From positions 496,001 to 560,000 of the forward strand of contig NZ_QAGK01000001.1 in assembly GCF_003057885.1 (NCBI RefSeq): 64,000 bases of DNA, given 5' to 3'. The position numbers and the translations under genes are program-made. This document shows, piece after piece, positions 1 through 64,000 of the stretch. The stretch comes from Oceaniglobus ichthyenteri. Its GTDB lineage: Bacteria; Pseudomonadota; Alphaproteobacteria; Rhodobacterales; Rhodobacteraceae. The notes beneath the pieces are model-generated. The model searched no databases, was not told the origin of the DNA, and worked only from the letters and a program-made list of their open reading frames with translations. Position 1 is the first letter of the stretch. Each line of letters opens with the position of its first letter.

Positions 1-471
1 GCGGGCGTCGATCTGGTCTATGTCGGCGGCTATCACACCGAAGCGGGCCTGATCCTGCGCCAGATGCGGTCACAGGGCATGGAGGCAGTCCTGATGTCGG
101 GTGACGCACTGGTTGCACAGGAATACTGGGCCATCACTGGTGACGCGGGTGCGGGCACCCTGATGACTTTCTCGCCCGACCCACGCAAGAGCGAGGCCGC
201 ATCTTCGGTGGTCGACACGTTGTCAGCGGCGGGCAAAACCGCGGAAGGGTATGTTCTTTATACCTATGCCGCGATTCAGGCATGGGCCGACGCGGCAAAC
301 GCAGCAGGCAGCACCGATTATGACGCAGTTGTCGGCGCGCTGAACGAAAACACATTCCAGACCGTCATCGGCGAGCTGAACTTTGACGACAAGGGCGATG
401 TCACCCTGCCCGGCTATGTCGTTTATGAATGGAAAGATGGCGATTATGACTATGTGGATGCGGCCAACTAA
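1..471 (+). CDS. Branched-chain amino acid/amide-type ABC transporter substrate-binding protein (LivK-like), C-terminal part
   Basis: The reading frame is open from the first base and ends at a TAA at 469-471, so only the last 156 residues are present. They look like the second lobe of a type I periplasmic binding protein of the Leu/Ile/Val family: a DLVYVGGY beta strand, a repeated hydrophobic strand-helix alternation, a segment reading YTYAAIQAWADAA, and the characteristic ending with GELNFDDKGD followed by a YVVYEW strand. Such proteins capture amino acids or small amides in the periplasm and deliver them to LivHMGF-type permease and ATPase subunits. The rest of that operon must lie to the left of the window. 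A strong hairpin terminator follows directly. The ligand cannot be judged from this fragment. Confidence 0.85.
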   Translation, partial: AGVDLVYVGGYHTEAGLILRQMRSQGMEAVLMSGDALVAQEYWAITGDAGAGTLMTFSPDPRKSEAASSVVDTLSAAGKTAEGYVLYTYAAIQAWADAANAAGSTDYDAVVGALNENTFQTVIGELNFDDKGDVTLPGYVVYEWKDGDYDYVDAAN

Positions 472-515
472 TTTGGCCACCCCACCCGTCTGAGGCGCGA
501 TGCCTTTGACAACAG

Positions 516-553
516 ATCGCGGCGCCGGTTCATTCGGCGCCGCGATTTTCATT
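516..553 (+). terminator. Rho-independent terminator after the LivK-like gene
   Basis: A perfect 11-bp GC-rich stem (516-526 pairing with 536-546) closes a 9-nt loop and is followed by a T-rich stretch (TTTTCATTT). It lies 45 nt after the stop codon of the binding protein and in front of the convergent lactonase gene, so it probably stops transcription from both sides. Confidence 0.75.
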
Positions 554-610
554 TATGCCCTGCGCCGCAACACAACCAGGTCGGCACCAAAGGCCATAGA
601 TCGGTTTGGT

Positions 611-1672
611 TCAGGACTGGCCAGCAACGTTGACCGGCATCGAAAAGATATCGCTGCGCGCCGCAATGAACAAAGTCTTGCGATCTGGCCCGCCAAACGT
701 CAGGTTGGCGACCGCGCTGGGTGTTTCGATAAATCCAAGCGCCTCACCCTGAGGTGAGAAGACGTGAATACCGCCTGGGCCACTTGTCCACAGGTTGCCC
801 TCAACATCGACCTTCATGCCATCGGTGATGCCTGCGCCGCTTTTGCCGCTCAGATCGGCAAAAACCTGTTCGTTTGTCAGCGTTCCGTCGCCGTTTACGT
901 CAAATTTGCGAATAACCTTGCCGCCGGAATTGTTTACATACAGCGTCTTTTCATCGGGCGAAAAGGCCAGACCGTTGGCATCGGGCGACACCTTGATCAC
1001 CCGGCTGACCACGCCTTCGCGGATCATGTAAATGCCGGCTGTTCCCATCTCGTTTGATGGATCATCGGCGCGTTGGGGCATGCCGCCAAAGCCGTCGGCA
1101 AAATAAATCCGCCCGTCGCGGGCAACCACCACGTCATTAGTCCCGCCAAAGCGTTTGCCATCAAACCGGTCGGCCAGAACCGTGCGGGTTCCGTCAGGTT
1201 CGATCCGGTCGATTGACCGTCCACCCCAGGTGGCAATCACCAACCGCCCTTCCCCATCGACGGTCAGGCCGTTCGACCCTGACAGGTTGAATTCTTCATA
1301 AGCGGGATCACTTGGATCCTTGCCATTGTTGAACCGCATCCCCGTGCGCCACAGATCAGGCTTTTGATACCCGCTTTTCTCCAGGTACACCGAATGACTG
1401 CCATCCAGTTCGGCACGGTACACCACGTTGGCTGGAATATCGCTGAACAGCAGATACCCTGCGTCGCCCTCGGCAACCCAGGTGATCCCTTCGGTAAAGC
1501 CAAAGCCGGTGGCAAACACCGAAAGTTCCGCATCACTGTCATACAGCGTGTTTGCGTCATGGGTTTTGGCCAGGCCCATTCTGGCGCTGACGGCCAGAAC
1601 GGGTGCCGCAACCGCAGCCGCCAGAATATCGCGCCGGTTCAACGTGGTTACAGGCGTTGGATTAGTGTACAT
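611..1672 (-). CDS. SMP-30/gluconolactonase family protein with Tat signal
   Basis: 353 residues. The N-terminus holds a twin-arginine motif (LNRRDILAAAVAAP) and a hydrophobic stretch ending near ARMGLAK, so export of a folded, metal-bearing protein to the periplasm by the Tat system is expected. The body shows six-bladed propeller features of the SMP-30/LRE family: GFTEGITW near the start, SNGLTVDGEGRLVIATW, GTNDVVVARDGRIYFAD, and SPDANGLAFSPDEKTLYV. Family members hydrolyse sugar or aromatic lactones using a divalent metal. It is the last gene of the operon that carries the TTT transporter, 69 nt after tctA-tctB. A role opening a lactone outside the cytoplasm before uptake of the acid is plausible. 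ATG at 1672 has GGGAG upstream. Confidence 0.85.
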   Translation of the reverse strand: MYTNPTPVTTLNRRDILAAAVAAPVLAVSARMGLAKTHDANTLYDSDAELSVFATGFGFTEGITWVAEGDAGYLLFSDIPANVVYRAELDGSHSVYLEKSGYQKPDLWRTGMRFNNGKDPSDPAYEEFNLSGSNGLTVDGEGRLVIATWGGRSIDRIEPDGTRTVLADRFDGKRFGGTNDVVVARDGRIYFADGFGGMPQRADDPSNEMGTAGIYMIREGVVSRVIKVSPDANGLAFSPDEKTLYVNNSGGKVIRKFDVNGDGTLTNEQVFADLSGKSGAGITDGMKVDVEGNLWTSGPGGIHVFSPQGEALGFIETPSAVANLTFGGPDRKTLFIAARSDIFSMPVNVAGQS

Positions 1673-1741
1673 TTCATTCTCCCAGGTCTAAAGTGGATCG
1701 TCGCAAAAGATTGCTGTGGCCGCCAAACCCGCATCGGTTTG

Positions 1742-3709
1742 CTACGACAACAGCGGCAGAAACGGTTGCAAAAGGCTTGGCGGGAACTTCAGGTTCAGCG
1801 CTTGGGAAAGCAGCAACAACATGACGCTGACGGTCGCGGCCACCACGGCGGCCTGCCAATTCAGGCGGCGCAGTTCATAACCTGTCATCACCAGAACAAA
1901 CAAACCCGATGCCAGCACAAAGCCCACCAGATACACCGCGATCAGGAACCCGATCAGCCAGACGGTATAGATATGCAGGGTGCGCCGCCCCTCGTTGGTG
2001 CGCACTTCGTCATAGTGCATCGCGTCATTGTCAGACCCGCGCATGTACCGATAGCCGATGATCAGCAGCACAGCCGCCGTGGCAATGGTTGCGCCAAGGG
2101 GAAAGATCTGCGCCAGATAACTGCGCTGCAGCGCATCAAGAAACGCCCAGACACACAGAGCCGCAAACACCAGAAGAAAGCCCATTTCATGAATGCGCAC
2201 GCTGCGTGTTGCCGGGCCCTGGCCGGTGTTTGATTTCGGGGCCTTGCGGGCGCGTATGAACGTGATGGTGACCGAAACAATGATCAACACCATTAGCCCA
2301 ATCACGATCGGACGCTCCAGAAAGGAAAACCCGTAGATCTGCACCGCCTGATACACCGAATCTTCCAGCCCTTTGGACAAGAAAAACCCGATCAACAGCG
2401 CCGGGCGCGACCAGCCGAACCGCTTCATGTAGACGCCCAGAATACCGACACCAAACAGCGCAATCAGATCAAGCCAGTCGCGCGTGGCCTGAAATGCCGC
2501 GAAAAACACGATCACAATCACCACCGGGCCAATATACCCATAGGGAATAGTGGTCAGTTTCGAAATCGGGCGCACCAGCAACAGACACGCCACCGTGCCG
2601 ACAATATTGGCAATCGCGAGCGACCAGATGATCGTATAGGTCAGGTCCAGGTTTTCCTGCACCATGCTGACCCCCGGTTCGATCCCGACCAGAACCAGAC
2701 CGCCCAAAAGAACCGCCATTGTCGCCGAACCGGGCACGCCAAACAGCAGTGTGGGCACCAGTGAACCGCCCTCTTTGGCGTTATTGGCGGATTCCGGTGC
2801 CAGAACACCGCGGATGTCGCCCTTGCCAAATTGCGATTTATCCTTGGCAGTTTGAACCACGTGGCCATATGCGATCCAATCAATGACGACGCCGCCCAGT
2901 CCCGGCAGCATCCCGATCAGCGCGCCAATCCCCGAACACCGCAGTACCAGCCATTTGTGTTTCACCACATCGCGCAACCCGGCCCAGATACCCTGGCCCA
3001 GCTTTTGCTGAGAAGATGATGAAATCGTGTTTTTCTGGCTGAGGATTTCAATGATTTCGGGAATCGCAAACAGCCCGATTGCAATGATCAACAGCGGAAA
3101 TCCATCATAAAGATAGGTCTGCCCCAGTGCCATGCGCAACTCGCCCGTGGCCGTGGCAAAGCCGATGGTCCCCAAAATCAGGCCCACACCACAGGCAGCG
3201 ATGCCTTTCAACGGGTGACTGCCGGTCAGAATACCCACCATCGTCAGGGCAAACAGGACAAGCATCAACTGTTCGCCAAACCCCATCATCAGGATCATTG
3301 GCCGCGCAAAAAGAATGGCAAAGCTGAGGATCAGCGCGCCAAACACGCCGCCAAACAACGATGCACCAAACGCGGCGGCAAGGGCGCGCGCCGCTTCGCC
3401 GCGCCGGGCCATGGGAAATCCGTCCATGACCGTGGCCTGCGACCCCGAAGTGCCGGGAATGCCCATCAATACCGATGGAAACGTGTCTGATGTTGTGGTG
3501 ATCGCCAACAGGCCGACCATCATCGCCAACGCCTGTGACGGTTCCATCCCGTAAACAAACGGCAACAACAACGACAGACCGGCCAACCCGCCCAGTCCGG
3601 GCAGGATACCCACGATCAGCCCGACAAAAACGCCAAGCAAAAGAAAGCTGAGATGGCCGAGGCTAAACAGAGTTTTCAGCGCGTCAAAGGCCGTTATCCA
3701 CACGTCCAT
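1742..3709 (-). CDS. Tripartite tricarboxylate transporter permease, TctA-TctB fusion
   Basis: 655 residues from the ATG at 3709 (an in-frame GTG directly upstream is less likely; AAGGA precedes). Residues 1 to about 500 are a TctA large membrane subunit: the conserved GILPGLGG motif near the start, a second related GMLPGLGG in the middle, GIPGTSGSQATVMDGFP, and about a dozen hydrophobic segments. A short charged linker follows, then about 145 residues with four hydrophobic segments that look like TctB, the small membrane subunit normally encoded separately. TTT systems import carboxylates using the ion gradient and the binding protein TctC, which lies directly upstream here. There is no separate tctB gene in the operon, which supports a functional fusion. 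Confidence 0.9.
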   Translation of the reverse strand: MDVWITAFDALKTLFSLGHLSFLLLGVFVGLIVGILPGLGGLAGLSLLLPFVYGMEPSQALAMMVGLLAITTTSDTFPSVLMGIPGTSGSQATVMDGFPMARRGEAARALAAAFGASLFGGVFGALILSFAILFARPMILMMGFGEQLMLVLFALTMVGILTGSHPLKGIAACGVGLILGTIGFATATGELRMALGQTYLYDGFPLLIIAIGLFAIPEIIEILSQKNTISSSSQQKLGQGIWAGLRDVVKHKWLVLRCSGIGALIGMLPGLGGVVIDWIAYGHVVQTAKDKSQFGKGDIRGVLAPESANNAKEGGSLVPTLLFGVPGSATMAVLLGGLVLVGIEPGVSMVQENLDLTYTIIWSLAIANIVGTVACLLLVRPISKLTTIPYGYIGPVVIVIVFFAAFQATRDWLDLIALFGVGILGVYMKRFGWSRPALLIGFFLSKGLEDSVYQAVQIYGFSFLERPIVIGLMVLIIVSVTITFIRARKAPKSNTGQGPATRSVRIHEMGFLLVFAALCVWAFLDALQRSYLAQIFPLGATIATAAVLLIIGYRYMRGSDNDAMHYDEVRTNEGRRTLHIYTVWLIGFLIAVYLVGFVLASGLFVLVMTGYELRRLNWQAAVVAATVSVMLLLLSQALNLKFPPSLLQPFLPLLS

Positions 3710-3738
3710 CACGTAATCCTTAAAATGTCATGGGTCAT

Positions 3739-3771
3739 AAAAAAGGCAGACTGCCTGTGCAATCTGCCTTT
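3739..3771 (-). terminator. Intra-operon hairpin/attenuator between tctC and tctA-tctB
   Basis: On the minus strand a 9-bp perfect stem (3763-3771 pairing with 3742-3750) with a 12-nt loop is followed by six U residues. It sits in the 73-nt gap after the tctC stop and looks like a leaky terminator that would give more binding protein than permease transcript. Confidence 0.65.
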
Positions 3772-3782
3772 GGGATGGGATG

Positions 3783-4862
3783 TCAGAGATCGAGATCGTA
3801 TTTCTCGTCCAGCCACTCGGCCAGATAGGCTTTGAGATCGGCATTCAACCCAAGGGCCTGACCCAGGTTCGTCTGCGCCTGCGCGCCAACCGCCTGCAAA
3901 TGATCTCCGAAGAACTTCGAGTTTTCTTCGGCATAGGCCGGATCATTCAAGATCGCGTTAATCGCGTCAACATAGGCGTTATAGACCGAATCCGGCGTAC
4001 CTGCGGGCAGGAACAGCGATTTTGACGCCCCGGTGAATTGCAGATGCATCTCGTACAATTCCCGTAGCGGCCCAGACAACTCTTCGCCGTTCACCTCTTG
4101 GTACAGCTCAAGATATGTCGGCAGGTCGGGGAATGTCGCATCGCGCACAATGTTGCCGTCGGCGTCAAGATCCCCGTAAGAAAACACCGGCGCAACAACG
4201 CCGCTTTCCACCATCGAAGCGTAATCTTTGCGATACGCGGCCGAGGATGCAAACGCGAGGGTGATTTCACCGCGCTCCATGGCAATCCGTGCCGGGCCGC
4301 CGCTGACACCCCAGACCGGTGTCACATCCCAGCCCAGTCCATCAAACCCCAGCAGACGGAAAATCGACAGACCCCGCACGCTGTGATCGGCATAGCGCAG
4401 ATCGGCCTCTTGCAACGTCTTAACATCTTCGGGGCCTGTGGCACCTGTATCCTTGTGAACCAAGGCAACTTCGCGCTGTGGTGTCAGGATCAGCGGGCGC
4501 CATGCCTTCAGATCAAATTGCGCTGCCGGATCTTCAAACAGCCAGTTCAGCTGTGTGGAAACGGTCATCGCGATCAGGGTCGTTCCGTCGGGTTTTGCGC
4601 GGGCCTCAAACTGGTTCGCGCCGGGCATTCCGCCTGCACCGGGGATATTGCTGACAACCACTGTGGGCTTGCCGGGCAAATGTTCGCTGAGTTTACCGGC
4701 AAAGAACCGGCCATAAACATCGGTCGCCCCGCCGGCCTTGAACGGCACGATCAATTCGATCCGCTTGCCGTCAAAATCAACCGCATCCTGTGCCAATGCC
4801 GCGCCTGTCATCGCGGTGCCCATCAGGATCGTGGTGGCCGCAGCCAATAGGTTAAATTTCAT
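3783..4862 (-). CDS. tctC: Tripartite tricarboxylate transporter substrate-binding protein (TctC/BugD family)
   Basis: 359 residues from the ATG at 4862, preceded by AAAAGGAGAGGA; the longer upstream reading is rejected because only this start gives a clean signal peptide (MKFNLLAAATT to GAALAQD). After the cleavage site come ELIVPFKAGGATDVYGRFFAGKL and GAGGMPGANQFEARAKPDG, both typical of Bug-type proteins, whose ligands are usually small carboxylates bound in a deep cleft. It is the periplasmic receptor for the TctA-TctB fusion encoded next. The enzymes upstream (aconitase family, BKACE) point to a di- or tricarboxylate or beta-keto acid as substrate, but the ligand is not visible in the sequence. 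Confidence 0.92.
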   Translation of the reverse strand: MKFNLLAAATTILMGTAMTGAALAQDAVDFDGKRIELIVPFKAGGATDVYGRFFAGKLSEHLPGKPTVVVSNIPGAGGMPGANQFEARAKPDGTTLIAMTVSTQLNWLFEDPAAQFDLKAWRPLILTPQREVALVHKDTGATGPEDVKTLQEADLRYADHSVRGLSIFRLLGFDGLGWDVTPVWGVSGGPARIAMERGEITLAFASSAAYRKDYASMVESGVVAPVFSYGDLDADGNIVRDATFPDLPTYLELYQEVNGEELSGPLRELYEMHLQFTGASKSLFLPAGTPDSVYNAYVDAINAILNDPAYAEENSKFFGDHLQAVGAQAQTNLGQALGLNADLKAYLAEWLDEKYDLDL

Positions 4863-4957
4863 TCTTCCTCTCCTTTTGATGTCGTAGTGGCAGTGTGTTA
4901 TGCCTTGTCTTGTTCGTTCGTCCCCTTGCGCGGGTTTTGACCGCACAGGTGTGTCGT

Positions 4958-5770
4958 TTACGCAGATTTCAAGCCCAGAATTTCACGCGCCTGCGCGGGT
5001 GTGGCCGCCGGGCGGCCAACGCGGGCGCCCAATTGGGCAACACGTTCCACCAGATCGGCGTTCGATTTCACAGGCTGGCCATCAACGCCCAACAGTGAAT
5101 CCTCAAATCCGACCCGGCAATGCCCGCCAAGACCCAGCGCGAGGGTTTGCACCAAAGCATGGTTCGCCCCGCCCTTGGCCGCCCACCAATGGGCCGCAGC
5201 CGGCAATTTCGCCACCAGCGCCAGAATATGGCGTGCCGCCGCTTGCGCGCTGACCTCATCCTTTAGAAACAGGCCGACACAAGGCGCCGACAGATCACCC
5301 AGCGATGCGCAAACGTCATTCAACCGGTCGATCATTTCGGCGTCTGATGCGTCAAATTCGGGGCAGACACCGCTGGCAATCATCGCTTTTGCCATGTCCA
5401 CCACACGGCGCTGTACGTCCGTCCCCTGCTGTGGTCCAACATCGCGCAGCGCAAGCGACGCCATTTCAGGCGCCAGCGTGACAGGCTCAAGCGCCTGTTG
5501 CACGGTCATGCCGCGGGTGCCGGTGCTGAGTTGAACAATGATATCACTGCGCTGCTTGATCCGGTCGTGAATATCACGATAGATTTCAAGGTCTTGGGTG
5601 GGTTTGCCGTCGGCATCGCGGGCATGCAGATGGGCAATCGCCGCGCCCGCGCTGGCACATTCAACCACGGCATCGGCAATTTCGCGTGGGGAAATCGGCG
5701 TCGCCGGATGATCATCGCGGCTGCACCACGCCCCAAGGGGGGCAACACAGATGATATTGGGCTGGGTCAT
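4958..5770 (-). CDS. Beta-keto acid cleavage enzyme (BKACE, formerly DUF849)
   Basis: 270 residues from the ATG at 5770, which overlaps the end of the small dehydratase subunit gene; a longer upstream reading only adds the shadow of that gene. The TIM-barrel BKACE signatures are present: APLGAWCSRDDHP near the N-terminus, the metal-binding H47-L-H49 within HLHARDADG, LSTGTRG, CPEFDASD, and VGFEDSL near the end. Family members use zinc to condense a beta-keto acid with acetyl-CoA, giving acetoacetate and a new acyl-CoA; specificity varies widely. Its place between an aconitase-type hydro-lyase and a carboxylate importer suggests it cleaves a keto acid derived from the imported compound. Confidence 0.88.
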   Translation of the reverse strand: MTQPNIICVAPLGAWCSRDDHPATPISPREIADAVVECASAGAAIAHLHARDADGKPTQDLEIYRDIHDRIKQRSDIIVQLSTGTRGMTVQQALEPVTLAPEMASLALRDVGPQQGTDVQRRVVDMAKAMIASGVCPEFDASDAEMIDRLNDVCASLGDLSAPCVGLFLKDEVSAQAAARHILALVAKLPAAAHWWAAKGGANHALVQTLALGLGGHCRVGFEDSLLGVDGQPVKSNADLVERVAQLGARVGRPAATPAQAREILGLKSA

Positions 5771-6309
5771 CGGGCCTCTCCTACGGTTTGTGCTGCTGAT
5801 TGCCCGGCCCACCATTTGCGCAACAGGCCCTTTGATCCGCCAGTGGCGATGATATCGCGCAGGCTTTGATCAAGCGGCGTGTAATCGCGGGTTTTCCCGC
5901 TGGTCAGATTCTGAACCCGGCCTGTGGCAAAATCGACCTGAATTTCATCGCCGTCGTCAAACATGTCGGCAACCCCGTCACACCCGGTCATAAAGGCCAA
6001 ACCGCTGCTGACTCCGGCGCGCAGGGAATTATACGGCATATTCTGGCAGATCACGCCGATTCCCATGGCCTGCAAGGCGATGAAGCCCTGGGCATGGGGT
6101 TTGCCGCTGGCAAAATCGGCCCCGCCCACAACAACATCGCCCGCCTTGGCCCGCGTGGCAAAGCCGGGGCGCACATCTTCGAACAGGTGTGGGATAAGTT
6201 TGTCAGGGTCCGTGACCCGCCCAATGGCCAGACGAAACGGAATGAACCCATCATCCAGTGGCACGTTGTCGCCAAATTTATGGGCCCGACCCCGGTAAAT
6301 CCAGTTCAT
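5767..6309 (-). CDS. Aconitase/isopropylmalate dehydratase-family small subunit (LeuD-like)
   Basis: 180 residues from the ATG at 6309, with GGGAAAGG upstream; a start six codons earlier inside the end of the large-subunit gene is possible. The swivelling small-subunit domain is recognisable from RGRAHKFGDNVPLDDGFIPF near the start, VVVGGADFASGKPHAQG (equivalent to the G-x-x-F-G-x-G-S-S-R-E substrate loop of LeuD, here changed to SGKPHA), and a GIGVICQN strand. It forms the heterodimeric dehydratase with the large subunit, whose stop codon is 4 nt upstream. The altered substrate loop argues against isopropylmalate as the substrate. Confidence 0.85.
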   Translation of the reverse strand: MNWIYRGRAHKFGDNVPLDDGFIPFRLAIGRVTDPDKLIPHLFEDVRPGFATRAKAGDVVVGGADFASGKPHAQGFIALQAMGIGVICQNMPYNSLRAGVSSGLAFMTGCDGVADMFDDGDEIQVDFATGRVQNLTSGKTRDYTPLDQSLRDIIATGGSKGLLRKWWAGQSAAQTVGEAR

Positions 6310-6313
6310 ATCG

Positions 6314-7591
6314 TCAGCCTTTCCCATTGATCGAACGCGGATCGCTGATCACACCGGCCACGGCCGAGGCGGCAACAGTGGCCGGACTGGCCAGAAAGAT
6401 ATCGGCATCCTTGGACCCCATGCGCCCGAAATTATTGACCGCAGCGGTACATATCGATGTTTCCCCCGGCCCCAACGGCCCCATGGTGCCACCCGCGCAT
6501 GGCCCACAGCCGGCAGGCAAAAGAATGGCGCCCGCCTTGCGGAAGATATCGCCAAGGCCCTCGCGCTCCATCCGGGCGATGGTGGCGGTGCTGCCGGGGG
6601 TGATCAGAAACCGTGTGCCGGGCGCAACCGATTTACCCCTGAGGATATCCGCCGCGACCAGCAAATCATCAAATGTGCCCGATCCGCATGACCCCAGATA
6701 GGCATGGTCAATCGCCCGCCCCAGATCGGTTTGCGCCAATGGCACGGTTGTTTCGCCACCGGGCAACACCGCCTGTGGCTCTAACCCTGACAGATCGATA
6801 GACAGCGTTTGTTCGTATTTCGCATCGGCATCGGCAGTCACCGTGCTGCCCCCTGCAATCCCGCGATCCGCGTACCAGCGCGCGGTTTGATCATCGGGCG
6901 CGAAATAACTGGCACACAGGCCGATTTCCGTCAGCGTATTGCACAGGGCAATGCGTTCGGCCACGGGCAGATCGGCCAAAGCGGGGCCGTGAAATTCAAT
7001 CGCGCGATAATCATAGGCACCGTACAGCCCGCCCGCGAAATCCGCGGCAAGGCGAAAACCCAGATCGCGCGCCATGACACCGGGGGCGAAACGCCCGCTC
7101 AGTTCAATCCGTATCGTATGGGGCACCTGAACCCAGATCGTGCCTTGGGCCAGTACGGTGATGATTTCCGACCCGGTGCGCAACGCCAGCGCGCCAACCG
7201 CCCCGAAGTTTGTGCAATGCATGTCATAGCACAACAAAAACATGCCCGGGCGCACGATGCCTTCTTCCATCGGAAAAATATGGCCCTGCCCGCCCTGCCC
7301 AACGTCATAGAATTTGGTGATGCCCCATTCTTGCGCCACGCGGCGATTCTGGCGCGCCCGTTCGGCGGCCAATGGCGTGGCATGAATAACGTCATGGTCG
7401 GTAACGAACATGACCCGTTCGGGGTCAAACACCCGATCAATGCCAAGTTGGCCCAACTCGCGGTGGGCGGCGGCAATATACCCATCATGCACGATCACCA
7501 ACTCGGGATCCGGATGCACGATGTCGCCGGGAACGACCGCATCAAGCCCCGAGGCCCGCGCCAGATGCTTTTCGATTGCCGTCTGTCCCAT
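6314..7591 (-). CDS. Aconitase/isopropylmalate dehydratase-family large subunit (LeuC-like)
   Basis: 425 residues from the ATG at 7591 (GGGAGCC upstream); the reading frame stays open much further upstream but the extension has no family similarity and would cross the operator region. The start MGQTAIEKHLARASG, the segment HPDPELVIVHDG, the DHDVIHATPL stretch, and the iron-sulfur cysteines in YLGSCGSGT and AGCGPCAGG are as expected for a [4Fe-4S] hydro-lyase of the aconitase superfamily. Together with the next gene it should catalyse a reversible hydration/dehydration of a hydroxy-dicarboxylate or -tricarboxylate. The operon has no isopropylmalate dehydrogenase, so a catabolic rather than leucine-biosynthetic role is inferred. 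It is the first gene of a six-gene minus-strand operon. Confidence 0.88.
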   Translation of the reverse strand: MGQTAIEKHLARASGLDAVVPGDIVHPDPELVIVHDGYIAAAHRELGQLGIDRVFDPERVMFVTDHDVIHATPLAAERARQNRRVAQEWGITKFYDVGQGGQGHIFPMEEGIVRPGMFLLCYDMHCTNFGAVGALALRTGSEIITVLAQGTIWVQVPHTIRIELSGRFAPGVMARDLGFRLAADFAGGLYGAYDYRAIEFHGPALADLPVAERIALCNTLTEIGLCASYFAPDDQTARWYADRGIAGGSTVTADADAKYEQTLSIDLSGLEPQAVLPGGETTVPLAQTDLGRAIDHAYLGSCGSGTFDDLLVAADILRGKSVAPGTRFLITPGSTATIARMEREGLGDIFRKAGAILLPAGCGPCAGGTMGPLGPGETSICTAAVNNFGRMGSKDADIFLASPATVAASAVAGVISDPRSINGKG

Positions 7592-7622
7592 GTCAGGCTC
7601 CCATCGCAACAATTCTAAAATA

Positions 7623-7674
7623 TGTACCACCATGTGGAACGATAATTTCAATCGGTGTACCACCATGCGGAACG
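7623..7674. promoter_or_regulatory. Tandem palindromic operators for the divergent IclR-type regulator
   Basis: Two almost identical 19-bp elements lie at 7623-7641 and 7656-7674, one mismatch apart and with a 33-bp repeat period. Each is an imperfect palindrome of the form GTnCCAC-N3-GTGGnAC (second copy GCGG instead of GTGG). They sit 32 bp upstream of the leuC-like start and within the gap to the divergent IclR-family gene. This is the pattern expected for IclR-family dimers of dimers. That this particular regulator binds them is inference from position. Confidence 0.7.
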
Positions 7675-7913
7675 TTGTGTCAATAATGCAGATTGCCGAT
7701 ACGTCACTTCCCCGGTCATCCGCACCGGCGCCAAGGCTCGCACGCGCCGGTTTTCCCGGCTCACCACGCGTTGACGTTGCTGCGGGCCTATGTAATGAAA
7801 ACCGGCGATCGGGTTGAATTCTGGCCCTAAAACGCGGCGAACCCTCGTATTTTCGCCGATCAACGGGGCATTTTGGCCATAGGGTTCGGGTGCAAAATGC
7901 AAAGGGACGGTTC

Positions 7914-9533
7914 ATGACCAAGACATCGCCAGGCCCCAATGGATCACGTGGCAAAGGTGGCGCTGTTGGAAAAACGCTTGATGTGCTGAAAGCGTTCGCA
8001 GATGGGCAAGAGGCTTGGGGCGTACGGGAATTGGCCGCCGCCTTGGAGCTGCCGACAAGTTCGGTGCACCGGTCCCTTAAAATCCTTCAGGATCATGGCC
8101 TTTTGGGGCGCGATGATGAATCCGGGCGCTATCGGCTGGGCAATGAATGGCACCGTTGGTCGGCCCTGTCGCGGCGGCAGTTTCGCCTGCCGGGGCTGGT
8201 GCGCCCGGTGGCGCAGGCTCTTGCCGACGAGTTGGACAGCACAGTCTGGCTTGCCGTGTACGATCCGTCCGGCCCCCATGTGTGGGCCGCCCTTGATGTG
8301 TCTGCAGGCACGGCAGAATCAGCGGTGCAGATCGGATTGGAAGAGCCGCTGACCGCAGGTGCGGCGGGATTGGTCGTGTTGGCCAATTGCATCTCGACAC
8401 AGGAACCGTCGCCACAGGATATGGAATTGGCCGAACGCTATGCCGATGAATTCGCGCATCTGGCGCAACACGGCTATATCGCTTACGGCGATGACAATGA
8501 CGATGTATCGATCAGCCTGGCTGCCCCGATCCTGAATGCGCAACGCCAACCCTTGGGCAGCCTCGTGGTGACCATGCCCACCCGGCAGTTCACCCCCGCG
8601 CGGTCGGCCATGGCAGGGGCCGCCATTGCATCGGCAGCGCGGCGAATTTCCATGACCTTTGCCACCCGGTTTCTCACCGGCAGTGACGCGGCCAGTTCGC
8701 AACCGGGCATGCAGACGCTGGCAAATCTGCTGCGGGTGAAAAACAAACGGCTGGAGCTGACCCCATGGCGCAGTGGCGGCAGTGACAAACTGCGCGAAAT
8801 CAACGATGGCTGTGCCGCCTATGCCACCGCCGTGGGCAGCGCGCTGAACGATGCGTGGTCCGGCGTTGCCCCCTATTGCGAACCGCTGGATCGGTTGCGC
8901 ACCGTGATGGCGCTTACCCCGCTTCAGTTGCATGTTCTTGTGGGCGCCGATCTGCCGCCGGTGTCGTTTCGCGATCTGGCGACACTGCGTGTATCTGCGG
9001 GCGAACGCGATTATGCCACCGCCGTTCTGTATCTGCGGTTGATGAAACAGGTCGGTTTGAGCGAAGGCGATTTCGAACGCCGGGGGGGTGGCTGTTTTTT
9101 TCTGGATTACCGGGAAAGCAACCGATTGTTTCAACAGGGCCGACTTGATGCTCTTGTGGCGCTGAACGCCGCACCCAACCCGCGGTATCGCACCATGGCG
9201 CGCAAACGGCCTTTTCGGCTGCTTTCGTTGGGCGATGATCTGATCGATCCGGTACTGGACCAAAGCAGCGGTTTGCACAAAGGCACGATTCCTGCCGGTC
9301 TTTATACCGGACAGCCCGATCCGGTGGTCACGCTAACTTCGCCGCTTGTCATTGTGACAACGCAGGATCGCGAAGATGACGAGGTGCATGATTTCGTTCA
9401 GGCGGCAACCGAGCATGCCGATGAAATGGCCCAGATGAAACCGGGGTTTTTCATTCAAAGCCCGAATGATGTGTTGCCGGGATGCCTTGTCGAAATGCAC
9501 CCCGGCGCGGCGCGGTTCTTTGCCAGGAAATGA
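7914..9533 (+). CDS. IclR-family transcriptional regulator fused to a TAXI-type solute-binding domain
   Basis: 539 residues from the ATG at 7914 with AAGGGA upstream (a GTG eight codons earlier is less likely). Residues about 15-75 are an IclR winged helix-turn-helix (VGKTLDVLKAFAD, LELPTSSVHRSLKILQDHGLL, GRYRLG). Residues about 90-250 are the IclR effector domain. The remaining 280 residues are not part of IclR proteins: they match the TAXI family of TRAP solute receptors, with VGSALNDAWSG near 308, TPLQLHVLVGADL near 335, SFRDLATLRVSAG, GRLDALVALNAAPNP near 410, RPFRLLSLGDDLI, and IPAGLYTGQ near 459. There is no signal peptide, so the binding domain is cytoplasmic and probably senses a ligand. 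It is divergent from the dehydratase-BKACE-Tct operon and likely controls it through the two operators in between. Confidence 0.85.
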   Translation: MTKTSPGPNGSRGKGGAVGKTLDVLKAFADGQEAWGVRELAAALELPTSSVHRSLKILQDHGLLGRDDESGRYRLGNEWHRWSALSRRQFRLPGLVRPVAQALADELDSTVWLAVYDPSGPHVWAALDVSAGTAESAVQIGLEEPLTAGAAGLVVLANCISTQEPSPQDMELAERYADEFAHLAQHGYIAYGDDNDDVSISLAAPILNAQRQPLGSLVVTMPTRQFTPARSAMAGAAIASAARRISMTFATRFLTGSDAASSQPGMQTLANLLRVKNKRLELTPWRSGGSDKLREINDGCAAYATAVGSALNDAWSGVAPYCEPLDRLRTVMALTPLQLHVLVGADLPPVSFRDLATLRVSAGERDYATAVLYLRLMKQVGLSEGDFERRGGGCFFLDYRESNRLFQQGRLDALVALNAAPNPRYRTMARKRPFRLLSLGDDLIDPVLDQSSGLHKGTIPAGLYTGQPDPVVTLTSPLVIVTTQDREDDEVHDFVQAATEHADEMAQMKPGFFIQSPNDVLPGCLVEMHPGAARFFARK

Positions 9534-9551
9534 CTGGCGAAGCGCGCCGCG

Positions 9552-10490
9552 TTACTCGGGCAATTCAACCCCGGTTTGTGAAACGATGCGCCCATAATGT
9601 TCGGGGCGACGGTGGCGCGCGAAATCAAAGATCGTCTTTTTATAAAACGTTGTATCGTCCAGATCGCACACCGCAGTGATCAGTTCATCGTCCTCGGTTT
9701 CGGCCCGGGCGATGATCTGTCCGCTGGGATGTACAATGATTGACCCACCGATCAGCGGATTGCCATCTTCATTGCCCGCCTTGGCAATGGCGGCCACAAA
9801 GGTGGCGTTCTGATAGGCGCCGGCCTGGGCCGACAGATCACTGTGAAACAGCCGTTCTTCGCCGCGCTCTTCGGGACGCTGGGAATTGACCGATGGCGTG
9901 TTGTATCCAAGGGCAACAAATTCGACCCCCTGCAACCCCATCACCCGATAGGTTTCCGGCCAACGGCGATCATTGCACAGGCACATGCCGAAAATTCCGT
10001 CCATCATGCGCCAGACCGGAAAACCATAGTTGCCCGGTTCGAAATAGTATTTCTCAAGGTGCTGAAAGCTGCGCTCGGGGTCGTATTCGGCGTGACCGGG
10101 CAAATGGATCTTGCGGTATTTGCCAACGATCCTGCCTGCTTTGTCGACCAGAATAGAGGTGTTGAAATACCGTGTGCGCCCCTCTTCCTGGGCGATTTCG
10201 GCGTAGCCAAGGTAAAACCCGATTCCGTATTCCGCCGCCTTTTCAAACAGCGGGCGGGTTGCCGCATTTGGCATTTCGCGCTCAAAATACGGTTCGAACT
10301 CGTCCTTGGATTCCATGTAATAGCGCGGAAAGAACGTGGTCAGGGCCAGTTCGGGAAACACCACAAAATCGCACCCCTGTTCATGGGCCTGATCCAAAAG
10401 CGCGATCAGCCGCGCGACTGTGGCCTCCTTGGTATCCGCACGCTGAATTGGCCCCAGTTGTGCACCGCCCACCTTGATTTCACGGCTCAT
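9552..10490 (-). CDS. N-carbamoyl-D-amino acid hydrolase (D-carbamoylase)
   Basis: 312 residues from the ATG at 10490 with GGAGTGGAAAAG upstream; a TTG nine codons earlier is rejected. It is a nitrilase-superfamily enzyme whose catalytic residues fall at E47 (VVFPELALTTFFPR), K127 (GKYRKIHLPG) and C172 (CLCNDRRWPE), the same numbering as the well-studied Agrobacterium D-carbamoylase. The LTTFFPR motif after the glutamate is typical of that subgroup. The enzyme removes the carbamoyl group from N-carbamoyl-D-amino acids, releasing ammonia, CO2 and the D-amino acid. Convergent with the IclR gene; divergent from the ArgE-like gene 150 bp away. With the cyclic amidohydrolase downstream it could form a hydantoin-type pathway. 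Confidence 0.88.
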   Translation of the reverse strand: MSREIKVGGAQLGPIQRADTKEATVARLIALLDQAHEQGCDFVVFPELALTTFFPRYYMESKDEFEPYFEREMPNAATRPLFEKAAEYGIGFYLGYAEIAQEEGRTRYFNTSILVDKAGRIVGKYRKIHLPGHAEYDPERSFQHLEKYYFEPGNYGFPVWRMMDGIFGMCLCNDRRWPETYRVMGLQGVEFVALGYNTPSVNSQRPEERGEERLFHSDLSAQAGAYQNATFVAAIAKAGNEDGNPLIGGSIIVHPSGQIIARAETEDDELITAVCDLDDTTFYKKTIFDFARHRRPEHYGRIVSQTGVELPE

Positions 10491-10640
10491 CTTTTCCACT
10501 CCGACAATTAAATCCAAGAACGTTCGCGCCCTTCAGACCATGAATGGCCGCACAAGGGAAGTGGGCCACCAAAGGGATAGCGCACTGGAACTCCTTGAGC
10601 GTGCATGTTTTCATGACGCCACGCCAGGGAGGACACCAAC

Positions 10641-11801
10641 GTGCACCAAGATCCATCAACCATCGACATTCTTGATCGTCTCATCGCCTTTCCAACCGTC
10701 AGTCGCGACAGCAATCTTGCGATGATCGACTGGATTCAGGATTTTCTGGAAACACGCGGATTCTCGTGTCATCGGGTGCCCGACCCGACAGGAACCAAGG
10801 CCGGGCTTTTCGCGCGTATTGGTCAGGGCGAAGGCGGCGTATTGCTGTCGGCCCATACCGATGTGGTGCCGGTGGATGGCCAAAACTGGACCAGCGATCC
10901 CTTTGCCCTGACCCACCGGGATGGCCGGTATTACGGGCGCGGCACCTGTGACATGAAAGGGTTTCTGGCCGCATCATTGGCGGCGGCCGACCGCGCGTCA
11001 CGGATGACTTTGGCGCAACCGCTGAAGTTGGCAATATCTTATGACGAGGAAATCGGATGTGTTGGCATTGCCCATATGATCGACAGGCTGGCGCCGACAA
11101 TCGGCCTGCCGCGCGCCGCAATCATCGGCGAGCCGACCGAGATGAACATCGTCAACGCCCACAAAGGCAAAAGGGTGATGCGCGCCCATTGCACCGGAAC
11201 GGCGGGCCATTCGTCGATGGCACCGCAATTTCAGAACGCGCTGCATCTTGCCTGTGATTTGCTGCAGGCGATCCGCACAACACAGGATCACCTGATGCAC
11301 CACGGCGCACACGACACCGATTACATCACCCCGTTTTCAACGTTGCATGCGGGCAAGATGGCAGGCGGTGTCGCCCTGAACATGGTTCCCGAAACCGCCA
11401 CCCTGGATTTTGAACTGCGCCACCTCCCGGCCGACGACCCGGCGGCGATCATCGAAACCCTGCATCAACGGGCGCGTGATATTACCGATGCGGCGCGCGC
11501 CACACACCCCAGGGCGGCGATCCGGATCGAAGAACTGAATGCTTATCCTGCACTGGCCACGCCCGCGGATGCACCGATTACCGGCTGGCTTGGCGGGCTG
11601 TGCGATCATCAACAGCCCCTTGGCAAGGTCGATTTCGGCACCGAGGCCGGAATGTTTGCCGCGGCCGGCGCGCCCAGCCTTGTGTGCGGCCCCGGCTCGA
11701 TCAGACAGGCGCACAAACCCGATGAATACATCGAAGCCACCGAATTGCGGCGCTGCGACGCGCTGTTGACGCGCATTCTTGGCACCATGACCGCAGCGTG
11801 A
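10641..11801 (+). CDS. argE: Acetylornithine deacetylase/M20-family amidohydrolase (ArgE-like)
   Basis: 386 residues, starting at a GTG with a strong AGGGAGGA Shine-Dalgarno upstream. M20 metallopeptidase features are complete: SAHTDVVPV with metal-binding His and Asp, GRGTCDMKG with the bridging Asp, the SYDEEIGCVG Glu pair, the GEPTEM strand, a central lid domain (GHSSMAPQ), and a final metal ligand near AHKPDE. The LIAFPTVSRDSN start and overall length match ArgE, which deacetylates N-acetylornithine with zinc. Many bacteria carry several ArgE paralogues acting on other N-acyl amino acids; the adjacency to D-carbamoylase and a TRAP importer suggests a catabolic deacylase here, so the biosynthetic symbol is provisional. 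Confidence 0.75.
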   Translation: MHQDPSTIDILDRLIAFPTVSRDSNLAMIDWIQDFLETRGFSCHRVPDPTGTKAGLFARIGQGEGGVLLSAHTDVVPVDGQNWTSDPFALTHRDGRYYGRGTCDMKGFLAASLAAADRASRMTLAQPLKLAISYDEEIGCVGIAHMIDRLAPTIGLPRAAIIGEPTEMNIVNAHKGKRVMRAHCTGTAGHSSMAPQFQNALHLACDLLQAIRTTQDHLMHHGAHDTDYITPFSTLHAGKMAGGVALNMVPETATLDFELRHLPADDPAAIIETLHQRARDITDAARATHPRAAIRIEELNAYPALATPADAPITGWLGGLCDHQQPLGKVDFGTEAGMFAAAGAPSLVCGPGSIRQAHKPDEYIEATELRRCDALLTRILGTMTAA

Positions 11802-11898
11802 AAGCGGGCGGGCAATAAACTTAACTGCCAAACTCCATTGACGAATCTGCCCCCATACGGTCGGGTACGCGGGCAATGTGCACCTATGCACCACAGCA

Positions 11899-11928
11899 AC
11901 GGGCCACCAGCCCGTACATAAGGGAGGA
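11899..11928 (+). promoter_or_regulatory. 5' leader hairpin and ribosome-binding site of the first TRAP operon
   Basis: A perfect 6-bp stem (ACGGGC with GCCCGT, 11899-11904 and 11910-11915, loop of 5) lies just before a strong AGGGAGGA at 11921-11928, which itself is 9 nt upstream of the dctP start. Slightly upstream, GTGCA-N4-TGCAC at 11878-11891 is a small inverted repeat that could bind a regulator. Both are short and could be coincidental. Confidence 0.4.
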
Positions 11929-11936
11929 GATATATC

Positions 11937-12977
11937 ATGACCATATTCACCACGGGGCGTCTTGTTGCGCCGGTATTGGCGATCCTGATGGCATCGGGGG
12001 CAATGGCACAGAGTGTGACGCTTAGCTTTGCCACCAACACCCCGCCCAACAACATGCGCGGCGAGGCGGAATCGATCTTCCTTGAGGAACTGGGCAAGGC
12101 ATCCGATGGCGATATCAGCATCGTTCCCTATTGGGGTTCGTCCCTGATGGAAGGGTCTGAAATCCTGGGCGGTGTGCGCGATGGCGTGGCCGACATGGGG
12201 TTCATCAATGCCAATTATTATCCCAACCAGCTTTTGCTCAACAGCGCCTATAACCTGTTTCCGCTGGGTCCGTCGAAATACGATGACATCGCTTGGGCCT
12301 TTGATCAGATGTACGAACGGGTGCCCGAACTGAACGCGGAATTTGCCAATCAGGGTCAGCGGATCGTCTATGCCTATGGCGTGACGCCGTTTGCCGGTGC
12401 GTTCAAGAAACCCGTAACCAGCGTTGAGGATTTCGCCGATCTGCGCGTGCGCGCCGCCAGCCGGTGGTATCTGAACCTGTTGCAAGGTGTGGGCGCAACG
12501 CCTGTGTCGATGCCGTGGGGGGATGTGTATCAGGGCCTGCAGACCGGCGCCATTGACGGGGTATTCACCAACATTGACGGCATTCACCGGGCCAGCCTGG
12601 ATGAGGCCGCGCAGAATATCTTTTTCATGCCTGATCTGTGGCTTGGTCTGCCGTTCATCATCACGATCAACGAAGACAAATGGCAAGGCCTGAGCGCCGA
12701 GCAGCAAGAGGCATTTGTGACAGCCGCCGCTGCGGCACGCGAACGGTTTTCCTCGGTCTGGGACAGCACGATCGACAAGATTGTAACTGCGCAGAAAGAG
12801 GCCGGATACACCGTCACCATGGCGTCTGACGCCGATGTGGATGCATTCGCCACCCTGCCGATGGTACAGACCAACCGCGAAACCTGGGCGCAAGAGGCAA
12901 AGTCAGCCGGGGCCGAAAACCCCGAAGCGATCCTTGAGCAGTTCGAAACAGTGATCGGCGAAGCGCGCAATCGCTGA
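11937..12977 (+). CDS. dctP: TRAP transporter substrate-binding protein, DctP family (system 1)
   Basis: 346 residues with a signal peptide (MTIFTTGRLVAPV to SGAMAQS). The mature part begins with a strand reading VTLSFATNTPPNN and contains the family hallmarks: VPYWGSSLMEGSEILGGVRDGVADMGFI, the conserved ligand-contacting arginine within FADLRVRAAS, and TGAIDGVFTN. DctP proteins bind organic acids or related anions in the periplasm and hand them to the DctQM membrane complex, encoded directly downstream. Downstream hydrolase genes in the same operon suggest that the ligand is an amide, imide or N-substituted acid. Specificity is not deducible from the sequence. Confidence 0.93.
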   Translation: MTIFTTGRLVAPVLAILMASGAMAQSVTLSFATNTPPNNMRGEAESIFLEELGKASDGDISIVPYWGSSLMEGSEILGGVRDGVADMGFINANYYPNQLLLNSAYNLFPLGPSKYDDIAWAFDQMYERVPELNAEFANQGQRIVYAYGVTPFAGAFKKPVTSVEDFADLRVRAASRWYLNLLQGVGATPVSMPWGDVYQGLQTGAIDGVFTNIDGIHRASLDEAAQNIFFMPDLWLGLPFIITINEDKWQGLSAEQQEAFVTAAAAARERFSSVWDSTIDKIVTAQKEAGYTVTMASDADVDAFATLPMVQTNRETWAQEAKSAGAENPEAILEQFETVIGEARNR

Positions 12978-13056
12978 TCCCTGCCACCCGACCTGCCCTT
13001 TTGCGCCGGATCTGTCGATCCGGCGCAGACCGCCCCCATCCTGAAGGAAGACACCG

Positions 13057-13575
13057 ATGCTGGGAAAACCCATTGATTTCCTAACCAACCTGCTGGCCGA
13101 ACTGTGCGGTTGGATGTTGCTCGTCGTGATGGGGCTGATCCTGGTCGATCTGATCAGCCGCGCCATGGGCACGCCAATCTATGGCGTGTCGGAAAGCGCG
13201 ATGTTCGTGATGATCGCCATTGTTTACCTCGGCGTGCCCTACGCCGAAAAGATGAAAGCCCATGTGCGGGTGGAACTGATCCTTGATAAATTATCGCCAC
13301 GCATGGCGGCGATTGTCGATCTTGTCATGTATCTTCTGGTGGTGGGCACCATGGCCGTCGTGTTTTACGCCGTGGTCAAAAACGCGGGCGTATCGTTTGA
13401 CCGCCGACAGGCCATCGCCGGGCCAACGCCGCTTTTGGTGTGGCCGGTCAAATTTGTGATGGTTCTGGGGCTGGGCCTTTATCTCATTCAAATCATTATC
13501 AACGTCGGACAAGGCGTGCGCACCGTGATCCGTGGTGGCGACCCTGATCGCGTCAGCTCAGCCGGAGATTTCTGA
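13057..13575 (+). CDS. dctQ: TRAP transporter small permease, DctQ family (system 1)
   Basis: 172 residues with four hydrophobic segments, as expected for the small DctQ subunit. The N-terminal helix runs through LLVVMGLILVDLISR, followed by VSESAMFVMIAIVYLGVPYAEKMKAHVRVELI, a very typical DctQ stretch (a glutamate-containing helix then a His-Val-Arg-Val-Glu loop). AAGGA precedes the ATG. It lies 79 nt after dctP and 2 nt before dctM. DctQ stabilises the transport subunit DctM and is needed for sodium-coupled uptake with the binding protein. Confidence 0.92.
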   Translation: MLGKPIDFLTNLLAELCGWMLLVVMGLILVDLISRAMGTPIYGVSESAMFVMIAIVYLGVPYAEKMKAHVRVELILDKLSPRMAAIVDLVMYLLVVGTMAVVFYAVVKNAGVSFDRRQAIAGPTPLLVWPVKFVMVLGLGLYLIQIIINVGQGVRTVIRGGDPDRVSSAGDF

Positions 13576-13577
13576 AC

Positions 13578-14900
13578 ATGGACTTTTTCACACTCATCGG
13601 CATTGGTGCAATCATCACCTTTCTGGCCCTGCTTTTGCTGGGGATGCACCTGGCGGTGACGTTCCTGTTGGTCGGGTTTGGCGGTGTCGCGATCCTGCTG
13701 AATTCCAAGGCGGCGCTGTCGTTGGTGGGCGAAACCATGTATTCTGCCATCGCCACGCCGACCTATACGGTACTGCCCCTGTTCGTGCTGATGGGCGCAT
13801 TTGCCGCCGCCAGCGGATTTGCCGAACAGGCCTATCGTTCGATCCACAAGGCAGCGGCAGGGATTCCCGGCTCGCTGGCCATTGCCACCTCATTTGGCAG
13901 CGCGGCTTTTGCCACGATCTGTGGCTCATCGCTGGCAACGGCCAGCGTGTTTGGGCGCATCGCCTATCCTGAAATGCGCCGCTACGGGTATGACCGCAGT
14001 TTTGCCCTGGGCTCTATTGCGTGTTCGGGCACCTTTGCCAGCATGATCCCGCCCAGCGGTATGTTCATCCTGTTTGCGATTTTCACCGAAACATCCGTTG
14101 GGCGGCTGTTTATGGCCGGGATTGTGCCGGGCGTCATCACCGCGACCGTCTATGCCATTTCGATGTATTGGCGCGCCAAGATGAACCCGAAACTCGCCCC
14201 GATGCTGGAAGAGGAACGAAACGTCACGCCGGGTCAGCGGGTGCGCGCCCTGGGTGGTTTGTGGCAGATCGCGTTGCTGGGCACCATCGTGATCGGTGGC
14301 ATGTATGCCGGGTTCTTCACCGCAACCGAGGCCGGGGCCATCGGCGCCATCGGCACGCTTTTGTTCGGTCTGGCGAACGGCCCTTTGCGCCGCTTTGCCA
14401 CCTTTCGCGGTGCGCTGCGTGAATCGGCCGAAATTACCGCGATGCTGTTCTTTATCATCGTTGGCGCGCTGTTCTTCAGCCGTTTCCTCGGCCTGTCGCG
14501 CATCCCCTATCACCTGACGCTGTTCCTCGAAAGCTGGGAGGTACACAGGCATTTCATTCTGGCGCTGATCCTGCTGACATGGTTCGTTCTGGGCATGCTG
14601 ATCGTGCAAACGGCAGTGTTTGCGCTGACCCTGCCGATCCTGTTCCCGATTGTCGTCAACCTTGGGTATGATCCGATCTGGTTCTGCGTGATTGCCATGA
14701 AAATGAACGAGATCGCGGGCGTCACCCCGCCAGTGGGGCTGAATGCCTTCAGCCTTGCGGGATCAGCGGGCAAGGATGTGCGCGTTGAACACGTGTACAA
14801 AGGGGTGCTGCCGTTTATCGCCTGTGATGTAGTGGTTCTGATCCTGCTGATCGCCATGCCCGGGATCGTGACGTTCCTGCCCAACATGATGTTCGACTAA
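13578..14900 (+). CDS. dctM: TRAP transporter large permease, DctM family (system 1)
   Basis: 440 residues, about twelve hydrophobic segments. Family motifs include VLPLFVLMGAFAAASG, FGSAAFATICGSSLATASVFGRI, CSGTFASMIPPSGMFILF (the proline-containing hairpin of the elevator domain), and EIAGVTPPVGLNAF near the C-terminus. DctM is the ion-coupled translocation subunit; it works with the DctQ and DctP encoded immediately upstream. The gene starts 2 nt after the dctQ stop, with GGAG in the end of dctQ, and is followed after 12 nt by the amidohydrolase gene, so the three transport genes and two hydrolases form one operon. Confidence 0.94.
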   Translation: MDFFTLIGIGAIITFLALLLLGMHLAVTFLLVGFGGVAILLNSKAALSLVGETMYSAIATPTYTVLPLFVLMGAFAAASGFAEQAYRSIHKAAAGIPGSLAIATSFGSAAFATICGSSLATASVFGRIAYPEMRRYGYDRSFALGSIACSGTFASMIPPSGMFILFAIFTETSVGRLFMAGIVPGVITATVYAISMYWRAKMNPKLAPMLEEERNVTPGQRVRALGGLWQIALLGTIVIGGMYAGFFTATEAGAIGAIGTLLFGLANGPLRRFATFRGALRESAEITAMLFFIIVGALFFSRFLGLSRIPYHLTLFLESWEVHRHFILALILLTWFVLGMLIVQTAVFALTLPILFPIVVNLGYDPIWFCVIAMKMNEIAGVTPPVGLNAFSLAGSAGKDVRVEHVYKGVLPFIACDVVVLILLIAMPGIVTFLPNMMFD

Positions 14901-14912
14901 AGGAGTATTCCA

Positions 14913-16322
14913 ATGGCAACCAGATATGATGTCATCCTGCGCGGCGGTCAGATCGTCGATCCGGGGAACGGGGTCAATCAGGTGGCGGATATCGCCATGG
15001 TCGGTGGCAAGGTGGCCGAAATCGGCGATATTGCCGGAACGGGCGAAATCGAACGCGATGTGGCGGGCATGGTGGTGATGCCGGGCATCATCGATTCACA
15101 TGTGCACGTGTCGCCCTGGCTGGGCGGCGCGGCGGGGCACCGAATGATGGCGCTTGCCGGTGTTACCTGTGCGCTGGATATGGCCGGGCCGATTGACGGT
15201 GTCACCCGGTTTGCCGCGCAACACGGCTGTGGGCTGACCATCGCCTGTATTGATTATGTGCGCCCGGGTCACACTGTTACATCGGTCGATCCGGGAATGG
15301 ATGAGTTGCGCGATACATTGGCACGCGCGCGCGCCTCAGGGGCGATTGGGCTGAAAATCCTTGGCGGGCATTTTCCGCTGAGCGCCGAAGCGTCGGGGCG
15401 GGTGATGCAGGTAACTGCCGACGAAGGCGCCTATGTCGCCTTTCACTCCGGCACCGTGAACACGCCGCAAAATGTTGACGGAATGCGCGAATCCTGTGAT
15501 CTGGCCGCCGGCAATCCGCTGCACCTGCCCCATATCAACAGCTATACGCGGGGTTTGGATGGCTCTGCCCTGGTCGAGGCGGAAGAGGCCATCGCGATAC
15601 TCAACGCGCATCCCAACATCTGGTCTGAATCCTATCTTGCGCCAATCAACGGCAATTCGGGCAAATGCGCCAATGGCACCCCCGAGGCGGTGGCGACCCA
15701 GCGCAATCTGGAACGCGGCGGATTTGAACCCAGCCAACAAGGTTTGGCCAAGGCGATTGCCGATGGCTGGGCCATGGTTCATGTGCTCAAGGATGGCATC
15801 AACGTTCTGAGCCGGGGCGCCGAAGGGTTGGCCGCCTGGCAGGCTGCCGAAACCGACATCGGCATCAGCTTTTTCGCCAACCCGCCCGAACCGCGCCTGC
15901 ATCTGGCCACCGCTACCCGGTCTGATGGCAGCTTTGCCATTGACGGGCTGGCCACCGATGGCGGTGGCATTCCGCGCAACGATCTGTGCTCGCGGGGGCT
16001 GGCGCTTGTTCATCTCGACGCGCTCAGCATCGAAGGGTTTGTCATCAAGACCAGCGTCAATCCCGCGCGGGTTCTTGGCCTGTCGGCCCGCAAGGGGCAT
16101 TTGGGCGTCGGGGCCGACGGTGATGTGACGGTTCTTGATCTGGCGCGTTTGGCCCCGGTGGCCAGCTTTGCCCACGGTCAACCGATCCTGCTGGATGGGC
16201 AGGTCATGGGCCGGGGCAGCCGCATGTTGGTGCCACCGCAAGCGGCGGATCACGTGCGCGCCATGGGTATGGAGGTGCTGATCGCCGAACCCGGATCGAT
16301 GATTCCCGCCCGCACCGCATGA
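14913..16322 (+). CDS. Cyclic amidohydrolase (dihydroorotase/hydantoinase superfamily)
   Basis: 469 residues. The start GGQIVDPGNGVNQVADIAMVGGKV is the small beta-sandwich typical of cyclic amidohydrolases, then VMPGIIDSHVHVSPW with H63-V-H65 as first metal ligands, a possible carbamylated lysine K148 (IGLKILGGH), a metal-region histidine H178 (AFHSGT) and LHLPHINSYTRG around 204-213. A conserved aspartate cannot be assigned with confidence. The superfamily opens cyclic amide bonds (hydantoins, dihydropyrimidines, lactams) or removes N-acyl groups. It is translationally linked to the alpha/beta hydrolase downstream and shares an operon with the TRAP importer. With a D-carbamoylase nearby, a hydantoin-like substrate is an attractive guess, but N-acyl-D-amino acid deacylase is an alternative. 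Confidence 0.75.
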   Translation: MATRYDVILRGGQIVDPGNGVNQVADIAMVGGKVAEIGDIAGTGEIERDVAGMVVMPGIIDSHVHVSPWLGGAAGHRMMALAGVTCALDMAGPIDGVTRFAAQHGCGLTIACIDYVRPGHTVTSVDPGMDELRDTLARARASGAIGLKILGGHFPLSAEASGRVMQVTADEGAYVAFHSGTVNTPQNVDGMRESCDLAAGNPLHLPHINSYTRGLDGSALVEAEEAIAILNAHPNIWSESYLAPINGNSGKCANGTPEAVATQRNLERGGFEPSQQGLAKAIADGWAMVHVLKDGINVLSRGAEGLAAWQAAETDIGISFFANPPEPRLHLATATRSDGSFAIDGLATDGGGIPRNDLCSRGLALVHLDALSIEGFVIKTSVNPARVLGLSARKGHLGVGADGDVTVLDLARLAPVASFAHGQPILLDGQVMGRGSRMLVPPQAADHVRAMGMEVLIAEPGSMIPARTA

Positions 16323-17071
16323 GCGGACCTGTCGAGGATATTCACCACCGGTTGACCGGGACAGGCCGCAGGCTGTTGTTGGTGTCGGGGTTGAACGGTC
16401 GGGCGCAATTCTGGGATCCGGTCGTCACCGCGCTTTCGTCGCGTTTTTCCGTGCTGACCTTTGATCAACGCGGATGCGGCGCGACACCCGATGACGGTGT
16501 GGCATGGAACATCGAAAGCCTGGCCAGCGATGCCTTTGCCGTGGCCACCCGCGCGTTCGGGGGTGCCCCGTTCACGGTGATCGGTCACTCCACGGGCGGC
16601 GCCATCGCCCAGTGGATGGCCGCGTCCCAACCCGAAAGGATCGAGGCGGCGGTTTTATCCGGCACCTGGTTGCGGGCCTCGGGATATATGCGCGCCCTGT
16701 TTGAATTGCGCCGCGATCTGTTGTTGCGCGCGCCCGATCTGGACCCCGCGCTTGGCCATCTGCTGCGCGTCCCGCTGGGGTGTTATACGCCGTTAGAACC
16801 CGGCGTTGCGCCCGATCCGGGCGTGGCCCACCGACGGATCAACGCCCTGCTTGATCATGACGGCACGCCACTGTCCCCGCGCATCACCTGCCCGACCTTG
16901 GTGGTTGCCGCCCGGGATGACAGGATCATCCCACCCCATATGGTGCAGGACCTGCACGCAAACCTGCCCCATGGCGAACTTCGCCTGCTTGTCGATGGCG
17001 GCCATTTTTTCCCCCAGACGCGCACGAAAGTTTTTGAAAGCACGCTGACCGATTGGCTGGGCAACAGGTAA
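16319..17071 (+). CDS. Alpha/beta-fold hydrolase
   Basis: 250 residues. The ATG overlaps the stop codon of the amidohydrolase gene by 4 nt, showing translational coupling. The fold is clear: VSGLNGRAQFW oxyanion region, FDQRGCGATP strand-turn, the nucleophile elbow GHSTGG with S91, an acidic residue in AARDDRIIPP, and the catalytic histidine in VDGGHFFPQ. The pattern resembles enzymes such as RutD or proline iminopeptidase-like carboxyl or amide hydrolases acting on small molecules. The substrate is unknown; it probably acts on the product of the preceding amidohydrolase. Confidence 0.82.
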   Translation: MSGPVEDIHHRLTGTGRRLLLVSGLNGRAQFWDPVVTALSSRFSVLTFDQRGCGATPDDGVAWNIESLASDAFAVATRAFGGAPFTVIGHSTGGAIAQWMAASQPERIEAAVLSGTWLRASGYMRALFELRRDLLLRAPDLDPALGHLLRVPLGCYTPLEPGVAPDPGVAHRRINALLDHDGTPLSPRITCPTLVVAARDDRIIPPHMVQDLHANLPHGELRLLVDGGHFFPQTRTKVFESTLTDWLGNR

Positions 17072-17208
17072 TTTGTGCTGTCCGGGCGTGGTTTTGAACC
17101 AAGGTCCACCCGGGGCGCGGCATGCATCCCAAGCCTGTTTTTGCTTTGCCCCCGCACCCGGTGCATACTGGGCGAAATACACCACCGGACGATTCAAGGG
17201 ACGACACA

Positions 17209-19494
17209 ATGAAAAAGATGACACCGAACTTGGCAGCATTGATGATTGGCAGCAGCCTGGCCTGTGCTGCCCCGGCACTGGCCGCGGATGATGTGGTGAT
17301 TGTTTATGATGCGTCCGGGTCGATGTGGGGGCAGATTGATGGCATCAGCAAGATCGAAATCGCCCGCGATGTGATGGCCGATCTGGTTGCGGGCTGGGAC
17401 ACCGGCACCAATCTGGGCCTTGTCGCCTATGGACACCGCAATCAGGGCGATTGCACCGATATCGAAACGCTGATCACGCCCGGCCCGATGCAGAAAAACG
17501 AATTTCTTGCCGCGATCAATGCCATCAAACCGTTAGGCAAAACGCCGATTTCCGCCTCGGTACAGCACGCCGCCGATCTTTTGTCATACCGCGACAACCC
17601 GGCGACTGTGGTCTTGATTTCTGACGGGGTGGAAACCTGCAATGCCGATCCCTGCGCGTTGTCGGCGCAATTGGCCAAACAGGGGGTGAAATTCACCGCC
17701 CATGTTGTTGGGTTCGATCTGAAGGATGATGAAAACGCCAGCCTGTCCTGCATCGCCGAAAACACCGGCGGCATGTTTGTACCCGCCCGCAACGCGGCCG
17801 AATTGAACGACGCACTGGCACAGGTACAAAGCGCCATCACCTTGCAACCCACCGCGCCCGCGCCCGAGCCCGAGCCAGAACCCGTTTTGCCCGAAGTCAT
17901 TTTGACCGGACCGCAGACAGTCACCACCGGTGCGATGTTTGATTTCACATGGTCGGGCGGCATCCACCCGCGCGATTTCATCACCATCGTGCCCATGGGC
18001 GCGAAAGACGGGGAAAGCGGCGATTACATTCGCGTCAATGACAACACCGAAGGCAGCCTGACAGCCCCGGCTGAGGTGGGCCTGTACGAACTGCGCTATG
18101 TGTTGAACGAAGGCAGACGCACCCTTGCCACCGCGCAAATCGAGGTTGTCGAAGGCGAGGTCGGGCTGGCCGGACCGCAGACAGTCACCACCGGTGCGAT
18201 GTTTGATTTTACATGGTCGGGCAACATCCACCCGCGCGATTTCATCACCATCGTGCCCATGGGCGCGAAAGACGGGGAAAGCGGCGATTACATTCGCGTC
18301 AATGACAACACCGAAGGCAGCCTGACCGCCCCCGCCGAGGTGGGCCTTTACGAACTGCGCTATGTGTTGAACGAAGGCAGACGCACCCTTGCCACCGCGC
18401 AAATCGAGGTTGTCGAAGGCGAGGTTGGGCTGGCCGGACCGCAAACGGTAACCACCGGCGCGATGTTTGATTTTACATGGTCGGGCGGCATCCACCCGCG
18501 CGATTTCATCACCATCGTGCCCATGGGCGCGAAAGACGGGGAAAGCGGCGATTATATCCGCGTCAATGACAACACCGAAGGCAGCCTGACAGCCCCCGCC
18601 GAGGTGGGCCTTTACGAACTGCGCTATGTGTTGAACGAAGGCAAACGCACCCTCGCCACCGCGCCGATTGAGGTTGTCGAAGGCGAGGTTGGGCTGGCCG
18701 GCCCCGAAACCGTGACCACCGGCGCGATGTTTGATTTCACCTGGTCGGGCGGCATCCACCCGCGCGATTTCATCACCATCGTGCCCATGGGCGCGAAAGA
18801 CGGCGAAAGCGGCGATTATATCCGCGTCAATGACAACACCGAAGGCAGCCTGACAGCCCCGGCTGAGGTGGGCCTTTACGAACTGCGCTATGTGTTGAAC
18901 CAAGGCAAGCGCACGCTGGCCACCGCACCGATTGAGGTTGTGACAGCCGAAGTCACCCTCACCGGCCCGTCTGTTGTGCGTGCAGGCGAAACGGTGAACA
19001 TCGGTTGGTCGCAAACCATCAACCCGAATGATTTCATCACGATTGTTCCGGCGGGGGCGGCAGAAGGCCGTTACGATGACTACTTTCGCGCCCGTTCCGA
19101 TACCCAAAACACGCTGAACGCGCCAAAAGAGCCCGGAATTTATGAGATCCGTTATATCCTGAACAAAGGCCACATGACCTTGGCAACCGCGCTGTTGGAA
19201 GTCGTTGGAAAGGATGCGCCACTTGACGATGGCGCAGGCCTGTCGGTGCCCGAAACCGCGGCGCCCGGCAGCACGATCACCGTCACCTGGACCGGAGAGA
19301 ACGACAGCAGCGATCAACGGATCGCACTTGCCCGCAAGGATCAGCCGGACTTCAGCTGGATTTCCGTTCAAAAAATCGCCGCTGAAAAAACGATGGACCT
19401 GACAATGCCCGATGAGCCGGGCCTGTACGAGGTGCGGTTTCTGGATGTTGCCGGTCGCGCGCTTCTTGGGCGCGCGGTGATCGAGGTAAAATAG
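17209..19494 (+). CDS. Exported VWA-domain protein with four near-identical tandem repeats
   Basis: 761 residues from the ATG at 17209 (CAAGGGACG upstream); an upstream in-frame start would spoil the signal peptide, MKKMTPNLAAL to APALAAD. Residues about 26-210 form a von Willebrand A domain with a complete MIDAS start DASGSMW, a second-loop Gly-Thr-Asn region and ISDGVETC, so a bound divalent metal is expected. A Pro-Glu-rich linker (PAPEPEPEPV) follows. Then come four copies of an 88-residue beta-rich module (GPQTVTTGAMFDFTWSG, HPRDFITIVPMGAKDGE, GLYELRYVLN), almost identical, one clearly diverged copy and one distant copy. It probably acts in the periplasm or at the surface in adhesion or complex assembly; the partner is unknown. 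Confidence 0.85.
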   Translation: MKKMTPNLAALMIGSSLACAAPALAADDVVIVYDASGSMWGQIDGISKIEIARDVMADLVAGWDTGTNLGLVAYGHRNQGDCTDIETLITPGPMQKNEFLAAINAIKPLGKTPISASVQHAADLLSYRDNPATVVLISDGVETCNADPCALSAQLAKQGVKFTAHVVGFDLKDDENASLSCIAENTGGMFVPARNAAELNDALAQVQSAITLQPTAPAPEPEPEPVLPEVILTGPQTVTTGAMFDFTWSGGIHPRDFITIVPMGAKDGESGDYIRVNDNTEGSLTAPAEVGLYELRYVLNEGRRTLATAQIEVVEGEVGLAGPQTVTTGAMFDFTWSGNIHPRDFITIVPMGAKDGESGDYIRVNDNTEGSLTAPAEVGLYELRYVLNEGRRTLATAQIEVVEGEVGLAGPQTVTTGAMFDFTWSGGIHPRDFITIVPMGAKDGESGDYIRVNDNTEGSLTAPAEVGLYELRYVLNEGKRTLATAPIEVVEGEVGLAGPETVTTGAMFDFTWSGGIHPRDFITIVPMGAKDGESGDYIRVNDNTEGSLTAPAEVGLYELRYVLNQGKRTLATAPIEVVTAEVTLTGPSVVRAGETVNIGWSQTINPNDFITIVPAGAAEGRYDDYFRARSDTQNTLNAPKEPGIYEIRYILNKGHMTLATALLEVVGKDAPLDDGAGLSVPETAAPGSTITVTWTGENDSSDQRIALARKDQPDFSWISVQKIAAEKTMDLTMPDEPGLYEVRFLDVAGRALLGRAVIEVK
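17908..18963 (+). repeat. Four tandem 264-bp repeats inside the VWA gene
   Basis: Copies run 17908-18171, 18172-18435, 18436-18699 and 18700-18963, each exactly 88 codons. They are nearly identical in protein and very similar in DNA, with mainly silent third-position differences. A fifth, diverged copy starts in phase at 18964. The close similarity suggests recent duplication or gene conversion, and copy number may vary between strains or collapse in short-read assemblies. Confidence 0.95.
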
Positions 19495-19521
19495 CGCCGG
19501 TGCATCAGGCCGCAGGGCAAA

Positions 19522-19552
19522 GGCACACCGGGCGCAAATCGCGCGGTGTGCC
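19522..19552. terminator. Shared hairpin between convergent genes
   Basis: GGCACACC (19522-19529) pairs with GGTGTGCC (19545-19552), and an inner GCGC pair (19532-19535 with 19541-19544) extends the structure. It lies in the 63-bp gap between the VWA gene and the convergent sugar permease gene. There is no T tract on either side, so terminator activity is only inferred from placement. Confidence 0.5.
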
Positions 19553-19557
19553 GCCGG

Positions 19558-20496
19558 TTATCTCTGTGCGCGTCTTGTACTGGCGACAATGACGATGCCG
19601 ATGATGATCAGCCCGGTCAGGATCAAACGCACCCCTGCCCCGGCCCCGTAAGAGTTGAGCATCGACACCACCAGAAACATGAACAGTGACGCCCCCCAAA
19701 CCCCGGGCACATTTGACATGCCCCCGGCAATCGACGTGCCACCAATGACGACCACGGCGATCGACATCAACAGGTATTCCTGCCCCATGTTCAACGCCGC
19801 ACCGCCCGAAAAGCTGGCCAAAAGATAACCGGCAATCGCCGCGAATATCGTGACGGCAACATACGTGGTCGCGCGCACAAGTTCCACAGGCACCCCCGCC
19901 AAACGTGCCGCGCGCATGTTCTGCCCCGACGCCAACAGCCACCTGCCCCAAACCGACCGCTCCAACAGCACCCAAACGATGATCGCCAGCACCAGCCCGA
20001 CCCAGGCCACATTGGGCAGCCCCAAAAACCGCCCTGTGGCGAAATCGGCCAATTCCTGCGGTGGTTTGATCCGCAAGCCCCGGTTCGACCAGATCGCCAA
20101 GGATTGATAAATCAGCGAGGCGGCCAAGGTTGCGATGATCGGCGGCAGCCGCACAAAGAAAATCAGCGCGTAATTTGCAAGGCCAGTGCCAAGGCCAACC
20201 AAGAGCGCCACGCCAAGACCCATCAGCGCGGTGCCCGGTTCGGTGTTCATCGCCTTTAACGCCAAAGTGCCCGATAGCGTCATGGTCGCCGGAATCGACA
20301 GATCAACATTGCCGGGGCCAAGGGTGATGACCAGCATTTGTCCCAACCCGACAATCGCCGCGAATGCGCCAAAGCCCAGGGCGGCATAGGCCAGCGCACT
20401 TGCGCCACCGCCCCCGGTCAGTGCCATGGTCAGGGCAAAGGCCGCCGCCGCCGCGACCCATGACCAGAGCCAGGGGCGAGAGACCAGTGTTTTCAT
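19558..20496 (-). CDS. Ribose-type sugar ABC transporter permease (second permease)
   Basis: 312 residues from the ATG at 20496, which has AGAGGG upstream; an ATG five codons earlier overlaps the previous stop codon as ATGA and is an alternative. A much longer open frame extends upstream but only antiparallels the neighbouring permease. Several hydrophobic helices are visible, and the family motif region LGQMLVITLGPGNVDLSIPATMTLSG corresponds to the GQ-x-x-V-I-x-x-G-G-I-D-L-S-V of RbsC-type permeases; the diagnostic IAVVVIGGTSIAGG loop is also present. It pairs with the first permease as a heterodimer in the inner membrane. It is the last gene of the four-gene operon. Confidence 0.9.
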   Translation of the reverse strand: MKTLVSRPWLWSWVAAAAAFALTMALTGGGGASALAYAALGFGAFAAIVGLGQMLVITLGPGNVDLSIPATMTLSGTLALKAMNTEPGTALMGLGVALLVGLGTGLANYALIFFVRLPPIIATLAASLIYQSLAIWSNRGLRIKPPQELADFATGRFLGLPNVAWVGLVLAIIVWVLLERSVWGRWLLASGQNMRAARLAGVPVELVRATTYVAVTIFAAIAGYLLASFSGGAALNMGQEYLLMSIAVVVIGGTSIAGGMSNVPGVWGASLFMFLVVSMLNSYGAGAGVRLILTGLIIIGIVIVASTRRAQR

Positions 20497-20507
20497 CACG
20501 CCCTCTT

Positions 20508-21437
20508 TCATGATGCACGCGCCCGGCGGGTGAACAGCAACCGCGCGGTGAGGACCAGAATCAAAACCGCCCCCTGCGCCCCGATCTGCCAATCCGACGA
20601 CAGGCGCATAAAGCTGAGGAACGATGCGGCAAGTGTCAGCGTCAGCGCACCAATCACCGCGCCAACCGGGCTGACCTTGCCCCCGACAAATTCGCCCCCG
20701 CCCAGGATAACGCCGGCAATCGTTAACAAAGTGTAACGCAAAGCGATGTTGGCATCCGCCGATGTGGTCAGCCCGACCAGCGCGATGCCGGCAAATACGT
20801 TGAACAGCCCCGCCATGCCATAGGCCAGCGCCTTGAGCCTTATCACCTTCCATCCGGCCCGCCCGACCGAGCGTGCATTGCCGCCCACACCGCGCAACAC
20901 CGTGCCAATGCCCGAGCGGATCACCAACACATGGGTCACACCCGCAATCAGGATCGAGGCGGCCACAGCCATGGGAATGAGTGGCGGTTTCACCGTCATC
21001 AAACTGCGCAGCCAATCGGGGCTGACGCCGCCGGGCGATGGCAGAATGAACAGGGCAAGCCCGCCCCAGATGAACGACATGCCCAAGGTGACAACAATCG
21101 CAGGCAGGTCCAGCGCATGAATCAACGCGCCCAGCGCGGCATAGGACAGAACCAGCGCCGCCAGAACCAAAACCCCCAACATCGGGTTATCATTCAGCAA
21201 GGTCGCCGTGATACAAGCGACAAGGCTGACAAACGCGCCCACCGACAGATCAATGTCATTGACCATGATGATCATCATCTGCCCGATGGTCGCCAGGGCA
21301 ATCGGCACCGCAAGGTTGAACAACAGGTTCACGCCGAAATAGCTCATCGCGCGGGGCTGCATGTAGAACGTCGCCGCCAAAAGCACGGTCAGCGAAACAA
21401 CCGGCAGCAGGATGCGATACCGAGACAAAAAATTCAT
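20508..21437 (-). CDS. Ribose-type sugar ABC transporter permease (first permease)
   Basis: 309 residues from the ATG at 21437, immediately after the ATPase stop codon. RbsC/BPD_transp_2 features are clear: IGQMMIIMVNDIDLSVGAFVSLVACI, VTLGMSFIWGGLALFILPSPGGV, and the cytoplasmic coupling region GIGTVLRGVGGNARSVGRAGW followed by TIAGVILGGGEFVGG. It spans the inner membrane and forms the substrate channel with the second permease. Two different permease genes instead of one homodimeric RbsC are common in simple-sugar or nucleoside importers of this order. Confidence 0.9.
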   Translation of the reverse strand: MNFLSRYRILLPVVSLTVLLAATFYMQPRAMSYFGVNLLFNLAVPIALATIGQMMIIMVNDIDLSVGAFVSLVACITATLLNDNPMLGVLVLAALVLSYAALGALIHALDLPAIVVTLGMSFIWGGLALFILPSPGGVSPDWLRSLMTVKPPLIPMAVAASILIAGVTHVLVIRSGIGTVLRGVGGNARSVGRAGWKVIRLKALAYGMAGLFNVFAGIALVGLTTSADANIALRYTLLTIAGVILGGGEFVGGKVSPVGAVIGALTLTLAASFLSFMRLSSDWQIGAQGAVLILVLTARLLFTRRARAS

Positions 21438-21438
21438 A

Positions 21439-22878
21439 TCAGGCGTCCTGCATTTCAAATGAAGCTTCGAGGATGCGTTCTTCGATGATGTCTGCGCCGG
21501 TCAGTTCGGCCGATATCGCGTTGTTGCGAAAAACGAAAACCCGGTCGCATTGGCAGACTTCCTCGGTTTCGGTGGAATACCACAGAAAGGTGCGGCCCTT
21601 GGCGGCCTCGGCGCGGATCATCGCGTAAACGTCTTGTTTGGTGCCCACATCAACGCCGCGCATCGGATCATCCATGACAACCACGGGGGCTTGGGATGCA
21701 AGCGCACGGGCAAACAGAACCTTTTGCTGATTGCCACCCGAAAGTGACAGGATCGGGTTTGACATATCATCGGTGCGAATACCGATCCGGCGTTTCCATG
21801 TCGCGGCGATTTCGGCCTCGGCGGGGCGGTTGACCATGCCACGGCGCGATGTCTCCGACAGGATCGACAGGGTGGCATTGCGCAGGATCGACCACAGCGG
21901 CATGATGCCATCGCGGGTGCGATCCCCGGCCACAAATACGATCTTCGGTGATTTGGGGCGCCGCCACGATGACGTGGCCCCCAGATACAGCCGCGCCAAC
22001 GCTTCGGCCTGCCCATGACCCGCCAGCCCCGACAGCCCGACAATTTCACCGCGCCGGGCCGACAGACCTTCGGGCGTTGAAATCACTTCGTCACCCAGAA
22101 CATGCGCCGCACCCGCGGCATCGCCCGCCTTTTCCGTGGCAACATGGCCCATATCATCGACCAGGCTTTGCCGGGTAAATTCGCCCGCCGCGCGGTCAGA
22201 CACGATCAACCCATCCTTCATCACGATAATGCGCGAGGCGACGGCAAAGATTTCGCCCAGCATATGCGAAATAAAGACAACCGCGCCGCCATTGGCGCAA
22301 AATTCGCGGATATGGGCCAACAGTTGTTCGGCAATTCCGGCATCAAGGGACGAGGTCGGTTCATCCAAAATCACCAACCTGGCATCCCGGCCCCGTGGGG
22401 CGAAACCGATTGCGATTTCAACCATTTGCCGCTCGGCAATGGATAGCGTGTCAACTTCGGCGTTGGCATCGATACCGTGGCCGGGAAATACCTTATCAAG
22501 GCTCTGATTGATCTCTTTGCGCGCTTGCCGCCGCCATCCGATGCCTGACAATTCCGCGTTTGAGATGCGCAGATTTTCCGCCACCGTCAGATTGGGGCAC
22601 AGCGATAATTCCTGAAACACCGACCGCACCCCCGCCGCCAGCGCGCCTTGTTCGCCCGACGCAGGAAATTCCACCGTGCCAGAGGTCGGCGGCAGACCGC
22701 CATTGACGATATTGACCAGCGTCGATTTTCCGGCACCGTTGTGCCCGACAAGGCCAAGGCATTCGCCGGGCCGAATTTCAAGACTGACGCCGTCAAGCGC
22801 CCTGACCGCACCGAAATGTTTGGTGGCATCGGTCAGGGCGACGATCGGCGCAGCGGTTTGGGCTGCGCTTTGCTGCAT
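21439..22878 (-). CDS. Sugar ABC transporter ATP-binding protein (RbsA/MglA-like, two ATPase domains)
   Basis: 479 residues with two ABC domains. Domain 1 has Walker A GHNGAGKST, a signature variant LSIAERQMVEIA and Walker B LVILDEPTSSLD. Domain 2 lacks a standard Walker A (GLSGLAGHGQAEALA), as in RbsA proteins, but has LSGGNQQKVLFARAL and VVVMDDPMRGVDVGTK. This asymmetric arrangement is the family norm: one chain supplies both ATPase domains of a monosaccharide importer. The start is 7 nt after the binding-protein stop. The first 15 residues are a short poorly conserved tail, so the exact start could be a few codons later. Confidence 0.92.
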   Translation of the reverse strand: MQQSAAQTAAPIVALTDATKHFGAVRALDGVSLEIRPGECLGLVGHNGAGKSTLVNIVNGGLPPTSGTVEFPASGEQGALAAGVRSVFQELSLCPNLTVAENLRISNAELSGIGWRRQARKEINQSLDKVFPGHGIDANAEVDTLSIAERQMVEIAIGFAPRGRDARLVILDEPTSSLDAGIAEQLLAHIREFCANGGAVVFISHMLGEIFAVASRIIVMKDGLIVSDRAAGEFTRQSLVDDMGHVATEKAGDAAGAAHVLGDEVISTPEGLSARRGEIVGLSGLAGHGQAEALARLYLGATSSWRRPKSPKIVFVAGDRTRDGIMPLWSILRNATLSILSETSRRGMVNRPAEAEIAATWKRRIGIRTDDMSNPILSLSGGNQQKVLFARALASQAPVVVMDDPMRGVDVGTKQDVYAMIRAEAAKGRTFLWYSTETEEVCQCDRVFVFRNNAISAELTGADIIEERILEASFEMQDA

Positions 22879-22884
22879 CGTGGT

Positions 22885-23919
22885 TTACTTTGCGCCCTTG
22901 GCTTCGCTGATCACCCTTTGGGCATCTTCCAGCGTATAATTCGCATTGGCGACCGAGCCGACGGGCGTGGCGGCCAGCGATTCCTCCAACGTATCCTGGG
23001 TCACGGTCAGGAACGGCACGGTCAGATCCTTTGGCACCTCTTCCCCGGCCAAGATCTGTTGCGCGACCCAAAATGCCAGGGTGCTGACGCCGGGGGCAAT
23101 CGAAACCGACATGGTTTCATATCCGTTCGCCTCGTTCTGCTCTTTCCACCACAGCATTTCATCCTGACGGTTGCCCAGCACGATCAACGGGGTGTCGCGG
23201 CCTGCGGCCTTGAACGCTTGCGCCGCGCCGTAGCCATCACCGCCCTGGGTCACAACGCCGACAATTTCCGGCAGCGAAGGCAAAATGCCCGCCACGGCCT
23301 TTTGCGCCACATCCTGCGCCCAATCGCCGTGTACCGATCCGACAACTTCGAACTGGGGAAATTTCTCAACGCCTTCATGGATGCCGGCCGAGATTTCATC
23401 ATCGACAAACACACCGGCAAGGCCACGAATTTCCAAAAGGTTTCCACCGTCGGGCAAACGCTCGCTCAGGTATTCAACCTGCTTTTGGCCCATGGCGTTG
23501 AAATCCACCGCGATCCGCCAGGCGCAAGGTTCGGTCACGATCCCATCAAAGCTGACAACCGTTACACCTGCGCTGCACGCTTCCTTGATTGCGCCGTTCA
23601 GGGCGGTTGGCGATGCGGCGTTGATCACGATGGCATCGTAGCCTTGCAAAATCATGTTCTGAATCTGCGCGGCCTGCTCTGTGGCCTGATTTTCCGACGT
23701 GGTGTTGGCATCTGCCGCGGCGACGATTCCGTCTGCAACGGCACCGCCTGTCACCTCTTCCCAACTGGTCAGCATCGCCTGACGCCATGAATTGCCGGCA
23801 TAGTTGTTGGACAATGCAATCTGTTTGTCTGACGTGTCGGCCAGATGCGATTCTGCCGATGCGCCACTTGCGGCCACAATTACCGTCGCCGCACTAAGCA
23901 GCAGTTTTGAAATAGACAT
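22885..23919 (-). CDS. Sugar ABC transporter substrate-binding protein (periplasmic-binding type 4)
   Basis: 344 residues with a signal peptide (MSISKLLLSAATVIVA to GASAESH). The mature protein shows KQIALSNNYAGNSWRQAML, an NMILQGYDAIVINAASPTAL segment in which the D-A-I-V-I strand is a hallmark of RbsB-like proteins, VVSFDGIVTEPC, and VGVVTQGGDGYGAAQAFKAAG. It is the first gene of the operon and delivers its ligand, probably a monosaccharide, polyol or nucleoside, to the two permeases. No sugar-metabolic gene or regulator lies nearby to identify the ligand. Confidence 0.9.
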   Translation of the reverse strand: MSISKLLLSAATVIVAASGASAESHLADTSDKQIALSNNYAGNSWRQAMLTSWEEVTGGAVADGIVAAADANTTSENQATEQAAQIQNMILQGYDAIVINAASPTALNGAIKEACSAGVTVVSFDGIVTEPCAWRIAVDFNAMGQKQVEYLSERLPDGGNLLEIRGLAGVFVDDEISAGIHEGVEKFPQFEVVGSVHGDWAQDVAQKAVAGILPSLPEIVGVVTQGGDGYGAAQAFKAAGRDTPLIVLGNRQDEMLWWKEQNEANGYETMSVSIAPGVSTLAFWVAQQILAGEEVPKDLTVPFLTVTQDTLEESLAATPVGSVANANYTLEDAQRVISEAKGAK

Positions 23920-24217
23920 TTCTTATCCCTCCACACGCCGAATCCACGGCGCAGCAATCTTGTTGTGGCCCGTCCTCCACGCGCCATGACAAGATGGTGA
24001 TACAGGCACACGCCCATGTAAAGGTTATCATCACTACCTGATCGGGATCATTTTTATCTGCCGCACGCGGCCTGCCCGGCCGGTTCCGTGTTGCCCACCC
24101 GGGCTTGTCAGCTGCGAAAAGGTCGTGCAGTGTGGGGATGTTGCCCGGGGTATCCACCCACTCTGCCGGGGTTTCCGGCAGCACGAACAGGGCGACTTTC
24201 CTAGGGAGGAGAACACC
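23920..24217. other. Divergent control region between the sugar ABC operon and the second TRAP operon
   Basis: No gene is seen in these 298 bp. A short inverted repeat TGATC-GG-GATCA sits at 24039-24050 beside a T-rich run, and AAGGTTATCATCAC lies just to its left; this is the most operator-like stretch. A strong AGGGAGGAG at the right end is the Shine-Dalgarno site of the TRAP binding protein. No regulator gene is adjacent. Confidence 0.4.
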
Positions 24218-25231
24218 ATGTTCCAACGTCTATTCGCCGCAGTCGCCATTACCGGCGCACTTGCGACCGGTGCCATGGCGCAACAAAGCTACAACCTGAA
24301 ATTCCAAAGCAGTGATCCGTCCGGCTCTGCCGCCTATAAGGTGCAAGAGGCCTGGGCCGCCAGCCTGGCCGAAAAATCCGGCGGCACGATCAAGGCCGAA
24401 ATGGTGCCCGCCGGCGCGATTGTTGAATATAACGAAACCCTTGATGCCATCGGCGCAGGTATCCTTGACGGGCATGTGACCGACAGTTCGTATTTCACCG
24501 GCAAAGACCCGGCCTTTGCCCTGATCGGCAACCCGGTCGGCGCCTATTCCGAACCCGAAGAGCTGTTGGCCTATTTCAACGAAGGCGGCGGCAACGAGGT
24601 TTATAACGAGATCCTCGCACCCTATAACCTGCACTTTATCGGCGCCGCGGCCCAACCCGCCGAAGCGATGGCATCGAAAATTCCAATCGACGGCGTGGAT
24701 GATTTCAAGGGCGTGAAAATGCGCGCACCCGAAGGCATGGTGCAATCGGCATTCGCCATGGCGGGCGCCGTTCCGGTGAACCTGCCCCAATCCGAAGTGT
24801 TCACATCGCTCGACAAGGGCGTGATCGATGCGGCCGACGTAACCACCCTGGCCACCAACGATTCGCTGGGCATTCACGATGTGGCCAAACATCCGATCTA
24901 TCCGGGCTTCCATTCGCTGCCCCTGAACGAAGTGTCGATCAACAAGGACACCTGGGAAAGCATGACCGAAGAACAGCAGGCGATGATGGTGCAATCGGTC
25001 AGCGATTATGCCACCAACCTGATCGAAACCATGCGTGGAAAGAACGAGGAAGTGGCCGCCAGACTTGAGGCCGATCCAGAGGTCACGATTCACAACTGGT
25101 CGCAGGAAGAGCGCAAGAAATTCCGCGCCTTTGGAACCGAACAGTGGAAGAAATACGCCGAGCAGTCGGAAAATGCGCAAAAGGTATACGACAGCCTGAC
25201 CGCCTATCTGAAATCTCAGGGCCGTCTCTGA
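24218..25231 (+). CDS. dctP: TRAP transporter substrate-binding protein, DctP family (system 2)
   Basis: 337 residues from the ATG at 24218, chosen because it follows AGGGAGGAG and begins a good signal peptide (MFQRLFAAVAITGAL to GAMAQQS). The mature part has YNLKFQSSDPSGSAAYKVQEAW, a central DDFKGVKMRAPEG (ligand-binding arginine region) and SLDKGVIDAADVTT, typical of DctP receptors related to those for keto acids and aromatic or aliphatic carboxylates. The DctQ and DctM partners follow. It is clearly different in sequence from system 1. Confidence 0.92.
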   Translation: MFQRLFAAVAITGALATGAMAQQSYNLKFQSSDPSGSAAYKVQEAWAASLAEKSGGTIKAEMVPAGAIVEYNETLDAIGAGILDGHVTDSSYFTGKDPAFALIGNPVGAYSEPEELLAYFNEGGGNEVYNEILAPYNLHFIGAAAQPAEAMASKIPIDGVDDFKGVKMRAPEGMVQSAFAMAGAVPVNLPQSEVFTSLDKGVIDAADVTTLATNDSLGIHDVAKHPIYPGFHSLPLNEVSINKDTWESMTEEQQAMMVQSVSDYATNLIETMRGKNEEVAARLEADPEVTIHNWSQEERKKFRAFGTEQWKKYAEQSENAQKVYDSLTAYLKSQGRL

Positions 25232-25304
25232 CCCCTTGATCCCTATATCCCGGGCGGCGGTTCTGTTGCCCGGGTTTTCATTCTGATCTCAAAAGGCTGG
25301 CGTG

Positions 25305-25895
25305 ATGTCGCAGGAAATTACCCCCAGGATCGATCCGCCTGATGTGCCACAAGACGCCCTGTCGGCGGTTCTGGTGCCATTCGGGCGGCTTTTTGGCATT
25401 GCCTTTCTGCTGATCACCGCGTTCAGCTTTTTCGAGGTCGTGATGCGATACGGGTTTGATGCGCCAACCACATGGGTGCATGAAACCACAACCGCGATGA
25501 CCGCCCTGTGTTTCGTTTTTGGCGGCGTTTATTGTCTGGGCACGGATCGCCATATTCGCGTGGTTCTGATTTATGATTTCGTAAGCCCGGCCGTGCGGCG
25601 GATCATGGATATCGTGATTTCCATTGTCGGCACGGCGGCGACCGGGCTGATGGCCTGGGCCTCGTGGCCGCTGGCATATAAATCGTTTTTCCGCCCTACT
25701 GGCGAATTTCGGTTGGAAAAAACCGGCACCGCCTGGAATCCGCCCACCCCCGCCATCATCAAGACATTTCTTTTCCTCATGCTCTGCGTGATGTGCGTTC
25801 AGTTTGCGTTGCAGACCCTTCGCCACATCCGGCGCGATCCCAACGCCGAGTCCGCCGGGCACGACCCCATAAAGGTGCAGACCGGCGATGCTTGA
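25305..25895 (+). CDS. dctQ: TRAP transporter small permease, DctQ family (system 2)
   Basis: 196 residues from the ATG at 25305 (a GTG one codon earlier is possible; AAAAGG upstream). Four hydrophobic segments, with FFEVVMRYGFDAPTTWVHETTTAMTALCFVFGGVYCL and a DRHIRVVLIYDF loop, match DctQ proteins. The end overlaps the start of dctM by 8 nt, indicating translational coupling. It forms the membrane complex with DctM of this system. Confidence 0.9.
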   Translation: MSQEITPRIDPPDVPQDALSAVLVPFGRLFGIAFLLITAFSFFEVVMRYGFDAPTTWVHETTTAMTALCFVFGGVYCLGTDRHIRVVLIYDFVSPAVRRIMDIVISIVGTAATGLMAWASWPLAYKSFFRPTGEFRLEKTGTAWNPPTPAIIKTFLFLMLCVMCVQFALQTLRHIRRDPNAESAGHDPIKVQTGDA

Positions 25896-27207
25896 ACTTC
25901 AATCTCTCGGCATCGGTGGCGGCAGCCTTGCGATGTTCGGCATGCTGCTGGCGCTTTTGCTGACTGGTATGCCTCTCGCCTTTGTTACGATCCTTGTCGC
26001 GCTGATCTTTGCCCTTGGCTGGTTTGGTCCGGTGGTTGTGCCCATTGTGACGACGCGGATCTATTCGTTCATGATGCAATACGTTTTCGTGTCGATTCCG
26101 ATGTTCGTGCTGATGGCGTCGATCCTTGATCGATCCGGAATTGCGCGCGATCTGTTCAACGCGATGAGCGTTGTTGCCGGGCGCCTGCGCGGGGGTGTCG
26201 GAGTGCAGACATTGCTGGTTTCGGTGCTTTTGGCGGCGATGTCGGGCATCATTGGCGGTGAGATCGTTCTGTTGGGTCTGTTGGCGCTGCCGCAGATGTT
26301 GCGCCTTGGGTATGACCGTCGGTTGGCCATCGGCATTGTCTGCGCGGGCGGTGCGTTGGGCACGATGATTCCACCGTCGATCGTTTTGATCATCTTTGGC
26401 CTGTCGGCGAACGTTTCGATTGCCGAACTGTTCACCGCATCCTTTGCGCCCGGTCTGCTGCTGGCCACCTGTTATGCCATTTACGTGCTGACGCTGGGCA
26501 ATCTGTTTCCCCATATGGCCCCGGTGCCCGATGTCGAAGACACACAAACCACGCTGGCCGAAAAGCTGGTTCCGCTCAAGGGGCTGATCCTGCCGCTGAT
26601 CGTGGTGACCTTTGTTCTTGGCTCGATCTATGGCGGTATTGCCTCGGTGACCGAGGCGTCGGCCATCGGGGTTGTCGGGGTGATCCTGTCAACGCTCGTG
26701 CGGGGTGAGCTGACGTTCAAGATGCTGATCGATTCGGGGCTTCAGACCCTGCGCACCTGTGGCATGATCGTTTGGATCGGTGTCGGGGCAACGGCGCTGA
26801 TCGGGGTTTACAACCTGATGGGCGGGATCGATTTCATTAAAACGCTGCTTTTGGGCGTGTCGGACGAGCCGATCTATGTGCTTTTGACGATGATGCTGAT
26901 CCTTGGGGTGTTGGGCATGTTTCTTGACTGGGTCGGGATCGCGCTTTTGACCATTCCGATCTTTGCGCCGATTGTCGTGTCCTTGGGCTATGATCCGATC
27001 TGGTTCGGGGTGCTGTTTTCGCTGAACATGCAGGTGTCGTTCCTGTCACCGCCGTTCGGGCCGGCCGCATTTTATCTGAAAAGTGTGGCACCGCCCGACA
27101 TATCCCTTGGCACGATATTCACCTCGCTGTTGCCGTTCATCGCGATTCAGTTGTTCGTTCTGGCGCTGGTCATTTCCTTTCCGGGAATTGCCCTGTGGTA
27201 CAGATAA
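25888..27207 (+). CDS. dctM: TRAP transporter large permease, DctM family (system 2)
   Basis: 439 residues with about twelve membrane segments. Recognisable motifs are FVSIPMFVLMASILDRSGIARDLF, LLAAMSGIIGGEIVLLGLLALP, GALGTMIPPSIVLIIFG and the C-terminal SFLSPPFGPAAFYLKSVAPP, all as in DctM/YiaN-type transporters. Last gene of the three-gene operon; it converges on the spermidine-synthase-like gene with only 26 bp between. No catabolic gene is attached, so the substrate is unknown. Confidence 0.94.
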   Translation: MLELQSLGIGGGSLAMFGMLLALLLTGMPLAFVTILVALIFALGWFGPVVVPIVTTRIYSFMMQYVFVSIPMFVLMASILDRSGIARDLFNAMSVVAGRLRGGVGVQTLLVSVLLAAMSGIIGGEIVLLGLLALPQMLRLGYDRRLAIGIVCAGGALGTMIPPSIVLIIFGLSANVSIAELFTASFAPGLLLATCYAIYVLTLGNLFPHMAPVPDVEDTQTTLAEKLVPLKGLILPLIVVTFVLGSIYGGIASVTEASAIGVVGVILSTLVRGELTFKMLIDSGLQTLRTCGMIVWIGVGATALIGVYNLMGGIDFIKTLLLGVSDEPIYVLLTMMLILGVLGMFLDWVGIALLTIPIFAPIVVSLGYDPIWFGVLFSLNMQVSFLSPPFGPAAFYLKSVAPPDISLGTIFTSLLPFIAIQLFVLALVISFPGIALWYR

Positions 27208-27233
27208 AAATGGTAAGGCCCGGCCCCGGTGGA

Positions 27234-28763
27234 TCAGTCGATAACCGGGTCCAGCCCCATCAGATGGCTCAGCGGCACATGATCGTCGGTCAGAATCTGC
27301 GCCATTTTCTGGTTGATCATGCTGTCGATGAATGCGGGGGCAAGGGGCTGAAACCGCGTCATATCGGGGGTCGGCGCATCGATTGAGGAAACCGGGCTGT
27401 CTTGTGCGCTGGCCAACACCACAAAGATCCGCCGCTCACCGGGTTTTGGTTGGCTGGCGGCGGTCCAGACTTCGACGCTGGGAAACACATCGCGCAATGT
27501 CACCAGAACTGCCGCCAGAACATCAAGCCGGTTCACACTGTCTACGACGTTCATGGTAAACACCCCACCGGGGGACAGACGGTCAGACACCAGTTGAAAG
27601 AACTCCTGCGTCACCAGGTGTTCGGGCGCGGCGATATCGGTAAAGGCATCGCCAACGATCACATCGTATGTCTGCGCGTTGTTTCGCAGCGCCATGCGCG
27701 CGTCGGTGTGCAGCACCGTTGCCGTTTCGGGTTTGAACCAGAAGTGTTCGATGGCTGTGGCGGTGACTTCGGGATCGATTTCGGCAATGGTGATGCCTCC
27801 GATCCCGCGATCTGCCCAGGCGCGTGGCACCGTATAAGACCCGCCGCCAATATGAAACGATGTGAAATCCGTGCGCCCCATGCGCATCCGGGGCAAGGCA
27901 TCCAACATCGCGCCGTGTTCGGTATACATTATACGCGGGGTATTTCCGGCACTGATCCCGTGGGCAAGGTGATCAATCACCATCAGGTTCACGGGGTTTT
28001 GCGGATCATTCGACAGGGCGACGGTGCGAATGCAATAATAACTGCTTTCCCGGTCGCATATCGAAGGAAGCCGCGCCGCCCCTGCCCCAATCACAAACAC
28101 CAGCCCGAGTCCCGCGATCAGCACCGCCCCACCGCGCCGTGACACCCCCCCAAGCCAGAAACAGATCAGCGCCGCCGCCAGATATATCCCCGAAATCGTA
28201 AGCAGCGTCGCCACCGAGCCGATCCACGGAATAAACAGGAACCCGGCCAAAAGCGTGCCGAAAATCGCCCCGATCGCCCCGGCGGCAAACATCGCGCCCA
28301 GCGCGCGTTCCGATTGATCGCGCCCGCGCATGGCCGCCACGGTCAAAACCGGTGCCGGCACCCCGGCAAAAAGCGACGGCAAGAAAAACGCCAGCGTGGT
28401 CAGGGTGGTGATCGCCGCCAAAGGGTGCAGCAGCGTGTCAATCACCGGCCCCGACGCCATGCGCAACACCAACGTTGCGCCCGCCGTGGCACAGGCAGCG
28501 GCGATCATCGTCCAACCGGTGATGCGCAGGGCACGGCCGGTTTCGGCCGCCGCAATCCGTCCGCCCCACCAATGGCCCACCGAAAACCCGGCCAGGACAA
28601 CAGCAATGATCGAGGTCCAGGTGTACAGGCTCATCCCGACATAGGGGGCAATCATCCGCCCCGCCACGATTTCAACCACAAGGCTTGACGCGGATATGCC
28701 CGCCTGAAGAAAGATCAGCAGCCATAGTGGCGCGTGTGAGGGTTTGTCAGAGGTTTTCATCAT
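27234..28763 (-). CDS. Membrane-embedded spermidine-synthase-like protein
   Basis: 509 residues from the ATG at 28763 (an ATG directly after is equivalent); AAGGATC lies 12 nt upstream. The first half has eight or more hydrophobic segments (LLIFLQAGISASSLVVEIVAGRMIAPYVG, VLAGFSVGHWWGG), like the membrane part of fused MFS/spermidine synthase proteins. The second half is a Rossmann-type aminopropyltransferase domain: FHIGGGSYTVPRAW in place of the usual GGGDG loop, AEIDPEVTATA, and YDVIVGDAFTD where SpeE has a catalytic aspartate region. Because both the nucleotide loop and catalytic region deviate, true polyamine synthesis is uncertain. It lies downstream of the opp operon on the same strand but is separated from it by a hairpin. 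Confidence 0.8.
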   Translation of the reverse strand: MMKTSDKPSHAPLWLLIFLQAGISASSLVVEIVAGRMIAPYVGMSLYTWTSIIAVVLAGFSVGHWWGGRIAAAETGRALRITGWTMIAAACATAGATLVLRMASGPVIDTLLHPLAAITTLTTLAFFLPSLFAGVPAPVLTVAAMRGRDQSERALGAMFAAGAIGAIFGTLLAGFLFIPWIGSVATLLTISGIYLAAALICFWLGGVSRRGGAVLIAGLGLVFVIGAGAARLPSICDRESSYYCIRTVALSNDPQNPVNLMVIDHLAHGISAGNTPRIMYTEHGAMLDALPRMRMGRTDFTSFHIGGGSYTVPRAWADRGIGGITIAEIDPEVTATAIEHFWFKPETATVLHTDARMALRNNAQTYDVIVGDAFTDIAAPEHLVTQEFFQLVSDRLSPGGVFTMNVVDSVNRLDVLAAVLVTLRDVFPSVEVWTAASQPKPGERRIFVVLASAQDSPVSSIDAPTPDMTRFQPLAPAFIDSMINQKMAQILTDDHVPLSHLMGLDPVID

Positions 28764-28865
28764 ATCCACAGCCGATCCTTCGCCAGAGTTTTGCCAATAT
28801 ATCTGTCGGGATAAAGCAATGGAATGGGAACAAAGGCCAGATGCACACGGCATCAAGCGGCCAAT

Positions 28866-28895
28866 CCAACGCGCGGTGTCAAAATCGCGCGTTGG
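28866..28895 (-). terminator. Hairpin after the M32 carboxypeptidase gene
   Basis: A perfect 10-bp GC-rich stem (28866-28875 with 28886-28895) and a 10-nt loop lie 15 nt past the M32 stop codon. There is no clear U tract after it, so it may work with Rho or protect the mRNA end. It separates the opp operon from the spermidine-synthase-like gene. Confidence 0.5.
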
Positions 28896-28909
28896 AACCG
28901 CAATCGGGC

Positions 28910-30382
28910 CTAGGCAAACTTGCCGCTGAGATAGTCGACATAAGGCCCCGTATCACCGACGCGCAGCCCCAGATCACCCAAAATCTGTGCGCGGGTTTTC
29001 GAGCGGCCATGGCGCCAGACCGCATCGCCCAGCGCGGCGCGCAACGGCGCGGTATCGGCCCGGTTCAGCGCGGCGCGCACATCGGGCTTTGCCGCATCGA
29101 AATGTTGCATCAGCTGCGCGGCCGTGGCGTTTCCGATGGTATAGGTCGGAAACGACCCGATATAGCCGACCGACCAATGCACATCCTGCAGACACCCTTG
29201 GGCGTCGTTTTCAACACTTACGCCCAGATCGGCCTGCATCGCCTCGCGCCACACATGGGGAATATCTGCCACCGACAGGCTGCCATCCATCAGGGCCATT
29301 TCAATTTTAACCCGTAACATGATGTGCAGATCATAGGTCAGCTCATCGGATTCCACCCGGATCGGCCCCGGCTCTACCCGATTCACGGCGGCGATGAATT
29401 CCTCGGCGCTGACATCGCGCAGCTGATCGGGAAAAGTATCGCGCAGCCGGGGAAAATGCACATTCCAAAACGCTGCCGTGCGCCCCACATGGTTTTCCAA
29501 CAGGCGCGATTGGCTTTCATGCATGCCAAAACTGGTGCCACCCACGGCATAAAGCCCAATCATATCAGTGGCAAAGGCACCCCGGTCATGGTCCGGTGAC
29601 ACGCCCTGTTCATACAGGGCATGGCCAACCTCATGAATTGATCCAAAGATCGACATCGGCAGGTAATTTTTCGGCCAACGCGAGGTGATGCGCACATCAT
29701 TACGGGTGAAACTTACCTCAAAGGGATGCACGGCGGTATCCAGCCGCCCGCGATTGAAATCATAGCCCAGGGCGCGCGCGGTGTCGGCGGCGAACCTGTG
29801 TTGCAGTTCGGGCGCGAAATCACGGTACAGGAAATCGGTGCGCGGTTTATCGCGGCCCCGCGCCACGTCAAGCACCGGCAGGATGCCCGCGCGCAATTCA
29901 TCGAAAAACGCCGACAGGCTGGCCGCTGTTTCGCCCGGTTCGTAAATTTGCACCATTGGGTCATAGGGGTGGCCATCATACCCCAAGGCTTGGGCACTTT
30001 GCCGGGCCAGATCGACAACCTTTTCCAGATGCGGGCGAAACAGCGCAAAATCGCCGGTTTCGCGCGCCTTGGCCCAGGCTGCACTTGCCACGGTGGCCTG
30101 TTCCGCCTGTTCGCGCAGCAATGCGGCAGGCAGGCGCGCGTGATGGTCAATGGCCTGTTGCACGGCCTGGGCCGCCGGATCGTCGCCCGCCGCCTGCACC
30201 GCGTCCTGCATCCCCGGATCAAGGATCATGTCGCGCGCGATACCCAGAAGGGTGGCAATCTGATGCCCGCGCGTGGCCGCGCCGCCGGTGGGCATTTGGG
30301 TGCGCGCATCCCAGTTCAGCGTGTTCACGGTACAAAGAATATCGTTCAGGCGCCCGATCCGGGCAGTCAGGTCATTGGTCAT
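28910..30382 (-). CDS. Carboxypeptidase Taq family (M32) metallopeptidase
   Basis: 490 residues, the usual length of M32 enzymes. The zinc motif is H250-E-V-G-H254 inside SIFGSIHEVGHALYEQG, followed by the family-specific MHESQSRLLENHVGR (third metal ligand region) and FSRNDVRITSRW-like beta strand upstream (seen here as FTRNDVRITSRW). M32 enzymes remove C-terminal residues from peptides in the cytoplasm. The gene start overlaps the stop of the peptide transporter ATPase as ATGA, so it is the final gene of the opp operon and probably digests imported peptides. No signal peptide. Confidence 0.93.
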   Translation of the reverse strand: MTNDLTARIGRLNDILCTVNTLNWDARTQMPTGGAATRGHQIATLLGIARDMILDPGMQDAVQAAGDDPAAQAVQQAIDHHARLPAALLREQAEQATVASAAWAKARETGDFALFRPHLEKVVDLARQSAQALGYDGHPYDPMVQIYEPGETAASLSAFFDELRAGILPVLDVARGRDKPRTDFLYRDFAPELQHRFAADTARALGYDFNRGRLDTAVHPFEVSFTRNDVRITSRWPKNYLPMSIFGSIHEVGHALYEQGVSPDHDRGAFATDMIGLYAVGGTSFGMHESQSRLLENHVGRTAAFWNVHFPRLRDTFPDQLRDVSAEEFIAAVNRVEPGPIRVESDELTYDLHIMLRVKIEMALMDGSLSVADIPHVWREAMQADLGVSVENDAQGCLQDVHWSVGYIGSFPTYTIGNATAAQLMQHFDAAKPDVRAALNRADTAPLRAALGDAVWRHGRSKTRAQILGDLGLRVGDTGPYVDYLSGKFA

Positions 30383-31404
30383 GCAGCAGCCTCTGATTTC
30401 AACTCAACTCCGCCATCGTTGAGATGGCAGGCAACGGTGCGCGCCGGGCCAGCATCCGACAAACGCGGCACTTCGACCCGGCAGCGTGGCCCGGCAAAGG
30501 GGCAACGCGGATGAAAGGCACAGCCCGGCGGTGGATTGATCGGCGATGGGATTTCGCCCTTGATCGCCTCGAACCGCCGTTTGCCAGTGCCCACTGTGGG
30601 AACCGAGGCAAACAGCGCCTGAGTATAGGGGTGTTTGGGATCGGCATAGAGCTGATCGGCGGGGGCCAGTTCAACCAACCGGCCCAGATACATGATCGCC
30701 ACCCGGTCACAGACATGGCGCACCACCGACAGATCATGGGAAATGAACAGCGCCGTCAGCCCCAGATCGCGGCGCAGATCCATGAACAGGTTCAACACCT
30801 GCGCCTGAATCGACACATCAAGCGAGGCGACGGCCTCATCCAGAACCAGAACTTCGGGCTCCATCGCCAAAGCCCGGGCAATCGCCACACGCTGCCGTTG
30901 CCCGCCGGAAAACTGATGCGGCAGGCGGTCGGCATAGGCCCCCTCAAGGCCGACCTTTTCCAACAGCTCACGCATTCGCGCGCGCACCTGATCGGCTGGA
31001 ATAATCTTGTGATGGCGCGGCCCTTCGGCCAGGGTTTCGCCCACTTTCATACGCGGATTGAGCGATGCGAAGGGGTCCTGATGGATCATCTGCACCTGCG
31101 TCGTCAGCTTGTCGGTATTGCCGCCCACCTGTCGCGCGATGGGTTTGCCATGCAATGTTACCGCGCCGTCGCTGGGCGCATAAATACCCGACACGACACG
31201 GCCCAAGGTGGATTTTCCACAGCCGGATTCACCGACAATGCCCACCACTTCGCCCTTGATCACCTCAAGCGAGACATCCGACAGCGCGTGCACGACCACA
31301 GGTTTGCCGCCCCCCGTCAGCCGCCCCACCAGACGTTCGGCCAACCCGGGCATCCGGGTGAACCGTTTGGACACATGGTCGATTTTCAGGATGGGATCGG
31401 TCAT
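30379..31404 (-). CDS. Oligopeptide/dipeptide ABC transporter ATP-binding protein (OppF/DppF-like)
   Basis: 341 residues from the ATG at 31404, which overlaps the stop of the preceding ATPase gene as ATGA. Walker A is GESGCGKST, the signature FSGGQRQRVAIARAL, Walker B VLVLDEAVASLD, and the C-terminal peptide-transporter extension contains NPPPGCAFHPRCPFAGPRC with a cysteine pattern that in related proteins binds an iron-sulfur cluster. It energises uptake together with the second ATPase and the two permeases encoded upstream. Confidence 0.93.
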   Translation of the reverse strand: MTDPILKIDHVSKRFTRMPGLAERLVGRLTGGGKPVVVHALSDVSLEVIKGEVVGIVGESGCGKSTLGRVVSGIYAPSDGAVTLHGKPIARQVGGNTDKLTTQVQMIHQDPFASLNPRMKVGETLAEGPRHHKIIPADQVRARMRELLEKVGLEGAYADRLPHQFSGGQRQRVAIARALAMEPEVLVLDEAVASLDVSIQAQVLNLFMDLRRDLGLTALFISHDLSVVRHVCDRVAIMYLGRLVELAPADQLYADPKHPYTQALFASVPTVGTGKRRFEAIKGEIPSPINPPPGCAFHPRCPFAGPRCRVEVPRLSDAGPARTVACHLNDGGVELKSEAAA

Positions 31405-32366
31405 GAACGCTCCAACGGATGATGGCACAGCACGGTTTGCCCGTCTTCGGTGACGACGGGCGGTTCGGTCGCGCAAATATCGGTTGCCCGGGGGCATCGG
31501 GGCCGGAACGGGCAACCCGACGGCAAACGCGACAGTTGCGGCGTTGAGCCGGGGATTTGCGGCAGCGGTTTACCCGGCTCATGGCGCGCCGGGATCGAAT
31601 CAAGCAGCCCCATCGTATAGGGGTGGCGTGGGTGGCCAATCACCTGCTGCGCCGTGCCGCGTTCCACGATCCTGCCCGCATACATAACGCAGATATCATC
31701 GGCCAGCGATGACACAACCGCCAGATCATGGGTGATCCACACGATCGCCGCGCCAGTACGGTCGGCCAAATCGCGCACCTCGGCCAAAATCTGCCCCTGG
31801 ATCGATACATCCAGCGCGGTTGTTGCCTCGTCCGCGATAATCACCGATGGGCTGTGCAGCAAAGCCATGGCAATCGCCACCCTTTGGCGCATACCGCCCG
31901 ATAATTGGTGTGGATAGGCGTGCAACCGTTCGCCCGCCGACGGAATCCCGACCGTTTCCAACGCTTTGCGCGCTTCTTCCAATGCCTCGGTCTTTGACAT
32001 GCTGCGATGCACGCGCACCGCCATCGCCATCTGATCGCCCACACGCAGAACAGGATTGAGGGTCATCATCGGGTCTTGAAACACCATGGCCACGCGGTTG
32101 CCGCGCATCTTGCGCATATCCTCATCGGACAATTCGCGCATGTCTTTGCCATCAACCAAAACCTGACCGGCGCACACCTCGCCCGGTGCGTCAATCAGGC
32201 CAAGGATGGAAAACCCCGTCACGCTTTTGCCCGAGCCGGATTCACCGACCAGACCCAGAATCCGGCCCTTTTCCACGGCAAAGCTGACATCGTTCACCGC
32301 TGTCACGGCCCCGCCGCGGGTTTCAAAACGGGTGGTCAGGCCCCTCACCTCTAATGCTGCGGTCAT
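31401..32366 (-). CDS. Oligopeptide/dipeptide ABC transporter ATP-binding protein (OppD/DppD-like)
   Basis: 321 residues from the ATG at 32366, overlapping the permease stop as ATGA; the open frame upstream is a shadow of the permease gene. Walker A GESGSGKSVTG, Q-loop MVFQDPMMTLNPV, signature LSGGMRQRVAIAMAL, Walker B VIIADEATTALD, and the C-terminal oligopeptide domain with LPSGCPFRPRCPRATDIC. Partner of the OppF-like ATPase. Confidence 0.93.
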   Translation of the reverse strand: MTAALEVRGLTTRFETRGGAVTAVNDVSFAVEKGRILGLVGESGSGKSVTGFSILGLIDAPGEVCAGQVLVDGKDMRELSDEDMRKMRGNRVAMVFQDPMMTLNPVLRVGDQMAMAVRVHRSMSKTEALEEARKALETVGIPSAGERLHAYPHQLSGGMRQRVAIAMALLHSPSVIIADEATTALDVSIQGQILAEVRDLADRTGAAIVWITHDLAVVSSLADDICVMYAGRIVERGTAQQVIGHPRHPYTMGLLDSIPARHEPGKPLPQIPGSTPQLSRLPSGCPFRPRCPRATDICATEPPVVTEDGQTVLCHHPLERS

Positions 32367-33301
32367 CGGCTGTTCCTCGGGTCGATTACGGTGCGCACCT
32401 GATCGCCGACAAGGTTGATCGCAACCACCGTGACCATCAGGAAAAGGCCGGGATAGATCGAAAGCCAAGGGCGCCCGGCGTGAATGTATTTGAACCCGTT
32501 GGAAATCAGCGATCCCAGCGAGGGTTCGGTCAGCGGCAGACCGACGCCCAGGAACGACAGTGTCGCCTCAAGCGAAATCGCCGATGCCACCTGCACCGTG
32601 GCCACAACAATCAGCGGTGGCAGAACGTTGGGCAACAGATGTTTGAACATGATCCGCCGGGTCGGCAGCGGGGTAGAGCGCGCCGCCTCGATGTAATCCT
32701 TGCGCCGCTCGACCGATGCCGCGCCGTGGGTGGTGCGCGCGAAATAGGCGTATTGCGCCACGACCAACGCCAGAATGATCTGCGGTATCCCCTGCCCCAG
32801 CATCGCCACCATGACCAGCGCCAGCAGGATCGCGGGCATCGACAGTTGCAAATCGACAATCCGCATCAACAGCGCCTCGATCCGGCCCCCGAAATAGGCG
32901 GCGGTCAAACCCACGGTGATGCCCACGGTCAGCGCCAGAACTCCCGCCGACAGGCCGATCACGAAACTGGTGCGCAGGCCGTAAAAGATGGCCGACAACA
33001 TGTCGCGCCCGGCATTGTCGGTGCCCAGCAAATGCTCGTACCCGCCCGACCCCTCGCTGCCCGGTGGCAGAAACGCATCAAGCCAGTCAAGATTGGCCAG
33101 ATCATAGGGGTCTTGGGGCACCAGCCAGGGCGCGCCAAACGATCCGACAACCAATGCAACAATCACGATCAGCGCGGCAATCGCCACCCAAGAGCGCGAA
33201 TAATCCGACCAGAAATTGCGCAAACGCACGGCGCGGGTTTCGGCAGGCGGGGCGGCCGGAACCGCCAGGGTGTTGCCACCCGGTGTCAGGGTATCGGGCA
33301 T
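32363..33301 (-). CDS. Peptide ABC transporter permease (OppC/DppC-like)
   Basis: 312 residues from the ATG at 33301, with a strong AAGGAGGG upstream (a GTG one codon earlier is less likely). One helix near residues 37-60 is followed by a periplasmic stretch (HLLGTDNAGRDMLSAIFYGLRTS, the diagnostic GTD-x-x-G-R-D motif of DppC permeases), then five more hydrophobic segments and the EAA loop region (YIEAARSTPLPTRRIMFKHLLPN). Overlaps both neighbours by 4 nt or less. Confidence 0.94.
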   Translation of the reverse strand: MPDTLTPGGNTLAVPAAPPAETRAVRLRNFWSDYSRSWVAIAALIVIVALVVGSFGAPWLVPQDPYDLANLDWLDAFLPPGSEGSGGYEHLLGTDNAGRDMLSAIFYGLRTSFVIGLSAGVLALTVGITVGLTAAYFGGRIEALLMRIVDLQLSMPAILLALVMVAMLGQGIPQIILALVVAQYAYFARTTHGAASVERRKDYIEAARSTPLPTRRIMFKHLLPNVLPPLIVVATVQVASAISLEATLSFLGVGLPLTEPSLGSLISNGFKYIHAGRPWLSIYPGLFLMVTVVAINLVGDQVRTVIDPRNSR

Positions 33302-34275
33302 CACGACCCTCCTTTCAGGCGCACACGCGGATCAAGCCGGGCATAGATCAGATCGACCGTCAGGTTGATGAAAACAAACAGGATCACCACCATCACCAGA
33401 TAGGACACCATCACCGGGCGATCCAATTGCAGAATCGAATCGATGATCAGCTTGCCCACCCCCGGCCAGTTGAACACCGTTTCGGTGACAACCGCGAAGG
33501 CCAGCGTCGAGCCAAGTTCAAGGCCGAACACGGTGACCACCGGGATCGAGATATTGCGCAGGATGTGGGAAAATACGATCTGGCGGTCGGGCAACCCCTG
33601 GGCGCGGGCAAAGCGAACATATTCGGCGCCCATCGCCTCGACCATGCCAGCGCGGGTGAGGCGGATCAAAAGGCCCATCTTGAACAACGACAGATTGATC
33701 GCGGGCATGATCACATGCGACCATCCCTCAGCCGTGGCCAGCGATGTCTTGAACCACAGGAAATCGGCCACCGGCCCACGCCCCCCCGAGGGCAACCAAC
33801 CCAGTTCGACCGCAAACGCCATGATCAGCAACATGCCGATCCAGAATGTCGGCACGGAAAAGCCAAGAACCGACAGTGCCATGATCAGTTTTGCGCCAAT
33901 GCTGTTGGGGCGATACCCGGCATAAAGCCCGGCCGGTATGCCGATCACGGCGGCAATCGTCACCGACACCAGAACCAATTCGATGGTCGCGGGCAGCCGC
34001 GAAAACACCAGCGACGTGACCGAGATGTTATAGACCATGGATTTGCCCAGATCACCCTGGAACACATTGCCGACAAAGGTAAAATATTGCTGCCACAGCG
34101 GTTGATCCAGGCCGTATTGGCGGATCAGGTTTTCACGTATTTCGGCGGTCGCGCCCGGATCGATCATCACGTCAATCGGATTGCCGATGGCATAAACCCC
34201 GACAAAAACGATGATCGACATCACGAAAACGACCACGACGGCCTGCGACAGTCTTCCGACCAGATATCCGAACAT
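33301..34275 (-). CDS. Peptide ABC transporter permease (OppB/DppB-like)
   Basis: 324 residues from the ATG at 34275 (GAGGT upstream; a TTG two codons earlier is rejected). Six hydrophobic segments, the DppB N-terminal pattern FGYLVGRLSQAVVVVFVMSIIVF, DQPLWQQYFTFVGNVFQGDLGKS and an EAA loop YVRFARAQGLPDRQIVFSHILRN. It forms the channel with the OppC-like permease. A 104-nt gap with a hairpin separates it from the binding-protein gene upstream. Confidence 0.94.
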   Translation of the reverse strand: MFGYLVGRLSQAVVVVFVMSIIVFVGVYAIGNPIDVMIDPGATAEIRENLIRQYGLDQPLWQQYFTFVGNVFQGDLGKSMVYNISVTSLVFSRLPATIELVLVSVTIAAVIGIPAGLYAGYRPNSIGAKLIMALSVLGFSVPTFWIGMLLIMAFAVELGWLPSGGRGPVADFLWFKTSLATAEGWSHVIMPAINLSLFKMGLLIRLTRAGMVEAMGAEYVRFARAQGLPDRQIVFSHILRNISIPVVTVFGLELGSTLAFAVVTETVFNWPGVGKLIIDSILQLDRPVMVSYLVMVVILFVFINLTVDLIYARLDPRVRLKGGS

Positions 34276-34320
34276 CGGCAACCTCGTGTTTCGGCCCCTG
34301 CATCAGGGCAGTATCGGTGT

Positions 34321-34363
34321 TGGAAAAGACCGGAGCGGCGCACCCATCAAGGCGCGCCGCCCC
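34321..34363 (-). terminator. Intra-operon hairpin/attenuator between the peptide-binding protein and permease genes
   Basis: On the minus strand a 13-bp stem with two G-U pairs (34351-34363 with 34332-34344, 6-nt loop) is followed shortly by CTTTTCC. It lies 16 nt past the binding-protein stop and looks like a partial terminator raising the ratio of binding protein to membrane subunits. Confidence 0.6.
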
Positions 34364-34379
34364 TGTTTTCAGATCAGAT

Positions 34380-35948
34380 TTATTTCGGCGTGATCGCGTA
34401 GGCGCGGGTTTCCTGATCAATCCGCGGTACGAAATTCAGCTTGCCAGCCTTGGCCGCCGATACGCTTTGCAAGATTACGGTCGGGATCAGCGCGCGGTCT
34501 TCCATGGCGATGAACGACGCTTCTTCATACAGCTTCCTGCGCGCTTCCGGGTCCAGCGTTTGTGCGCCTTCGCCGAACACACGGTCGAAATCGGGGTTGG
34601 AATAGCCCGAGCGGTTGAAGTTGCCGAAGCCCTTTTCAGGATCCTTGGTATGAACCAGTGCGCCATAGGTATAGGCGGCCTCACCCGTCAGGGTGCCCCA
34701 TGCCGACATCGTCATGGTGTATTCCTCGCGCGCGGCGGCGGGGAAATACACGGTGCCGTTCAACGCCTGCGCATTCACTTTCAGCCCGGCGCGCGACCAC
34801 ATTTGCGCCAGCGCCTCGCAGACCACGGCATCGCCGGGCACGCGGTTGTTGGTGCAGGTGAAATCAATTTCGAATCCGTCGGGATATCCGGCTTCGGTCA
34901 ACAATGCCTTGGCCTGTTCGATATCATAGGCAGGGGCGGGCAATTCGCTGGAATACCCAAAGAACCCTTCTGGCATCAACTGATTGGCAGGGGTGCCCAG
35001 ACCTTCGAGAACGATACTCACCAGAACGTCACGGTTGATCGCCAGATCCAGCGCCTTGCGCACGCGCACATCCTGCAACGGATTGCCGTCAACCTCTTTG
35101 CCGTTCACCTTGATCGGCTGGGGCTCTTCGTCTTTTACCGATGGCGCGATATTCAGGATATACACCGAATCCGACACGAATGTATCGATGCTGCTGTCGT
35201 TTTTCATCGACAGGTAATCGGTCGCAGGCACATAGTTGATCATATCCACCTGGCCCGATTTCAACGCGGCCACGCGGGCGGCATCATCAGGGATTTCGCG
35301 GCGCGTGACCTTGTCCCACACGGGTGCGTCGCCCCAGTATCCGTCGAACTTTTCCAGCACCAGATCGCCTTTTGGCTCCCAGCTGACAAAGGTGAACGGC
35401 CCGGTTCCGATGGCCTTTTCGCCCGAGTTGAATTCTTCGTTGCGGGCTTCCATGCCGGTTTCGCTGGGCACCACGAACAGACGGGTGAAATCGTTGGGCA
35501 GGGATGGCGCCATGCCCTTGGTTTTCACGCGCAAGGTGTAATCATCGACCACTTCGACCGAATCGACGTATTTGGTATACAGGGTCATCGGCATCGGGCC
35601 GGTGACTTCCGGGATGCGTTCGATGCTGAATTTCGCGTCTTCGGCAGTAAAATCGGTGCCGTCGTGAAATTTCACGCCTTCGCGCATCTTGAATTCCCAC
35701 GTCGTATCGTCAATCGCCTCCCAGCTGACGGCGAGGCCGGGCTTGAGCTGCAGGGTTTCATCCACATCGACCAGCGTATCAAACACGTGGCGCAGGGATT
35801 CCGCCTGACTGCCCAGGGTTGACCAGTGCGGGTCGATGGAATCAGGCCCGGCGCGCAAACCAATGGTCAGATCCGCAGCCATCGCCGACGGGGCGACAAC
35901 CACCAGGGCAAGGGCGGCAAGGCCCGATTTGAGAGTATTCAACATCAT
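34380..35948 (-). CDS. Peptide ABC transporter substrate-binding protein (SBP family 5, OppA/DppA-like)
   Basis: 522 residues from an ATG at 35948, 8 nt after GGAG (two other ATGs within two codons are alternatives). The signal peptide runs MMLNTLKSGLAALALVVV to SAMAADL. Family 5 signatures are DSIDPHWSTLGSQAESLRHVFDTLVD, YTLRVKTKGMAPSLPNDF, AIGTGPFTFVSWEPKGDLVLEKFDGYWG and RKALDLAINRDVLV. These proteins bind peptides or related compounds such as opines, nickel chelates or glutathione. First gene of the opp operon, divergent from the GntR regulator. Confidence 0.93.
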   Translation of the reverse strand: MMLNTLKSGLAALALVVVAPSAMAADLTIGLRAGPDSIDPHWSTLGSQAESLRHVFDTLVDVDETLQLKPGLAVSWEAIDDTTWEFKMREGVKFHDGTDFTAEDAKFSIERIPEVTGPMPMTLYTKYVDSVEVVDDYTLRVKTKGMAPSLPNDFTRLFVVPSETGMEARNEEFNSGEKAIGTGPFTFVSWEPKGDLVLEKFDGYWGDAPVWDKVTRREIPDDAARVAALKSGQVDMINYVPATDYLSMKNDSSIDTFVSDSVYILNIAPSVKDEEPQPIKVNGKEVDGNPLQDVRVRKALDLAINRDVLVSIVLEGLGTPANQLMPEGFFGYSSELPAPAYDIEQAKALLTEAGYPDGFEIDFTCTNNRVPGDAVVCEALAQMWSRAGLKVNAQALNGTVYFPAAAREEYTMTMSAWGTLTGEAAYTYGALVHTKDPEKGFGNFNRSGYSNPDFDRVFGEGAQTLDPEARRKLYEEASFIAMEDRALIPTVILQSVSAAKAGKLNFVPRIDQETRAYAITPK

Positions 35949-35963
35949 TCCCATGTCTCCATT

Positions 35964-35983
35964 TGTTATATTTATCTGTAACA
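35964..35983. promoter_or_regulatory. Candidate operator between the opp and GntR operons
   Basis: TGTTA (35964-35968) and TAACA (35979-35983) form an inverted repeat with a 10-bp AT-rich spacer just upstream of the binding-protein start, inside a strongly AT-rich divergent promoter region (about 35960-36130). The neighbouring GntR regulator is the obvious candidate to bind it. Short arms make this tentative. Confidence 0.35.
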
Positions 35984-36132
35984 CTACGCGGCGAAACTTT
36001 TTTTCGTCAAGCCAATTTACACCAAAAAACATCGCCATCCAGAAACAAAATTGCGCCAACCGGGCAAAATATAGGTCGAAAGCTTAAAAATTAGACTTGA
36101 GCCACAAAATGTTATTCTGCATTGATACTCTT

Positions 36133-37134
36133 ATGAAGAGCAATGACCCCAATGGAATCGCCCCCGCCCTTGCGCGCATCGCAGCGGCAATCGACGACTC
36201 ATCGTCAATTTCGGTATCGGTGCAACTGCGCGGTGCACTGGAATACGGGATAGCCACGGGCGACATCCCCGCCGGTGGCCGCCTGCCTTCGGTGCGCAAA
36301 CTGGCGATGACACTGGGCCTGTCGCCGGTGACCGTTTCCAATGTTTACGCCGCCCTTCAGGAACGCGGGCAGATCGAAGGACGCATCGGGTCGGGCACGT
36401 TCGTCACCGACCGGGGCCGCCCTTCGGCGGCAGGCGCCGACCGTCTGGCCGCCTTCGAACGGCGCATCGCCGATCTGATCGCCGCCGGGCGCGATCTGGG
36501 GCTTTCGCCACAGGATGTGGCCTTTCGCGTTTCCATGGCGCCACGCACACCCGAACGGGGGATACGGGTGCTTCTTCTTGGCACGTTCCGCGAGGCCACC
36601 GCCGCCTATGCCGATGATCTGAGGCCAATGCTGAACAGCGTTGATACCGTGATACCATGGGTCACGTCCGAAACCGCGCCCGCGCCCGCCGCCGATGTGG
36701 TGTTTTGCGCGCGCACCATTTCGGGCGAGGCGGCGCGCCTGTTTCCCGACCTGCCGATGGTGGCGATGGTGCTGATTCCAAACGAGGCGACGCGCATCGC
36801 GCTGGCCTCGATTGCACCGGATTCACGGGTTGTGGCCGTTTCATATTTCGATGATTTCCTGACCGTTCTGAAGGCCGGGATCACCCGCTTTGCCCCGCAT
36901 GTGGATCGGGTGACGGCGGTGCCGCGCACGGCGCTTGATCTCGATGATCTGCTTGAGCGGTGCGATGTGCTGATTCACGTCACCGGCGCCGAATACCTGC
37001 GCGACCGTATGCGCCCCGATCAAACCTGTATCGAATATCGCCACACCCCCGACACCCAAACCGTACGCGCCGAGCTGCTGCCGATGATTGATACGTTGCG
37101 TGCGCGAACAAAGGAGACATTGAATGAAAATTAG
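36133..37134 (+). CDS. GntR-family transcriptional regulator
   Basis: 333 residues from the ATG at 36133; an in-frame ATG at 36109 is an alternative, as neither has a clear Shine-Dalgarno site. Residues about 25-95 are a GntR winged helix (LRGALEYGIATGDIPAGGRLPSVRKLAMTLGLSPVTVSNVYAALQ then a GSGTFV wing). The remaining part is not an aminotransferase (so not MocR) nor FCD or UTRA; it looks like an alpha/beta sensor domain with alternating strands such as IRVLLLGTF, VVFCARTIS and VVAVSYFDD, of unknown ligand. It is the first gene of a six-gene operon whose members overlap, and it is divergent from opp, so it likely controls both. Confidence 0.85.
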   Translation: MKSNDPNGIAPALARIAAAIDDSSSISVSVQLRGALEYGIATGDIPAGGRLPSVRKLAMTLGLSPVTVSNVYAALQERGQIEGRIGSGTFVTDRGRPSAAGADRLAAFERRIADLIAAGRDLGLSPQDVAFRVSMAPRTPERGIRVLLLGTFREATAAYADDLRPMLNSVDTVIPWVTSETAPAPAADVVFCARTISGEAARLFPDLPMVAMVLIPNEATRIALASIAPDSRVVAVSYFDDFLTVLKAGITRFAPHVDRVTAVPRTALDLDDLLERCDVLIHVTGAEYLRDRMRPDQTCIEYRHTPDTQTVRAELLPMIDTLRARTKETLNEN

Positions 37135-37825
37135 TGAAAGCAACTGGTTTGAAGTTGAGGAATACCTGAAATCCGATGACCGCTGTGTTTTGCCCTTGGG
37201 CAGCACCGAACAACATGCCCATCTGTCATTGGCGGTCGATTCGATCCTGTCCGAAAAAATGGCCGCCGATGCTGCTGCCCCGCTGGGCGTGCCGGTGTTT
37301 CCCGCCGTTCCCTATGGACTGACGCCGTATTTCATGGCGTTTCCGGGCACGGTTTCGTTGAAACTGAACACCTATGCCACGCTTGTGCGCGATATCCTCG
37401 ACAGTCTGTATGACACCGGGTTTCGCCGGATCCTGATCGTGAACGGCCACGGCGGCAACAGCCCTGTGCAACCCGTTTGTGCCGAATGGATGCAGGACCG
37501 CGACGGTGCCCGGTGCCGGTTTCACGACTGGTGGCGCGCGCCCAAGACATGGGAGGCGGTGCAAACCCTTGACCCAATAGCCTCGCACGCGTCCTGGATG
37601 GAGAATTTCCCCTGGACACGGCTTGAGGGCCGCGCCCTGCCCAATCACCAGAAACCCTTTGTCGATTTCGACCGCCTGCGTGACCGCAACGCGCAGGGCG
37701 TGCGCGAATTGATCGGCGATGGCAATTATGGGGGCGTCTACCAGAAACCCGATGAGGACATGCACCGCATCTGGGACATCGCGGTTGAAGAAACCCGCGC
37801 GCTGCTGGACGGTGATTGGGCATGA
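37124..37825 (+). CDS. Creatininase-family amidohydrolase
   Basis: 233 residues; the ATG overlaps the end of the GntR gene by 11 nt. Creatininase-family landmarks are present: LPLGSTEQHAHLSLAVDS (metal-binding Glu29, His31 and Asp39), YGLTPYFMAFPGT, and the LIVNGHGGNSP motif. Members hydrolyse cyclic or linear amide bonds in small molecules (creatinine, 3-dehydro-4-phosphotetronate-type intermediates, formamidopyrimidines in riboflavin synthesis) using two metal ions. The context of amide hydrolases suggests a catabolic ring-opening or amide-cleaving step; the substrate is unknown. Confidence 0.85.
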   Translation: MKISESNWFEVEEYLKSDDRCVLPLGSTEQHAHLSLAVDSILSEKMAADAAAPLGVPVFPAVPYGLTPYFMAFPGTVSLKLNTYATLVRDILDSLYDTGFRRILIVNGHGGNSPVQPVCAEWMQDRDGARCRFHDWWRAPKTWEAVQTLDPIASHASWMENFPWTRLEGRALPNHQKPFVDFDRLRDRNAQGVRELIGDGNYGGVYQKPDEDMHRIWDIAVEETRALLDGDWA

Positions 37826-38838
37826 GCGATGATCCGATCCTGATCTGGGGCGCGGGCGCCATCGGTGGCATTCTGGGCGCATATTTCGCGCGGGCCGGTC
37901 ATGCGGTGCACATGGTCGATATCGTCGCCGACCATGTGGACGAGATGCGCCAAGGCTTGCGCATCGAAGGCCCGGTCGAGGCATTCACCGAACCCCTGAC
38001 CGCCGATACGCCCGAAACCCTGACCGGCACGTTCCGCCGCGTGATCCTGGCGGTCAAGGCGCACCATACCGCGGGTGCCATGGACATGTTGATGCCGCAT
38101 CTGGCCGAGGACGGATTTGTCGTGTCGGCGCAGAATGGGCTGAACGAACGGGTGATCGCGGGCAAGATCGGGGCCGAGCGTACCATGGGCTGTTTCGTAA
38201 ACTATGGCGCCGACTGGCTGGAGCCCGGGCGCATCCTATATGGCAACCGCGCCGCCGTGGCCTTGGGCGAACTCGATGGCACGATGACCGACCGATTGCG
38301 CGACATGCACGCCCTGTTTTCACTGGTCGAACCCGATGCCGTGGCGACCGACAATATCTGGGGCTATCTCTGGGGCAAGCTGGGATATGGCGCGCTGTTG
38401 TTTGCCACCGCCCTGACGCCCGAATCGATGTCTGACGCGATGAACCCGCCCGCGACACGCCCGGTCTATGCAAAACTTGGCCAAGAGGTGATGCAACTGG
38501 CCGCCGCCGAAGGGGTCACGCCACTGGGGTTCAACGGATTCGACCCCGAAGGATTCCGCACGGGTGATCCGGCCCGCATCGACACCGCCATCGACACAAT
38601 GGTCGCCCACAACCGCAAGACCGCGAAAACCCATTCCGGCATTTACCGCGATCTTGCCGTACGCAAACGCAAGACCGAAGTAGATGCACAGGTTGGCGTT
38701 CTGGTCAGCATCGGGCGCACCCACGGCATTGCCACCCCCGCGCTGGAATTGCTGTGCGCCCTGATCCACGACATCGAAGACGGGCGCGAAGAGCAATCAA
38801 CCGGTCTTTTACAAAGGTTCCTGCCGCTATGCACCTGA
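37822..38838 (+). CDS. Ketopantoate reductase-family NAD(P)-dependent dehydrogenase (PanE/ApbA-like)
   Basis: 338 residues from the ATG at 37822, overlapping the creatininase-type stop as ATGA. A Rossmann dinucleotide loop WGAGAIGGILGAYFARAGH is at residues about 8-26, LAVKAHHTAGAMD corresponds to the AVKA-Y motif, SAQNGLNE is the conserved asparagine region, and NIWGYLWGKLGYGALLFATAL matches the catalytic K-x-x-x-N/x region of the family. Being in a catabolic operon, it more likely reduces or oxidises another 2-keto or 2-hydroxy acid than ketopantoate, so panE is not used as a symbol. Confidence 0.82.
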   Translation: MSDDPILIWGAGAIGGILGAYFARAGHAVHMVDIVADHVDEMRQGLRIEGPVEAFTEPLTADTPETLTGTFRRVILAVKAHHTAGAMDMLMPHLAEDGFVVSAQNGLNERVIAGKIGAERTMGCFVNYGADWLEPGRILYGNRAAVALGELDGTMTDRLRDMHALFSLVEPDAVATDNIWGYLWGKLGYGALLFATALTPESMSDAMNPPATRPVYAKLGQEVMQLAAAEGVTPLGFNGFDPEGFRTGDPARIDTAIDTMVAHNRKTAKTHSGIYRDLAVRKRKTEVDAQVGVLVSIGRTHGIATPALELLCALIHDIEDGREEQSTGLLQRFLPLCT

Positions 38839-39584
38839 GTTTCGAAGGAAAAACCTTTGCCGTCACTGGCGCCGCACAAGGCATCGGCGCGGCCATTGTT
38901 GAAACGCTTGCCCACTCTGGTGCCACTGTCGCTGCAATCGACATCGACCGTGACGGCATGACGCCACTCACCGCCCTGCCCCACGTCACCCTGCACGCCG
39001 GTGATCTGGGCCACCGCGATGCGGCGCTTGCGCTCTGCGCCGAGGTCACCGACCGCCACGGAACAATTGACGGGCTGATCACCGCCGCCGGGGGCGTGCG
39101 CGGCCAGATCGGCCGCCCGCTGGAACAGATCGACACGGCAGATTGGTCTGCGATTTTCGCCGCCAACGTGGATGCGGCAATGTGGTGCGCCCAAGGGTTT
39201 GCGCCCGGCATGAAATCGCAAGGGGCGGGCCGGATTGTCACCATTTCATCGGGCGCGGGGCTCAAGGCCAGCCTGACTGGCATTCAGGCCTATGCCGCCG
39301 CCAAACACGCCCTTGTCGGGCTAACCAAACAACTGGCGCTGGAGTTGGGGCCATCGGGCATTACGGTCAATTCCGTTGCGCCGGGGTTCATCCTGTCAAA
39401 CCCGTCGACCGAGAAACAGTGGGATGCCTTCGGCCCGGACCGCCAGAAACAGATCATGGGCAGCATCCACATGCGCCGCCTTGGACGCCCTCAGGATATC
39501 GCCGATGCCGTTGCGTTTCTGTGTTCGGACCGCGCCGCATGGATCACCGGACAGATACTGCAAGTTGATGGAGGACATGCATGA
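38829..39584 (+). CDS. Short-chain dehydrogenase/reductase
   Basis: 251 residues from the ATG at 38829, which overlaps the end of the previous gene by 10 nt. Classical SDR features: cofactor loop VTGAAQGIGAAI at residues 12-23, ITAAGG in place of NNAG, catalytic serine in TISSGAG, and the Y-x-x-x-K pair in YAAAKHALVG, then a C-terminal GQILQVDGGHA. It should oxidise or reduce a small alcohol or keto compound with NAD(P). Next gene starts inside its stop codon. Confidence 0.9.
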   Translation: MHLSFEGKTFAVTGAAQGIGAAIVETLAHSGATVAAIDIDRDGMTPLTALPHVTLHAGDLGHRDAALALCAEVTDRHGTIDGLITAAGGVRGQIGRPLEQIDTADWSAIFAANVDAAMWCAQGFAPGMKSQGAGRIVTISSGAGLKASLTGIQAYAAAKHALVGLTKQLALELGPSGITVNSVAPGFILSNPSTEKQWDAFGPDRQKQIMGSIHMRRLGRPQDIADAVAFLCSDRAAWITGQILQVDGGHA

Positions 39585-40486
39585 GCGAACCATATGAGTG
39601 GGGCGAACCGACATGGCGCGGCAAGGTCAACGCCGTGCGCGCCGGACGATCCCTGTTGCCCGATGTCTGGCCAAACGGCGCGCGCTGCGCCGTCGCCCTG
39701 TCATTTGACAGCGACCATGAAACCAACGAGTTGCGCGATGGCGGCGGGTCGGTGGCGCGCCTGTCCTGGGGCGAATTCGGGGCGCGCCGCGGTATTCCCC
39801 GCATCCGCCGCGTTCTGGACCGGTTCGGCGCCAAGGCCAGTTTCTTCGTGCCTGCCGTGTCGGCCCTGCTGCACCCCGAGGAACAGAAATCCCTGGCCGA
39901 GGATGGCCACGAAATTGGTTTGCACGGCTGGATTCACGAACTGAACACCAAACTCGACGCCGCCACCGAACGTGATCTGATGCTGCGTGCCGCCGATACC
40001 CTGGAAAAGATCAGCGGCAAACGCCCGGTGGGCATGCGCACGCCGTCTTGGGATTACAGCCCCAACACCCTTGATATTGCCCGTGAAATGGGGCTGCTTT
40101 ACGACAGCTCGCTGTTTTCCGATGATGATCCTTATGAAATCGTCGCCAACGGCGAGGCCACAGGCATTGTCGAGCTTCCGGTCGAATGGATCCGCGACGA
40201 CGCGGTGTATTTCATGATGAACCGTCACGGCGCACAGCGCCCCTATACGCCGCCCGCCGACGTGCTCGACATTTTCACCCGCGAATTTGAGGGGGCGCAT
40301 GCCGAAGGCGGCTTGTTCCTTTTGACCATGCACCCCCATGTGACGGGCTATCGCAGCCGCATTTTCATCCTCGAACAGCTTCTGGAACGCATCACCGCCA
40401 AGGGCGATTGCTGGATCGCCACCCACGCCGAAATCGCGCAATATTGCGCCGATCAGGCAGGCATGACCACGAAAGGCACGACATGA
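39581..40486 (+). CDS. Polysaccharide deacetylase-family (CE4/NodB-like) amidase, PuuE or cyclic-imide-hydrolase type
   Basis: 301 residues; the ATG overlaps the SDR stop as ATGA. The NodB-like barrel is seen from LSFDSDHETNEL (metal-binding Asp-Asp/His region), GEFGARRGIPRIRRVLDRFGAKASFFVPA, DGHEIGLHGWIHE (second metal motif), and RTPSWDYSPNTL. The absence of a signal peptide and the G-x-R-x-G-I-P-R-I pattern are more like cytoplasmic PuuE-type allantoinases and cyclic imide hydrolases than chitin or peptidoglycan deacetylases. It probably opens a cyclic amide or imide. Assignment between these subgroups is inference. Confidence 0.8.
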   Translation: MSEPYEWGEPTWRGKVNAVRAGRSLLPDVWPNGARCAVALSFDSDHETNELRDGGGSVARLSWGEFGARRGIPRIRRVLDRFGAKASFFVPAVSALLHPEEQKSLAEDGHEIGLHGWIHELNTKLDAATERDLMLRAADTLEKISGKRPVGMRTPSWDYSPNTLDIAREMGLLYDSSLFSDDDPYEIVANGEATGIVELPVEWIRDDAVYFMMNRHGAQRPYTPPADVLDIFTREFEGAHAEGGLFLLTMHPHVTGYRSRIFILEQLLERITAKGDCWIATHAEIAQYCADQAGMTTKGTT

Positions 40487-41409
40487 CCAAATTTTCACTC
40501 GCCGTTCACGGCGGCGCCGGTACGATCCTGAAAGAAAACCTGACACCCGAACTTGAGGTGCAGTATCACAATGGATTGCGCACAGCACTTGAGGCCGGAC
40601 AGGCCGTCCTGGCCAAGGGTGGCAGCGCGCTGGATGCCGTGACCGCCGCCGTTTGCGCGCTGGAGGATGAACCGCTGTTCAACGCCGGGCGCGGCGCGGT
40701 GTTCACCACCGAGGGCGTGCAGGAAATGGATGCCGCCGTGATGGACGGTGCCACCCGCAAGGCGGGCACCGTCGGCGGCATCTTTGGCCCGCGCAACCCG
40801 GTGCGCGCCGCCCGCGCGGTGATGGAAAACACCGATCACATCATGCTGATCGGGCCAAATGCGCTCAAGGTAGCAAAGGATGCGGGCCTGCCGTTCGAAG
40901 AGGCGCCGTATTTCTTTACCCAGGCGCGTTGGGACGCGCTGCAGTCCACCCTGAAGATGCGCGCGGCAGGGATTGAGGATGATGATCCGGCCCGCCGTCA
41001 CGGCACCGTGGGCGCGGTGGCCTGCGACGCCAACGGCAACCTGGCCGCAGCCACATCCACCGGCGGGATGACCGCCAAGGCACCGGGGCGGATCGGTGAT
41101 ACGCCGTTGATCGGGGCCGGCACATTCGCCGACAATGAAACCTGCGCCGTATCGGGCACCGGCCACGGCGAGGTGTTCATCCGCTTTACCGCCGCCGCCG
41201 AAATCGCCGCAAGGATGCGCCACGCGGGCCAATCGCTGGAACAGGCCGCGCGCCATGTCGTCGATATCGATCTGGGCCAGAACGACGGATCAGGCGGCGT
41301 GATCGCGGTGGATGCCAAGGGCAACATCACCCTGCCCTTCAACTGCGAAGGCATGTACCGCGGATCGGTCACACAAGACGGCGATTTCCAGACGTTCATC
41401 TATCGCTGA
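40483..41409 (+). CDS. Isoaspartyl peptidase/L-asparaginase (Ntn-hydrolase, plant type)
   Basis: 308 residues from the ATG at 40483 (ATGA overlap with the previous stop). The precursor is expected to cleave itself before Thr175 in RRHGTVGAVACD, giving the new N-terminal threonine nucleophile. SLAVHGGAGT at the start, FNAGRGAVFTTEG and the GDTPLIGAGTFAD, TGHGEVFIR segments in the beta-subunit are as in IaaA. The enzyme removes N-terminal isoaspartate from dipeptides or hydrolyses asparagine-like amides. Final gene of the GntR operon, followed by a terminator-like hairpin. Confidence 0.92.
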   Translation: MTKFSLAVHGGAGTILKENLTPELEVQYHNGLRTALEAGQAVLAKGGSALDAVTAAVCALEDEPLFNAGRGAVFTTEGVQEMDAAVMDGATRKAGTVGGIFGPRNPVRAARAVMENTDHIMLIGPNALKVAKDAGLPFEEAPYFFTQARWDALQSTLKMRAAGIEDDDPARRHGTVGAVACDANGNLAAATSTGGMTAKAPGRIGDTPLIGAGTFADNETCAVSGTGHGEVFIRFTAAAEIAARMRHAGQSLEQAARHVVDIDLGQNDGSGGVIAVDAKGNITLPFNCEGMYRGSVTQDGDFQTFIYR

Positions 41410-41456
41410 ACGGATTTCACCTTACAGGCCGCCATGCGGTTTTGAACAATGGAGCC

Positions 41457-41488
41457 AGGCGTGGGCCAATCGGCCGGTCCACGCCTTT
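41457..41488 (+). terminator. Terminator at the end of the GntR-led operon
   Basis: AGGCGTGG (41457-41464) pairs with CCACGCCT (41479-41486), with a further inner GGCC pair, and is followed by a short T run. It lies 48 nt beyond the asparaginase stop. A second small hairpin at 41552-41568 (ATGCTGC/GCAGCAT) lies near the end of the convergent HNH gene. Confidence 0.6.
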
Positions 41489-41594
41489 GCCCGCTATCGC
41501 GGCGCCAACCCGGGGCAGCGACCCGAAAAATCAACGCACCCGCACATTTTGATGCTGCGCCGCAGCATATGCACAAACACCCCTCCCGCGCCCT

Positions 41595-42179
41595 TCATGC
41601 CTCAAGTTCGGCGTCCCAGTATAGGAAATCGAGCCAGCTGTCGTGAAGGTGGTTGGGTGGAAAGCGGCGGCCCATGTTTTTCAGCTCTTCCGCTTGGGGC
41701 TGGCGGGCGGGTTTCAGCAGGTTCATTCCCGATTGGCGAAGACTTTTGCTGCCTTTGCGCAGGTTGCACCGCGAACAGGCCGCGACGACGTTTTCCCAGC
41801 TGGTGATCCCGCCGCGCGCGCGGGGGATTACATGGTCAAAGGTCAATTCGCCTTTTGCGCCGCAATACTGACAACTGAAATCGTCGCGCAGGAAAAGGTT
41901 GAACCGGGTAAAGGCCACGCGTTTCACCGGTTTCACATAATCGCGCAGAACCACCACGGACGGAATTTTGATCTGTGTCGTGGGGGATCGCACGATCTGA
42001 TCGTATTCCGCAATCACATCGACTCGGTCCAGAAACGCGGCTTTTACCGCCTCTTGCCAGGGCCAAAGGGACAGGGGGTAATAGGATAATGGCCGATAAT
42101 CGGCATTCAGCACCAAAGCCGGACAATGGCGCAAGCTACTGGGTTCACGTACAAAATTGGTTCTGAAGTCGCCGTCCAT
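41595..42179 (-). CDS. HNH endonuclease family protein
   Basis: 194 residues. A cysteine-rich HNH domain lies at about residues 100-150: CQYCG, then FDHVIPRARGG (catalytic His), then NVVAACSRCN and RKGSK. The N-terminal part (LVLNADYRPLSYYPLSLWPWQEAVKAAFLDRVDVI) is a conserved partner region found in a large family of stand-alone HNH proteins present in nearly all Rhodobacteraceae. Its cellular role is not established; it is not next to phage or intron features, so it is treated as a chromosomal housekeeping nuclease of unknown function. Confidence 0.88.
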   Translation of the reverse strand: MDGDFRTNFVREPSSLRHCPALVLNADYRPLSYYPLSLWPWQEAVKAAFLDRVDVIAEYDQIVRSPTTQIKIPSVVVLRDYVKPVKRVAFTRFNLFLRDDFSCQYCGAKGELTFDHVIPRARGGITSWENVVAACSRCNLRKGSKSLRQSGMNLLKPARQPQAEELKNMGRRFPPNHLHDSWLDFLYWDAELEA

Positions 42180-42349
42180 CGGTGCATCATCTCCTCGCCC
42201 AAGGGCGGCGGAGACCTGATGATCGGATCACATTCCGCCCCGGTAATGGTCGGACTATATATCGGCTTTGGCGTCTGACAAGCCTAAGATTTTGTGATCG
42301 TCCCGATGCAAAACCAACGAACGGCGCGGCGCCCTGCCCCGTGCTGGGG

Positions 42350-43024
42350 TCAGTCGGTGTGTTCTAACCCCAACCGTTCGCGCATGAAGGCCAGCGCCAC
42401 CGACAATCCGTCAGGTGCGATGCCATGGGCCGTGCCCTTCATGATGTGGGCGTATACGTCGATTCCGGCCTCTTGCAACGCTTCGGCGGCGGCGGGCAGG
42501 CTTTCTGGTGGCACCACATCATCGCCGTCGCCATGGATCAGCAGAACCGGCATTTTCGAAACCGCCTCATCGGCCAATGTTTCGGGGCGAAGCAACCGGC
42601 CCGAAAACCCGACAACGCCCGCCACTTCGTCATCGCGGCGCGGGGCGACATGCAGGGCCATCATCGTACCTTGGGAAAACCCAAGCAGGATCATGCGATC
42701 GGCACTCAGCCCTTCGTCGGCCAGCACGGAATCGAGATAAGCGTTCAGATCATCCACCGCCGCGCGCATGCCTGTTTCGGCTTCTTCCTCGCTTGAACCA
42801 TCAATCCAGGGAATCGGGAACCACTGAAAGCCCATCGGATTGCCGGTACAGCGTTCCGGCGCGTTGGGGGCCACAAAGGCCACGCCGGGCATATGCGGTG
42901 CCAACGGATCGGACAGGCCCAGCAAATCAGCGCCATCCGCGCCGTATCCGTGCAACAGCACCACAACCGCTGTTGCCTGCCCTTTGGGCGCGCCGGCCCG
43001 TTTGCTTTCAAGTGCCCGTGTCAT
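42350..43024 (-). CDS. Phospholipase/carboxylesterase-family alpha/beta hydrolase
   Basis: 224 residues from the ATG at 43024, overlapping the preceding glycosylase stop as ATGA. The fold is shown by VVVLLHGYGADGADLLGL, the nucleophile motif GFSQGTMMAL, LLIHGDGDDVVPP (acidic residue) and KGTAHGIAPDG (catalytic His). Length and motifs fit the YpfH/acyl-protein thioesterase-like esterase group acting on short acyl esters in the cytoplasm. Last gene of the cobK-glycosylase-esterase operon. Confidence 0.88.
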   Translation of the reverse strand: MTRALESKRAGAPKGQATAVVVLLHGYGADGADLLGLSDPLAPHMPGVAFVAPNAPERCTGNPMGFQWFPIPWIDGSSEEEAETGMRAAVDDLNAYLDSVLADEGLSADRMILLGFSQGTMMALHVAPRRDDEVAGVVGFSGRLLRPETLADEAVSKMPVLLIHGDGDDVVPPESLPAAAEALQEAGIDVYAHIMKGTAHGIAPDGLSVALAFMRERLGLEHTD

Positions 43025-43653
43025 CCGATACCCTCGCGTGATTTGATGTGCTGGTAATAGGCCCAAAGCCCGCGCGCCGCAACGGCCCGCCACGGTGCCC
43101 AGGGTTCGGCCAGCGCGCGCAGTTCTGCGTCAGTTGGCCGGGCGGGCAGATCATAAAGCAGGCGCGCCGCCTCTTGCATCGCCAGATCGCCCGCCGCAAT
43201 CACATCGGCCCGCCCCAGCGCGAACATGGCATAGATTTCCGCCGTCCACCGGCCAATGCCCAACAGACCCGACAGGCGCGCGATGACCTCTTCATCGGGC
43301 AGATGGTGCAGCGCGTCATAGTCAAATCCGCTGTTGGCAAGGGCCATGGCATAACGGATCTTGGGCCGCGAAAAACCACAGGCGCGCCATGCCTCGGCAT
43401 CGCCCTGTCGGGCGCGGTGAAGATCATCCAATCCCGCCGCCTGCACCTTGGCCCAAACCGCCGCCGCCGATGCCACGCTGACCTGCTGGCCAACGATGGC
43501 AAACAACAGCGCCGAAAACCCCACCGGGCGGCGGCGCAGCGGCCAGGGGCCGGTCAGGCGCAAAATATCGCCAAAGCGCGGATCAACCCTGGCCAGCCAC
43601 GCCGCGCCCTCTGCCACATCCTGGTCAGTCAGTATCAATCGCCGTTCTGTCAT
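43021..43653 (-). CDS. DNA-3-methyladenine glycosylase II-type repair enzyme (AlkA-like, HhH-GPD)
   Basis: 210 residues from the ATG at 43653 (ATGA overlap with cobK). The helix-hairpin-helix-GPD core is present: FSALLFAIVGQQVS, LSGLLGIGRWTAEIYAMFALGRADVIAAGDLAMQ, in which the final aspartate is the catalytic residue of the family, and AEPWAPWRAVAARGLWAYY at the end. It should excise alkylated bases such as 3-methyladenine from DNA. It lacks the N-terminal domain of E. coli AlkA and is like the shorter single-domain versions. Confidence 0.9.
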   Translation of the reverse strand: MTERRLILTDQDVAEGAAWLARVDPRFGDILRLTGPWPLRRRPVGFSALLFAIVGQQVSVASAAAVWAKVQAAGLDDLHRARQGDAEAWRACGFSRPKIRYAMALANSGFDYDALHHLPDEEVIARLSGLLGIGRWTAEIYAMFALGRADVIAAGDLAMQEAARLLYDLPARPTDAELRALAEPWAPWRAVAARGLWAYYQHIKSREGIG

Positions 43654-44384
43654 ATCTGCCCCTTGACCCAATCAACCGCTGCCGCAACCGTTTCGACCTG
43701 TGGCGCGTCAGGTTGCGCAGACCGGCGGATCATCGCAACGGGCAAATGCAATTGGCGCGCCGCGTCCAGTTTTGGTCGGCTGGCATCGCCGCCGGCATTT
43801 CGCATGATCAGCCAATCGATGTTCAATTCCCGAAACAGATCCACCTCATCTGCTACCGAAAACGGCGGATGACCCAAAAGATAATACCCGTGGTCCAATG
43901 GAAACGCACCATCGGCGGTTTCGATCTGTCGGCAGATCATCAGACGCCCGGACATATTTTCAAAGCGGTGCAATGTCTTGCGCCCTGTCGCCACGAACAC
44001 GCGCGCGCCCACGGGAATGTGGTGTGCGGCGTCTTCCTCGCGGTTCAGATCAGCCCATCTGTCGCCGGGGCCGGCCACCCAGGGCGGGCGCAAAACCTGC
44101 AGATAAGGGATATTCAACCGTTGACACACCGCAAAGGAGCGATGCGAAATATCCGCAGAAAACGGATGAGTTGCATCCATCACCGCAGTGATGTTTTCGT
44201 GACAAAGATATTCGGCAAACCCGTCGACGCCGCCAAACCCGCCAACCCGCATCGGCACGCCAGACGGTTGCACGGTGCGCGTGATCGCTGCGACAGATGC
44301 AATCACCTGCACGCCGGGAACATCGCGAAGGCAGGCGGCAATTTCACGCGCTTCGACCGTCCCGGCCAGCAACAAAACGCGCAT
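43650..44384 (-). CDS. cobK: Precorrin-6A reductase (CobK/CbiJ)
   Basis: 244 residues from the ATG at 44384; a longer open frame upstream has no similarity to the family. The start MRVLLLAGTVEAREIA is a classical CobK N-terminus; MRVGGFGG, VMDATHPFSADIS (D-A-T-H-P-F-A hallmark), RPPWVAGPGDRW, FVATGRKTLHRFE and MRNAGGDASRPKLDAA also match. The enzyme reduces the corrin ring macrocycle with NADPH in cobalamin synthesis. The rest of the cob pathway is elsewhere, and no cobalamin riboswitch was found upstream. Confidence 0.93.
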   Translation of the reverse strand: MRVLLLAGTVEAREIAACLRDVPGVQVIASVAAITRTVQPSGVPMRVGGFGGVDGFAEYLCHENITAVMDATHPFSADISHRSFAVCQRLNIPYLQVLRPPWVAGPGDRWADLNREEDAAHHIPVGARVFVATGRKTLHRFENMSGRLMICRQIETADGAFPLDHGYYLLGHPPFSVADEVDLFRELNIDWLIMRNAGGDASRPKLDAARQLHLPVAMIRRSAQPDAPQVETVAAAVDWVKGQI

Positions 44385-44626
44385 CACACCCGGCGCGCCA
44401 AAGTTGCGCGAAGGCAAACACAGATAAAACCACTCACCGCTTTTCGCATCGGCCCATCCAACCCCGGCTTTCCCTGCACCGCCAAGGCGGCGCGACAGGC
44501 CCATCAGCCTGTAACACAGATTGCAACTTTGCAACCTGTCACGCAGAACAAAGCGCCAGCGACCGTTTTACACAGGCCCGTTTGTGCCCCCTTCCCAACC
44601 GTGAACCTGCGGCGTATGGAGAGCCC

Positions 44627-45853
44627 ATGACAGACACAGCCGCCCCCTCCGCCTCTCACAGCGTTGCCAAACGCAACGTTGCCATTCTGGTTGCCGCGCA
44701 GGCCATTCTGGGCGCACAGATGCCGATGATTTTCACCATCGGCGGGTTGGCGGGCCAAACCCTGGCCACAAACATCTGTTTTGCCACCTTGCCGATTTCC
44801 ATGATCGTTCTGGGCAACATGCTGTGCGCGACGACGATGTCGTCTTTCATGCAGAAATTCGGGCGGCGCGCGGGGTTCTTTCTGGGCACGTTTGGCGGGG
44901 CGCTGGGGGCCGCGATCGGGGCCTGGGGTCTGGCAACGGCCAGCTTTCCGTTGTTCCTGCTTGGCTCGTTCGTGACCGGCGTCTATATGTCGGCGCAGGG
45001 GTTTTACCGCTTTGCCGCCTCAGACAGCGCCAGTGACGATTTCCGCCCAAAAGCAATCTCATATGTCATGGCGGGGGGGCTGTTTTCGGCCATCATCGGC
45101 CCGCAACTGGTAAAGGTCACCGCCGATTCGATGGGGGTGCTGTTTTTGGGCACCTATATCGCCGTGATCCTGTTGAATATGGTCGGCTCACTGTTGTTTC
45201 TAGGCCTGAAAATTCCGACGCCCCCCGCCCCCAAACCCGGCGAAGACAGGGGCCGCACCCATTTACAACTGTTGAAAACGCCGCGCATTGCGGTGGCGAT
45301 CATCTGTGCCATGGTCAGCTATGCGTTGATGAATCTGGTGATGACATCCACGCCCCTGGCCGTGGTTGGGTGTGGGTTCACCACCAACAATGCGGCCGAT
45401 GTGGTATCGGGCCATGTTCTGGCCATGTTCATTCCGTCGTTTTTCACCGGCCATTTGATTGCCCGGTTTGGCGCGGAAAAGATCGTGGGCATCGGGCTGG
45501 CCATTCTGGCTGCTGCCGGGCTTGTCGGGCTTTCGGGTGTCGAACTTGAAACCTTCTTTGTTGCGCTGATCCTGTTGGGCGTGGGGTGGAATTTCGGCTT
45601 TATCGGCGCCACTGCCATGTTGGCCGGCGCGCATTCCACCGCCGAACGGGGCCGGGTTCAGGGCATGAACGACATGATCGTATTTGGCTGTGTCACCGTG
45701 GCCAGTCTTGCCTCGGGCGGATTGATGAATTGTTCCGGCGGCACCGCCCAGGCCGGTTGGAGCGCGGTGAACTATGCGATGATCCCGTTCCTGATGTTGG
45801 CAGGCGGATCACTGATCTGGCTGATGCTGCGCGGGCGCAAAGGCGAAATTTAA
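44627..45853 (+). CDS. MFS transporter
   Basis: 408 residues from the ATG at 44627 (TATGGAGAG upstream); the long open frame before it is not coding. About twelve hydrophobic segments in two halves, separated by a basic, proline-rich loop (PTPPAPKPGEDRGRTH). The loop FMQKFGRRAGFFLGT is an MFS motif A-like stretch. The family resembles uncharacterised drug-efflux or YcaD-like MFS proteins found in Roseobacter genomes next to cobK or the phytoene-synthase-like gene. Substrate unknown. Confidence 0.85.
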   Translation: MTDTAAPSASHSVAKRNVAILVAAQAILGAQMPMIFTIGGLAGQTLATNICFATLPISMIVLGNMLCATTMSSFMQKFGRRAGFFLGTFGGALGAAIGAWGLATASFPLFLLGSFVTGVYMSAQGFYRFAASDSASDDFRPKAISYVMAGGLFSAIIGPQLVKVTADSMGVLFLGTYIAVILLNMVGSLLFLGLKIPTPPAPKPGEDRGRTHLQLLKTPRIAVAIICAMVSYALMNLVMTSTPLAVVGCGFTTNNAADVVSGHVLAMFIPSFFTGHLIARFGAEKIVGIGLAILAAAGLVGLSGVELETFFVALILLGVGWNFGFIGATAMLAGAHSTAERGRVQGMNDMIVFGCVTVASLASGGLMNCSGGTAQAGWSAVNYAMIPFLMLAGGSLIWLMLRGRKGEI

Positions 45854-46605
45854 CGGCCCAGAATTTGTGCCCGCAACAACCCGGCGCGGCGGGCAAATTC
45901 GGATTCGGCAATCTGCCCGTCCAGCACGGCCTGCGGATTGCGCGCCGCGCGCTGTAACAGCCCGCGCGCGCGCCACGCCGACAACCCCGCCTGACGCAGG
46001 GCCGGCGATTCCGCCCCTTTGCGCAGCGATTTCAACCGCGCCAGATGCGCCTCGGCCAGATCGCGGATGCAACGCACCGGATCACCCGTTAACGGCTGCC
46101 GCCCCTGCTGAATAAGCGTCGGGACCGCCAACATATAATTGGCCGCCGCTCCGGCCTGCCCAATGCTGCGCGCCCGTTCGGTATCGGTGCCGCCAAGGGC
46201 GCGTGTGGCAACCGCCATCAAGGTGCCGCCCGTGTCGGCCAGATACGCCTCTAACGCCGCGAATGACGCAAAGGGATCGGCCCCGATATCGTGCCGACGC
46301 GCCGCAATCAGGTGATCAAGGTCGGCCGCGCTCCGGGCATCCACCACACCGCTCAGCGGCTCAACCACCTCGTGACGGCGCACTGTCGCCCCTTGCGCGA
46401 TTTCCTCCAACGCATCACGCCACCATTGCAGCCGCATTTCCGCAATCATCGGTTCCTGCGTCAACCACGGCGCGCGCGACACTTCGATGTTGAACGCATA
46501 GATCGGAAACAGCACGGCCCGCGCCGCCGGGGGGGCCGCCATCGTGGCCAAAAACCGGTCGGGATCGCCCCGGCGCACCATTTCAGCGCAGGCTTGTACC
46601 GTCAT
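45850..46605 (-). CDS. Squalene/phytoene synthase-family protein, NDUFAF6-like (probably not a synthase)
   Basis: 251 residues. The alpha-helical fold is recognisable (FPIYAFNIEVSRAPWL, MRLQWWRDALEEIA, AGAAANYMLAVPTLIQQGR), but the two aspartate-rich motifs that bind magnesium and prenyl diphosphate in real phytoene and squalene synthases are missing. This is the pattern of NDUFAF6-like proteins, which in mitochondria assist complex I assembly. The stop codon overlaps that of the convergent MFS gene by 2 nt. It is the end of the cysS-cimA-methyltransferase run of minus-strand genes. Confidence 0.82.
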   Translation of the reverse strand: MTVQACAEMVRRGDPDRFLATMAAPPAARAVLFPIYAFNIEVSRAPWLTQEPMIAEMRLQWWRDALEEIAQGATVRRHEVVEPLSGVVDARSAADLDHLIAARRHDIGADPFASFAALEAYLADTGGTLMAVATRALGGTDTERARSIGQAGAAANYMLAVPTLIQQGRQPLTGDPVRCIRDLAEAHLARLKSLRKGAESPALRQAGLSAWRARGLLQRAARNPQAVLDGQIAESEFARRAGLLRAQILGR

Positions 46606-47309
46606 GTAGGCTCAACCACCAACAGGGCATAGGCAAATTCTTCCGGGGCACTGCGCCATTGGTCGATCTCCCACTGCCCGGCATCCAATGCCTCGATCAA
46701 TTCGGGGCTGGCGGTGGGGCGCAACAGATTGATCCGCGCCTGCATCGGATCGTAATAATTGGCCCAGCCCTGACCGACAATCATCCGATGATCCAACACC
46801 CGGCATCCGGCCTTGCGCACCCGGGTGACGATGCCTTCATAGTTCGTGATTTCGGGGTATTCTGCCCAAAACTCTGAGACTTTCTCAGTTGGCGCGCGCA
46901 ACAACACCGGTTCAGAAAACGCAATCCGCCCGCCCGGCGCCAATTGCTTGACCCAGGCGTTCAACCCTTCGGTCACGCCAATGAAATACAGCGCCCCCGC
47001 GCTCCAGATCAAATCATAGGGGCCGGTAATCTGGGCCATATCCCCCTGTTCGACCGTCGCGCGTTCACGCAAATGCGACAGGCGTGACCGGGCGGCCACG
47101 CAAAAATGGCGCAGGGTATCGATAGCATGAACCGTGCCCGCCGGGCGCAGTTTGGCCAGCGTCACGGCATCGGTGCCGGGCCCACAGCCCGCATCGCACA
47201 TGCGCGCCGCCTTGGGGGTTTTTGCCACCTCCAGCGCCCAGGCCACATCATCGGCGGTGCCGGGGCCTTCGCGCATCAACCCGTTATGCAGTTGAAAAAA
47301 CGGCTTCAC
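46602..47309 (-). CDS. Class I SAM-dependent methyltransferase
   Basis: 235 residues from a GTG at 47309 that overlaps the cimA stop as GTGA, with GGAG upstream. The frame stays open further upstream but would overlap cimA. The SAM-binding core is MCDAGCGPGTDAVTLAKL followed by an AIDT acidic strand and DLIWSAGALYF. Small-molecule methyltransferase of unknown substrate; the ATG-overlap (46602-46605) with the downstream gene suggests co-expression. Confidence 0.85.
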   Translation of the reverse strand: MKPFFQLHNGLMREGPGTADDVAWALEVAKTPKAARMCDAGCGPGTDAVTLAKLRPAGTVHAIDTLRHFCVAARSRLSHLRERATVEQGDMAQITGPYDLIWSAGALYFIGVTEGLNAWVKQLAPGGRIAFSEPVLLRAPTEKVSEFWAEYPEITNYEGIVTRVRKAGCRVLDHRMIVGQGWANYYDPMQARINLLRPTASPELIEALDAGQWEIDQWRSAPEEFAYALLVVEPT

Positions 47310-48952
47310 GCCACAGCTCCGTCTCTGACCAGTTTCCAGTTTATCGAATCGAGAAGCGCCTGAAACGACGCATCCACGATGTTGGGCGATACCCCGACGG
47401 TTGACCACCGCCGCCCTTGGGAATCTTCGCTGTCGATAATCACCCGCGTTACCGCTTCTGTTCCGCCCTGGGTGATGCGCACCTTGAAATCCACCAATTG
47501 GATATCTTCGATAAAGGCCTGATATGGGCCAAGATCCTTGGCCAGTGCTTTGGAAAGCGCGTTCACCGGCCCGCGGTCGCTGCCGCTTTCGTCCATGCTT
47601 TCGCTGACCGAGAGCTTCTTTTCATCGCCCACTTTCACCACCACCACCGCTTCTGACAGGCTGACCGTCTGGTTATACTTGTTCTTGCGCCGCTCGATGG
47701 TAACACGATACCGCTTCACCTCGAAAAATGTCGGCAATTGTCCCAGGGCGCGCCGCGCGATCAATTCGAAACTGGCCTGCGCGGTATCATAGGAATATCC
47801 CTGATCCTCCAACGCCTTGATATCGTCCAATATCTGCCCCAGCGCCGGATCATCCCGCTCAACGCTCAGGCCCATATCGGCCAGCCGGGCGCGCAGATTG
47901 CTTTGCCCCGCCTGATTTGACATCGGCACGATCCGCGCATTGCCCACCAGACCCGGATCGATATGTTCATATGTCGTCGGGTCTTTCAAAATCGCACTGG
48001 CGTGCAGGCCCGCCTTATGGGCAAAGGCCGACGCGCCAACATAGGGTGCCGCGCGCTGGGGCACCCGGTTCAGAATATCATCCAACAGACGCGCGCCGCG
48101 GGTCAGCCCGGCAAGGCCCGCCTCGCTCACCCCGATGTCGTATCGGCTGCGATAGGGTTCTTTCAACATCAGCGTCGGGATCAGGCTGGTCAGGTTGGCA
48201 TTGCCGCACCGCTCGCCCAAACCGTTCAGCGTGCCCTGAATCTGGCGCACGCCCGCATCAACGGCGGCCAGTGTGCCCGCCACCGCATTGCCGGTGTCAT
48301 CGTGGGTATGAATCCCCAACCGATCACCCGGAATCCCGGCGGCAATCACGTCCCCCACTATCCGGCCAATATCGGCCGGCAGCGTGCCGCCGTTGGTATC
48401 ACACAGCACAATCCACCGCGCCCCGCCCGCCATCGCCGCCGCCAGACATTGCAGCGCATAGGCCGGGTTGGCCAAATAGCCGTCAAAGAAATGCTCGGCA
48501 TCAAACAACGCCTCGCGCCCCTGTGCCACCACATGCGCCACCGACGCGCGGATGTTCTCGATATTCTCATCCAGCCCAATGCCCAGCGCGGCGGTGACAT
48601 GAAACTCATGGGTTTTGCCCACCAGACACACCGCTGGCGTCTTGGCATTCAAAACCGCCGCCAGCACATCGTCGTTCCCGGCCGACCGGCCTGACCGCTT
48701 GGTCATGCCAAAGGCGGTGAACGTGGCGCGCAACTGCGGCGCTGACTCAAAAAACGCCGAATCCGTCGGATTGGCACCGGGCCAGCCGCCCTCGATGTAA
48801 TCCACCCCCAAATCATCCAGCATCGCGGCAATCCTGCCCTTTTCCGGGGTCGAAAACTGCACCCCCTGGGTCTGCTGACCGTCGCGCAAGGTGGTATCGT
48901 ACAGATACAGCCGCTCTTTGCCCGCTCCAACCATGTTACGCACCCTGCCCAT
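47306..48952 (-). CDS. cimA: (R)-citramalate synthase
   Basis: 548 residues, as usual for CimA (longer than homocitrate synthases). Catalytic barrel: LYDTTLRDGQQTQGVQF at the start, CDTNGG, HTHDDTGNAVAG (metal-binding His-x-His), then the HAGLHASAI region, and a C-terminal regulatory LeuA dimer domain (FKVRITQGGTEAVTRVIIDSED). The enzyme condenses pyruvate and acetyl-CoA to citramalate, the first step of an alternative isoleucine route. ATG at 48952 is used; a downstream ATG at 48934 has a better-placed AGGG and may be the real start. Confidence 0.93.
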   Translation of the reverse strand: MGRVRNMVGAGKERLYLYDTTLRDGQQTQGVQFSTPEKGRIAAMLDDLGVDYIEGGWPGANPTDSAFFESAPQLRATFTAFGMTKRSGRSAGNDDVLAAVLNAKTPAVCLVGKTHEFHVTAALGIGLDENIENIRASVAHVVAQGREALFDAEHFFDGYLANPAYALQCLAAAMAGGARWIVLCDTNGGTLPADIGRIVGDVIAAGIPGDRLGIHTHDDTGNAVAGTLAAVDAGVRQIQGTLNGLGERCGNANLTSLIPTLMLKEPYRSRYDIGVSEAGLAGLTRGARLLDDILNRVPQRAAPYVGASAFAHKAGLHASAILKDPTTYEHIDPGLVGNARIVPMSNQAGQSNLRARLADMGLSVERDDPALGQILDDIKALEDQGYSYDTAQASFELIARRALGQLPTFFEVKRYRVTIERRKNKYNQTVSLSEAVVVVKVGDEKKLSVSESMDESGSDRGPVNALSKALAKDLGPYQAFIEDIQLVDFKVRITQGGTEAVTRVIIDSEDSQGRRWSTVGVSPNIVDASFQALLDSINWKLVRDGAVA

Positions 48953-48978
48953 TTTCGTTTTGCAAATATCCCGGGGGA

Positions 48979-49008
48979 GTCGCCCGTGGCGACGGGGGCA
49001 GCGCCCCC
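48979..49008 (-). terminator. Compact double hairpin between cysS and cimA
   Basis: Two adjacent perfect stems: GTCGCC/GGCGAC (48979-48984 with 48988-48993, 3-nt loop) and GGGGGC/GCCCCC (48994-48999 with 49003-49008, 3-nt loop), flanked by a G-run and C-run and by ATATTTGCAAAA on the minus strand. It lies in the 78-nt gap after cysS and may end cysS transcription. It has the look of a dispersed intergenic element of Rhodobacteraceae (recalled, not searched). Confidence 0.5.
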
Positions 49009-49030
49009 TGCCCCCGCCAGTTCCACATGC

Positions 49031-50485
49031 TCACTGCAGCGACTCCAGAACCGTCACATCAAACCCCGGTCCCGGCACCCAGGTGGCGGTGCCGCCCACA
49101 TCCGTGACCTGCACGCCAGCGGCGTTCAGCACATCGCGCAAACGGTCGGCCTCGGCCCAATCCCTGGCCGTGCGCGCCGCTTGGCGGTCGGCCAGCAAAC
49201 GCTCGACCACCGGTTCGACCCAGGCGGGATAGCTGGCATCGGCGGGGGCGACCCCGGCCAGATCGCGCAAACTGTCCCAATCTTCGATCAGGCCCAGTTG
49301 CTCCAACCCTTGCGCCAGCCCGATCAACGCCTGGGGCGTGTGCCCCTTGGCCAGAACATGCAGCCGCGCCAGGGCGCCGGGTGTGTTCAGGTCATTGGCC
49401 AGCACACCCAGAAATTCGGCGTCCGGCACCCATTCGCCCGATGCCTTCAGGGCGGCAACCATGCGCGCGCCATAGCCGTGTTGGTGCAACACTGTAGCCC
49501 AGCGGCGCAGGGTGCCTGCCGCCTCATCGCGTTTGGTTTCGGTCCAGTCCATCGGTTTGCCGTAATGGGTGGACAGAAACACCAGTCTGATCACCACCCC
49601 CGGCACACCCTGATCCAACAGATCGCGCACGGTAAAGAAATTGCCAAGAGATTTCGACATTTTCTTGCCCTCGACCAACAACATTTCGTTGTGCATCCAG
49701 ACCCGGGCAAAGTCAGACCCCGGGTGCGCACAGGCCGATTGGGCAATCTCGTTTTCATGGTGGGGAAACATCAAATCGTTGCCGCCCCCGTGAATATCAA
49801 AGGTTTCGCCCAACAGCTCATCCGCCATGGCCGAACATTCAATATGCCATCCGGGCCGCCCCCGGCCCCACGGGCTGTCCCATCCGGGCAATCCTTCGCC
49901 TGATGGTTTCCACATGACAAAATCCATCGGATTACGCTTGTACGGGGCAACCTCAACCCTTGCCCCGGCAATCATATCATCCACCGACCGGCCCGACAGC
50001 GCGCCGTATTCGGCGTAACTGTCCACGGCGAACAACACATGGCCCTCGGCGGTGTAGGCATGGCCCTTGGCGATCAGGTTTTCGATCATCGATATCATCT
50101 GGGCGATGTAATCCGTGGCGCGCGGCGTATGGGTGGGCGCAAGATTGCCCAGCGCCGCCATATCCGCCAAATACCAGCCGGTGGTTTCTTCGGTAATCTC
50201 GCCAATGCTGCGGCCCTGTTCCGCCGCGCGCGCGTTGATCTTATCATCCACATCCGTGATATTGCGCACATAGGTAACATGGGCCGCGCCATAGACCTGT
50301 CGCAACAGACGAAACAGCACGTCAAACACGATTGCGGGGCGCGCATTGCCGATGTGGGCGCGATCATACACCGTTGGCCCACAGACATACATCCGCACGT
50401 TTTTCGCATCAATCGGCTCAAACGTTTCGCGGCGGCGGGTTTTGGTGTTGTGCAGGCGTATTTCTGTAAACCTAGTCTCGGTCAT
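49031..50485 (-). CDS. cysS: Cysteinyl-tRNA synthetase
   Basis: 484 residues from the ATG at 50485. Class I synthetase motifs: [21 protein letters not shown] (zinc Cys and HIGH-type motif HIGN), WHIECSAM (zinc Cys), [17 protein letters not shown] (zinc His and Glu) and [10 protein letters not shown]. The C-terminal part has the DALR-type anticodon region. It charges tRNA-Cys with cysteine. No T-box leader is visible upstream. Essential housekeeping gene. Confidence 0.97.
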
Positions 50486-50816
50486 CGGGCCGTCCCTTTT
50501 GGTGCGCAAACGCAGGCGTGGCGCGGGCTTAGCAATATCGGTTGTGATTGGAAACAGACAGACCGGCCCGCAAGGTGAAATCAGCGGAAAATACAGCAGA
50601 TGGTGAAGGCAATATCGATCATGATCCGCGATTAGCAGCTTTCAAAGCAGCGCGCAATCGCGCCGCTCTGGGCGATAAGGCCGCACCCAACGGCGCAAGC
50701 CCTATCTTTAGGCGCAAAAAAATATCCGCGTGGGCCAAGTGAGTGAACAAAAGGACCACGCGGATATTTTGGATCAGAGTGTCCGGCGCGCGAGTGCGCT
50801 CCGGACAAACAGTGTT
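50486..50816. other. Intergenic region between cysS and the outer-membrane barrel gene
   Basis: 331 bp without a convincing gene. The right half holds the terminator of the outer-membrane gene and a second GC-rich hairpin at 50781-50806 (GTCCGG/CCGGAC with an inner GCGC pair). The left half should hold the cysS promoter. A plus-strand frame at 50548-50742 runs through the terminator stem and has no good start signal, so it is not accepted as a gene. Confidence 0.5.
50716..50770 (-). terminator. Rho-independent terminator of the outer-membrane barrel gene
   Basis: A perfect 15-bp inverted repeat (50719-50733 with 50756-50770) with a 22-nt loop, followed on the minus strand by seven U residues (A7 at 50716-50722). 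It lies 47 nt past the stop. The stem is unusually long and ends in AT pairs that merge with the U tract. Confidence 0.8.
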
Positions 50817-51419
50817 TTAGAAGCGGAAGTTCATCGTTGCGCCAACCGTTGTCACACCGACATCAACACCGGAATTGTCGATGTCATCAAAGCGGTGATA
50901 GTTGACCTCGCCGCCCAGCGACACGCGGTCGTTGATCATGTATTCCACACCGGCACCCACGACATAGCCGACATCATCGTATTTTGTGCCGCCTGCAACG
51001 CCATCGGCATAGGCCGCGCCGAGCGAGCCGAATATCAATGTGCGTCCGGCGTCATACCCGGCCTTCACTTTGAACGTGTGCAGATTGTCGATCGACCCGA
51101 CGCCGCTGTCAAAATCAATGTCAGCCTTGTTCAGGTTCAGCTCCGCACCCATGACATAGGTGCCAAAGTCATACAGATACCCGCCCTGCACACCGTAAAC
51201 AGCGCCAGTGCCGTCCAGAATGTTTGGCGTGCCGCCCAATGCGCCACTGCCCGATGAATCGCCATAGGAAAGGCGCGCACCGACATATCCGCCGGTCCAG
51301 TCACCGCCAAGCGATACCACCGGAGCGATTGTCGGCTCGACATAGGGTTCGTTCAAACCACCTGCCAAAACGGGGGATGCGAAAACGGTTGTGATTGCAA
51401 TAATGCTCAAGGATTTCAT
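50817..51419 (-). CDS. Outer-membrane beta-barrel protein (OmpA-like/Opa-type porin family)
   Basis: 200 residues from the ATG at 51419 with CAGGAGG upstream. Signal peptide MKSLSIIAITTVF to SPVLAGG. The mature protein is built of alternating amphipathic strands (DWTGGYVGARLSYGD, GAVYGVQGGYLYDFG, FGSLGAAYADG, YVVGAGVEYMINDRVSLGGEVNYH) and ends in a terminal phenylalanine (GATMNFRF), the signal for barrel insertion by BamA. An eight-stranded barrel is likely. Proteins of this kind are abundant structural outer-membrane proteins in Rhodobacteraceae. It is a single-gene unit with its own terminator. Confidence 0.88.
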   Translation of the reverse strand: MKSLSIIAITTVFASPVLAGGLNEPYVEPTIAPVVSLGGDWTGGYVGARLSYGDSSGSGALGGTPNILDGTGAVYGVQGGYLYDFGTYVMGAELNLNKADIDFDSGVGSIDNLHTFKVKAGYDAGRTLIFGSLGAAYADGVAGGTKYDDVGYVVGAGVEYMINDRVSLGGEVNYHRFDDIDNSGVDVGVTTVGATMNFRF

Positions 51420-51777
51420 AGTCTGCCTCCTGACAGTCTCATGCGACTTAACGTGTGTCTCAGTGGTCAAATGCGAATGGCCCGCGAAGGTTCCAAGACC
51501 CGTTAAGATAATATTTACCTATCCACGGTAAAGCAGCCGAATAGTGGCATTTTTGCAACATATCGATACACTATAACATATTTTCGACACGCGCCCGACA
51601 TTCATAACGGCCCACAGGCCCTGCCTGAAACCCTATGACACATTGAAATTTTCTGCGTTTTGCTGTGGTGTAACGGTCTGTGACACTGTCAGGGATTTGA
51701 ACGCTCATCATGCGAAAATGCCAATTTCAATCAGATACGCTGTATCTGGCATCGTTAATAATCAGGGGTTTCTGCCT
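51420..51777. promoter_or_regulatory. AT-rich divergent control region with two inverted repeats
   Basis: This 358-bp gap separates the outer-membrane gene from the SARP-type regulator. It holds TTTACC-N7-GGTAAA at 51514-51532 and a perfect 7-bp palindrome CAGATAC-GCT-GTATCTG at 51732-51748, 29 bp before the proposed regulator start. Several AT-rich stretches (51505-51520, 51560-51585) are good promoter candidates. No gene is seen unless the regulator starts earlier, at 51643 or 51718. Confidence 0.5.
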
Positions 51778-53202
51778 ATGGCGGGCCTGAATGCGGCGGT
51801 TATTTTGGGGCCGGGGGCGTTGGCCGACATGGGCGCGTCCCTGCGACGGGACGGGCCGGAAACCTGCATCATTGCCGTAACCAGCGATACACGGTTTCAG
51901 GCCGCGCTGAATGCCACTGTGCATCTGAGTGTTGAAAATGCCGGTCTGCACGCCGCGCCGTTTGATCCCGCTACGGTTGCACGGGCACTAACGGACGCGG
52001 CGGCGCGGCTGGGGTCTGATGTGGTGATTGCCGTTGATATGGCATGGGGTCTGGAAACGCCGGCCGCTTCGGCAAATTTCGATGTCTGGGGCGGGTTGTG
52101 CAGCGATCTGGCCGATCAGGGGCTGCGCATTGTATCGCTGTATGACTGGCAACTGCTGATCGGTGATCAAATCCTTGCGGCACTGCGCGGGCATCAACAT
52201 TTTCTGGCGGCGACCGGGCTGCATGATAATCCGTTCTGGTTGCCCAGCGCCTATCTGGCCACGGCCAGCTTGCGCGAACAGGTGTCGTTCCTTCTGGCCC
52301 GCACGGTCCCCGATTGGGGCGCGATGGTTCTGGCGCCGGGCGCAGACGATCAGGCGGCGGTGGGCGCCAACCCCGGCTGGTTGCCGATCTCTGATCTGCG
52401 GCCCATGCGCGGCTTGGGCCAGCGGTGGAAAATCCGCTGTTTCGGGCGGCTGCGGGTGTATACCAGTGCGTCGGATCAGATCGTGTGGCAGGTGCCCGGC
52501 GGCGCCCCGCGCAAAACCAAGGCGCTGTTTGCCTATCTGCTGACCCGCGGTGAACGGGGCGCATCCGCCGAACATATGGCCGAACTGCTGTGGCCCGATG
52601 ATGGCGATGAAACCGCGAAACGGGCGCGATTGCACCACACCATCGCAATGCTGCGCAAGGCGCTGGGCGGAAAATCCTTTGTCGAACGGCGCGGCGAATA
52701 TTACCATCTCTGCGCGCCCCCGGGCAGTTGGATTGACACACAGGCGTTCGAACAATTCTGTCGCCGCGCAAAAACGCTTGAGCGGGATGGGCAATATGAT
52801 GCCGCCTTCGCGTTACTTCAGGCCGCCGAACGTCTGTACAGTGGTGATCTGTTCGAGGATCTTTTGCCGGAATACGTTGAAAACGACACCGAAGACTGGT
52901 GCCTGTCACAGCGCGCCTGGCTGCGCGATATGGTGCTGAAGGTGCATCGCGACATGGCGGTGATGCTGCGCAAACGCGGCAATTTCCGCGATGCGATCAA
53001 ACAATGTCGCCGCGCGCTGGCCTTGGACCCGACATGCGAAATCGCCCACGAAGAGGCAATGCGCAATTTTCATGCCCAGGGCCGCAAGGATGCAATCGCC
53101 CGCCAGTATCGCCAATTTACCGACGCGCTAAAAGTGTTGGGCGGTGATCCGGCACAGTCCGCGGTTCGAACGGTATATCGTGATCTGGTTTCAAAATACT
53201 GA
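51778..53202 (+). CDS. Transcriptional activator with MEDS-like sensory region and SARP-type winged helix plus BTAD domain
   Basis: 474 residues from the ATG at 51778 (CAGGGG upstream); in-frame ATGs at 51718 and 51643 exist but would place the palindrome in coding sequence. Residues about 1-200 resemble the MEDS/DcmR sensory fold: LNAAVILGPGALADMGASL, CIIAVTSDTRFQ, DVVIAVDMAWGLE, and a late LYDWQLLIGDQILAALRGHQHFLA. Residues about 215-305 form an OmpR-like winged helix (IRCFGRLRVYT, KALFAYLLTRGERGASAEHMAELLWPD, LHHTIAMLRKALG). Residues about 320-474 are the all-helical BTAD domain, with TPR-like helices. It lies 90 bp upstream of the P450 operon on the same strand and likely activates it in response to an aromatic or other hydrophobic ligand. 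Confidence 0.82.
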   Translation: MAGLNAAVILGPGALADMGASLRRDGPETCIIAVTSDTRFQAALNATVHLSVENAGLHAAPFDPATVARALTDAAARLGSDVVIAVDMAWGLETPAASANFDVWGGLCSDLADQGLRIVSLYDWQLLIGDQILAALRGHQHFLAATGLHDNPFWLPSAYLATASLREQVSFLLARTVPDWGAMVLAPGADDQAAVGANPGWLPISDLRPMRGLGQRWKIRCFGRLRVYTSASDQIVWQVPGGAPRKTKALFAYLLTRGERGASAEHMAELLWPDDGDETAKRARLHHTIAMLRKALGGKSFVERRGEYYHLCAPPGSWIDTQAFEQFCRRAKTLERDGQYDAAFALLQAAERLYSGDLFEDLLPEYVENDTEDWCLSQRAWLRDMVLKVHRDMAVMLRKRGNFRDAIKQCRRALALDPTCEIAHEEAMRNFHAQGRKDAIARQYRQFTDALKVLGGDPAQSAVRTVYRDLVSKY

Positions 53203-53222
53203 ATTCACAGCGTAAATATTGG

Positions 53223-53239
53223 CCAAAGAAAAACCAAAG
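53223..53239 (+). promoter_or_regulatory. Direct repeat with 11-bp period upstream of the P450 operon (candidate SARP site)
   Basis: CCAAAG occurs at 53223-53228 and again at 53234-53239, an 11-bp period, on one face of the helix, 54-70 bp before the P450 start codon. SARP-type activators typically bind hexamer or heptamer direct repeats with this period overlapping the -35 region. A weaker third match (GTAAAT) falls in phase at 53212. GAGGAGAACACG further down is the P450 Shine-Dalgarno site. Confidence 0.5.
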
Positions 53240-53292
53240 TTTCTCGCGTAGCGTTGCCGGTAAGTTAGGGAATCAGTGACGAGGAGAACACG

Positions 53293-54531
53293 ATGACCGT
53301 AAAGAGCGAGCCAAAGCCAGCCGACAGGTTCAATCCATTCGACCTGAGCGCGCCGCATGCATTGTGGCAGGACATGCGCAATGAACAGCCGGTGTTCCAA
53401 CATGGCGACACCGGCTATTTCGTGGTCACACGTCACGCCGATATCAAGGCCGTTTTTGACGATTGGAAGACATTTTCATCCGAAAACGCCCAGGCCCCGA
53501 TGCGTCCGATGTGCGCCGAGGGCAAAAAAATCATGACCGATGGCGGCTTTACCGCCTACTCTGGCCTGTCGGCCCGCATTCCGCCCGATCACACGCGCAT
53601 CCGCAAAATCGTGCAAGGCGCGTTTGGCCCGCGCCGGTTTCGGGCGATGGAGCCCAAGATCGAACAGATCGTGGCGGATGCCTTTGATCGGATCGAACCA
53701 AAGGGGCACGCCGATTTCTTTCGCGATGTTGCCTATGACGTGCCGGCCTTTGTTCTGTTCAAACTTGTCGGTGTGCCCGACAGCGATGTGGAAAAGGTAA
53801 AGGCATGGTCTGTCAGCCGCGCCCTGTTGACATGGGGCGAACTGTCGGACGCAGAGCAATTGCCCCACGCCCATAACATGGTGGATTATTGGGCCTATTG
53901 TCGCGCCCTTGTCGCATCAAAACGCGCAACACCGGGCGATGACCTGCCCAGCGATCTGTTGCAGTTACAGGCCGATGGTGCCGACATCACCGATGATGAA
54001 ATTGCCGGTGTCATGTATTCGGTTCTGTTTGCCGGGCATGAAACCACCACCACCCTGATGACCAACGGCGTGCATACATTGCTGTCCAATCGCGATGCCT
54101 GGGAGGCGATCTGTGCCGATCCCGCCCTGATCCCCAAGGCGACCGAGGAAATATTGCGCTTTGCGCCCTCAATCGTGGCGTGGCGTCGCCGGGCCAAGGC
54201 CGATGCCGAAATCGGCGGCGTTGCGGTGCCCGAAGGATCCGACATTCTGTTGATCATGGGGTCGGGCAACCGTGACGAGGCAGTGTTTGATCACGGTGAA
54301 ACCTTTGACATGCACCGCGACAATGCGCGCAATCACCTGTCGTTCGGGTATGGCATTCACTTTTGCCTGGGCTTTCAGTTGGCCAAGCTGGAATTCGGTA
54401 TCATGCTGCGCCAATTGACCGAACGTTTCCCCGATGCGCGGCTGACTGGGGATGGCAACATCGAATACCTGCCAAACGTGTCGTTCCGCGTTCCGTCAAA
54501 ACTGGAAATCACTTGGGGAAAGGGCTCGTGA
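53293..54531 (+). CDS. Cytochrome P450 (class I; CreJ-like candidate)
   Basis: 412 residues, soluble, as in bacterial class I P450s. I-helix oxygen-activation motif A247-G-H-E-T-T252, K-helix E286-I-L-R289, and heme loop FGYGIHFCLG with the thiolate ligand Cys358. A short N-terminal part DRFNPFDLSAPHALWQDMRNEQPV is typical of catabolic CYPs. Electrons would come from the ferredoxin and ferredoxin reductase at the end of the same operon. Its immediate neighbours encode an aryl-phosphate-synthase-like pair, so the substrate is probably an alkyl-aryl phosphate, as for CreJ of Corynebacterium glutamicum; that is inference from gene order. The stop shares one base with the next start (TGATG). Confidence 0.92.
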   Translation: MTVKSEPKPADRFNPFDLSAPHALWQDMRNEQPVFQHGDTGYFVVTRHADIKAVFDDWKTFSSENAQAPMRPMCAEGKKIMTDGGFTAYSGLSARIPPDHTRIRKIVQGAFGPRRFRAMEPKIEQIVADAFDRIEPKGHADFFRDVAYDVPAFVLFKLVGVPDSDVEKVKAWSVSRALLTWGELSDAEQLPHAHNMVDYWAYCRALVASKRATPGDDLPSDLLQLQADGADITDDEIAGVMYSVLFAGHETTTTLMTNGVHTLLSNRDAWEAICADPALIPKATEEILRFAPSIVAWRRRAKADAEIGGVAVPEGSDILLIMGSGNRDEAVFDHGETFDMHRDNARNHLSFGYGIHFCLGFQLAKLEFGIMLRQLTERFPDARLTGDGNIEYLPNVSFRVPSKLEITWGKGS

Positions 54532-55598
54532 TGGATACTCCGTATATACTGCCATTCGATCAGATTTCATCGGCCGATCATGATCGTGTGGGCGGCAAAT
54601 GTGCGTCACTTGGGGAAATGACCCAACATGGTGTTGCGGTGCCCCCCGGGTTTGCCGTGACCACCGATGCCTATGCCGAAATGCTGGAATTTCAGGGGTT
54701 GAAGCGCGAAATCGAGGCGTTGCTGAAAACCCTTGATCCCGATGATGTGGTCAATACCGAACGGGTGGCGCGCAATATCGAACTGCGCGTGCGGTCCCAT
54801 CCGATGCCCGAACCCATCGCCACCGCGATCAAAACTGCATATGCGGCGATGGGCGATAACATGGCCGTTGCCGTGCGATCATCCGCCACTGCCGAAGATC
54901 TGCCCGATGCCAGCTTTGCAGGCCAGCAGGATACCTATCTGTGGGTGGTGGGCGCCGATCAGGTTGTCGAAAAGGTGCGCGATTGCTGGGCGTCGCTGTT
55001 TACGGCCCGCGCGATTGCGTACCGCGCCAAGGCCAATCTGGGCCAGATCGACGTATTGATGAGCGTGGCCGTGCAAAAGATGGTCAACGCCCGCGTGGCC
55101 GGGGTGACGATGACGTTGAACCCCACCACGGGCGATCGCACCAAGATCGTGATCGACGCATCCTGGGGTTTGGGCGAACTGGTGGTTTCAGGGGTGGTGA
55201 CGCCCGACAATTACACCGTGGAAAAGGTGCTGATGGCGGTGATTGATCGCAAGATTGGCGATAAACATCTGGAACTTGTCGGCGATGCCACTGCGGGCGC
55301 CACGATTGAGCGCGAAGTCGATGCAGAGCGGCGCAAATCCCCCTGTCTGACCGATGCCGAAGTGATCGCCGTGGCCACATTGGCCAAACGGTTGGAAAAA
55401 CAAAACGGCTGCCCACAGGATGTGGAATGGGCAATCGATGCCGATCTGCCCGATGGTGAAAACCTGTTGGCCCTGCAATCGCGGCCCGAAACCGTGTGGG
55501 CCCAGAAAAAGGCGCAAGCCAAACCAAAGGCCAGTTACAGCATGGGCATGGCGGGCATTGTCGGCACGCTCAACAATCCCCTTGGCGCGAAAAAATGA
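54531..55598 (+). CDS. PEP-synthase-like ATP-grasp subunit (aryl phosphate synthase, ATP-binding component)
   Basis: 355 residues from the ATG at 54531 with GGAAAGGG upstream. It is a stand-alone PPDK/PpsA N-terminal domain: VGGKCASLGEM, HGVAVPPGFAVTTDAY, the AVRSSATAEDLPDASFAGQQDT signature (split here as AVRSSATAED and DASFAGQQDTYL), VAGVTMTLNPTTGD, DASWGLGELVVSG and the terminal ENLLALQSRPET. This domain transfers the beta-phosphate of ATP to a histidine, which in this case must lie on the next protein. Size (about 39 kDa) and partnership match subunit 2 of phenylphosphate synthase and one CreHI component. Which of CreH or CreI it corresponds to was not determined. Confidence 0.88.
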   Translation: MDTPYILPFDQISSADHDRVGGKCASLGEMTQHGVAVPPGFAVTTDAYAEMLEFQGLKREIEALLKTLDPDDVVNTERVARNIELRVRSHPMPEPIATAIKTAYAAMGDNMAVAVRSSATAEDLPDASFAGQQDTYLWVVGADQVVEKVRDCWASLFTARAIAYRAKANLGQIDVLMSVAVQKMVNARVAGVTMTLNPTTGDRTKIVIDASWGLGELVVSGVVTPDNYTVEKVLMAVIDRKIGDKHLELVGDATAGATIEREVDAERRKSPCLTDAEVIAVATLAKRLEKQNGCPQDVEWAIDADLPDGENLLALQSRPETVWAQKKAQAKPKASYSMGMAGIVGTLNNPLGAKK

Positions 55599-55617
55599 AC
55601 TCTCTGGGAGGAGAAAA

Positions 55618-57435
55618 ATGAAGATGGATGTTCAGACATCAATGTTTCCAAGTCCGTATGATTTGCCCGCGCCAAAAGGCGCCGAAGACTGGCGCGATCT
55701 GTACCCTTATTATCTGAAGTTTCAGCCACAGCTGCGCGAAAGGGAAGACGCCAAATTCTGGTTCTGCGACAGTCAGCACTGGCCAAATCCGTTTCGCCCG
55801 TTTGATGCGATGACGGTGGAATTTGCCGTTAAATGTCTGGGCCAATACAACACCCGCCATCTGCTGGTGCCCCCGGCCAATGGCGTCGATTACCGCATCC
55901 ACAATGGCTATTGCTACATGTCGCCGGTGGCGGTTTCCCCCGACTTGATCGAGGCGCGCGTGCCGCAGTTCATGGAACGGGCCGGACATTACTTTGCCAA
56001 TTGGGACAGTCTGATCGAAAACTGGCACAAAAAGGTGAAATCCAACATCGACGAGATGGAGGCGCTGCGTTTTGAAAAACTGCCCGATGTTGTGCCTTTG
56101 GAGTGGATCAAGGAAGGGCGCGGATTGGATAACACCACCGCCCTGATCGAAAATTACGACCGCGCGATCAATCTGCTGTATCGCACATGGCAATATCATT
56201 TCGAATTTCTCAACCTCGGCTATGCCGCCTATCTGGATTTTTTCGGCTTCCTGAAGGGCGAATTGCCCACGATCCCCGATCAGGCCATCGCGCAGATGGT
56301 GCAAGGCGTGCACAGTGATCTGTTCCGCCCCGATGACGAGCTGAAAAAGCTGGCGCATCTGGCGGTTGAGCTGGGCGTGGCTGACACGGTCATGAACGGC
56401 ACTGTCGATGATGCGCTGGCGGCTTTGGCAAATTCGGAGGCAGGCAAGAAATGGATCGCGGCATGGGACGCGGCCAAAGACCCATGGTTCAACTTCACCT
56501 CGGGCAACGGATTTTATTCAACCGATAAATACTGGATCGAACACCTGGATATCCCCATGGGGTATCTGCGCGATTATATCGGGCGCGTTCAGGCCGGTGA
56601 AAACATCGAGCGCCCGACCGAAAAACTGTTGGCCGAACGGGATCGGATCACCGCGGAATACGCCGATCTTCTTGACCCCGACGCGCGCGAGGCGTTCGAG
56701 GGCAAACTGGGTCTGGCGCGCACCGTGTATCCCTATGTTGAAAATCACAATTTCTACATCGAACATTGGTCGATGGGGGTTTTCTGGCGCAAGATGCGCG
56801 AACTCAGCCAGCTTTTTCACGAAGAAGGGTTCTGGCCCGATGCCGATGGCATGTTCTTTCTGTCGCGGCAGGAAGTGCGCGATGCGCTGTTTGATTATGG
56901 CAACGCATGGGGTACGGGCGGTGAATGGATCGGGCCGCACCATTGGCCACAAGAGATCGAACGCCGCCGCGCCATTCTGGATGCGCTGGCCACCGAACCG
57001 CCCAAACCCGCGCTGAACAATCCGCCCGCCGTCATCACCGAACCCTTCACGATCATGCTGTGGGGCATCACATCGGAAGCGATCGAAAGCTGGGTTGGCG
57101 CGGGCCAGGAGGGTAACGAACTGACCGGCATGGCCGCCTCGCCCGGTCTGGTCGAAGGGCCCGCGCGGGTGTTGCGCAGCCCGGATGATTTGCACCTGAT
57201 CCAGCAGGGCGAAATCCTGGTTACGCCTGTCACCGCCCCCAGTTGGGCGCCGGTCTTTGGCAAGATCGCCGCCACCGTCACCGACATCGGCGGCATGATG
57301 AGCCACGCCGCCATTGTGTGCCGCGAATATGGCCTGCCCGCCGTCACCGGCACCGGCACCGGATCATCGCGGATCAAGACCGGTCAGATGCTGCGCGTCG
57401 ATGGCAACACCGGCAAGGTGACGATCCTGGATTAA
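55618..57435 (+). CDS. PEP-utilising-enzyme-like subunit with C-terminal phosphohistidine domain (aryl phosphate synthase, catalytic component)
   Basis: 605 residues from the ATG at 55618 with GGGAGGAG upstream. The last 80 residues are the mobile swivelling domain: GMAASPGLVEGPARVL, GEILVTPVTAPSWAPVF, then GGMMSHAAIVCREYGLPAV with the phospho-accepting His563. The first 500 or so residues are helical, rich in aromatic residues (YFANWDSLIENWHKKV, TWQYHFEFLNLGYAAYLDFFGF) and unlike the PEP/pyruvate TIM barrel, so the acceptor is not PEP or pyruvate. The order substrate-binding region then His domain is that of phenylphosphate synthase subunit 1 and rifampicin phosphotransferase. With the ATP-grasp subunit it should convert a phenol, ATP and water to aryl phosphate, AMP and phosphate. 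Confidence 0.85.
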   Translation: MKMDVQTSMFPSPYDLPAPKGAEDWRDLYPYYLKFQPQLREREDAKFWFCDSQHWPNPFRPFDAMTVEFAVKCLGQYNTRHLLVPPANGVDYRIHNGYCYMSPVAVSPDLIEARVPQFMERAGHYFANWDSLIENWHKKVKSNIDEMEALRFEKLPDVVPLEWIKEGRGLDNTTALIENYDRAINLLYRTWQYHFEFLNLGYAAYLDFFGFLKGELPTIPDQAIAQMVQGVHSDLFRPDDELKKLAHLAVELGVADTVMNGTVDDALAALANSEAGKKWIAAWDAAKDPWFNFTSGNGFYSTDKYWIEHLDIPMGYLRDYIGRVQAGENIERPTEKLLAERDRITAEYADLLDPDAREAFEGKLGLARTVYPYVENHNFYIEHWSMGVFWRKMRELSQLFHEEGFWPDADGMFFLSRQEVRDALFDYGNAWGTGGEWIGPHHWPQEIERRRAILDALATEPPKPALNNPPAVITEPFTIMLWGITSEAIESWVGAGQEGNELTGMAASPGLVEGPARVLRSPDDLHLIQQGEILVTPVTAPSWAPVFGKIAATVTDIGGMMSHAAIVCREYGLPAVTGTGTGSSRIKTGQMLRVDGNTGKVTILD

Positions 57436-57495
57436 ACCAAACGGGGGCGGTTCTGCCGCCTCCTGCCCTCTTTCCTGAGTTCGAAAGCCGATACC

Positions 57496-58101
57496 ATGCC
57501 CCAGACCCATTTTGACACGGCCCGCTATGACGCAGTCTGGCGCGCGGCCGAACCTTACATGCGCGCGCGCAAGAACGATGTGCATGTCCCCCTCAGCTTT
57601 GCCTGGGCACAGCGGTTGTTGGGCGAATATGCCGGGGCTGACCGTGATGTGGTCAGTCTGGCCATTCTTTTGCACGACATCGGTTGGTATTCGATTGATA
57701 TGGACGACATCATCGAAAAAGGATTTTCGGGGCCGAACATGTTGCAATCGGATGTGCGGTATCTGCACGAATCCGAAGGTGTGCGTTTGGCGCAACCGGT
57801 TCTGAAAGGCACCGGATGGTCCGATGATATCATCGCGCAGGTGTGCGAAATCATTGACGGGCACGACACCCGCCCCGATCCGCGCCACCTGAATGACAGG
57901 CTGGTGCGCGATGCCGACAAACTGTGGCGGTTCGAGGTGACGGGCATCGCCGTGGCCTGTGATTGGTTCAAGACCACGCCGCACCTTTACGCCGACCGGC
58001 TGGAATCGCAAAAGACGCAATTGGAAACCGATGCCGGATGCCGCTGGGCAACCGAAACACTGGCGGCGTCGCGCGGCGCGCTGATGTTGCACGTAATCTG
58101 A
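57496..58101 (+). CDS. HD-domain phosphohydrolase, copy 1 (CreD-like candidate)
   Basis: 201 residues. HD-superfamily metal ligands are visible: NDVHVPLSFAWA (first His), AILLHDIGW (His-Asp pair), HESEGVRLA and DGHDT (additional His), and VRDADKLWRFEV (final Asp). The enzyme should hydrolyse a phosphate ester. In this operon the obvious substrate is the aryl phosphate made by the synthase and oxidised by the P450. It shares NDVH, LLHD-x-GW, EGVR, DADK-x-WRF and other blocks with the second HD gene, so the two are paralogues. It lies 60 nt after the phosphohistidine subunit gene. Confidence 0.85.
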   Translation: MPQTHFDTARYDAVWRAAEPYMRARKNDVHVPLSFAWAQRLLGEYAGADRDVVSLAILLHDIGWYSIDMDDIIEKGFSGPNMLQSDVRYLHESEGVRLAQPVLKGTGWSDDIIAQVCEIIDGHDTRPDPRHLNDRLVRDADKLWRFEVTGIAVACDWFKTTPHLYADRLESQKTQLETDAGCRWATETLAASRGALMLHVI

Positions 58102-58112
58102 AGGAACCCGAA

Positions 58113-59552
58113 ATGGAAATGTTCATTGATGGCGTCTGGCGGGCCTCCGTTTCAGGCGATACTCAACCCGTGACCGAACCCGCAACCGGACAGGTGTTTG
58201 ACACCGTACCAACCGGCACAGCACAGGACGCCGATGATGCGATCCGCGCCGCCGACCGGGCGTTTCACGCCTGGCGACAGGTGCCGATGGCCGAACGGGT
58301 GCGCATTCAAAAGGCCTGTGCACAGGCGATGCGCGATCACGCCGCGCGGATTGGCGGCGTATTGCACCGCGAACTGGGCCGCCCCCTGCCCGCCGCGATT
58401 GCCGAAATCACCCGGTCTGCCGATTTGCTGGATGTCTATGCCGAAGAAGGGCTGCGGTTGCAGGCGACCATGGCGCTTGCTTCGGGGCCGGGTGAAAAAA
58501 CCATCGTGACGCGCGATCCCTTGGGGGTTGTTGTGGCGATCACGCCGTTCAATTACCCGGTGACACTGTTGATGTTCAAATTGGGCGCGGCACTGATTGC
58601 GGGATGTACGGTGGTTGCCAAACCCGCCGAAGACACGCCGCTGTCCACGCTGATGTTGGCCGAACTGTTTCACCAAACCGGCCTGCCTGCGGGGTGTTTC
58701 AACGTGGTTACCGGGCGCGGGCGCGGCATTGGCGCGGCAATGATCGAACACCCGATCCCACGCAAGATTGCCTTTACCGGCGGCACCGCCGCGGGCAAGG
58801 CGATTGCCGCCGCCGCCACCGGCACGATGAAACGGGTGACGCTGGAACTGGGTGGGCAATCCGCCGCCATCGTCTGTGCCGATGCCGATCTGGAAAAGGC
58901 CACGACCGCGATCGCACGGCACGGTTTCGCCAATTCGGGGCAATTCTGTTACCGGGTCAACCGGGTGTATGTGGAACGACCAGTGTATGACGCATTTGTC
59001 GAAAAACTCACCGCCAAGGCGGGCCAACTGACCCTGGCCCCCGCAGGCGGCACCGGTGATCTTGGCCCGATGGTGAACGAAAAGATCTTTGCCAATTCCG
59101 AAATCCAGGTGGCCGATGCCCGGACCAAAGGCGCGCGGATCGTTCTGGGCGGGGATCGTCGGCGCGGCGCGGGGTTTGATGACGGATTCTATTTTCCGCC
59201 CACGATCATCGCCGATGCAACCCATGACATGCTGGTCTTGAGCGAAGAAACCTTTGGCCCGGTGTTGGGCATTTGCCCGGTGGACAATGCGTTTGACGGG
59301 CTGCGCCATGCCAATGATAACCGCTATGGTCTGGCCGGGTTTGTGTTTTCCGGCGATCTGGCCAAGGGCCTGACCCTGTGTGAGGGGCTGGAGGCGGGCT
59401 CGGTCTGGTTGAATGATATTCACCGCTCCAGCCATTATGTGCCGTTCGGCGGCATGAAGGAAAGCGGGCTGGGCCGCGAAAAGGGCCGCTATGGCGTTGA
59501 AAGTTATCTGGAATATAAAACCATGTATCTCAGCTATGAGGTGGCGTCGTGA
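58113..59552 (+). CDS. NAD(P)-dependent aldehyde dehydrogenase (CreG-like candidate)
   Basis: 479 residues from the ATG at 58113 (GAAGGAACCC upstream). ALDH-superfamily elements: ITPFNYPVTLLMFKLGAAL (cofactor-adjacent asparagine), AFTGGTAAGKAIA, LELGGQSAAIV (catalytic Glu), GQFCYRVNRVYV with nucleophile Cys279, and EETFGPVLGI. The sequence FIDGVWRASVSGDTQPVTEPATGQ is the usual N-terminal arm. It would oxidise an aldehyde such as 4-hydroxybenzaldehyde (or a phosphorylated form) to the acid. The stop codon shares one base with the second HD gene. Confidence 0.93.
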   Translation: MEMFIDGVWRASVSGDTQPVTEPATGQVFDTVPTGTAQDADDAIRAADRAFHAWRQVPMAERVRIQKACAQAMRDHAARIGGVLHRELGRPLPAAIAEITRSADLLDVYAEEGLRLQATMALASGPGEKTIVTRDPLGVVVAITPFNYPVTLLMFKLGAALIAGCTVVAKPAEDTPLSTLMLAELFHQTGLPAGCFNVVTGRGRGIGAAMIEHPIPRKIAFTGGTAAGKAIAAAATGTMKRVTLELGGQSAAIVCADADLEKATTAIARHGFANSGQFCYRVNRVYVERPVYDAFVEKLTAKAGQLTLAPAGGTGDLGPMVNEKIFANSEIQVADARTKGARIVLGGDRRRGAGFDDGFYFPPTIIADATHDMLVLSEETFGPVLGICPVDNAFDGLRHANDNRYGLAGFVFSGDLAKGLTLCEGLEAGSVWLNDIHRSSHYVPFGGMKESGLGREKGRYGVESYLEYKTMYLSYEVAS

Positions 59553-60166
59553 TGCGCACGCTTTTGCCGCGCGACCTGCCCTTGTGGCACGATGCGCGCG
59601 GATTTCTTGATGTTCGCTCAAACGATGTGCACACACTGATTTCCTATGGACTGGCGCGCGCGCTGTGTGCTGAACACCCACAGGCGGATACCTCTGTCGT
59701 TTTACCGGCCATTCTTTTGCATGATGTCGGGTGGAAACGGGTTGATCCGGCGCTGTTGTCCGAGGCGGTCGGACCAAACCCCAAACACCCCGAACTGGTG
59801 CGCGTGCACGAAATCGAAGGCGTAAGGATCGCAGACGGAATTTTGCAGCGTCACACGCCAGAGGGCGTGGATATCGCACAGGTTTTAGACATTATCGACA
59901 CCCACGATACGGTAAAACAGGCCAAATCCCTGAATGACGCCATGGTCAAGGATGCCGATAAATGCTGGCGTTTTACCCCCCATGGCGTGGCAACGATTGC
60001 CGGTTGGTTTGGCGATGGGTTGGCCGAAACGTTGGATATGCTCGAAGATTTCGTGATGCCATCAATGCTGACCGATACCGGCCGGGCGATGGCGCGCGGG
60101 TTCATCGTGGCCGCCCGCGCACAGATGGAATCAGACGATTATTTGAAAGGACACAGCGATGAGTGA
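59552..60166 (+). CDS. HD-domain phosphohydrolase, copy 2
   Basis: 204 residues from the ATG at 59552 (TGATG overlap with the ALDH stop). Same motif order as copy 1: RSNDVHTLISYG, AILLHDVGWKRV, VHEIEGVRIADG, DIIDTHDTVKQA and KDADKCWRFTP. Overall similarity to copy 1 is moderate, so duplication is old or the two perform different steps, for example on two different phosphorylated intermediates, or they form a heteromer. Its C-terminal end overlaps the SDR start by 8 nt. Confidence 0.85.
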   Translation: MRTLLPRDLPLWHDARGFLDVRSNDVHTLISYGLARALCAEHPQADTSVVLPAILLHDVGWKRVDPALLSEAVGPNPKHPELVRVHEIEGVRIADGILQRHTPEGVDIAQVLDIIDTHDTVKQAKSLNDAMVKDADKCWRFTPHGVATIAGWFGDGLAETLDMLEDFVMPSMLTDTGRAMARGFIVAARAQMESDDYLKGHSDE

Positions 60167-60905
60167 TCTGGGTTTGAACGGCAAACGCGTTGTGGTGACG
60201 GGTGCTGCCGGTGGGTTGGGCCGCGCCTTTGCGCAGGGGTTTGCCGATGCCGGCGCCACAGTGATGGCCGCCGATGTCAACGCCGAAGGCATTGAACAAA
60301 CCGCGCAGATGACCGGCGGTTTTGCACAAACGGTCGATGTGACCGATGCCGCCTCGTGCGCCGCCCTGGCCAAGGCGGCCGGGGCGCAGATGGGCGGCGT
60401 TGATATCCTGATAAACAACGCCGCGATCTACGCAGGGCTGGAACGCGCCCCGCTGGAAGATCTGGACGAAGACATCTGGGACAAGGTGATGGCCGTCAAC
60501 GTCAAGGGCGTGTGGCAGGTCAGCCGCGCGTTTTCGCCCCTGTTGCGCAAGGCCGGACAAGGCGCGATCGTCAACGTTGCCTCGGCCACCGTGTTTTCCG
60601 GCTCGCCGCAATGGATGCATTATGTGGCGTCCAAGGGGGCAGTCATCGCCATGACCCGCGCAATGGCCCGCGAAATGGGCGATGACAACGTGCGCGTCAA
60701 CGTGATTGCACCGGGCTTTACCCTGACCGAGGCCAGCCTGGGGTTGATGGAGGATGCCGCCAGTTATGGCGTCACCCGTGGCGCGCTGAAACGGGCCAGT
60801 CAGCCAGACGATATGGTGGGCGGCGCGCTGTATCTTGCATCGCCTTTGGCCGGGTTTGTGACCGGGCAGACATTGATCATTGATGGCGGTCGCCAATTCA
60901 TCTGA
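60159..60905 (+). CDS. Short-chain dehydrogenase/reductase (alcohol dehydrogenase step candidate)
   Basis: 248 residues. SDR elements: VTGAAGGLGRAFAQGF at residues 12-27, ADVNAEG (acidic residue favouring NAD), NNAAIYAG, catalytic serine region NVASATVFS, and Y-V-A-S-K active-site pair in HYVASKGAV. GQTLIIDGGRQF ends the chain. In this operon it fits the oxidation of a benzylic alcohol (4-hydroxybenzyl alcohol or related) to the aldehyde. The Corynebacterium Cre pathway has an alcohol dehydrogenase at this step, but orthology is not claimed. Confidence 0.9.
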   Translation: MSDLGLNGKRVVVTGAAGGLGRAFAQGFADAGATVMAADVNAEGIEQTAQMTGGFAQTVDVTDAASCAALAKAAGAQMGGVDILINNAAIYAGLERAPLEDLDEDIWDKVMAVNVKGVWQVSRAFSPLLRKAGQGAIVNVASATVFSGSPQWMHYVASKGAVIAMTRAMAREMGDDNVRVNVIAPGFTLTEASLGLMEDAASYGVTRGALKRASQPDDMVGGALYLASPLAGFVTGQTLIIDGGRQFI

Positions 60906-60922
60906 CAGACAGGATATCGAAA

Positions 60923-61240
60923 ATGGCAAAAATCACCTTTATTCAGCCCGATGGATCACCCTTGATCGTCGACGCGCAACCGGGCGACAGCGTCATGGTT
61001 GCGGCGACGGCCGCCGGAGTTGACGGCATCGCGGCGGAATGCGGCGGATCATGCATGTGCGCCACCTGCCACTGTCTGGTTGAAACCGGGCCAATCGGGG
61101 CATTGCCAGAGATGGAAGACGCCGAACGCGACACCCTGGAATTTACCGCCGAACAGATGCAACCGGCCAGCCGCCTCACCTGTCAGATCACGGTCAGTGA
61201 GGCGCTTGACGGGTTGGTGTTGCGCGTTGTGGGGCGGTGA
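60923..61240 (+). CDS. [2Fe-2S] ferredoxin, adrenodoxin/putidaredoxin type (CreF-like candidate)
   Basis: 105 residues. Cluster ligands C40, C46, C49 and C87 follow the C-x5-C-x2-C-x37-C spacing of adrenodoxin-type ferredoxins that serve P450s; two further cysteines (C44, C51) lie inside the loop, which is unusual. TFIQPDGSPLIVDAQPGDSVMVAA is the normal beta-grasp start. It should carry electrons from the reductase encoded next to the P450 encoded first in the operon. The stop overlaps the reductase start. Confidence 0.93.
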   Translation: MAKITFIQPDGSPLIVDAQPGDSVMVAATAAGVDGIAAECGGSCMCATCHCLVETGPIGALPEMEDAERDTLEFTAEQMQPASRLTCQITVSEALDGLVLRVVGR

Positions 61241-62463
61241 TGGCCGGGATTGTGATCATTGGCGCGGGCCATGGCGGCGTTCAACTGGCCGCGTCCCTGC
61301 GCGACCAGGGGTTTGGTGGCCAAATCACCCTGATTTCGAACGAGGCCGATTGGCCCTATCACAAACCGCCGCTGTCAAAATCGTATATGCAGACGCAAGA
61401 GGCGCCGTTGCAGGCGCTGCGCGGCGCGCGGTTTTTTGATGACAAACAGATCAATCTGCGGCTTGGGGCTGCGGTTTCTTCGATTGATCGGGCAGCGCAA
61501 ACCGTAACCTTCGCGGATGGTGCGACGCTGGGGTATGACACCCTTGTTCTGGCAACGGGCACGACCGCGCGGCGATTGGCGGTGCCGGGTGCGGATTTGG
61601 CCGGCGTGTTCCATCTGCGCACTGCCGAAGATGCCCGCGCCATGCGCAGCGCCCTTGGCGGGGTCCGCCGCGTTGCGGTGATTGGCGGTGGTTTCATCGG
61701 GCTTGAGGCGGCGGCGATGCTGGCCGCGCGCGGCCTGAGTGTTGAGGTTCTGGAAACCGCCCCGCGCCTGTTGGGCCGCGCTGTCAGTCGGGCGGTGGCA
61801 GATGCGGTGGGCGAATATCTTGTGCGTCAGGGCGTGAAAATACACTGTTCCAGTGCGGTTTCACAGTTGGTTGGCCAAAAACAGGTGAACACGGTTCAAC
61901 TTGAGGATGGTCAAAAGATTGCCGCCGACATGGTTGTGGTCGGGATTGGCGCGGTGCCCGAAATTACGCTGGCGCAGGCGGCGGGGCTTGACTGTGACAA
62001 TGGTATTGTCACCAATTCCCTGCTGGCCACTTCGGATCGGGCAATTTACGCGCTGGGCGATTGCGTGGCCTATCCACAGGCACAGCTTGGCCGGATGGCC
62101 CGGTTGGAATCGGTGCAAAACGCGACGGATCAGGCGCGCGCCTTGGCCAGAACACTGACCGGCACGCCAACACCCTATGACACCCTGCCTTGGTTCTGGT
62201 CAGACATCGGCACATTGAAACTTCAGATTGCGGGATTGTCCCATGATGCGGACGAGGCAATCACCGTGCACCGCGACGATGGCACGCTGCAATCGGTCTG
62301 GTGTCTGGCCAAAGGGCGATTGGTGGCGGTTGAAACCCTGAACAGCCCCGGCGAACATATGCTGGCGCGCCGTCTGATCGCCGATGGTCTGACCCTTGAT
62401 CGCGCGGTCATGGCATCGGGCGATATGATGCGGCTGAAGGCGGCGTATTCGGTGGCCCGTTAG
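61240..62463 (+). CDS. FAD-dependent NAD(P)H-ferredoxin reductase (CreE-like candidate)
   Basis: 407 residues from the ATG at 61240, sharing one base with the ferredoxin stop. FAD site IVIIGAGHGGVQLAASL at the N-terminus, WPYHKPPLSKSYM, LATGTTARRL, NAD site VAVIGGGFIGLEAAAML, and the second FAD motif AIYALGDCVAY. The PYHKPPLSK stretch marks the putidaredoxin reductase/dioxygenase reductase group. It should reduce the ferredoxin and so drive the P450. Convergent with the LysR gene, overlapping it by 4 nt. Confidence 0.94.
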   Translation: MAGIVIIGAGHGGVQLAASLRDQGFGGQITLISNEADWPYHKPPLSKSYMQTQEAPLQALRGARFFDDKQINLRLGAAVSSIDRAAQTVTFADGATLGYDTLVLATGTTARRLAVPGADLAGVFHLRTAEDARAMRSALGGVRRVAVIGGGFIGLEAAAMLAARGLSVEVLETAPRLLGRAVSRAVADAVGEYLVRQGVKIHCSSAVSQLVGQKQVNTVQLEDGQKIAADMVVVGIGAVPEITLAQAAGLDCDNGIVTNSLLATSDRAIYALGDCVAYPQAQLGRMARLESVQNATDQARALARTLTGTPTPYDTLPWFWSDIGTLKLQIAGLSHDADEAITVHRDDGTLQSVWCLAKGRLVAVETLNSPGEHMLARRLIADGLTLDRAVMASGDMMRLKAAYSVAR

Positions 62464-63368
62464 GTTGGCGGTTGGCACAATTCGTTCAATAGCTTGGAAA
62501 ACACCCGTGTGGCGACCGATGGCAGCTCTTCGGCGCGGCTCATGATGCCAACGGCGCCACGGGTCGCCGCCATGTCGATTTCCAGCGTCGCCAACCGGCC
62601 CTGATCGATATCGCCCGCGACAACGCCGCGGCTGATGATCCACACGGTTTGCGGATCGGCCAGCAAAACCGCACGCCCGAAGGCCGATGATGCAGTTTCA
62701 ATGCGGTTTCGAAACAGCGGCACGCCCTGTGCAATCAGCAACCGCGCCACCAATGGGCGGATTGCCGAATCCTTTGGCGGGTACAGCACGCGAAACCCGG
62801 CAATTCCGGCGAAATCGCGCACCTGAATGGCATCACTGTCGGCCCGGGCCACGATGACCACATCTTCTGAATACAATTGCTGAAAACTCAGCCCGACCAT
62901 GGTTTCGGGTTTACCCAGACGCCCCACAACCAGATCCAGATTGCCACTGCGCAACCGTGTCGTCAGGTCGTGATGCGCACCTTCGTGAATTTCCAGCAGG
63001 GTGTCCGGGCTTTGCCCGGCAAAGGCCAATGCCGCCTGCGGCAATAACGACGAGGCGACACTGGGCAAGGCGCCCACCTTCAACTGGCCCGCCGCGCTGC
63101 CGGTGGCGCGAATGCTGCGCAACCCATGGCGCAGGGCCGCCGTGCTTTGTTCGGCAAACTGCAGAAAAATCTCGCCCTCAGGGGTGAGGGTGACGCCTGC
63201 GCGACTGCGCTCCATCATCACCACGCCCAGGATATCTTCCAACTCTTTCAGGGTTTTGGATATTGCCGGCTGGGTCAGGTTCAATTGCTGCGCGGCGGCC
63301 TTGAAACTGCGGGCGCGGGCGATGGCGCTAAACGCATCAAGATGGCGAAATTTGATCCGGCGATCCAT
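62460..63368 (-). CDS. pcaQ: LysR-family regulator, PcaQ-like
   Basis: 302 residues from the ATG at 63368 with AAAGGGAAAG upstream. The N-terminal helix-turn-helix reads RRIKFRHLDAFSAIARARSFKAAAQQLNLTQPAISKTLKELEDILG, which closely follows PcaQ (R-I-K-F-R-H-L start and TQPA-x-x-KT-x-x-ELED). The rest is the LysR effector domain (GQLKVGALPSVASSLLP, GNLDLVVGRLG). PcaQ activates protocatechuate degradation genes in response to beta-ketoadipate-type intermediates in rhizobia. Divergent from pobA, which it probably controls here. No pca structural genes are in the window. Confidence 0.85.
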   Translation of the reverse strand: MDRRIKFRHLDAFSAIARARSFKAAAQQLNLTQPAISKTLKELEDILGVVMMERSRAGVTLTPEGEIFLQFAEQSTAALRHGLRSIRATGSAAGQLKVGALPSVASSLLPQAALAFAGQSPDTLLEIHEGAHHDLTTRLRSGNLDLVVGRLGKPETMVGLSFQQLYSEDVVIVARADSDAIQVRDFAGIAGFRVLYPPKDSAIRPLVARLLIAQGVPLFRNRIETASSAFGRAVLLADPQTVWIISRGVVAGDIDQGRLATLEIDMAATRGAVGIMSRAEELPSVATRVFSKLLNELCQPPT

Positions 63369-63464
63369 ATACTTTCCCTTTTTGATAACCAAATTGTGCA
63401 ATACCTCATTTTGAATATCCAGATAAATATGCGATAAGGGCGAAACGGGATCAGGAGGAACGAC

Positions 63465-64000
63465 ATGAAAACACAAGTCGCAATCATCGGCGGGGGGCCA
63501 TCCGGGCTTTTGTTGGCGCAACTGCTGCACACGCGCGGGATCGACAGCGTGGTGTTAGAGCGCAAGACCAAGGATTATGTGCTTTCCCGCATTCGCGCCG
63601 GTGTGTTGGAACAGGGGCTTGTGAAACTGCTGGAAGAGGCCGGATGCGCCGACCGTTTGCATGCCGAAGGCATTTCCCATGACGGCACCCTGATTTCGTA
63701 TGGCAACGAATTGTTTCGGATTGATTTCAAGGAACACACAGGCACGCCCGTCATCGTGTACGGCCAGACCGAAGTGACCCGCGATCTGTATGCCGCCCGC
63801 GAAAAGGCCGGCGGCAAGATTGAATTCAACGTCGAAGATGTGGTCATTCACGGTGCAGATGGTGAATCCCCCCATGTCGAATACACCGTCAATGGCGAAG
63901 CGCGTCGGCTGGAGTGTGATTTCGTCGCCGGATGCGACGGGTTTCACGGGGTCAGCCGCCAAACCATCCCGCTGGATGTGCGGCGCGAATACGAAAAGGT
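63465..64000 (+). CDS. pobA: 4-hydroxybenzoate 3-monooxygenase, N-terminal part
   Basis: 178 complete codons are visible before the window ends; the ATG has AGGAGGAACGAC upstream. The FAD-binding start is VAIIGGGPSGLLLAQLL, followed by DSVVLERKT, SRIRAGVLEQGLVKLL, VIVYGQTEVTRDLYAA and FVAGCDGFHGVSR (second FAD motif), all closely as in PobA. The enzyme hydroxylates 4-hydroxybenzoate to protocatechuate with NADPH and O2. It directly continues the product expected from the P450/phosphatase/dehydrogenase operon upstream and is divergent from the PcaQ-like gene. Confidence 0.94.
   Translation, partial: MKTQVAIIGGGPSGLLLAQLLHTRGIDSVVLERKTKDYVLSRIRAGVLEQGLVKLLEEAGCADRLHAEGISHDGTLISYGNELFRIDFKEHTGTPVIVYGQTEVTRDLYAAREKAGGKIEFNVEDVVIHGADGESPHVEYTVNGEARRLECDFVAGCDGFHGVSRQTIPLDVRREYEK

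Follow-up and report, generated by a model that had tools for sequence, protein, structure and literature searches.

A predicted Cre-type operon for 4-alkylphenol degradation in Oceaniglobus ichthyenteri

Gene content and layout of the operon

The window, a 64,000-nucleotide stretch of the Oceaniglobus ichthyenteri genome, contains an operon of ten genes between positions 51778 and 62463. It consists of a likely regulator gene and nine catalytic genes, all on the plus strand (Table 1), in the order REG-J-I-H-D-ALDH-HD2-G-F-E. The nine catalytic genes are spaced -8 to +60 bases apart, suggesting that they likely form a single transcription unit. Scans for promoters (3 promoter-like sequences versus 5.8 expected) and terminators (17 terminator-like sequences versus 14.3 expected) gave results no better than those from shuffled sequences. 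A motif check of the operon proteins found intact motifs in the P450, the aldehyde dehydrogenase (ALDH), the short-chain dehydrogenase (SDR) and the ferredoxin, as well as an intact dikinase histidine.

Domain searches and gene calls recovered every gene listed in a preliminary description of this DNA, with the strand and order given there. Position 51778, at which that description began, is indeed a gene start, but the BTAD-type regulator that starts there had gone unnamed. For this gene the start at 51778 was chosen; a longer TTG frame opens at 51643. The location of pobA next door to the operon was also confirmed, and pca genes were found there too. The pobA gene runs 634 bases beyond the end of the window and is followed by pcaD, pcaC, pcaH, pcaG and the gene for a 3-oxoadipate:acetyl-CoA enzyme, and then by pcaB on the minus strand (NCBIfam names).

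Table 1. Genes of the operon and its downstream neighbors in the window.
Positions	Strand	Assignment	Evidence
51778..53202	+	BTAD protein, probable regulator of the operon	Weak MEDS-like (DcmR sensory) region; C-terminal BTAD/TPR domain (SARP-like)
53293..54531	+	CreJ-type cytochrome P450, predicted to oxidize aryl phosphates at their alkyl group	CreJ PDB matches
54531..55598	+	CreI-type dikinase subunit, ATP-grasp domain	PPDK_N 369 bits; tree
55618..57435	+	CreH-type dikinase subunit, substrate domain and C-terminal phosphohistidine swivel domain	PEP-utilizers 81.5 bits
57496..58101	+	HD1, CreD-type HD phosphohydrolase	Pfam HD; 42% identity to CreD
58113..59552	+	SSADH-like aldehyde dehydrogenase, probably acting on 4-hydroxybenzaldehyde	Aldedh 505 bits
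59552..60166	+	HD2, second HD phosphohydrolase of the cluster	Pfam HD; alternative GTG start 59549
60159..60905	+	CreG-type short-chain dehydrogenase, predicted 4-hydroxybenzyl alcohol dehydrogenase	adh_short_C2 190 bits; 56% identity to CreG
60923..61240	+	CreF-type [2Fe-2S] ferredoxin	Fer2; motif C-x5-C-x2-C-xn-C; 47% identity to CreF
61240..62463	+	CreE-type ferredoxin reductase	Pyr_redox_2 and Reductase_C; 38% identity to CreE
62460..63530	-	PcaQ, LysR-type regulator	TIGR02424 340 bits, cut-off 304
63465..64000	+	pobA, 4-hydroxybenzoate 3-monooxygenase, 5' part	TIGR02360 687 bits, cut-off 539

Relationship of the operon proteins to the Cre proteins

The Cre pathway has been worked out in one Gram-positive bacterium, Corynebacterium glutamicum, and the biochemistry of Cre and related systems has been published (PMC9549646, PMC12167813, PMC9618137). 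As the Cre reference we used the cluster in which one gene product matches the PDB CreJ chain without a difference over 399 residues; the gene order of this cluster agrees with the list given for creC-creJ (cg0637-cg0645) in PMC7764795. We found that all eight C. glutamicum proteins have a counterpart in the operon, with identities of 35-61%, as had been proposed for every Cre function; the ALDH, however, belongs to another clade. In the protein comparisons and trees that had been suggested as a check, the dikinase, HD1 and the SDR fell in the same clades as the Cre proteins, and the P450 was nearest to CreJ. The two operons differ in order (J-I-H-G-F-E-D-C in C. glutamicum) and in the ALDH clade, the extra HD2 and the adjoining pobA-pca genes found here, and presumably also in the BTAD regulator upstream. 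Rhodococcus plasmid pRB98 (NZ_CP021355.1) also carries P450, PEP-binding, PEP-utilizing, SDR, ferredoxin, reductase, HD and ALDH genes in one run, but with a creJIHGFEDC-type order, an IclR-type regulator upstream and a CreC-type ALDH.

The P450 is 52% identical to CreJ, and among its 564 matching PDB sequences the CreJ chains scored 477 bits versus 266 bits for the next; the titles of the matched entries mention CREJ and an aryl phosphate ligand. In the P450 tree, for which other P450s of the genome served as the outgroup, the root was badly placed. The counterparts of CreF and CreE both lie within the operon and were assigned by identity and domains.

The ATP-grasp protein is 53% identical to CreI over 326 residues, and the CreH-type protein is 61% identical to CreH. 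The two-component make-up of an ATP-grasp chain and a phosphohistidine chain is found in the domains and in His563 of the CreH-type subunit, which lies within the motif GGxMSHxAIV and is invariant in 10/10 aligned relatives; dikinase activity is predicted. The best PDB match of the ATP-grasp protein, chain 9goj, may be HpeI. Quick trees were built from 38 of the 96 H rows and 35 of the 92 I rows. These trees, with one phenylphosphate-synthase (Pps)-type and one hydroxyphenylethanone (Hpe)-type reference, both assigned by context, grouped the dikinase with CreHI and apart from the Pps and Hpe types (SH-aLRT 99 for H and 90 for I), in line with the earlier assignment. The dikinases of Azoarcus (adjoined by ppcABDG) and Rhizobium (adjoined by a biotin carboxylase and a HAD hydrolase) both fell outside the Cre clade.

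The positions of these two dikinases argue against a Pps- or Hpe-type kinase feeding a carboxylase, a reading that draws on the homology of the two-component dikinases (PMC12167813). The Hpe pathway for acetovanillone and 4-hydroxyacetophenone starts with the homologous HpeHI (PMC9618137, PMC12167813) and continues with a carboxylase that depends on biotin and a phosphatase of a different type (PMC9618137), whereas a P450 and HD enzymes are encoded here. We rejected this pathway on finding no biotin-dependent carboxylase among the ten operon genes, the LysR gene and pobA-pca, and the kinase off the Hpe-like reference branch. In the phenylphosphate synthase/carboxylase systems of Thauera and Azoarcus, the genes for the homologous dikinase are followed by phenylphosphate carboxylase genes. 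The ten operon genes include no carboxylase and, as noted previously, none of the UbiD type beside the kinase; a single UbiD turned up in the genome, on another contig (C36). The anaerobic route was therefore rejected as well, and a carboxylase route of either kind is very unlikely.

The dikinase also shows sequence kinship with the domains of rifampin phosphotransferase (NF041857), which would fit an antibiotic-type small-molecule phosphotransferase acting on something else in a biosynthetic P450 cluster. The scores of 305 and 101 bits, on two separate chains, are far below the cut-off of 999, and the two-chain make-up, the position in the Cre clade, the CreJ-type P450 and the adjoining pob/pca genes make this extremely improbable.

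In an HD tree of 57 rows, HD1 and CreD share one side, and the HD motif residues of its family are invariant in 23/23 aligned proteins. A single-sequence search found no solved relatives of HD1, and a search with the HD1 profile gave weak ones (best E 0.0019). The cluster SDRs, including CreG, grouped together apart from other SDRs with a support of 89. The ALDH is 35% identical to CreC, and its nearest PDB chains are mostly succinate-semialdehyde dehydrogenases. Its clade (support 100) is separate from the CreC clade (100), and the node uniting the two clades has a support of only 86, with warnings of long branches. The ALDH is the counterpart of CreC in the operon and may or may not be its orthologue.

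Regulators and distribution of the cluster

The BTAD protein has a BTAD score of 59 bits, above the cut-off, and a MEDS score of 20 bits, below the cut-off. Its aligned relatives contain BTAD in 23/23 cases, MEDS at E<=0.01 in 14/23 and Trans_reg_C in 5/23. Of the 33 alphaproteobacterial loci, 29 carry the gene, 28 of them directly upstream of the P450 gene; it was seen in 0/36 actinobacterial loci. The BTAD protein is likely the regulator of the operon. The LysR-type protein passes the TIGR02424 cut-off and its gene adjoins pobA here and in Yoonia, where the protein beside pobA is 80% identical; it therefore probably belongs with the pob/pca genes as a neighbor rather than to the Cre operon. 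A regulator different from that of C. glutamicum had been proposed, and the LysR protein is PcaQ-like as described, but the operon's own regulator is probably the BTAD protein, whose gene precedes that of the P450.

We examined the distribution of the cluster in 198 genomes of the family, scoring all or some of the first-look candidates of a genome. The same eight genomes contained a full-length dikinase subunit H, a CreJ-type P450 and two HD enzymes, and at the cut-offs applied the other 190 lacked all of them. An in-frame TGA in two H genes was considered and ruled out, both frames being open to their ends. The operon is real, and its arrangement is not due to chance, since the order regulator-P450-I-H-HD-ALDH-HD-SDR recurs in 7/7 further genomes of the family that carry a full-length dikinase subunit and related orders recur in other phyla. 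The ferredoxin gene is present in 6/7 of these relatives, and the reductase is detectable in 1/7 of them and in 10/33 alphaproteobacterial loci.

Similar clusters were found in Alphaproteobacteria, Bacteroidota, Chloroflexota and Actinomycetota. Two loci of Chloroflexota and one of Thermoleophilia share most of the operon's gene order, and one dikinase clade holds these phyla together with C. glutamicum, so the operon is not the distinct Gram-negative version that it had been taken for. The operon is adjoined by pobA and pca genes in Yoonia as well, and pca genes lie nearby, in other orientations, in Bacteroidota and Actinomycetota; pcaH was present in 12/80 named loci, from three phyla and in varied arrangements, many of the locus stretches stopping at contig ends. 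Searches of a library of open-licence papers gave, among the matches listed, no description of a Gram-negative cre operon; the supplement of PMC9618137, with its trees of kinases and its clusters from diverse bacteria, lay outside that scope and may list such clusters.

Proposed pathway and the second HD phosphohydrolase

The identities, the trees, the CreJ matches and the pob/pca linkage support the phosphorylation-first alkylphenol pathway of the preliminary description, with 4-hydroxybenzoate as the probable product. Very probably the operon specifies a peripheral pathway of the Cre type that acts on 4-alkylphenols, with 4-cresol as the most likely substrate. Points that weigh against this reading are the low identities of the ALDH (35%) and the reductase (38%) to their Cre counterparts, the scarcity of related reductases among the relatives and the small share of named loci with pcaH. 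From the gene set, the protein families, their clades, their co-occurrence and their linkage, we infer every reaction, the substrate and the role of the regulator. The two-protein dikinase would use ATP, via the phosphohistidine at His563 of the larger protein, to form 4-cresyl phosphate, and the CreJ-type P450, receiving electrons from the ferredoxin and its reductase, would hydroxylate the methyl group of this ester. HD1 would then strip the phosphate to release 4-hydroxybenzyl alcohol, which the SDR and the ALDH would oxidize to 4-hydroxybenzoate. PobA and the pca products would convert 4-hydroxybenzoate to protocatechuate and on to 3-oxoadipate.

The Cre system accepts p- and m-alkylphenols (PMC9549646), and several phenols are substrates of HpeHI, a member of the same kinase family (PMC12167813); 4-cresol is therefore not the sole possible substrate. 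The same phosphorylate-oxidize-dephosphorylate chemistry could serve another natural substrate, such as 3-cresol, 4-ethylphenol or creosol, a change that the additional HD2 and the ALDH of a clade other than CreC would reflect. We consider this unlikely, since the pob/pca linkage here, in Yoonia and, for pca genes, in Bacteroidota and Actinomycetota points to 4-hydroxybenzoate as the product and thus to 4-cresol, and the pair of an alcohol and an aldehyde dehydrogenase suits a methyl group.

HD2 forms a clade distinct from HD1/CreD in the 57-row HD tree (SH-aLRT 98), with HD motif residues invariant in 36/36 aligned family members, and among the 198 family genomes it is confined to the 8 with the pathway. 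A search of solved structures with the HD2 profile gave no match at E<=1. The HD2 model (pLDDT 95) gave no match at E<=0.001 in a fold search, the best being HD-superfamily proteins (E 7.9e-3, TM about 0.6), a resemblance of the model that would inform on fold only. HD2 was not found in C. glutamicum, and among the matches listed in the searches of open-licence papers there was no description of it. The phosphohydrolase is thus doubled, as had been proposed, in that two HD genes are present, but this is not a Gram-negative trait, since the second HD gene lies in or beside the cluster in 23/36 actinobacterial loci.

HD2 would be a second dedicated phosphohydrolase, which most likely clears phosphate esters that are poor substrates for HD1, such as the over-oxidized 4-formylphenyl and 4-carboxyphenyl phosphates or mistakenly phosphorylated phenols. 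We tentatively suggest that the pathway may be an old, widespread strategy whose full form has two phosphohydrolases dedicated to aryl phosphates, HD1 acting on the productive ester and HD2 clearing or editing over-oxidized or wrongly phosphorylated phenols, while a BTAD/MEDS regulator senses the phenol or its phosphate; the single-HD system of C. glutamicum would then be a reduced form.

The analysis defines a well-conserved Gram-negative counterpart of the Cre system with its own gene order, a probable regulator and its own ALDH, and it ties a second HD phosphohydrolase, HD2, to the pathway. The Cre route is in biotechnological use for selective alkylphenol oxidation (PMC9549646), and the cluster is a source of new enzymes for the same chemistry. 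It also raises the question of why a pathway that adds one phosphate keeps two enzymes able to remove phosphate.

Gene content of the operon and its surroundings

The window lies at bases 496001-560000 of contig C1 in a 3.9-Mb genome assembled in 38 contigs. Ten genes, all on the plus strand, make up the operon; from the P450 gene to the operon end, adjacent genes overlap or are at most 60 bases apart, and the BTAD-type regulator gene is 90 bases upstream of the P450 gene. A motif check of the operon proteins found intact motifs in the P450, at the dikinase histidine and in the ALDH, SDR and ferredoxin, and the HD motif residues were invariant in both the HD1 and HD2 alignments. The preliminary description had identified the nine genes from the P450 gene on, the LysR gene and pobA correctly. 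It had also assigned a PcaQ-like regulator to the operon. The LysR gene, convergent to the operon, scored over the curated PcaQ cut-off, confirming its type, and probably regulates the neighboring genes, not the operon. The pcaB product was below the TIGR02426 cut-off and above that of NF004631. Among the best 80 loci of at least 521 relatives, 12 contained pcaH and nine a pobA-like gene, eight of these nine at only 37-48% identity.

Features of the operon and the adjoining genes (window positions)
Feature	Position	Strand
Operon	51778-62463	+
BTAD-type regulator	51778-53202	+
P450		+
ATP-grasp protein (I, CreI-type dikinase subunit)	54531-55598	+
PEP-utiliser (H, CreH-type dikinase subunit)	55618-57435	+
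HD phosphohydrolase (HD1, CreD-type)	57496-58101	+
ALDH		+
Second HD phosphohydrolase (HD2)	59552-60166	+
SDR		+
[2Fe-2S] ferredoxin		+
Ferredoxin reductase		+
PcaQ (LysR)	62460-63530	-
Downstream, in order: pobA, pcaD, pcaC, pcaH, pcaG, 3-oxoadipate:acetyl-CoA enzyme, pcaB (last)		

Relationship to the Cre proteins and co-occurrence

All trees were quick maximum-likelihood trees on row subsets that we chose. All cluster-bearing rows and Corynebacterium glutamicum were split from seven other dikinases with SH-aLRT values of 99 for H (38 of 96 rows) and 90 for I (35 of 92 rows); the seven included one adjoining ppcABDG (Azoarcus) and one adjoining biotin carboxylase and HAD hydrolase genes (Rhizobium). 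Alphaproteobacteria and Bacteroidota each formed one group, and the two Chloroflexota rows did not group together. Dikinase pairs outside the Cre clade were seen on plasmids of Rhodococcus sp. JS3073 (NZ_CP113952.1, an unannotated record) and Thermomicrobium roseum (NC_011961.1, near xanthine-dehydrogenase-type genes).

In the P450 tree (36 rows, including three further P450s from the window's genome), support was 99 for alphaproteobacteria, 100 for actinobacteria including C. glutamicum and 95 for both joined, with a badly placed outgroup falling among the Chloroflexota rows. The Cecembia and Nitritalea clusters (Bacteroidota) carry a second P450, 28-29% identical to the window's, between SDR and ferredoxin. 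Cluster SDRs grouped apart from other SDRs with support of 89 (40 of 101 rows). The window's ALDH differs in clade from CreC of C. glutamicum: the two types formed clades supported at 100 apiece, and their union at 86 carried long-branch warnings (45 of 94 rows).

Among 198 family genomes, for each of which a limited number of first-look candidates was scored, eight, including the window's own, contained full-length H. Exactly these eight encoded a CreJ-type P450 (E<=1e-120) and HD proteins of the HD1/HD2 kind (E<=1e-15), two per genome. From the window's genus the 198 included a single additional genome, which yielded no full-length H, CreJ-type P450 or such HD proteins, and 43 further family genomes matched the H swivel domain alone. 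Besides the window's own, full-length H occurred in only two of 385 class genomes (44% identity), with only both dikinase genes nearby, plus a distant ALDH in one.

Distribution across phyla and the second HD protein

A survey of named genomes yielded at least 521 relatives, and counts were made on the best 80 loci, which were grouped by record title, include metagenome bins with possibly wrong labels and often end at contig ends: Alphaproteobacteria (33), actinobacteria (36), Bacteroidota (8), Chloroflexota (2) and Thermoleophilia (1). In that order, the BTAD regulator was present in 29, 0, 5, 2 and 0 of these loci, and HD2 in 30, 23, 5, 0 and 0. The two HD genes reported previously are real, and their proposed restriction to a Gram-negative version is contradicted by HD2 in 23 of the 36 actinobacterial loci. 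Ferredoxin reductase was found in 10, 35, 6, 0 and 0 loci, the alphaproteobacterial count including loci that end at contig ends; given this low count, many alphaproteobacterial relatives may borrow a reductase encoded elsewhere.

One branch of the HD tree (57 of 152 rows; SH-aLRT 98) parted HD1 and CreD from HD2. C. glutamicum and two sister genomes each had one HD2-profile match, which is CreD by position. At the three Chloroflexota and Thermoleophilia loci, a second HD1-like protein occupies the HD2 position. These second copies fell low on the HD1 side, pointing to a duplication early on or, alternatively, to deep relatives of HD2.

Pathway, substrate and archaeal relatives

On a Haladaptatus salinisoli plasmid (NZ_CP085331.1), a haloarchaeal dikinase pair, its H about 41% identical to the window's, is near genes for a Rieske-type ring-hydroxylating oxygenase, an ALDH, a zinc-binding dehydrogenase and a metallophosphoesterase; three more haloarchaeal plasmids carry a comparable H. 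The H. salinisoli genes perhaps constitute an archaeal phosphorylation-first phenol pathway.

For the homologous dikinase HpeHI, a conserved histidine and a two-component kinase mechanism are described in PMC12167813. PMC9549646 describes oxidation of p- and m-alkylphenols using CreH, CreI, CreJ and CreD, and E. coli cells additionally yielded an aldehyde and an acid. That HD2 has a role of its own can be proposed only tentatively; because of those two products, our guess is that it might act on over-oxidised phosphate esters. The earlier assignment to a phosphorylation-first pathway like the Cre pathway of C. glutamicum holds: the operon very probably encodes a Cre-type pathway, and 4-cresol is likely to be its main substrate.
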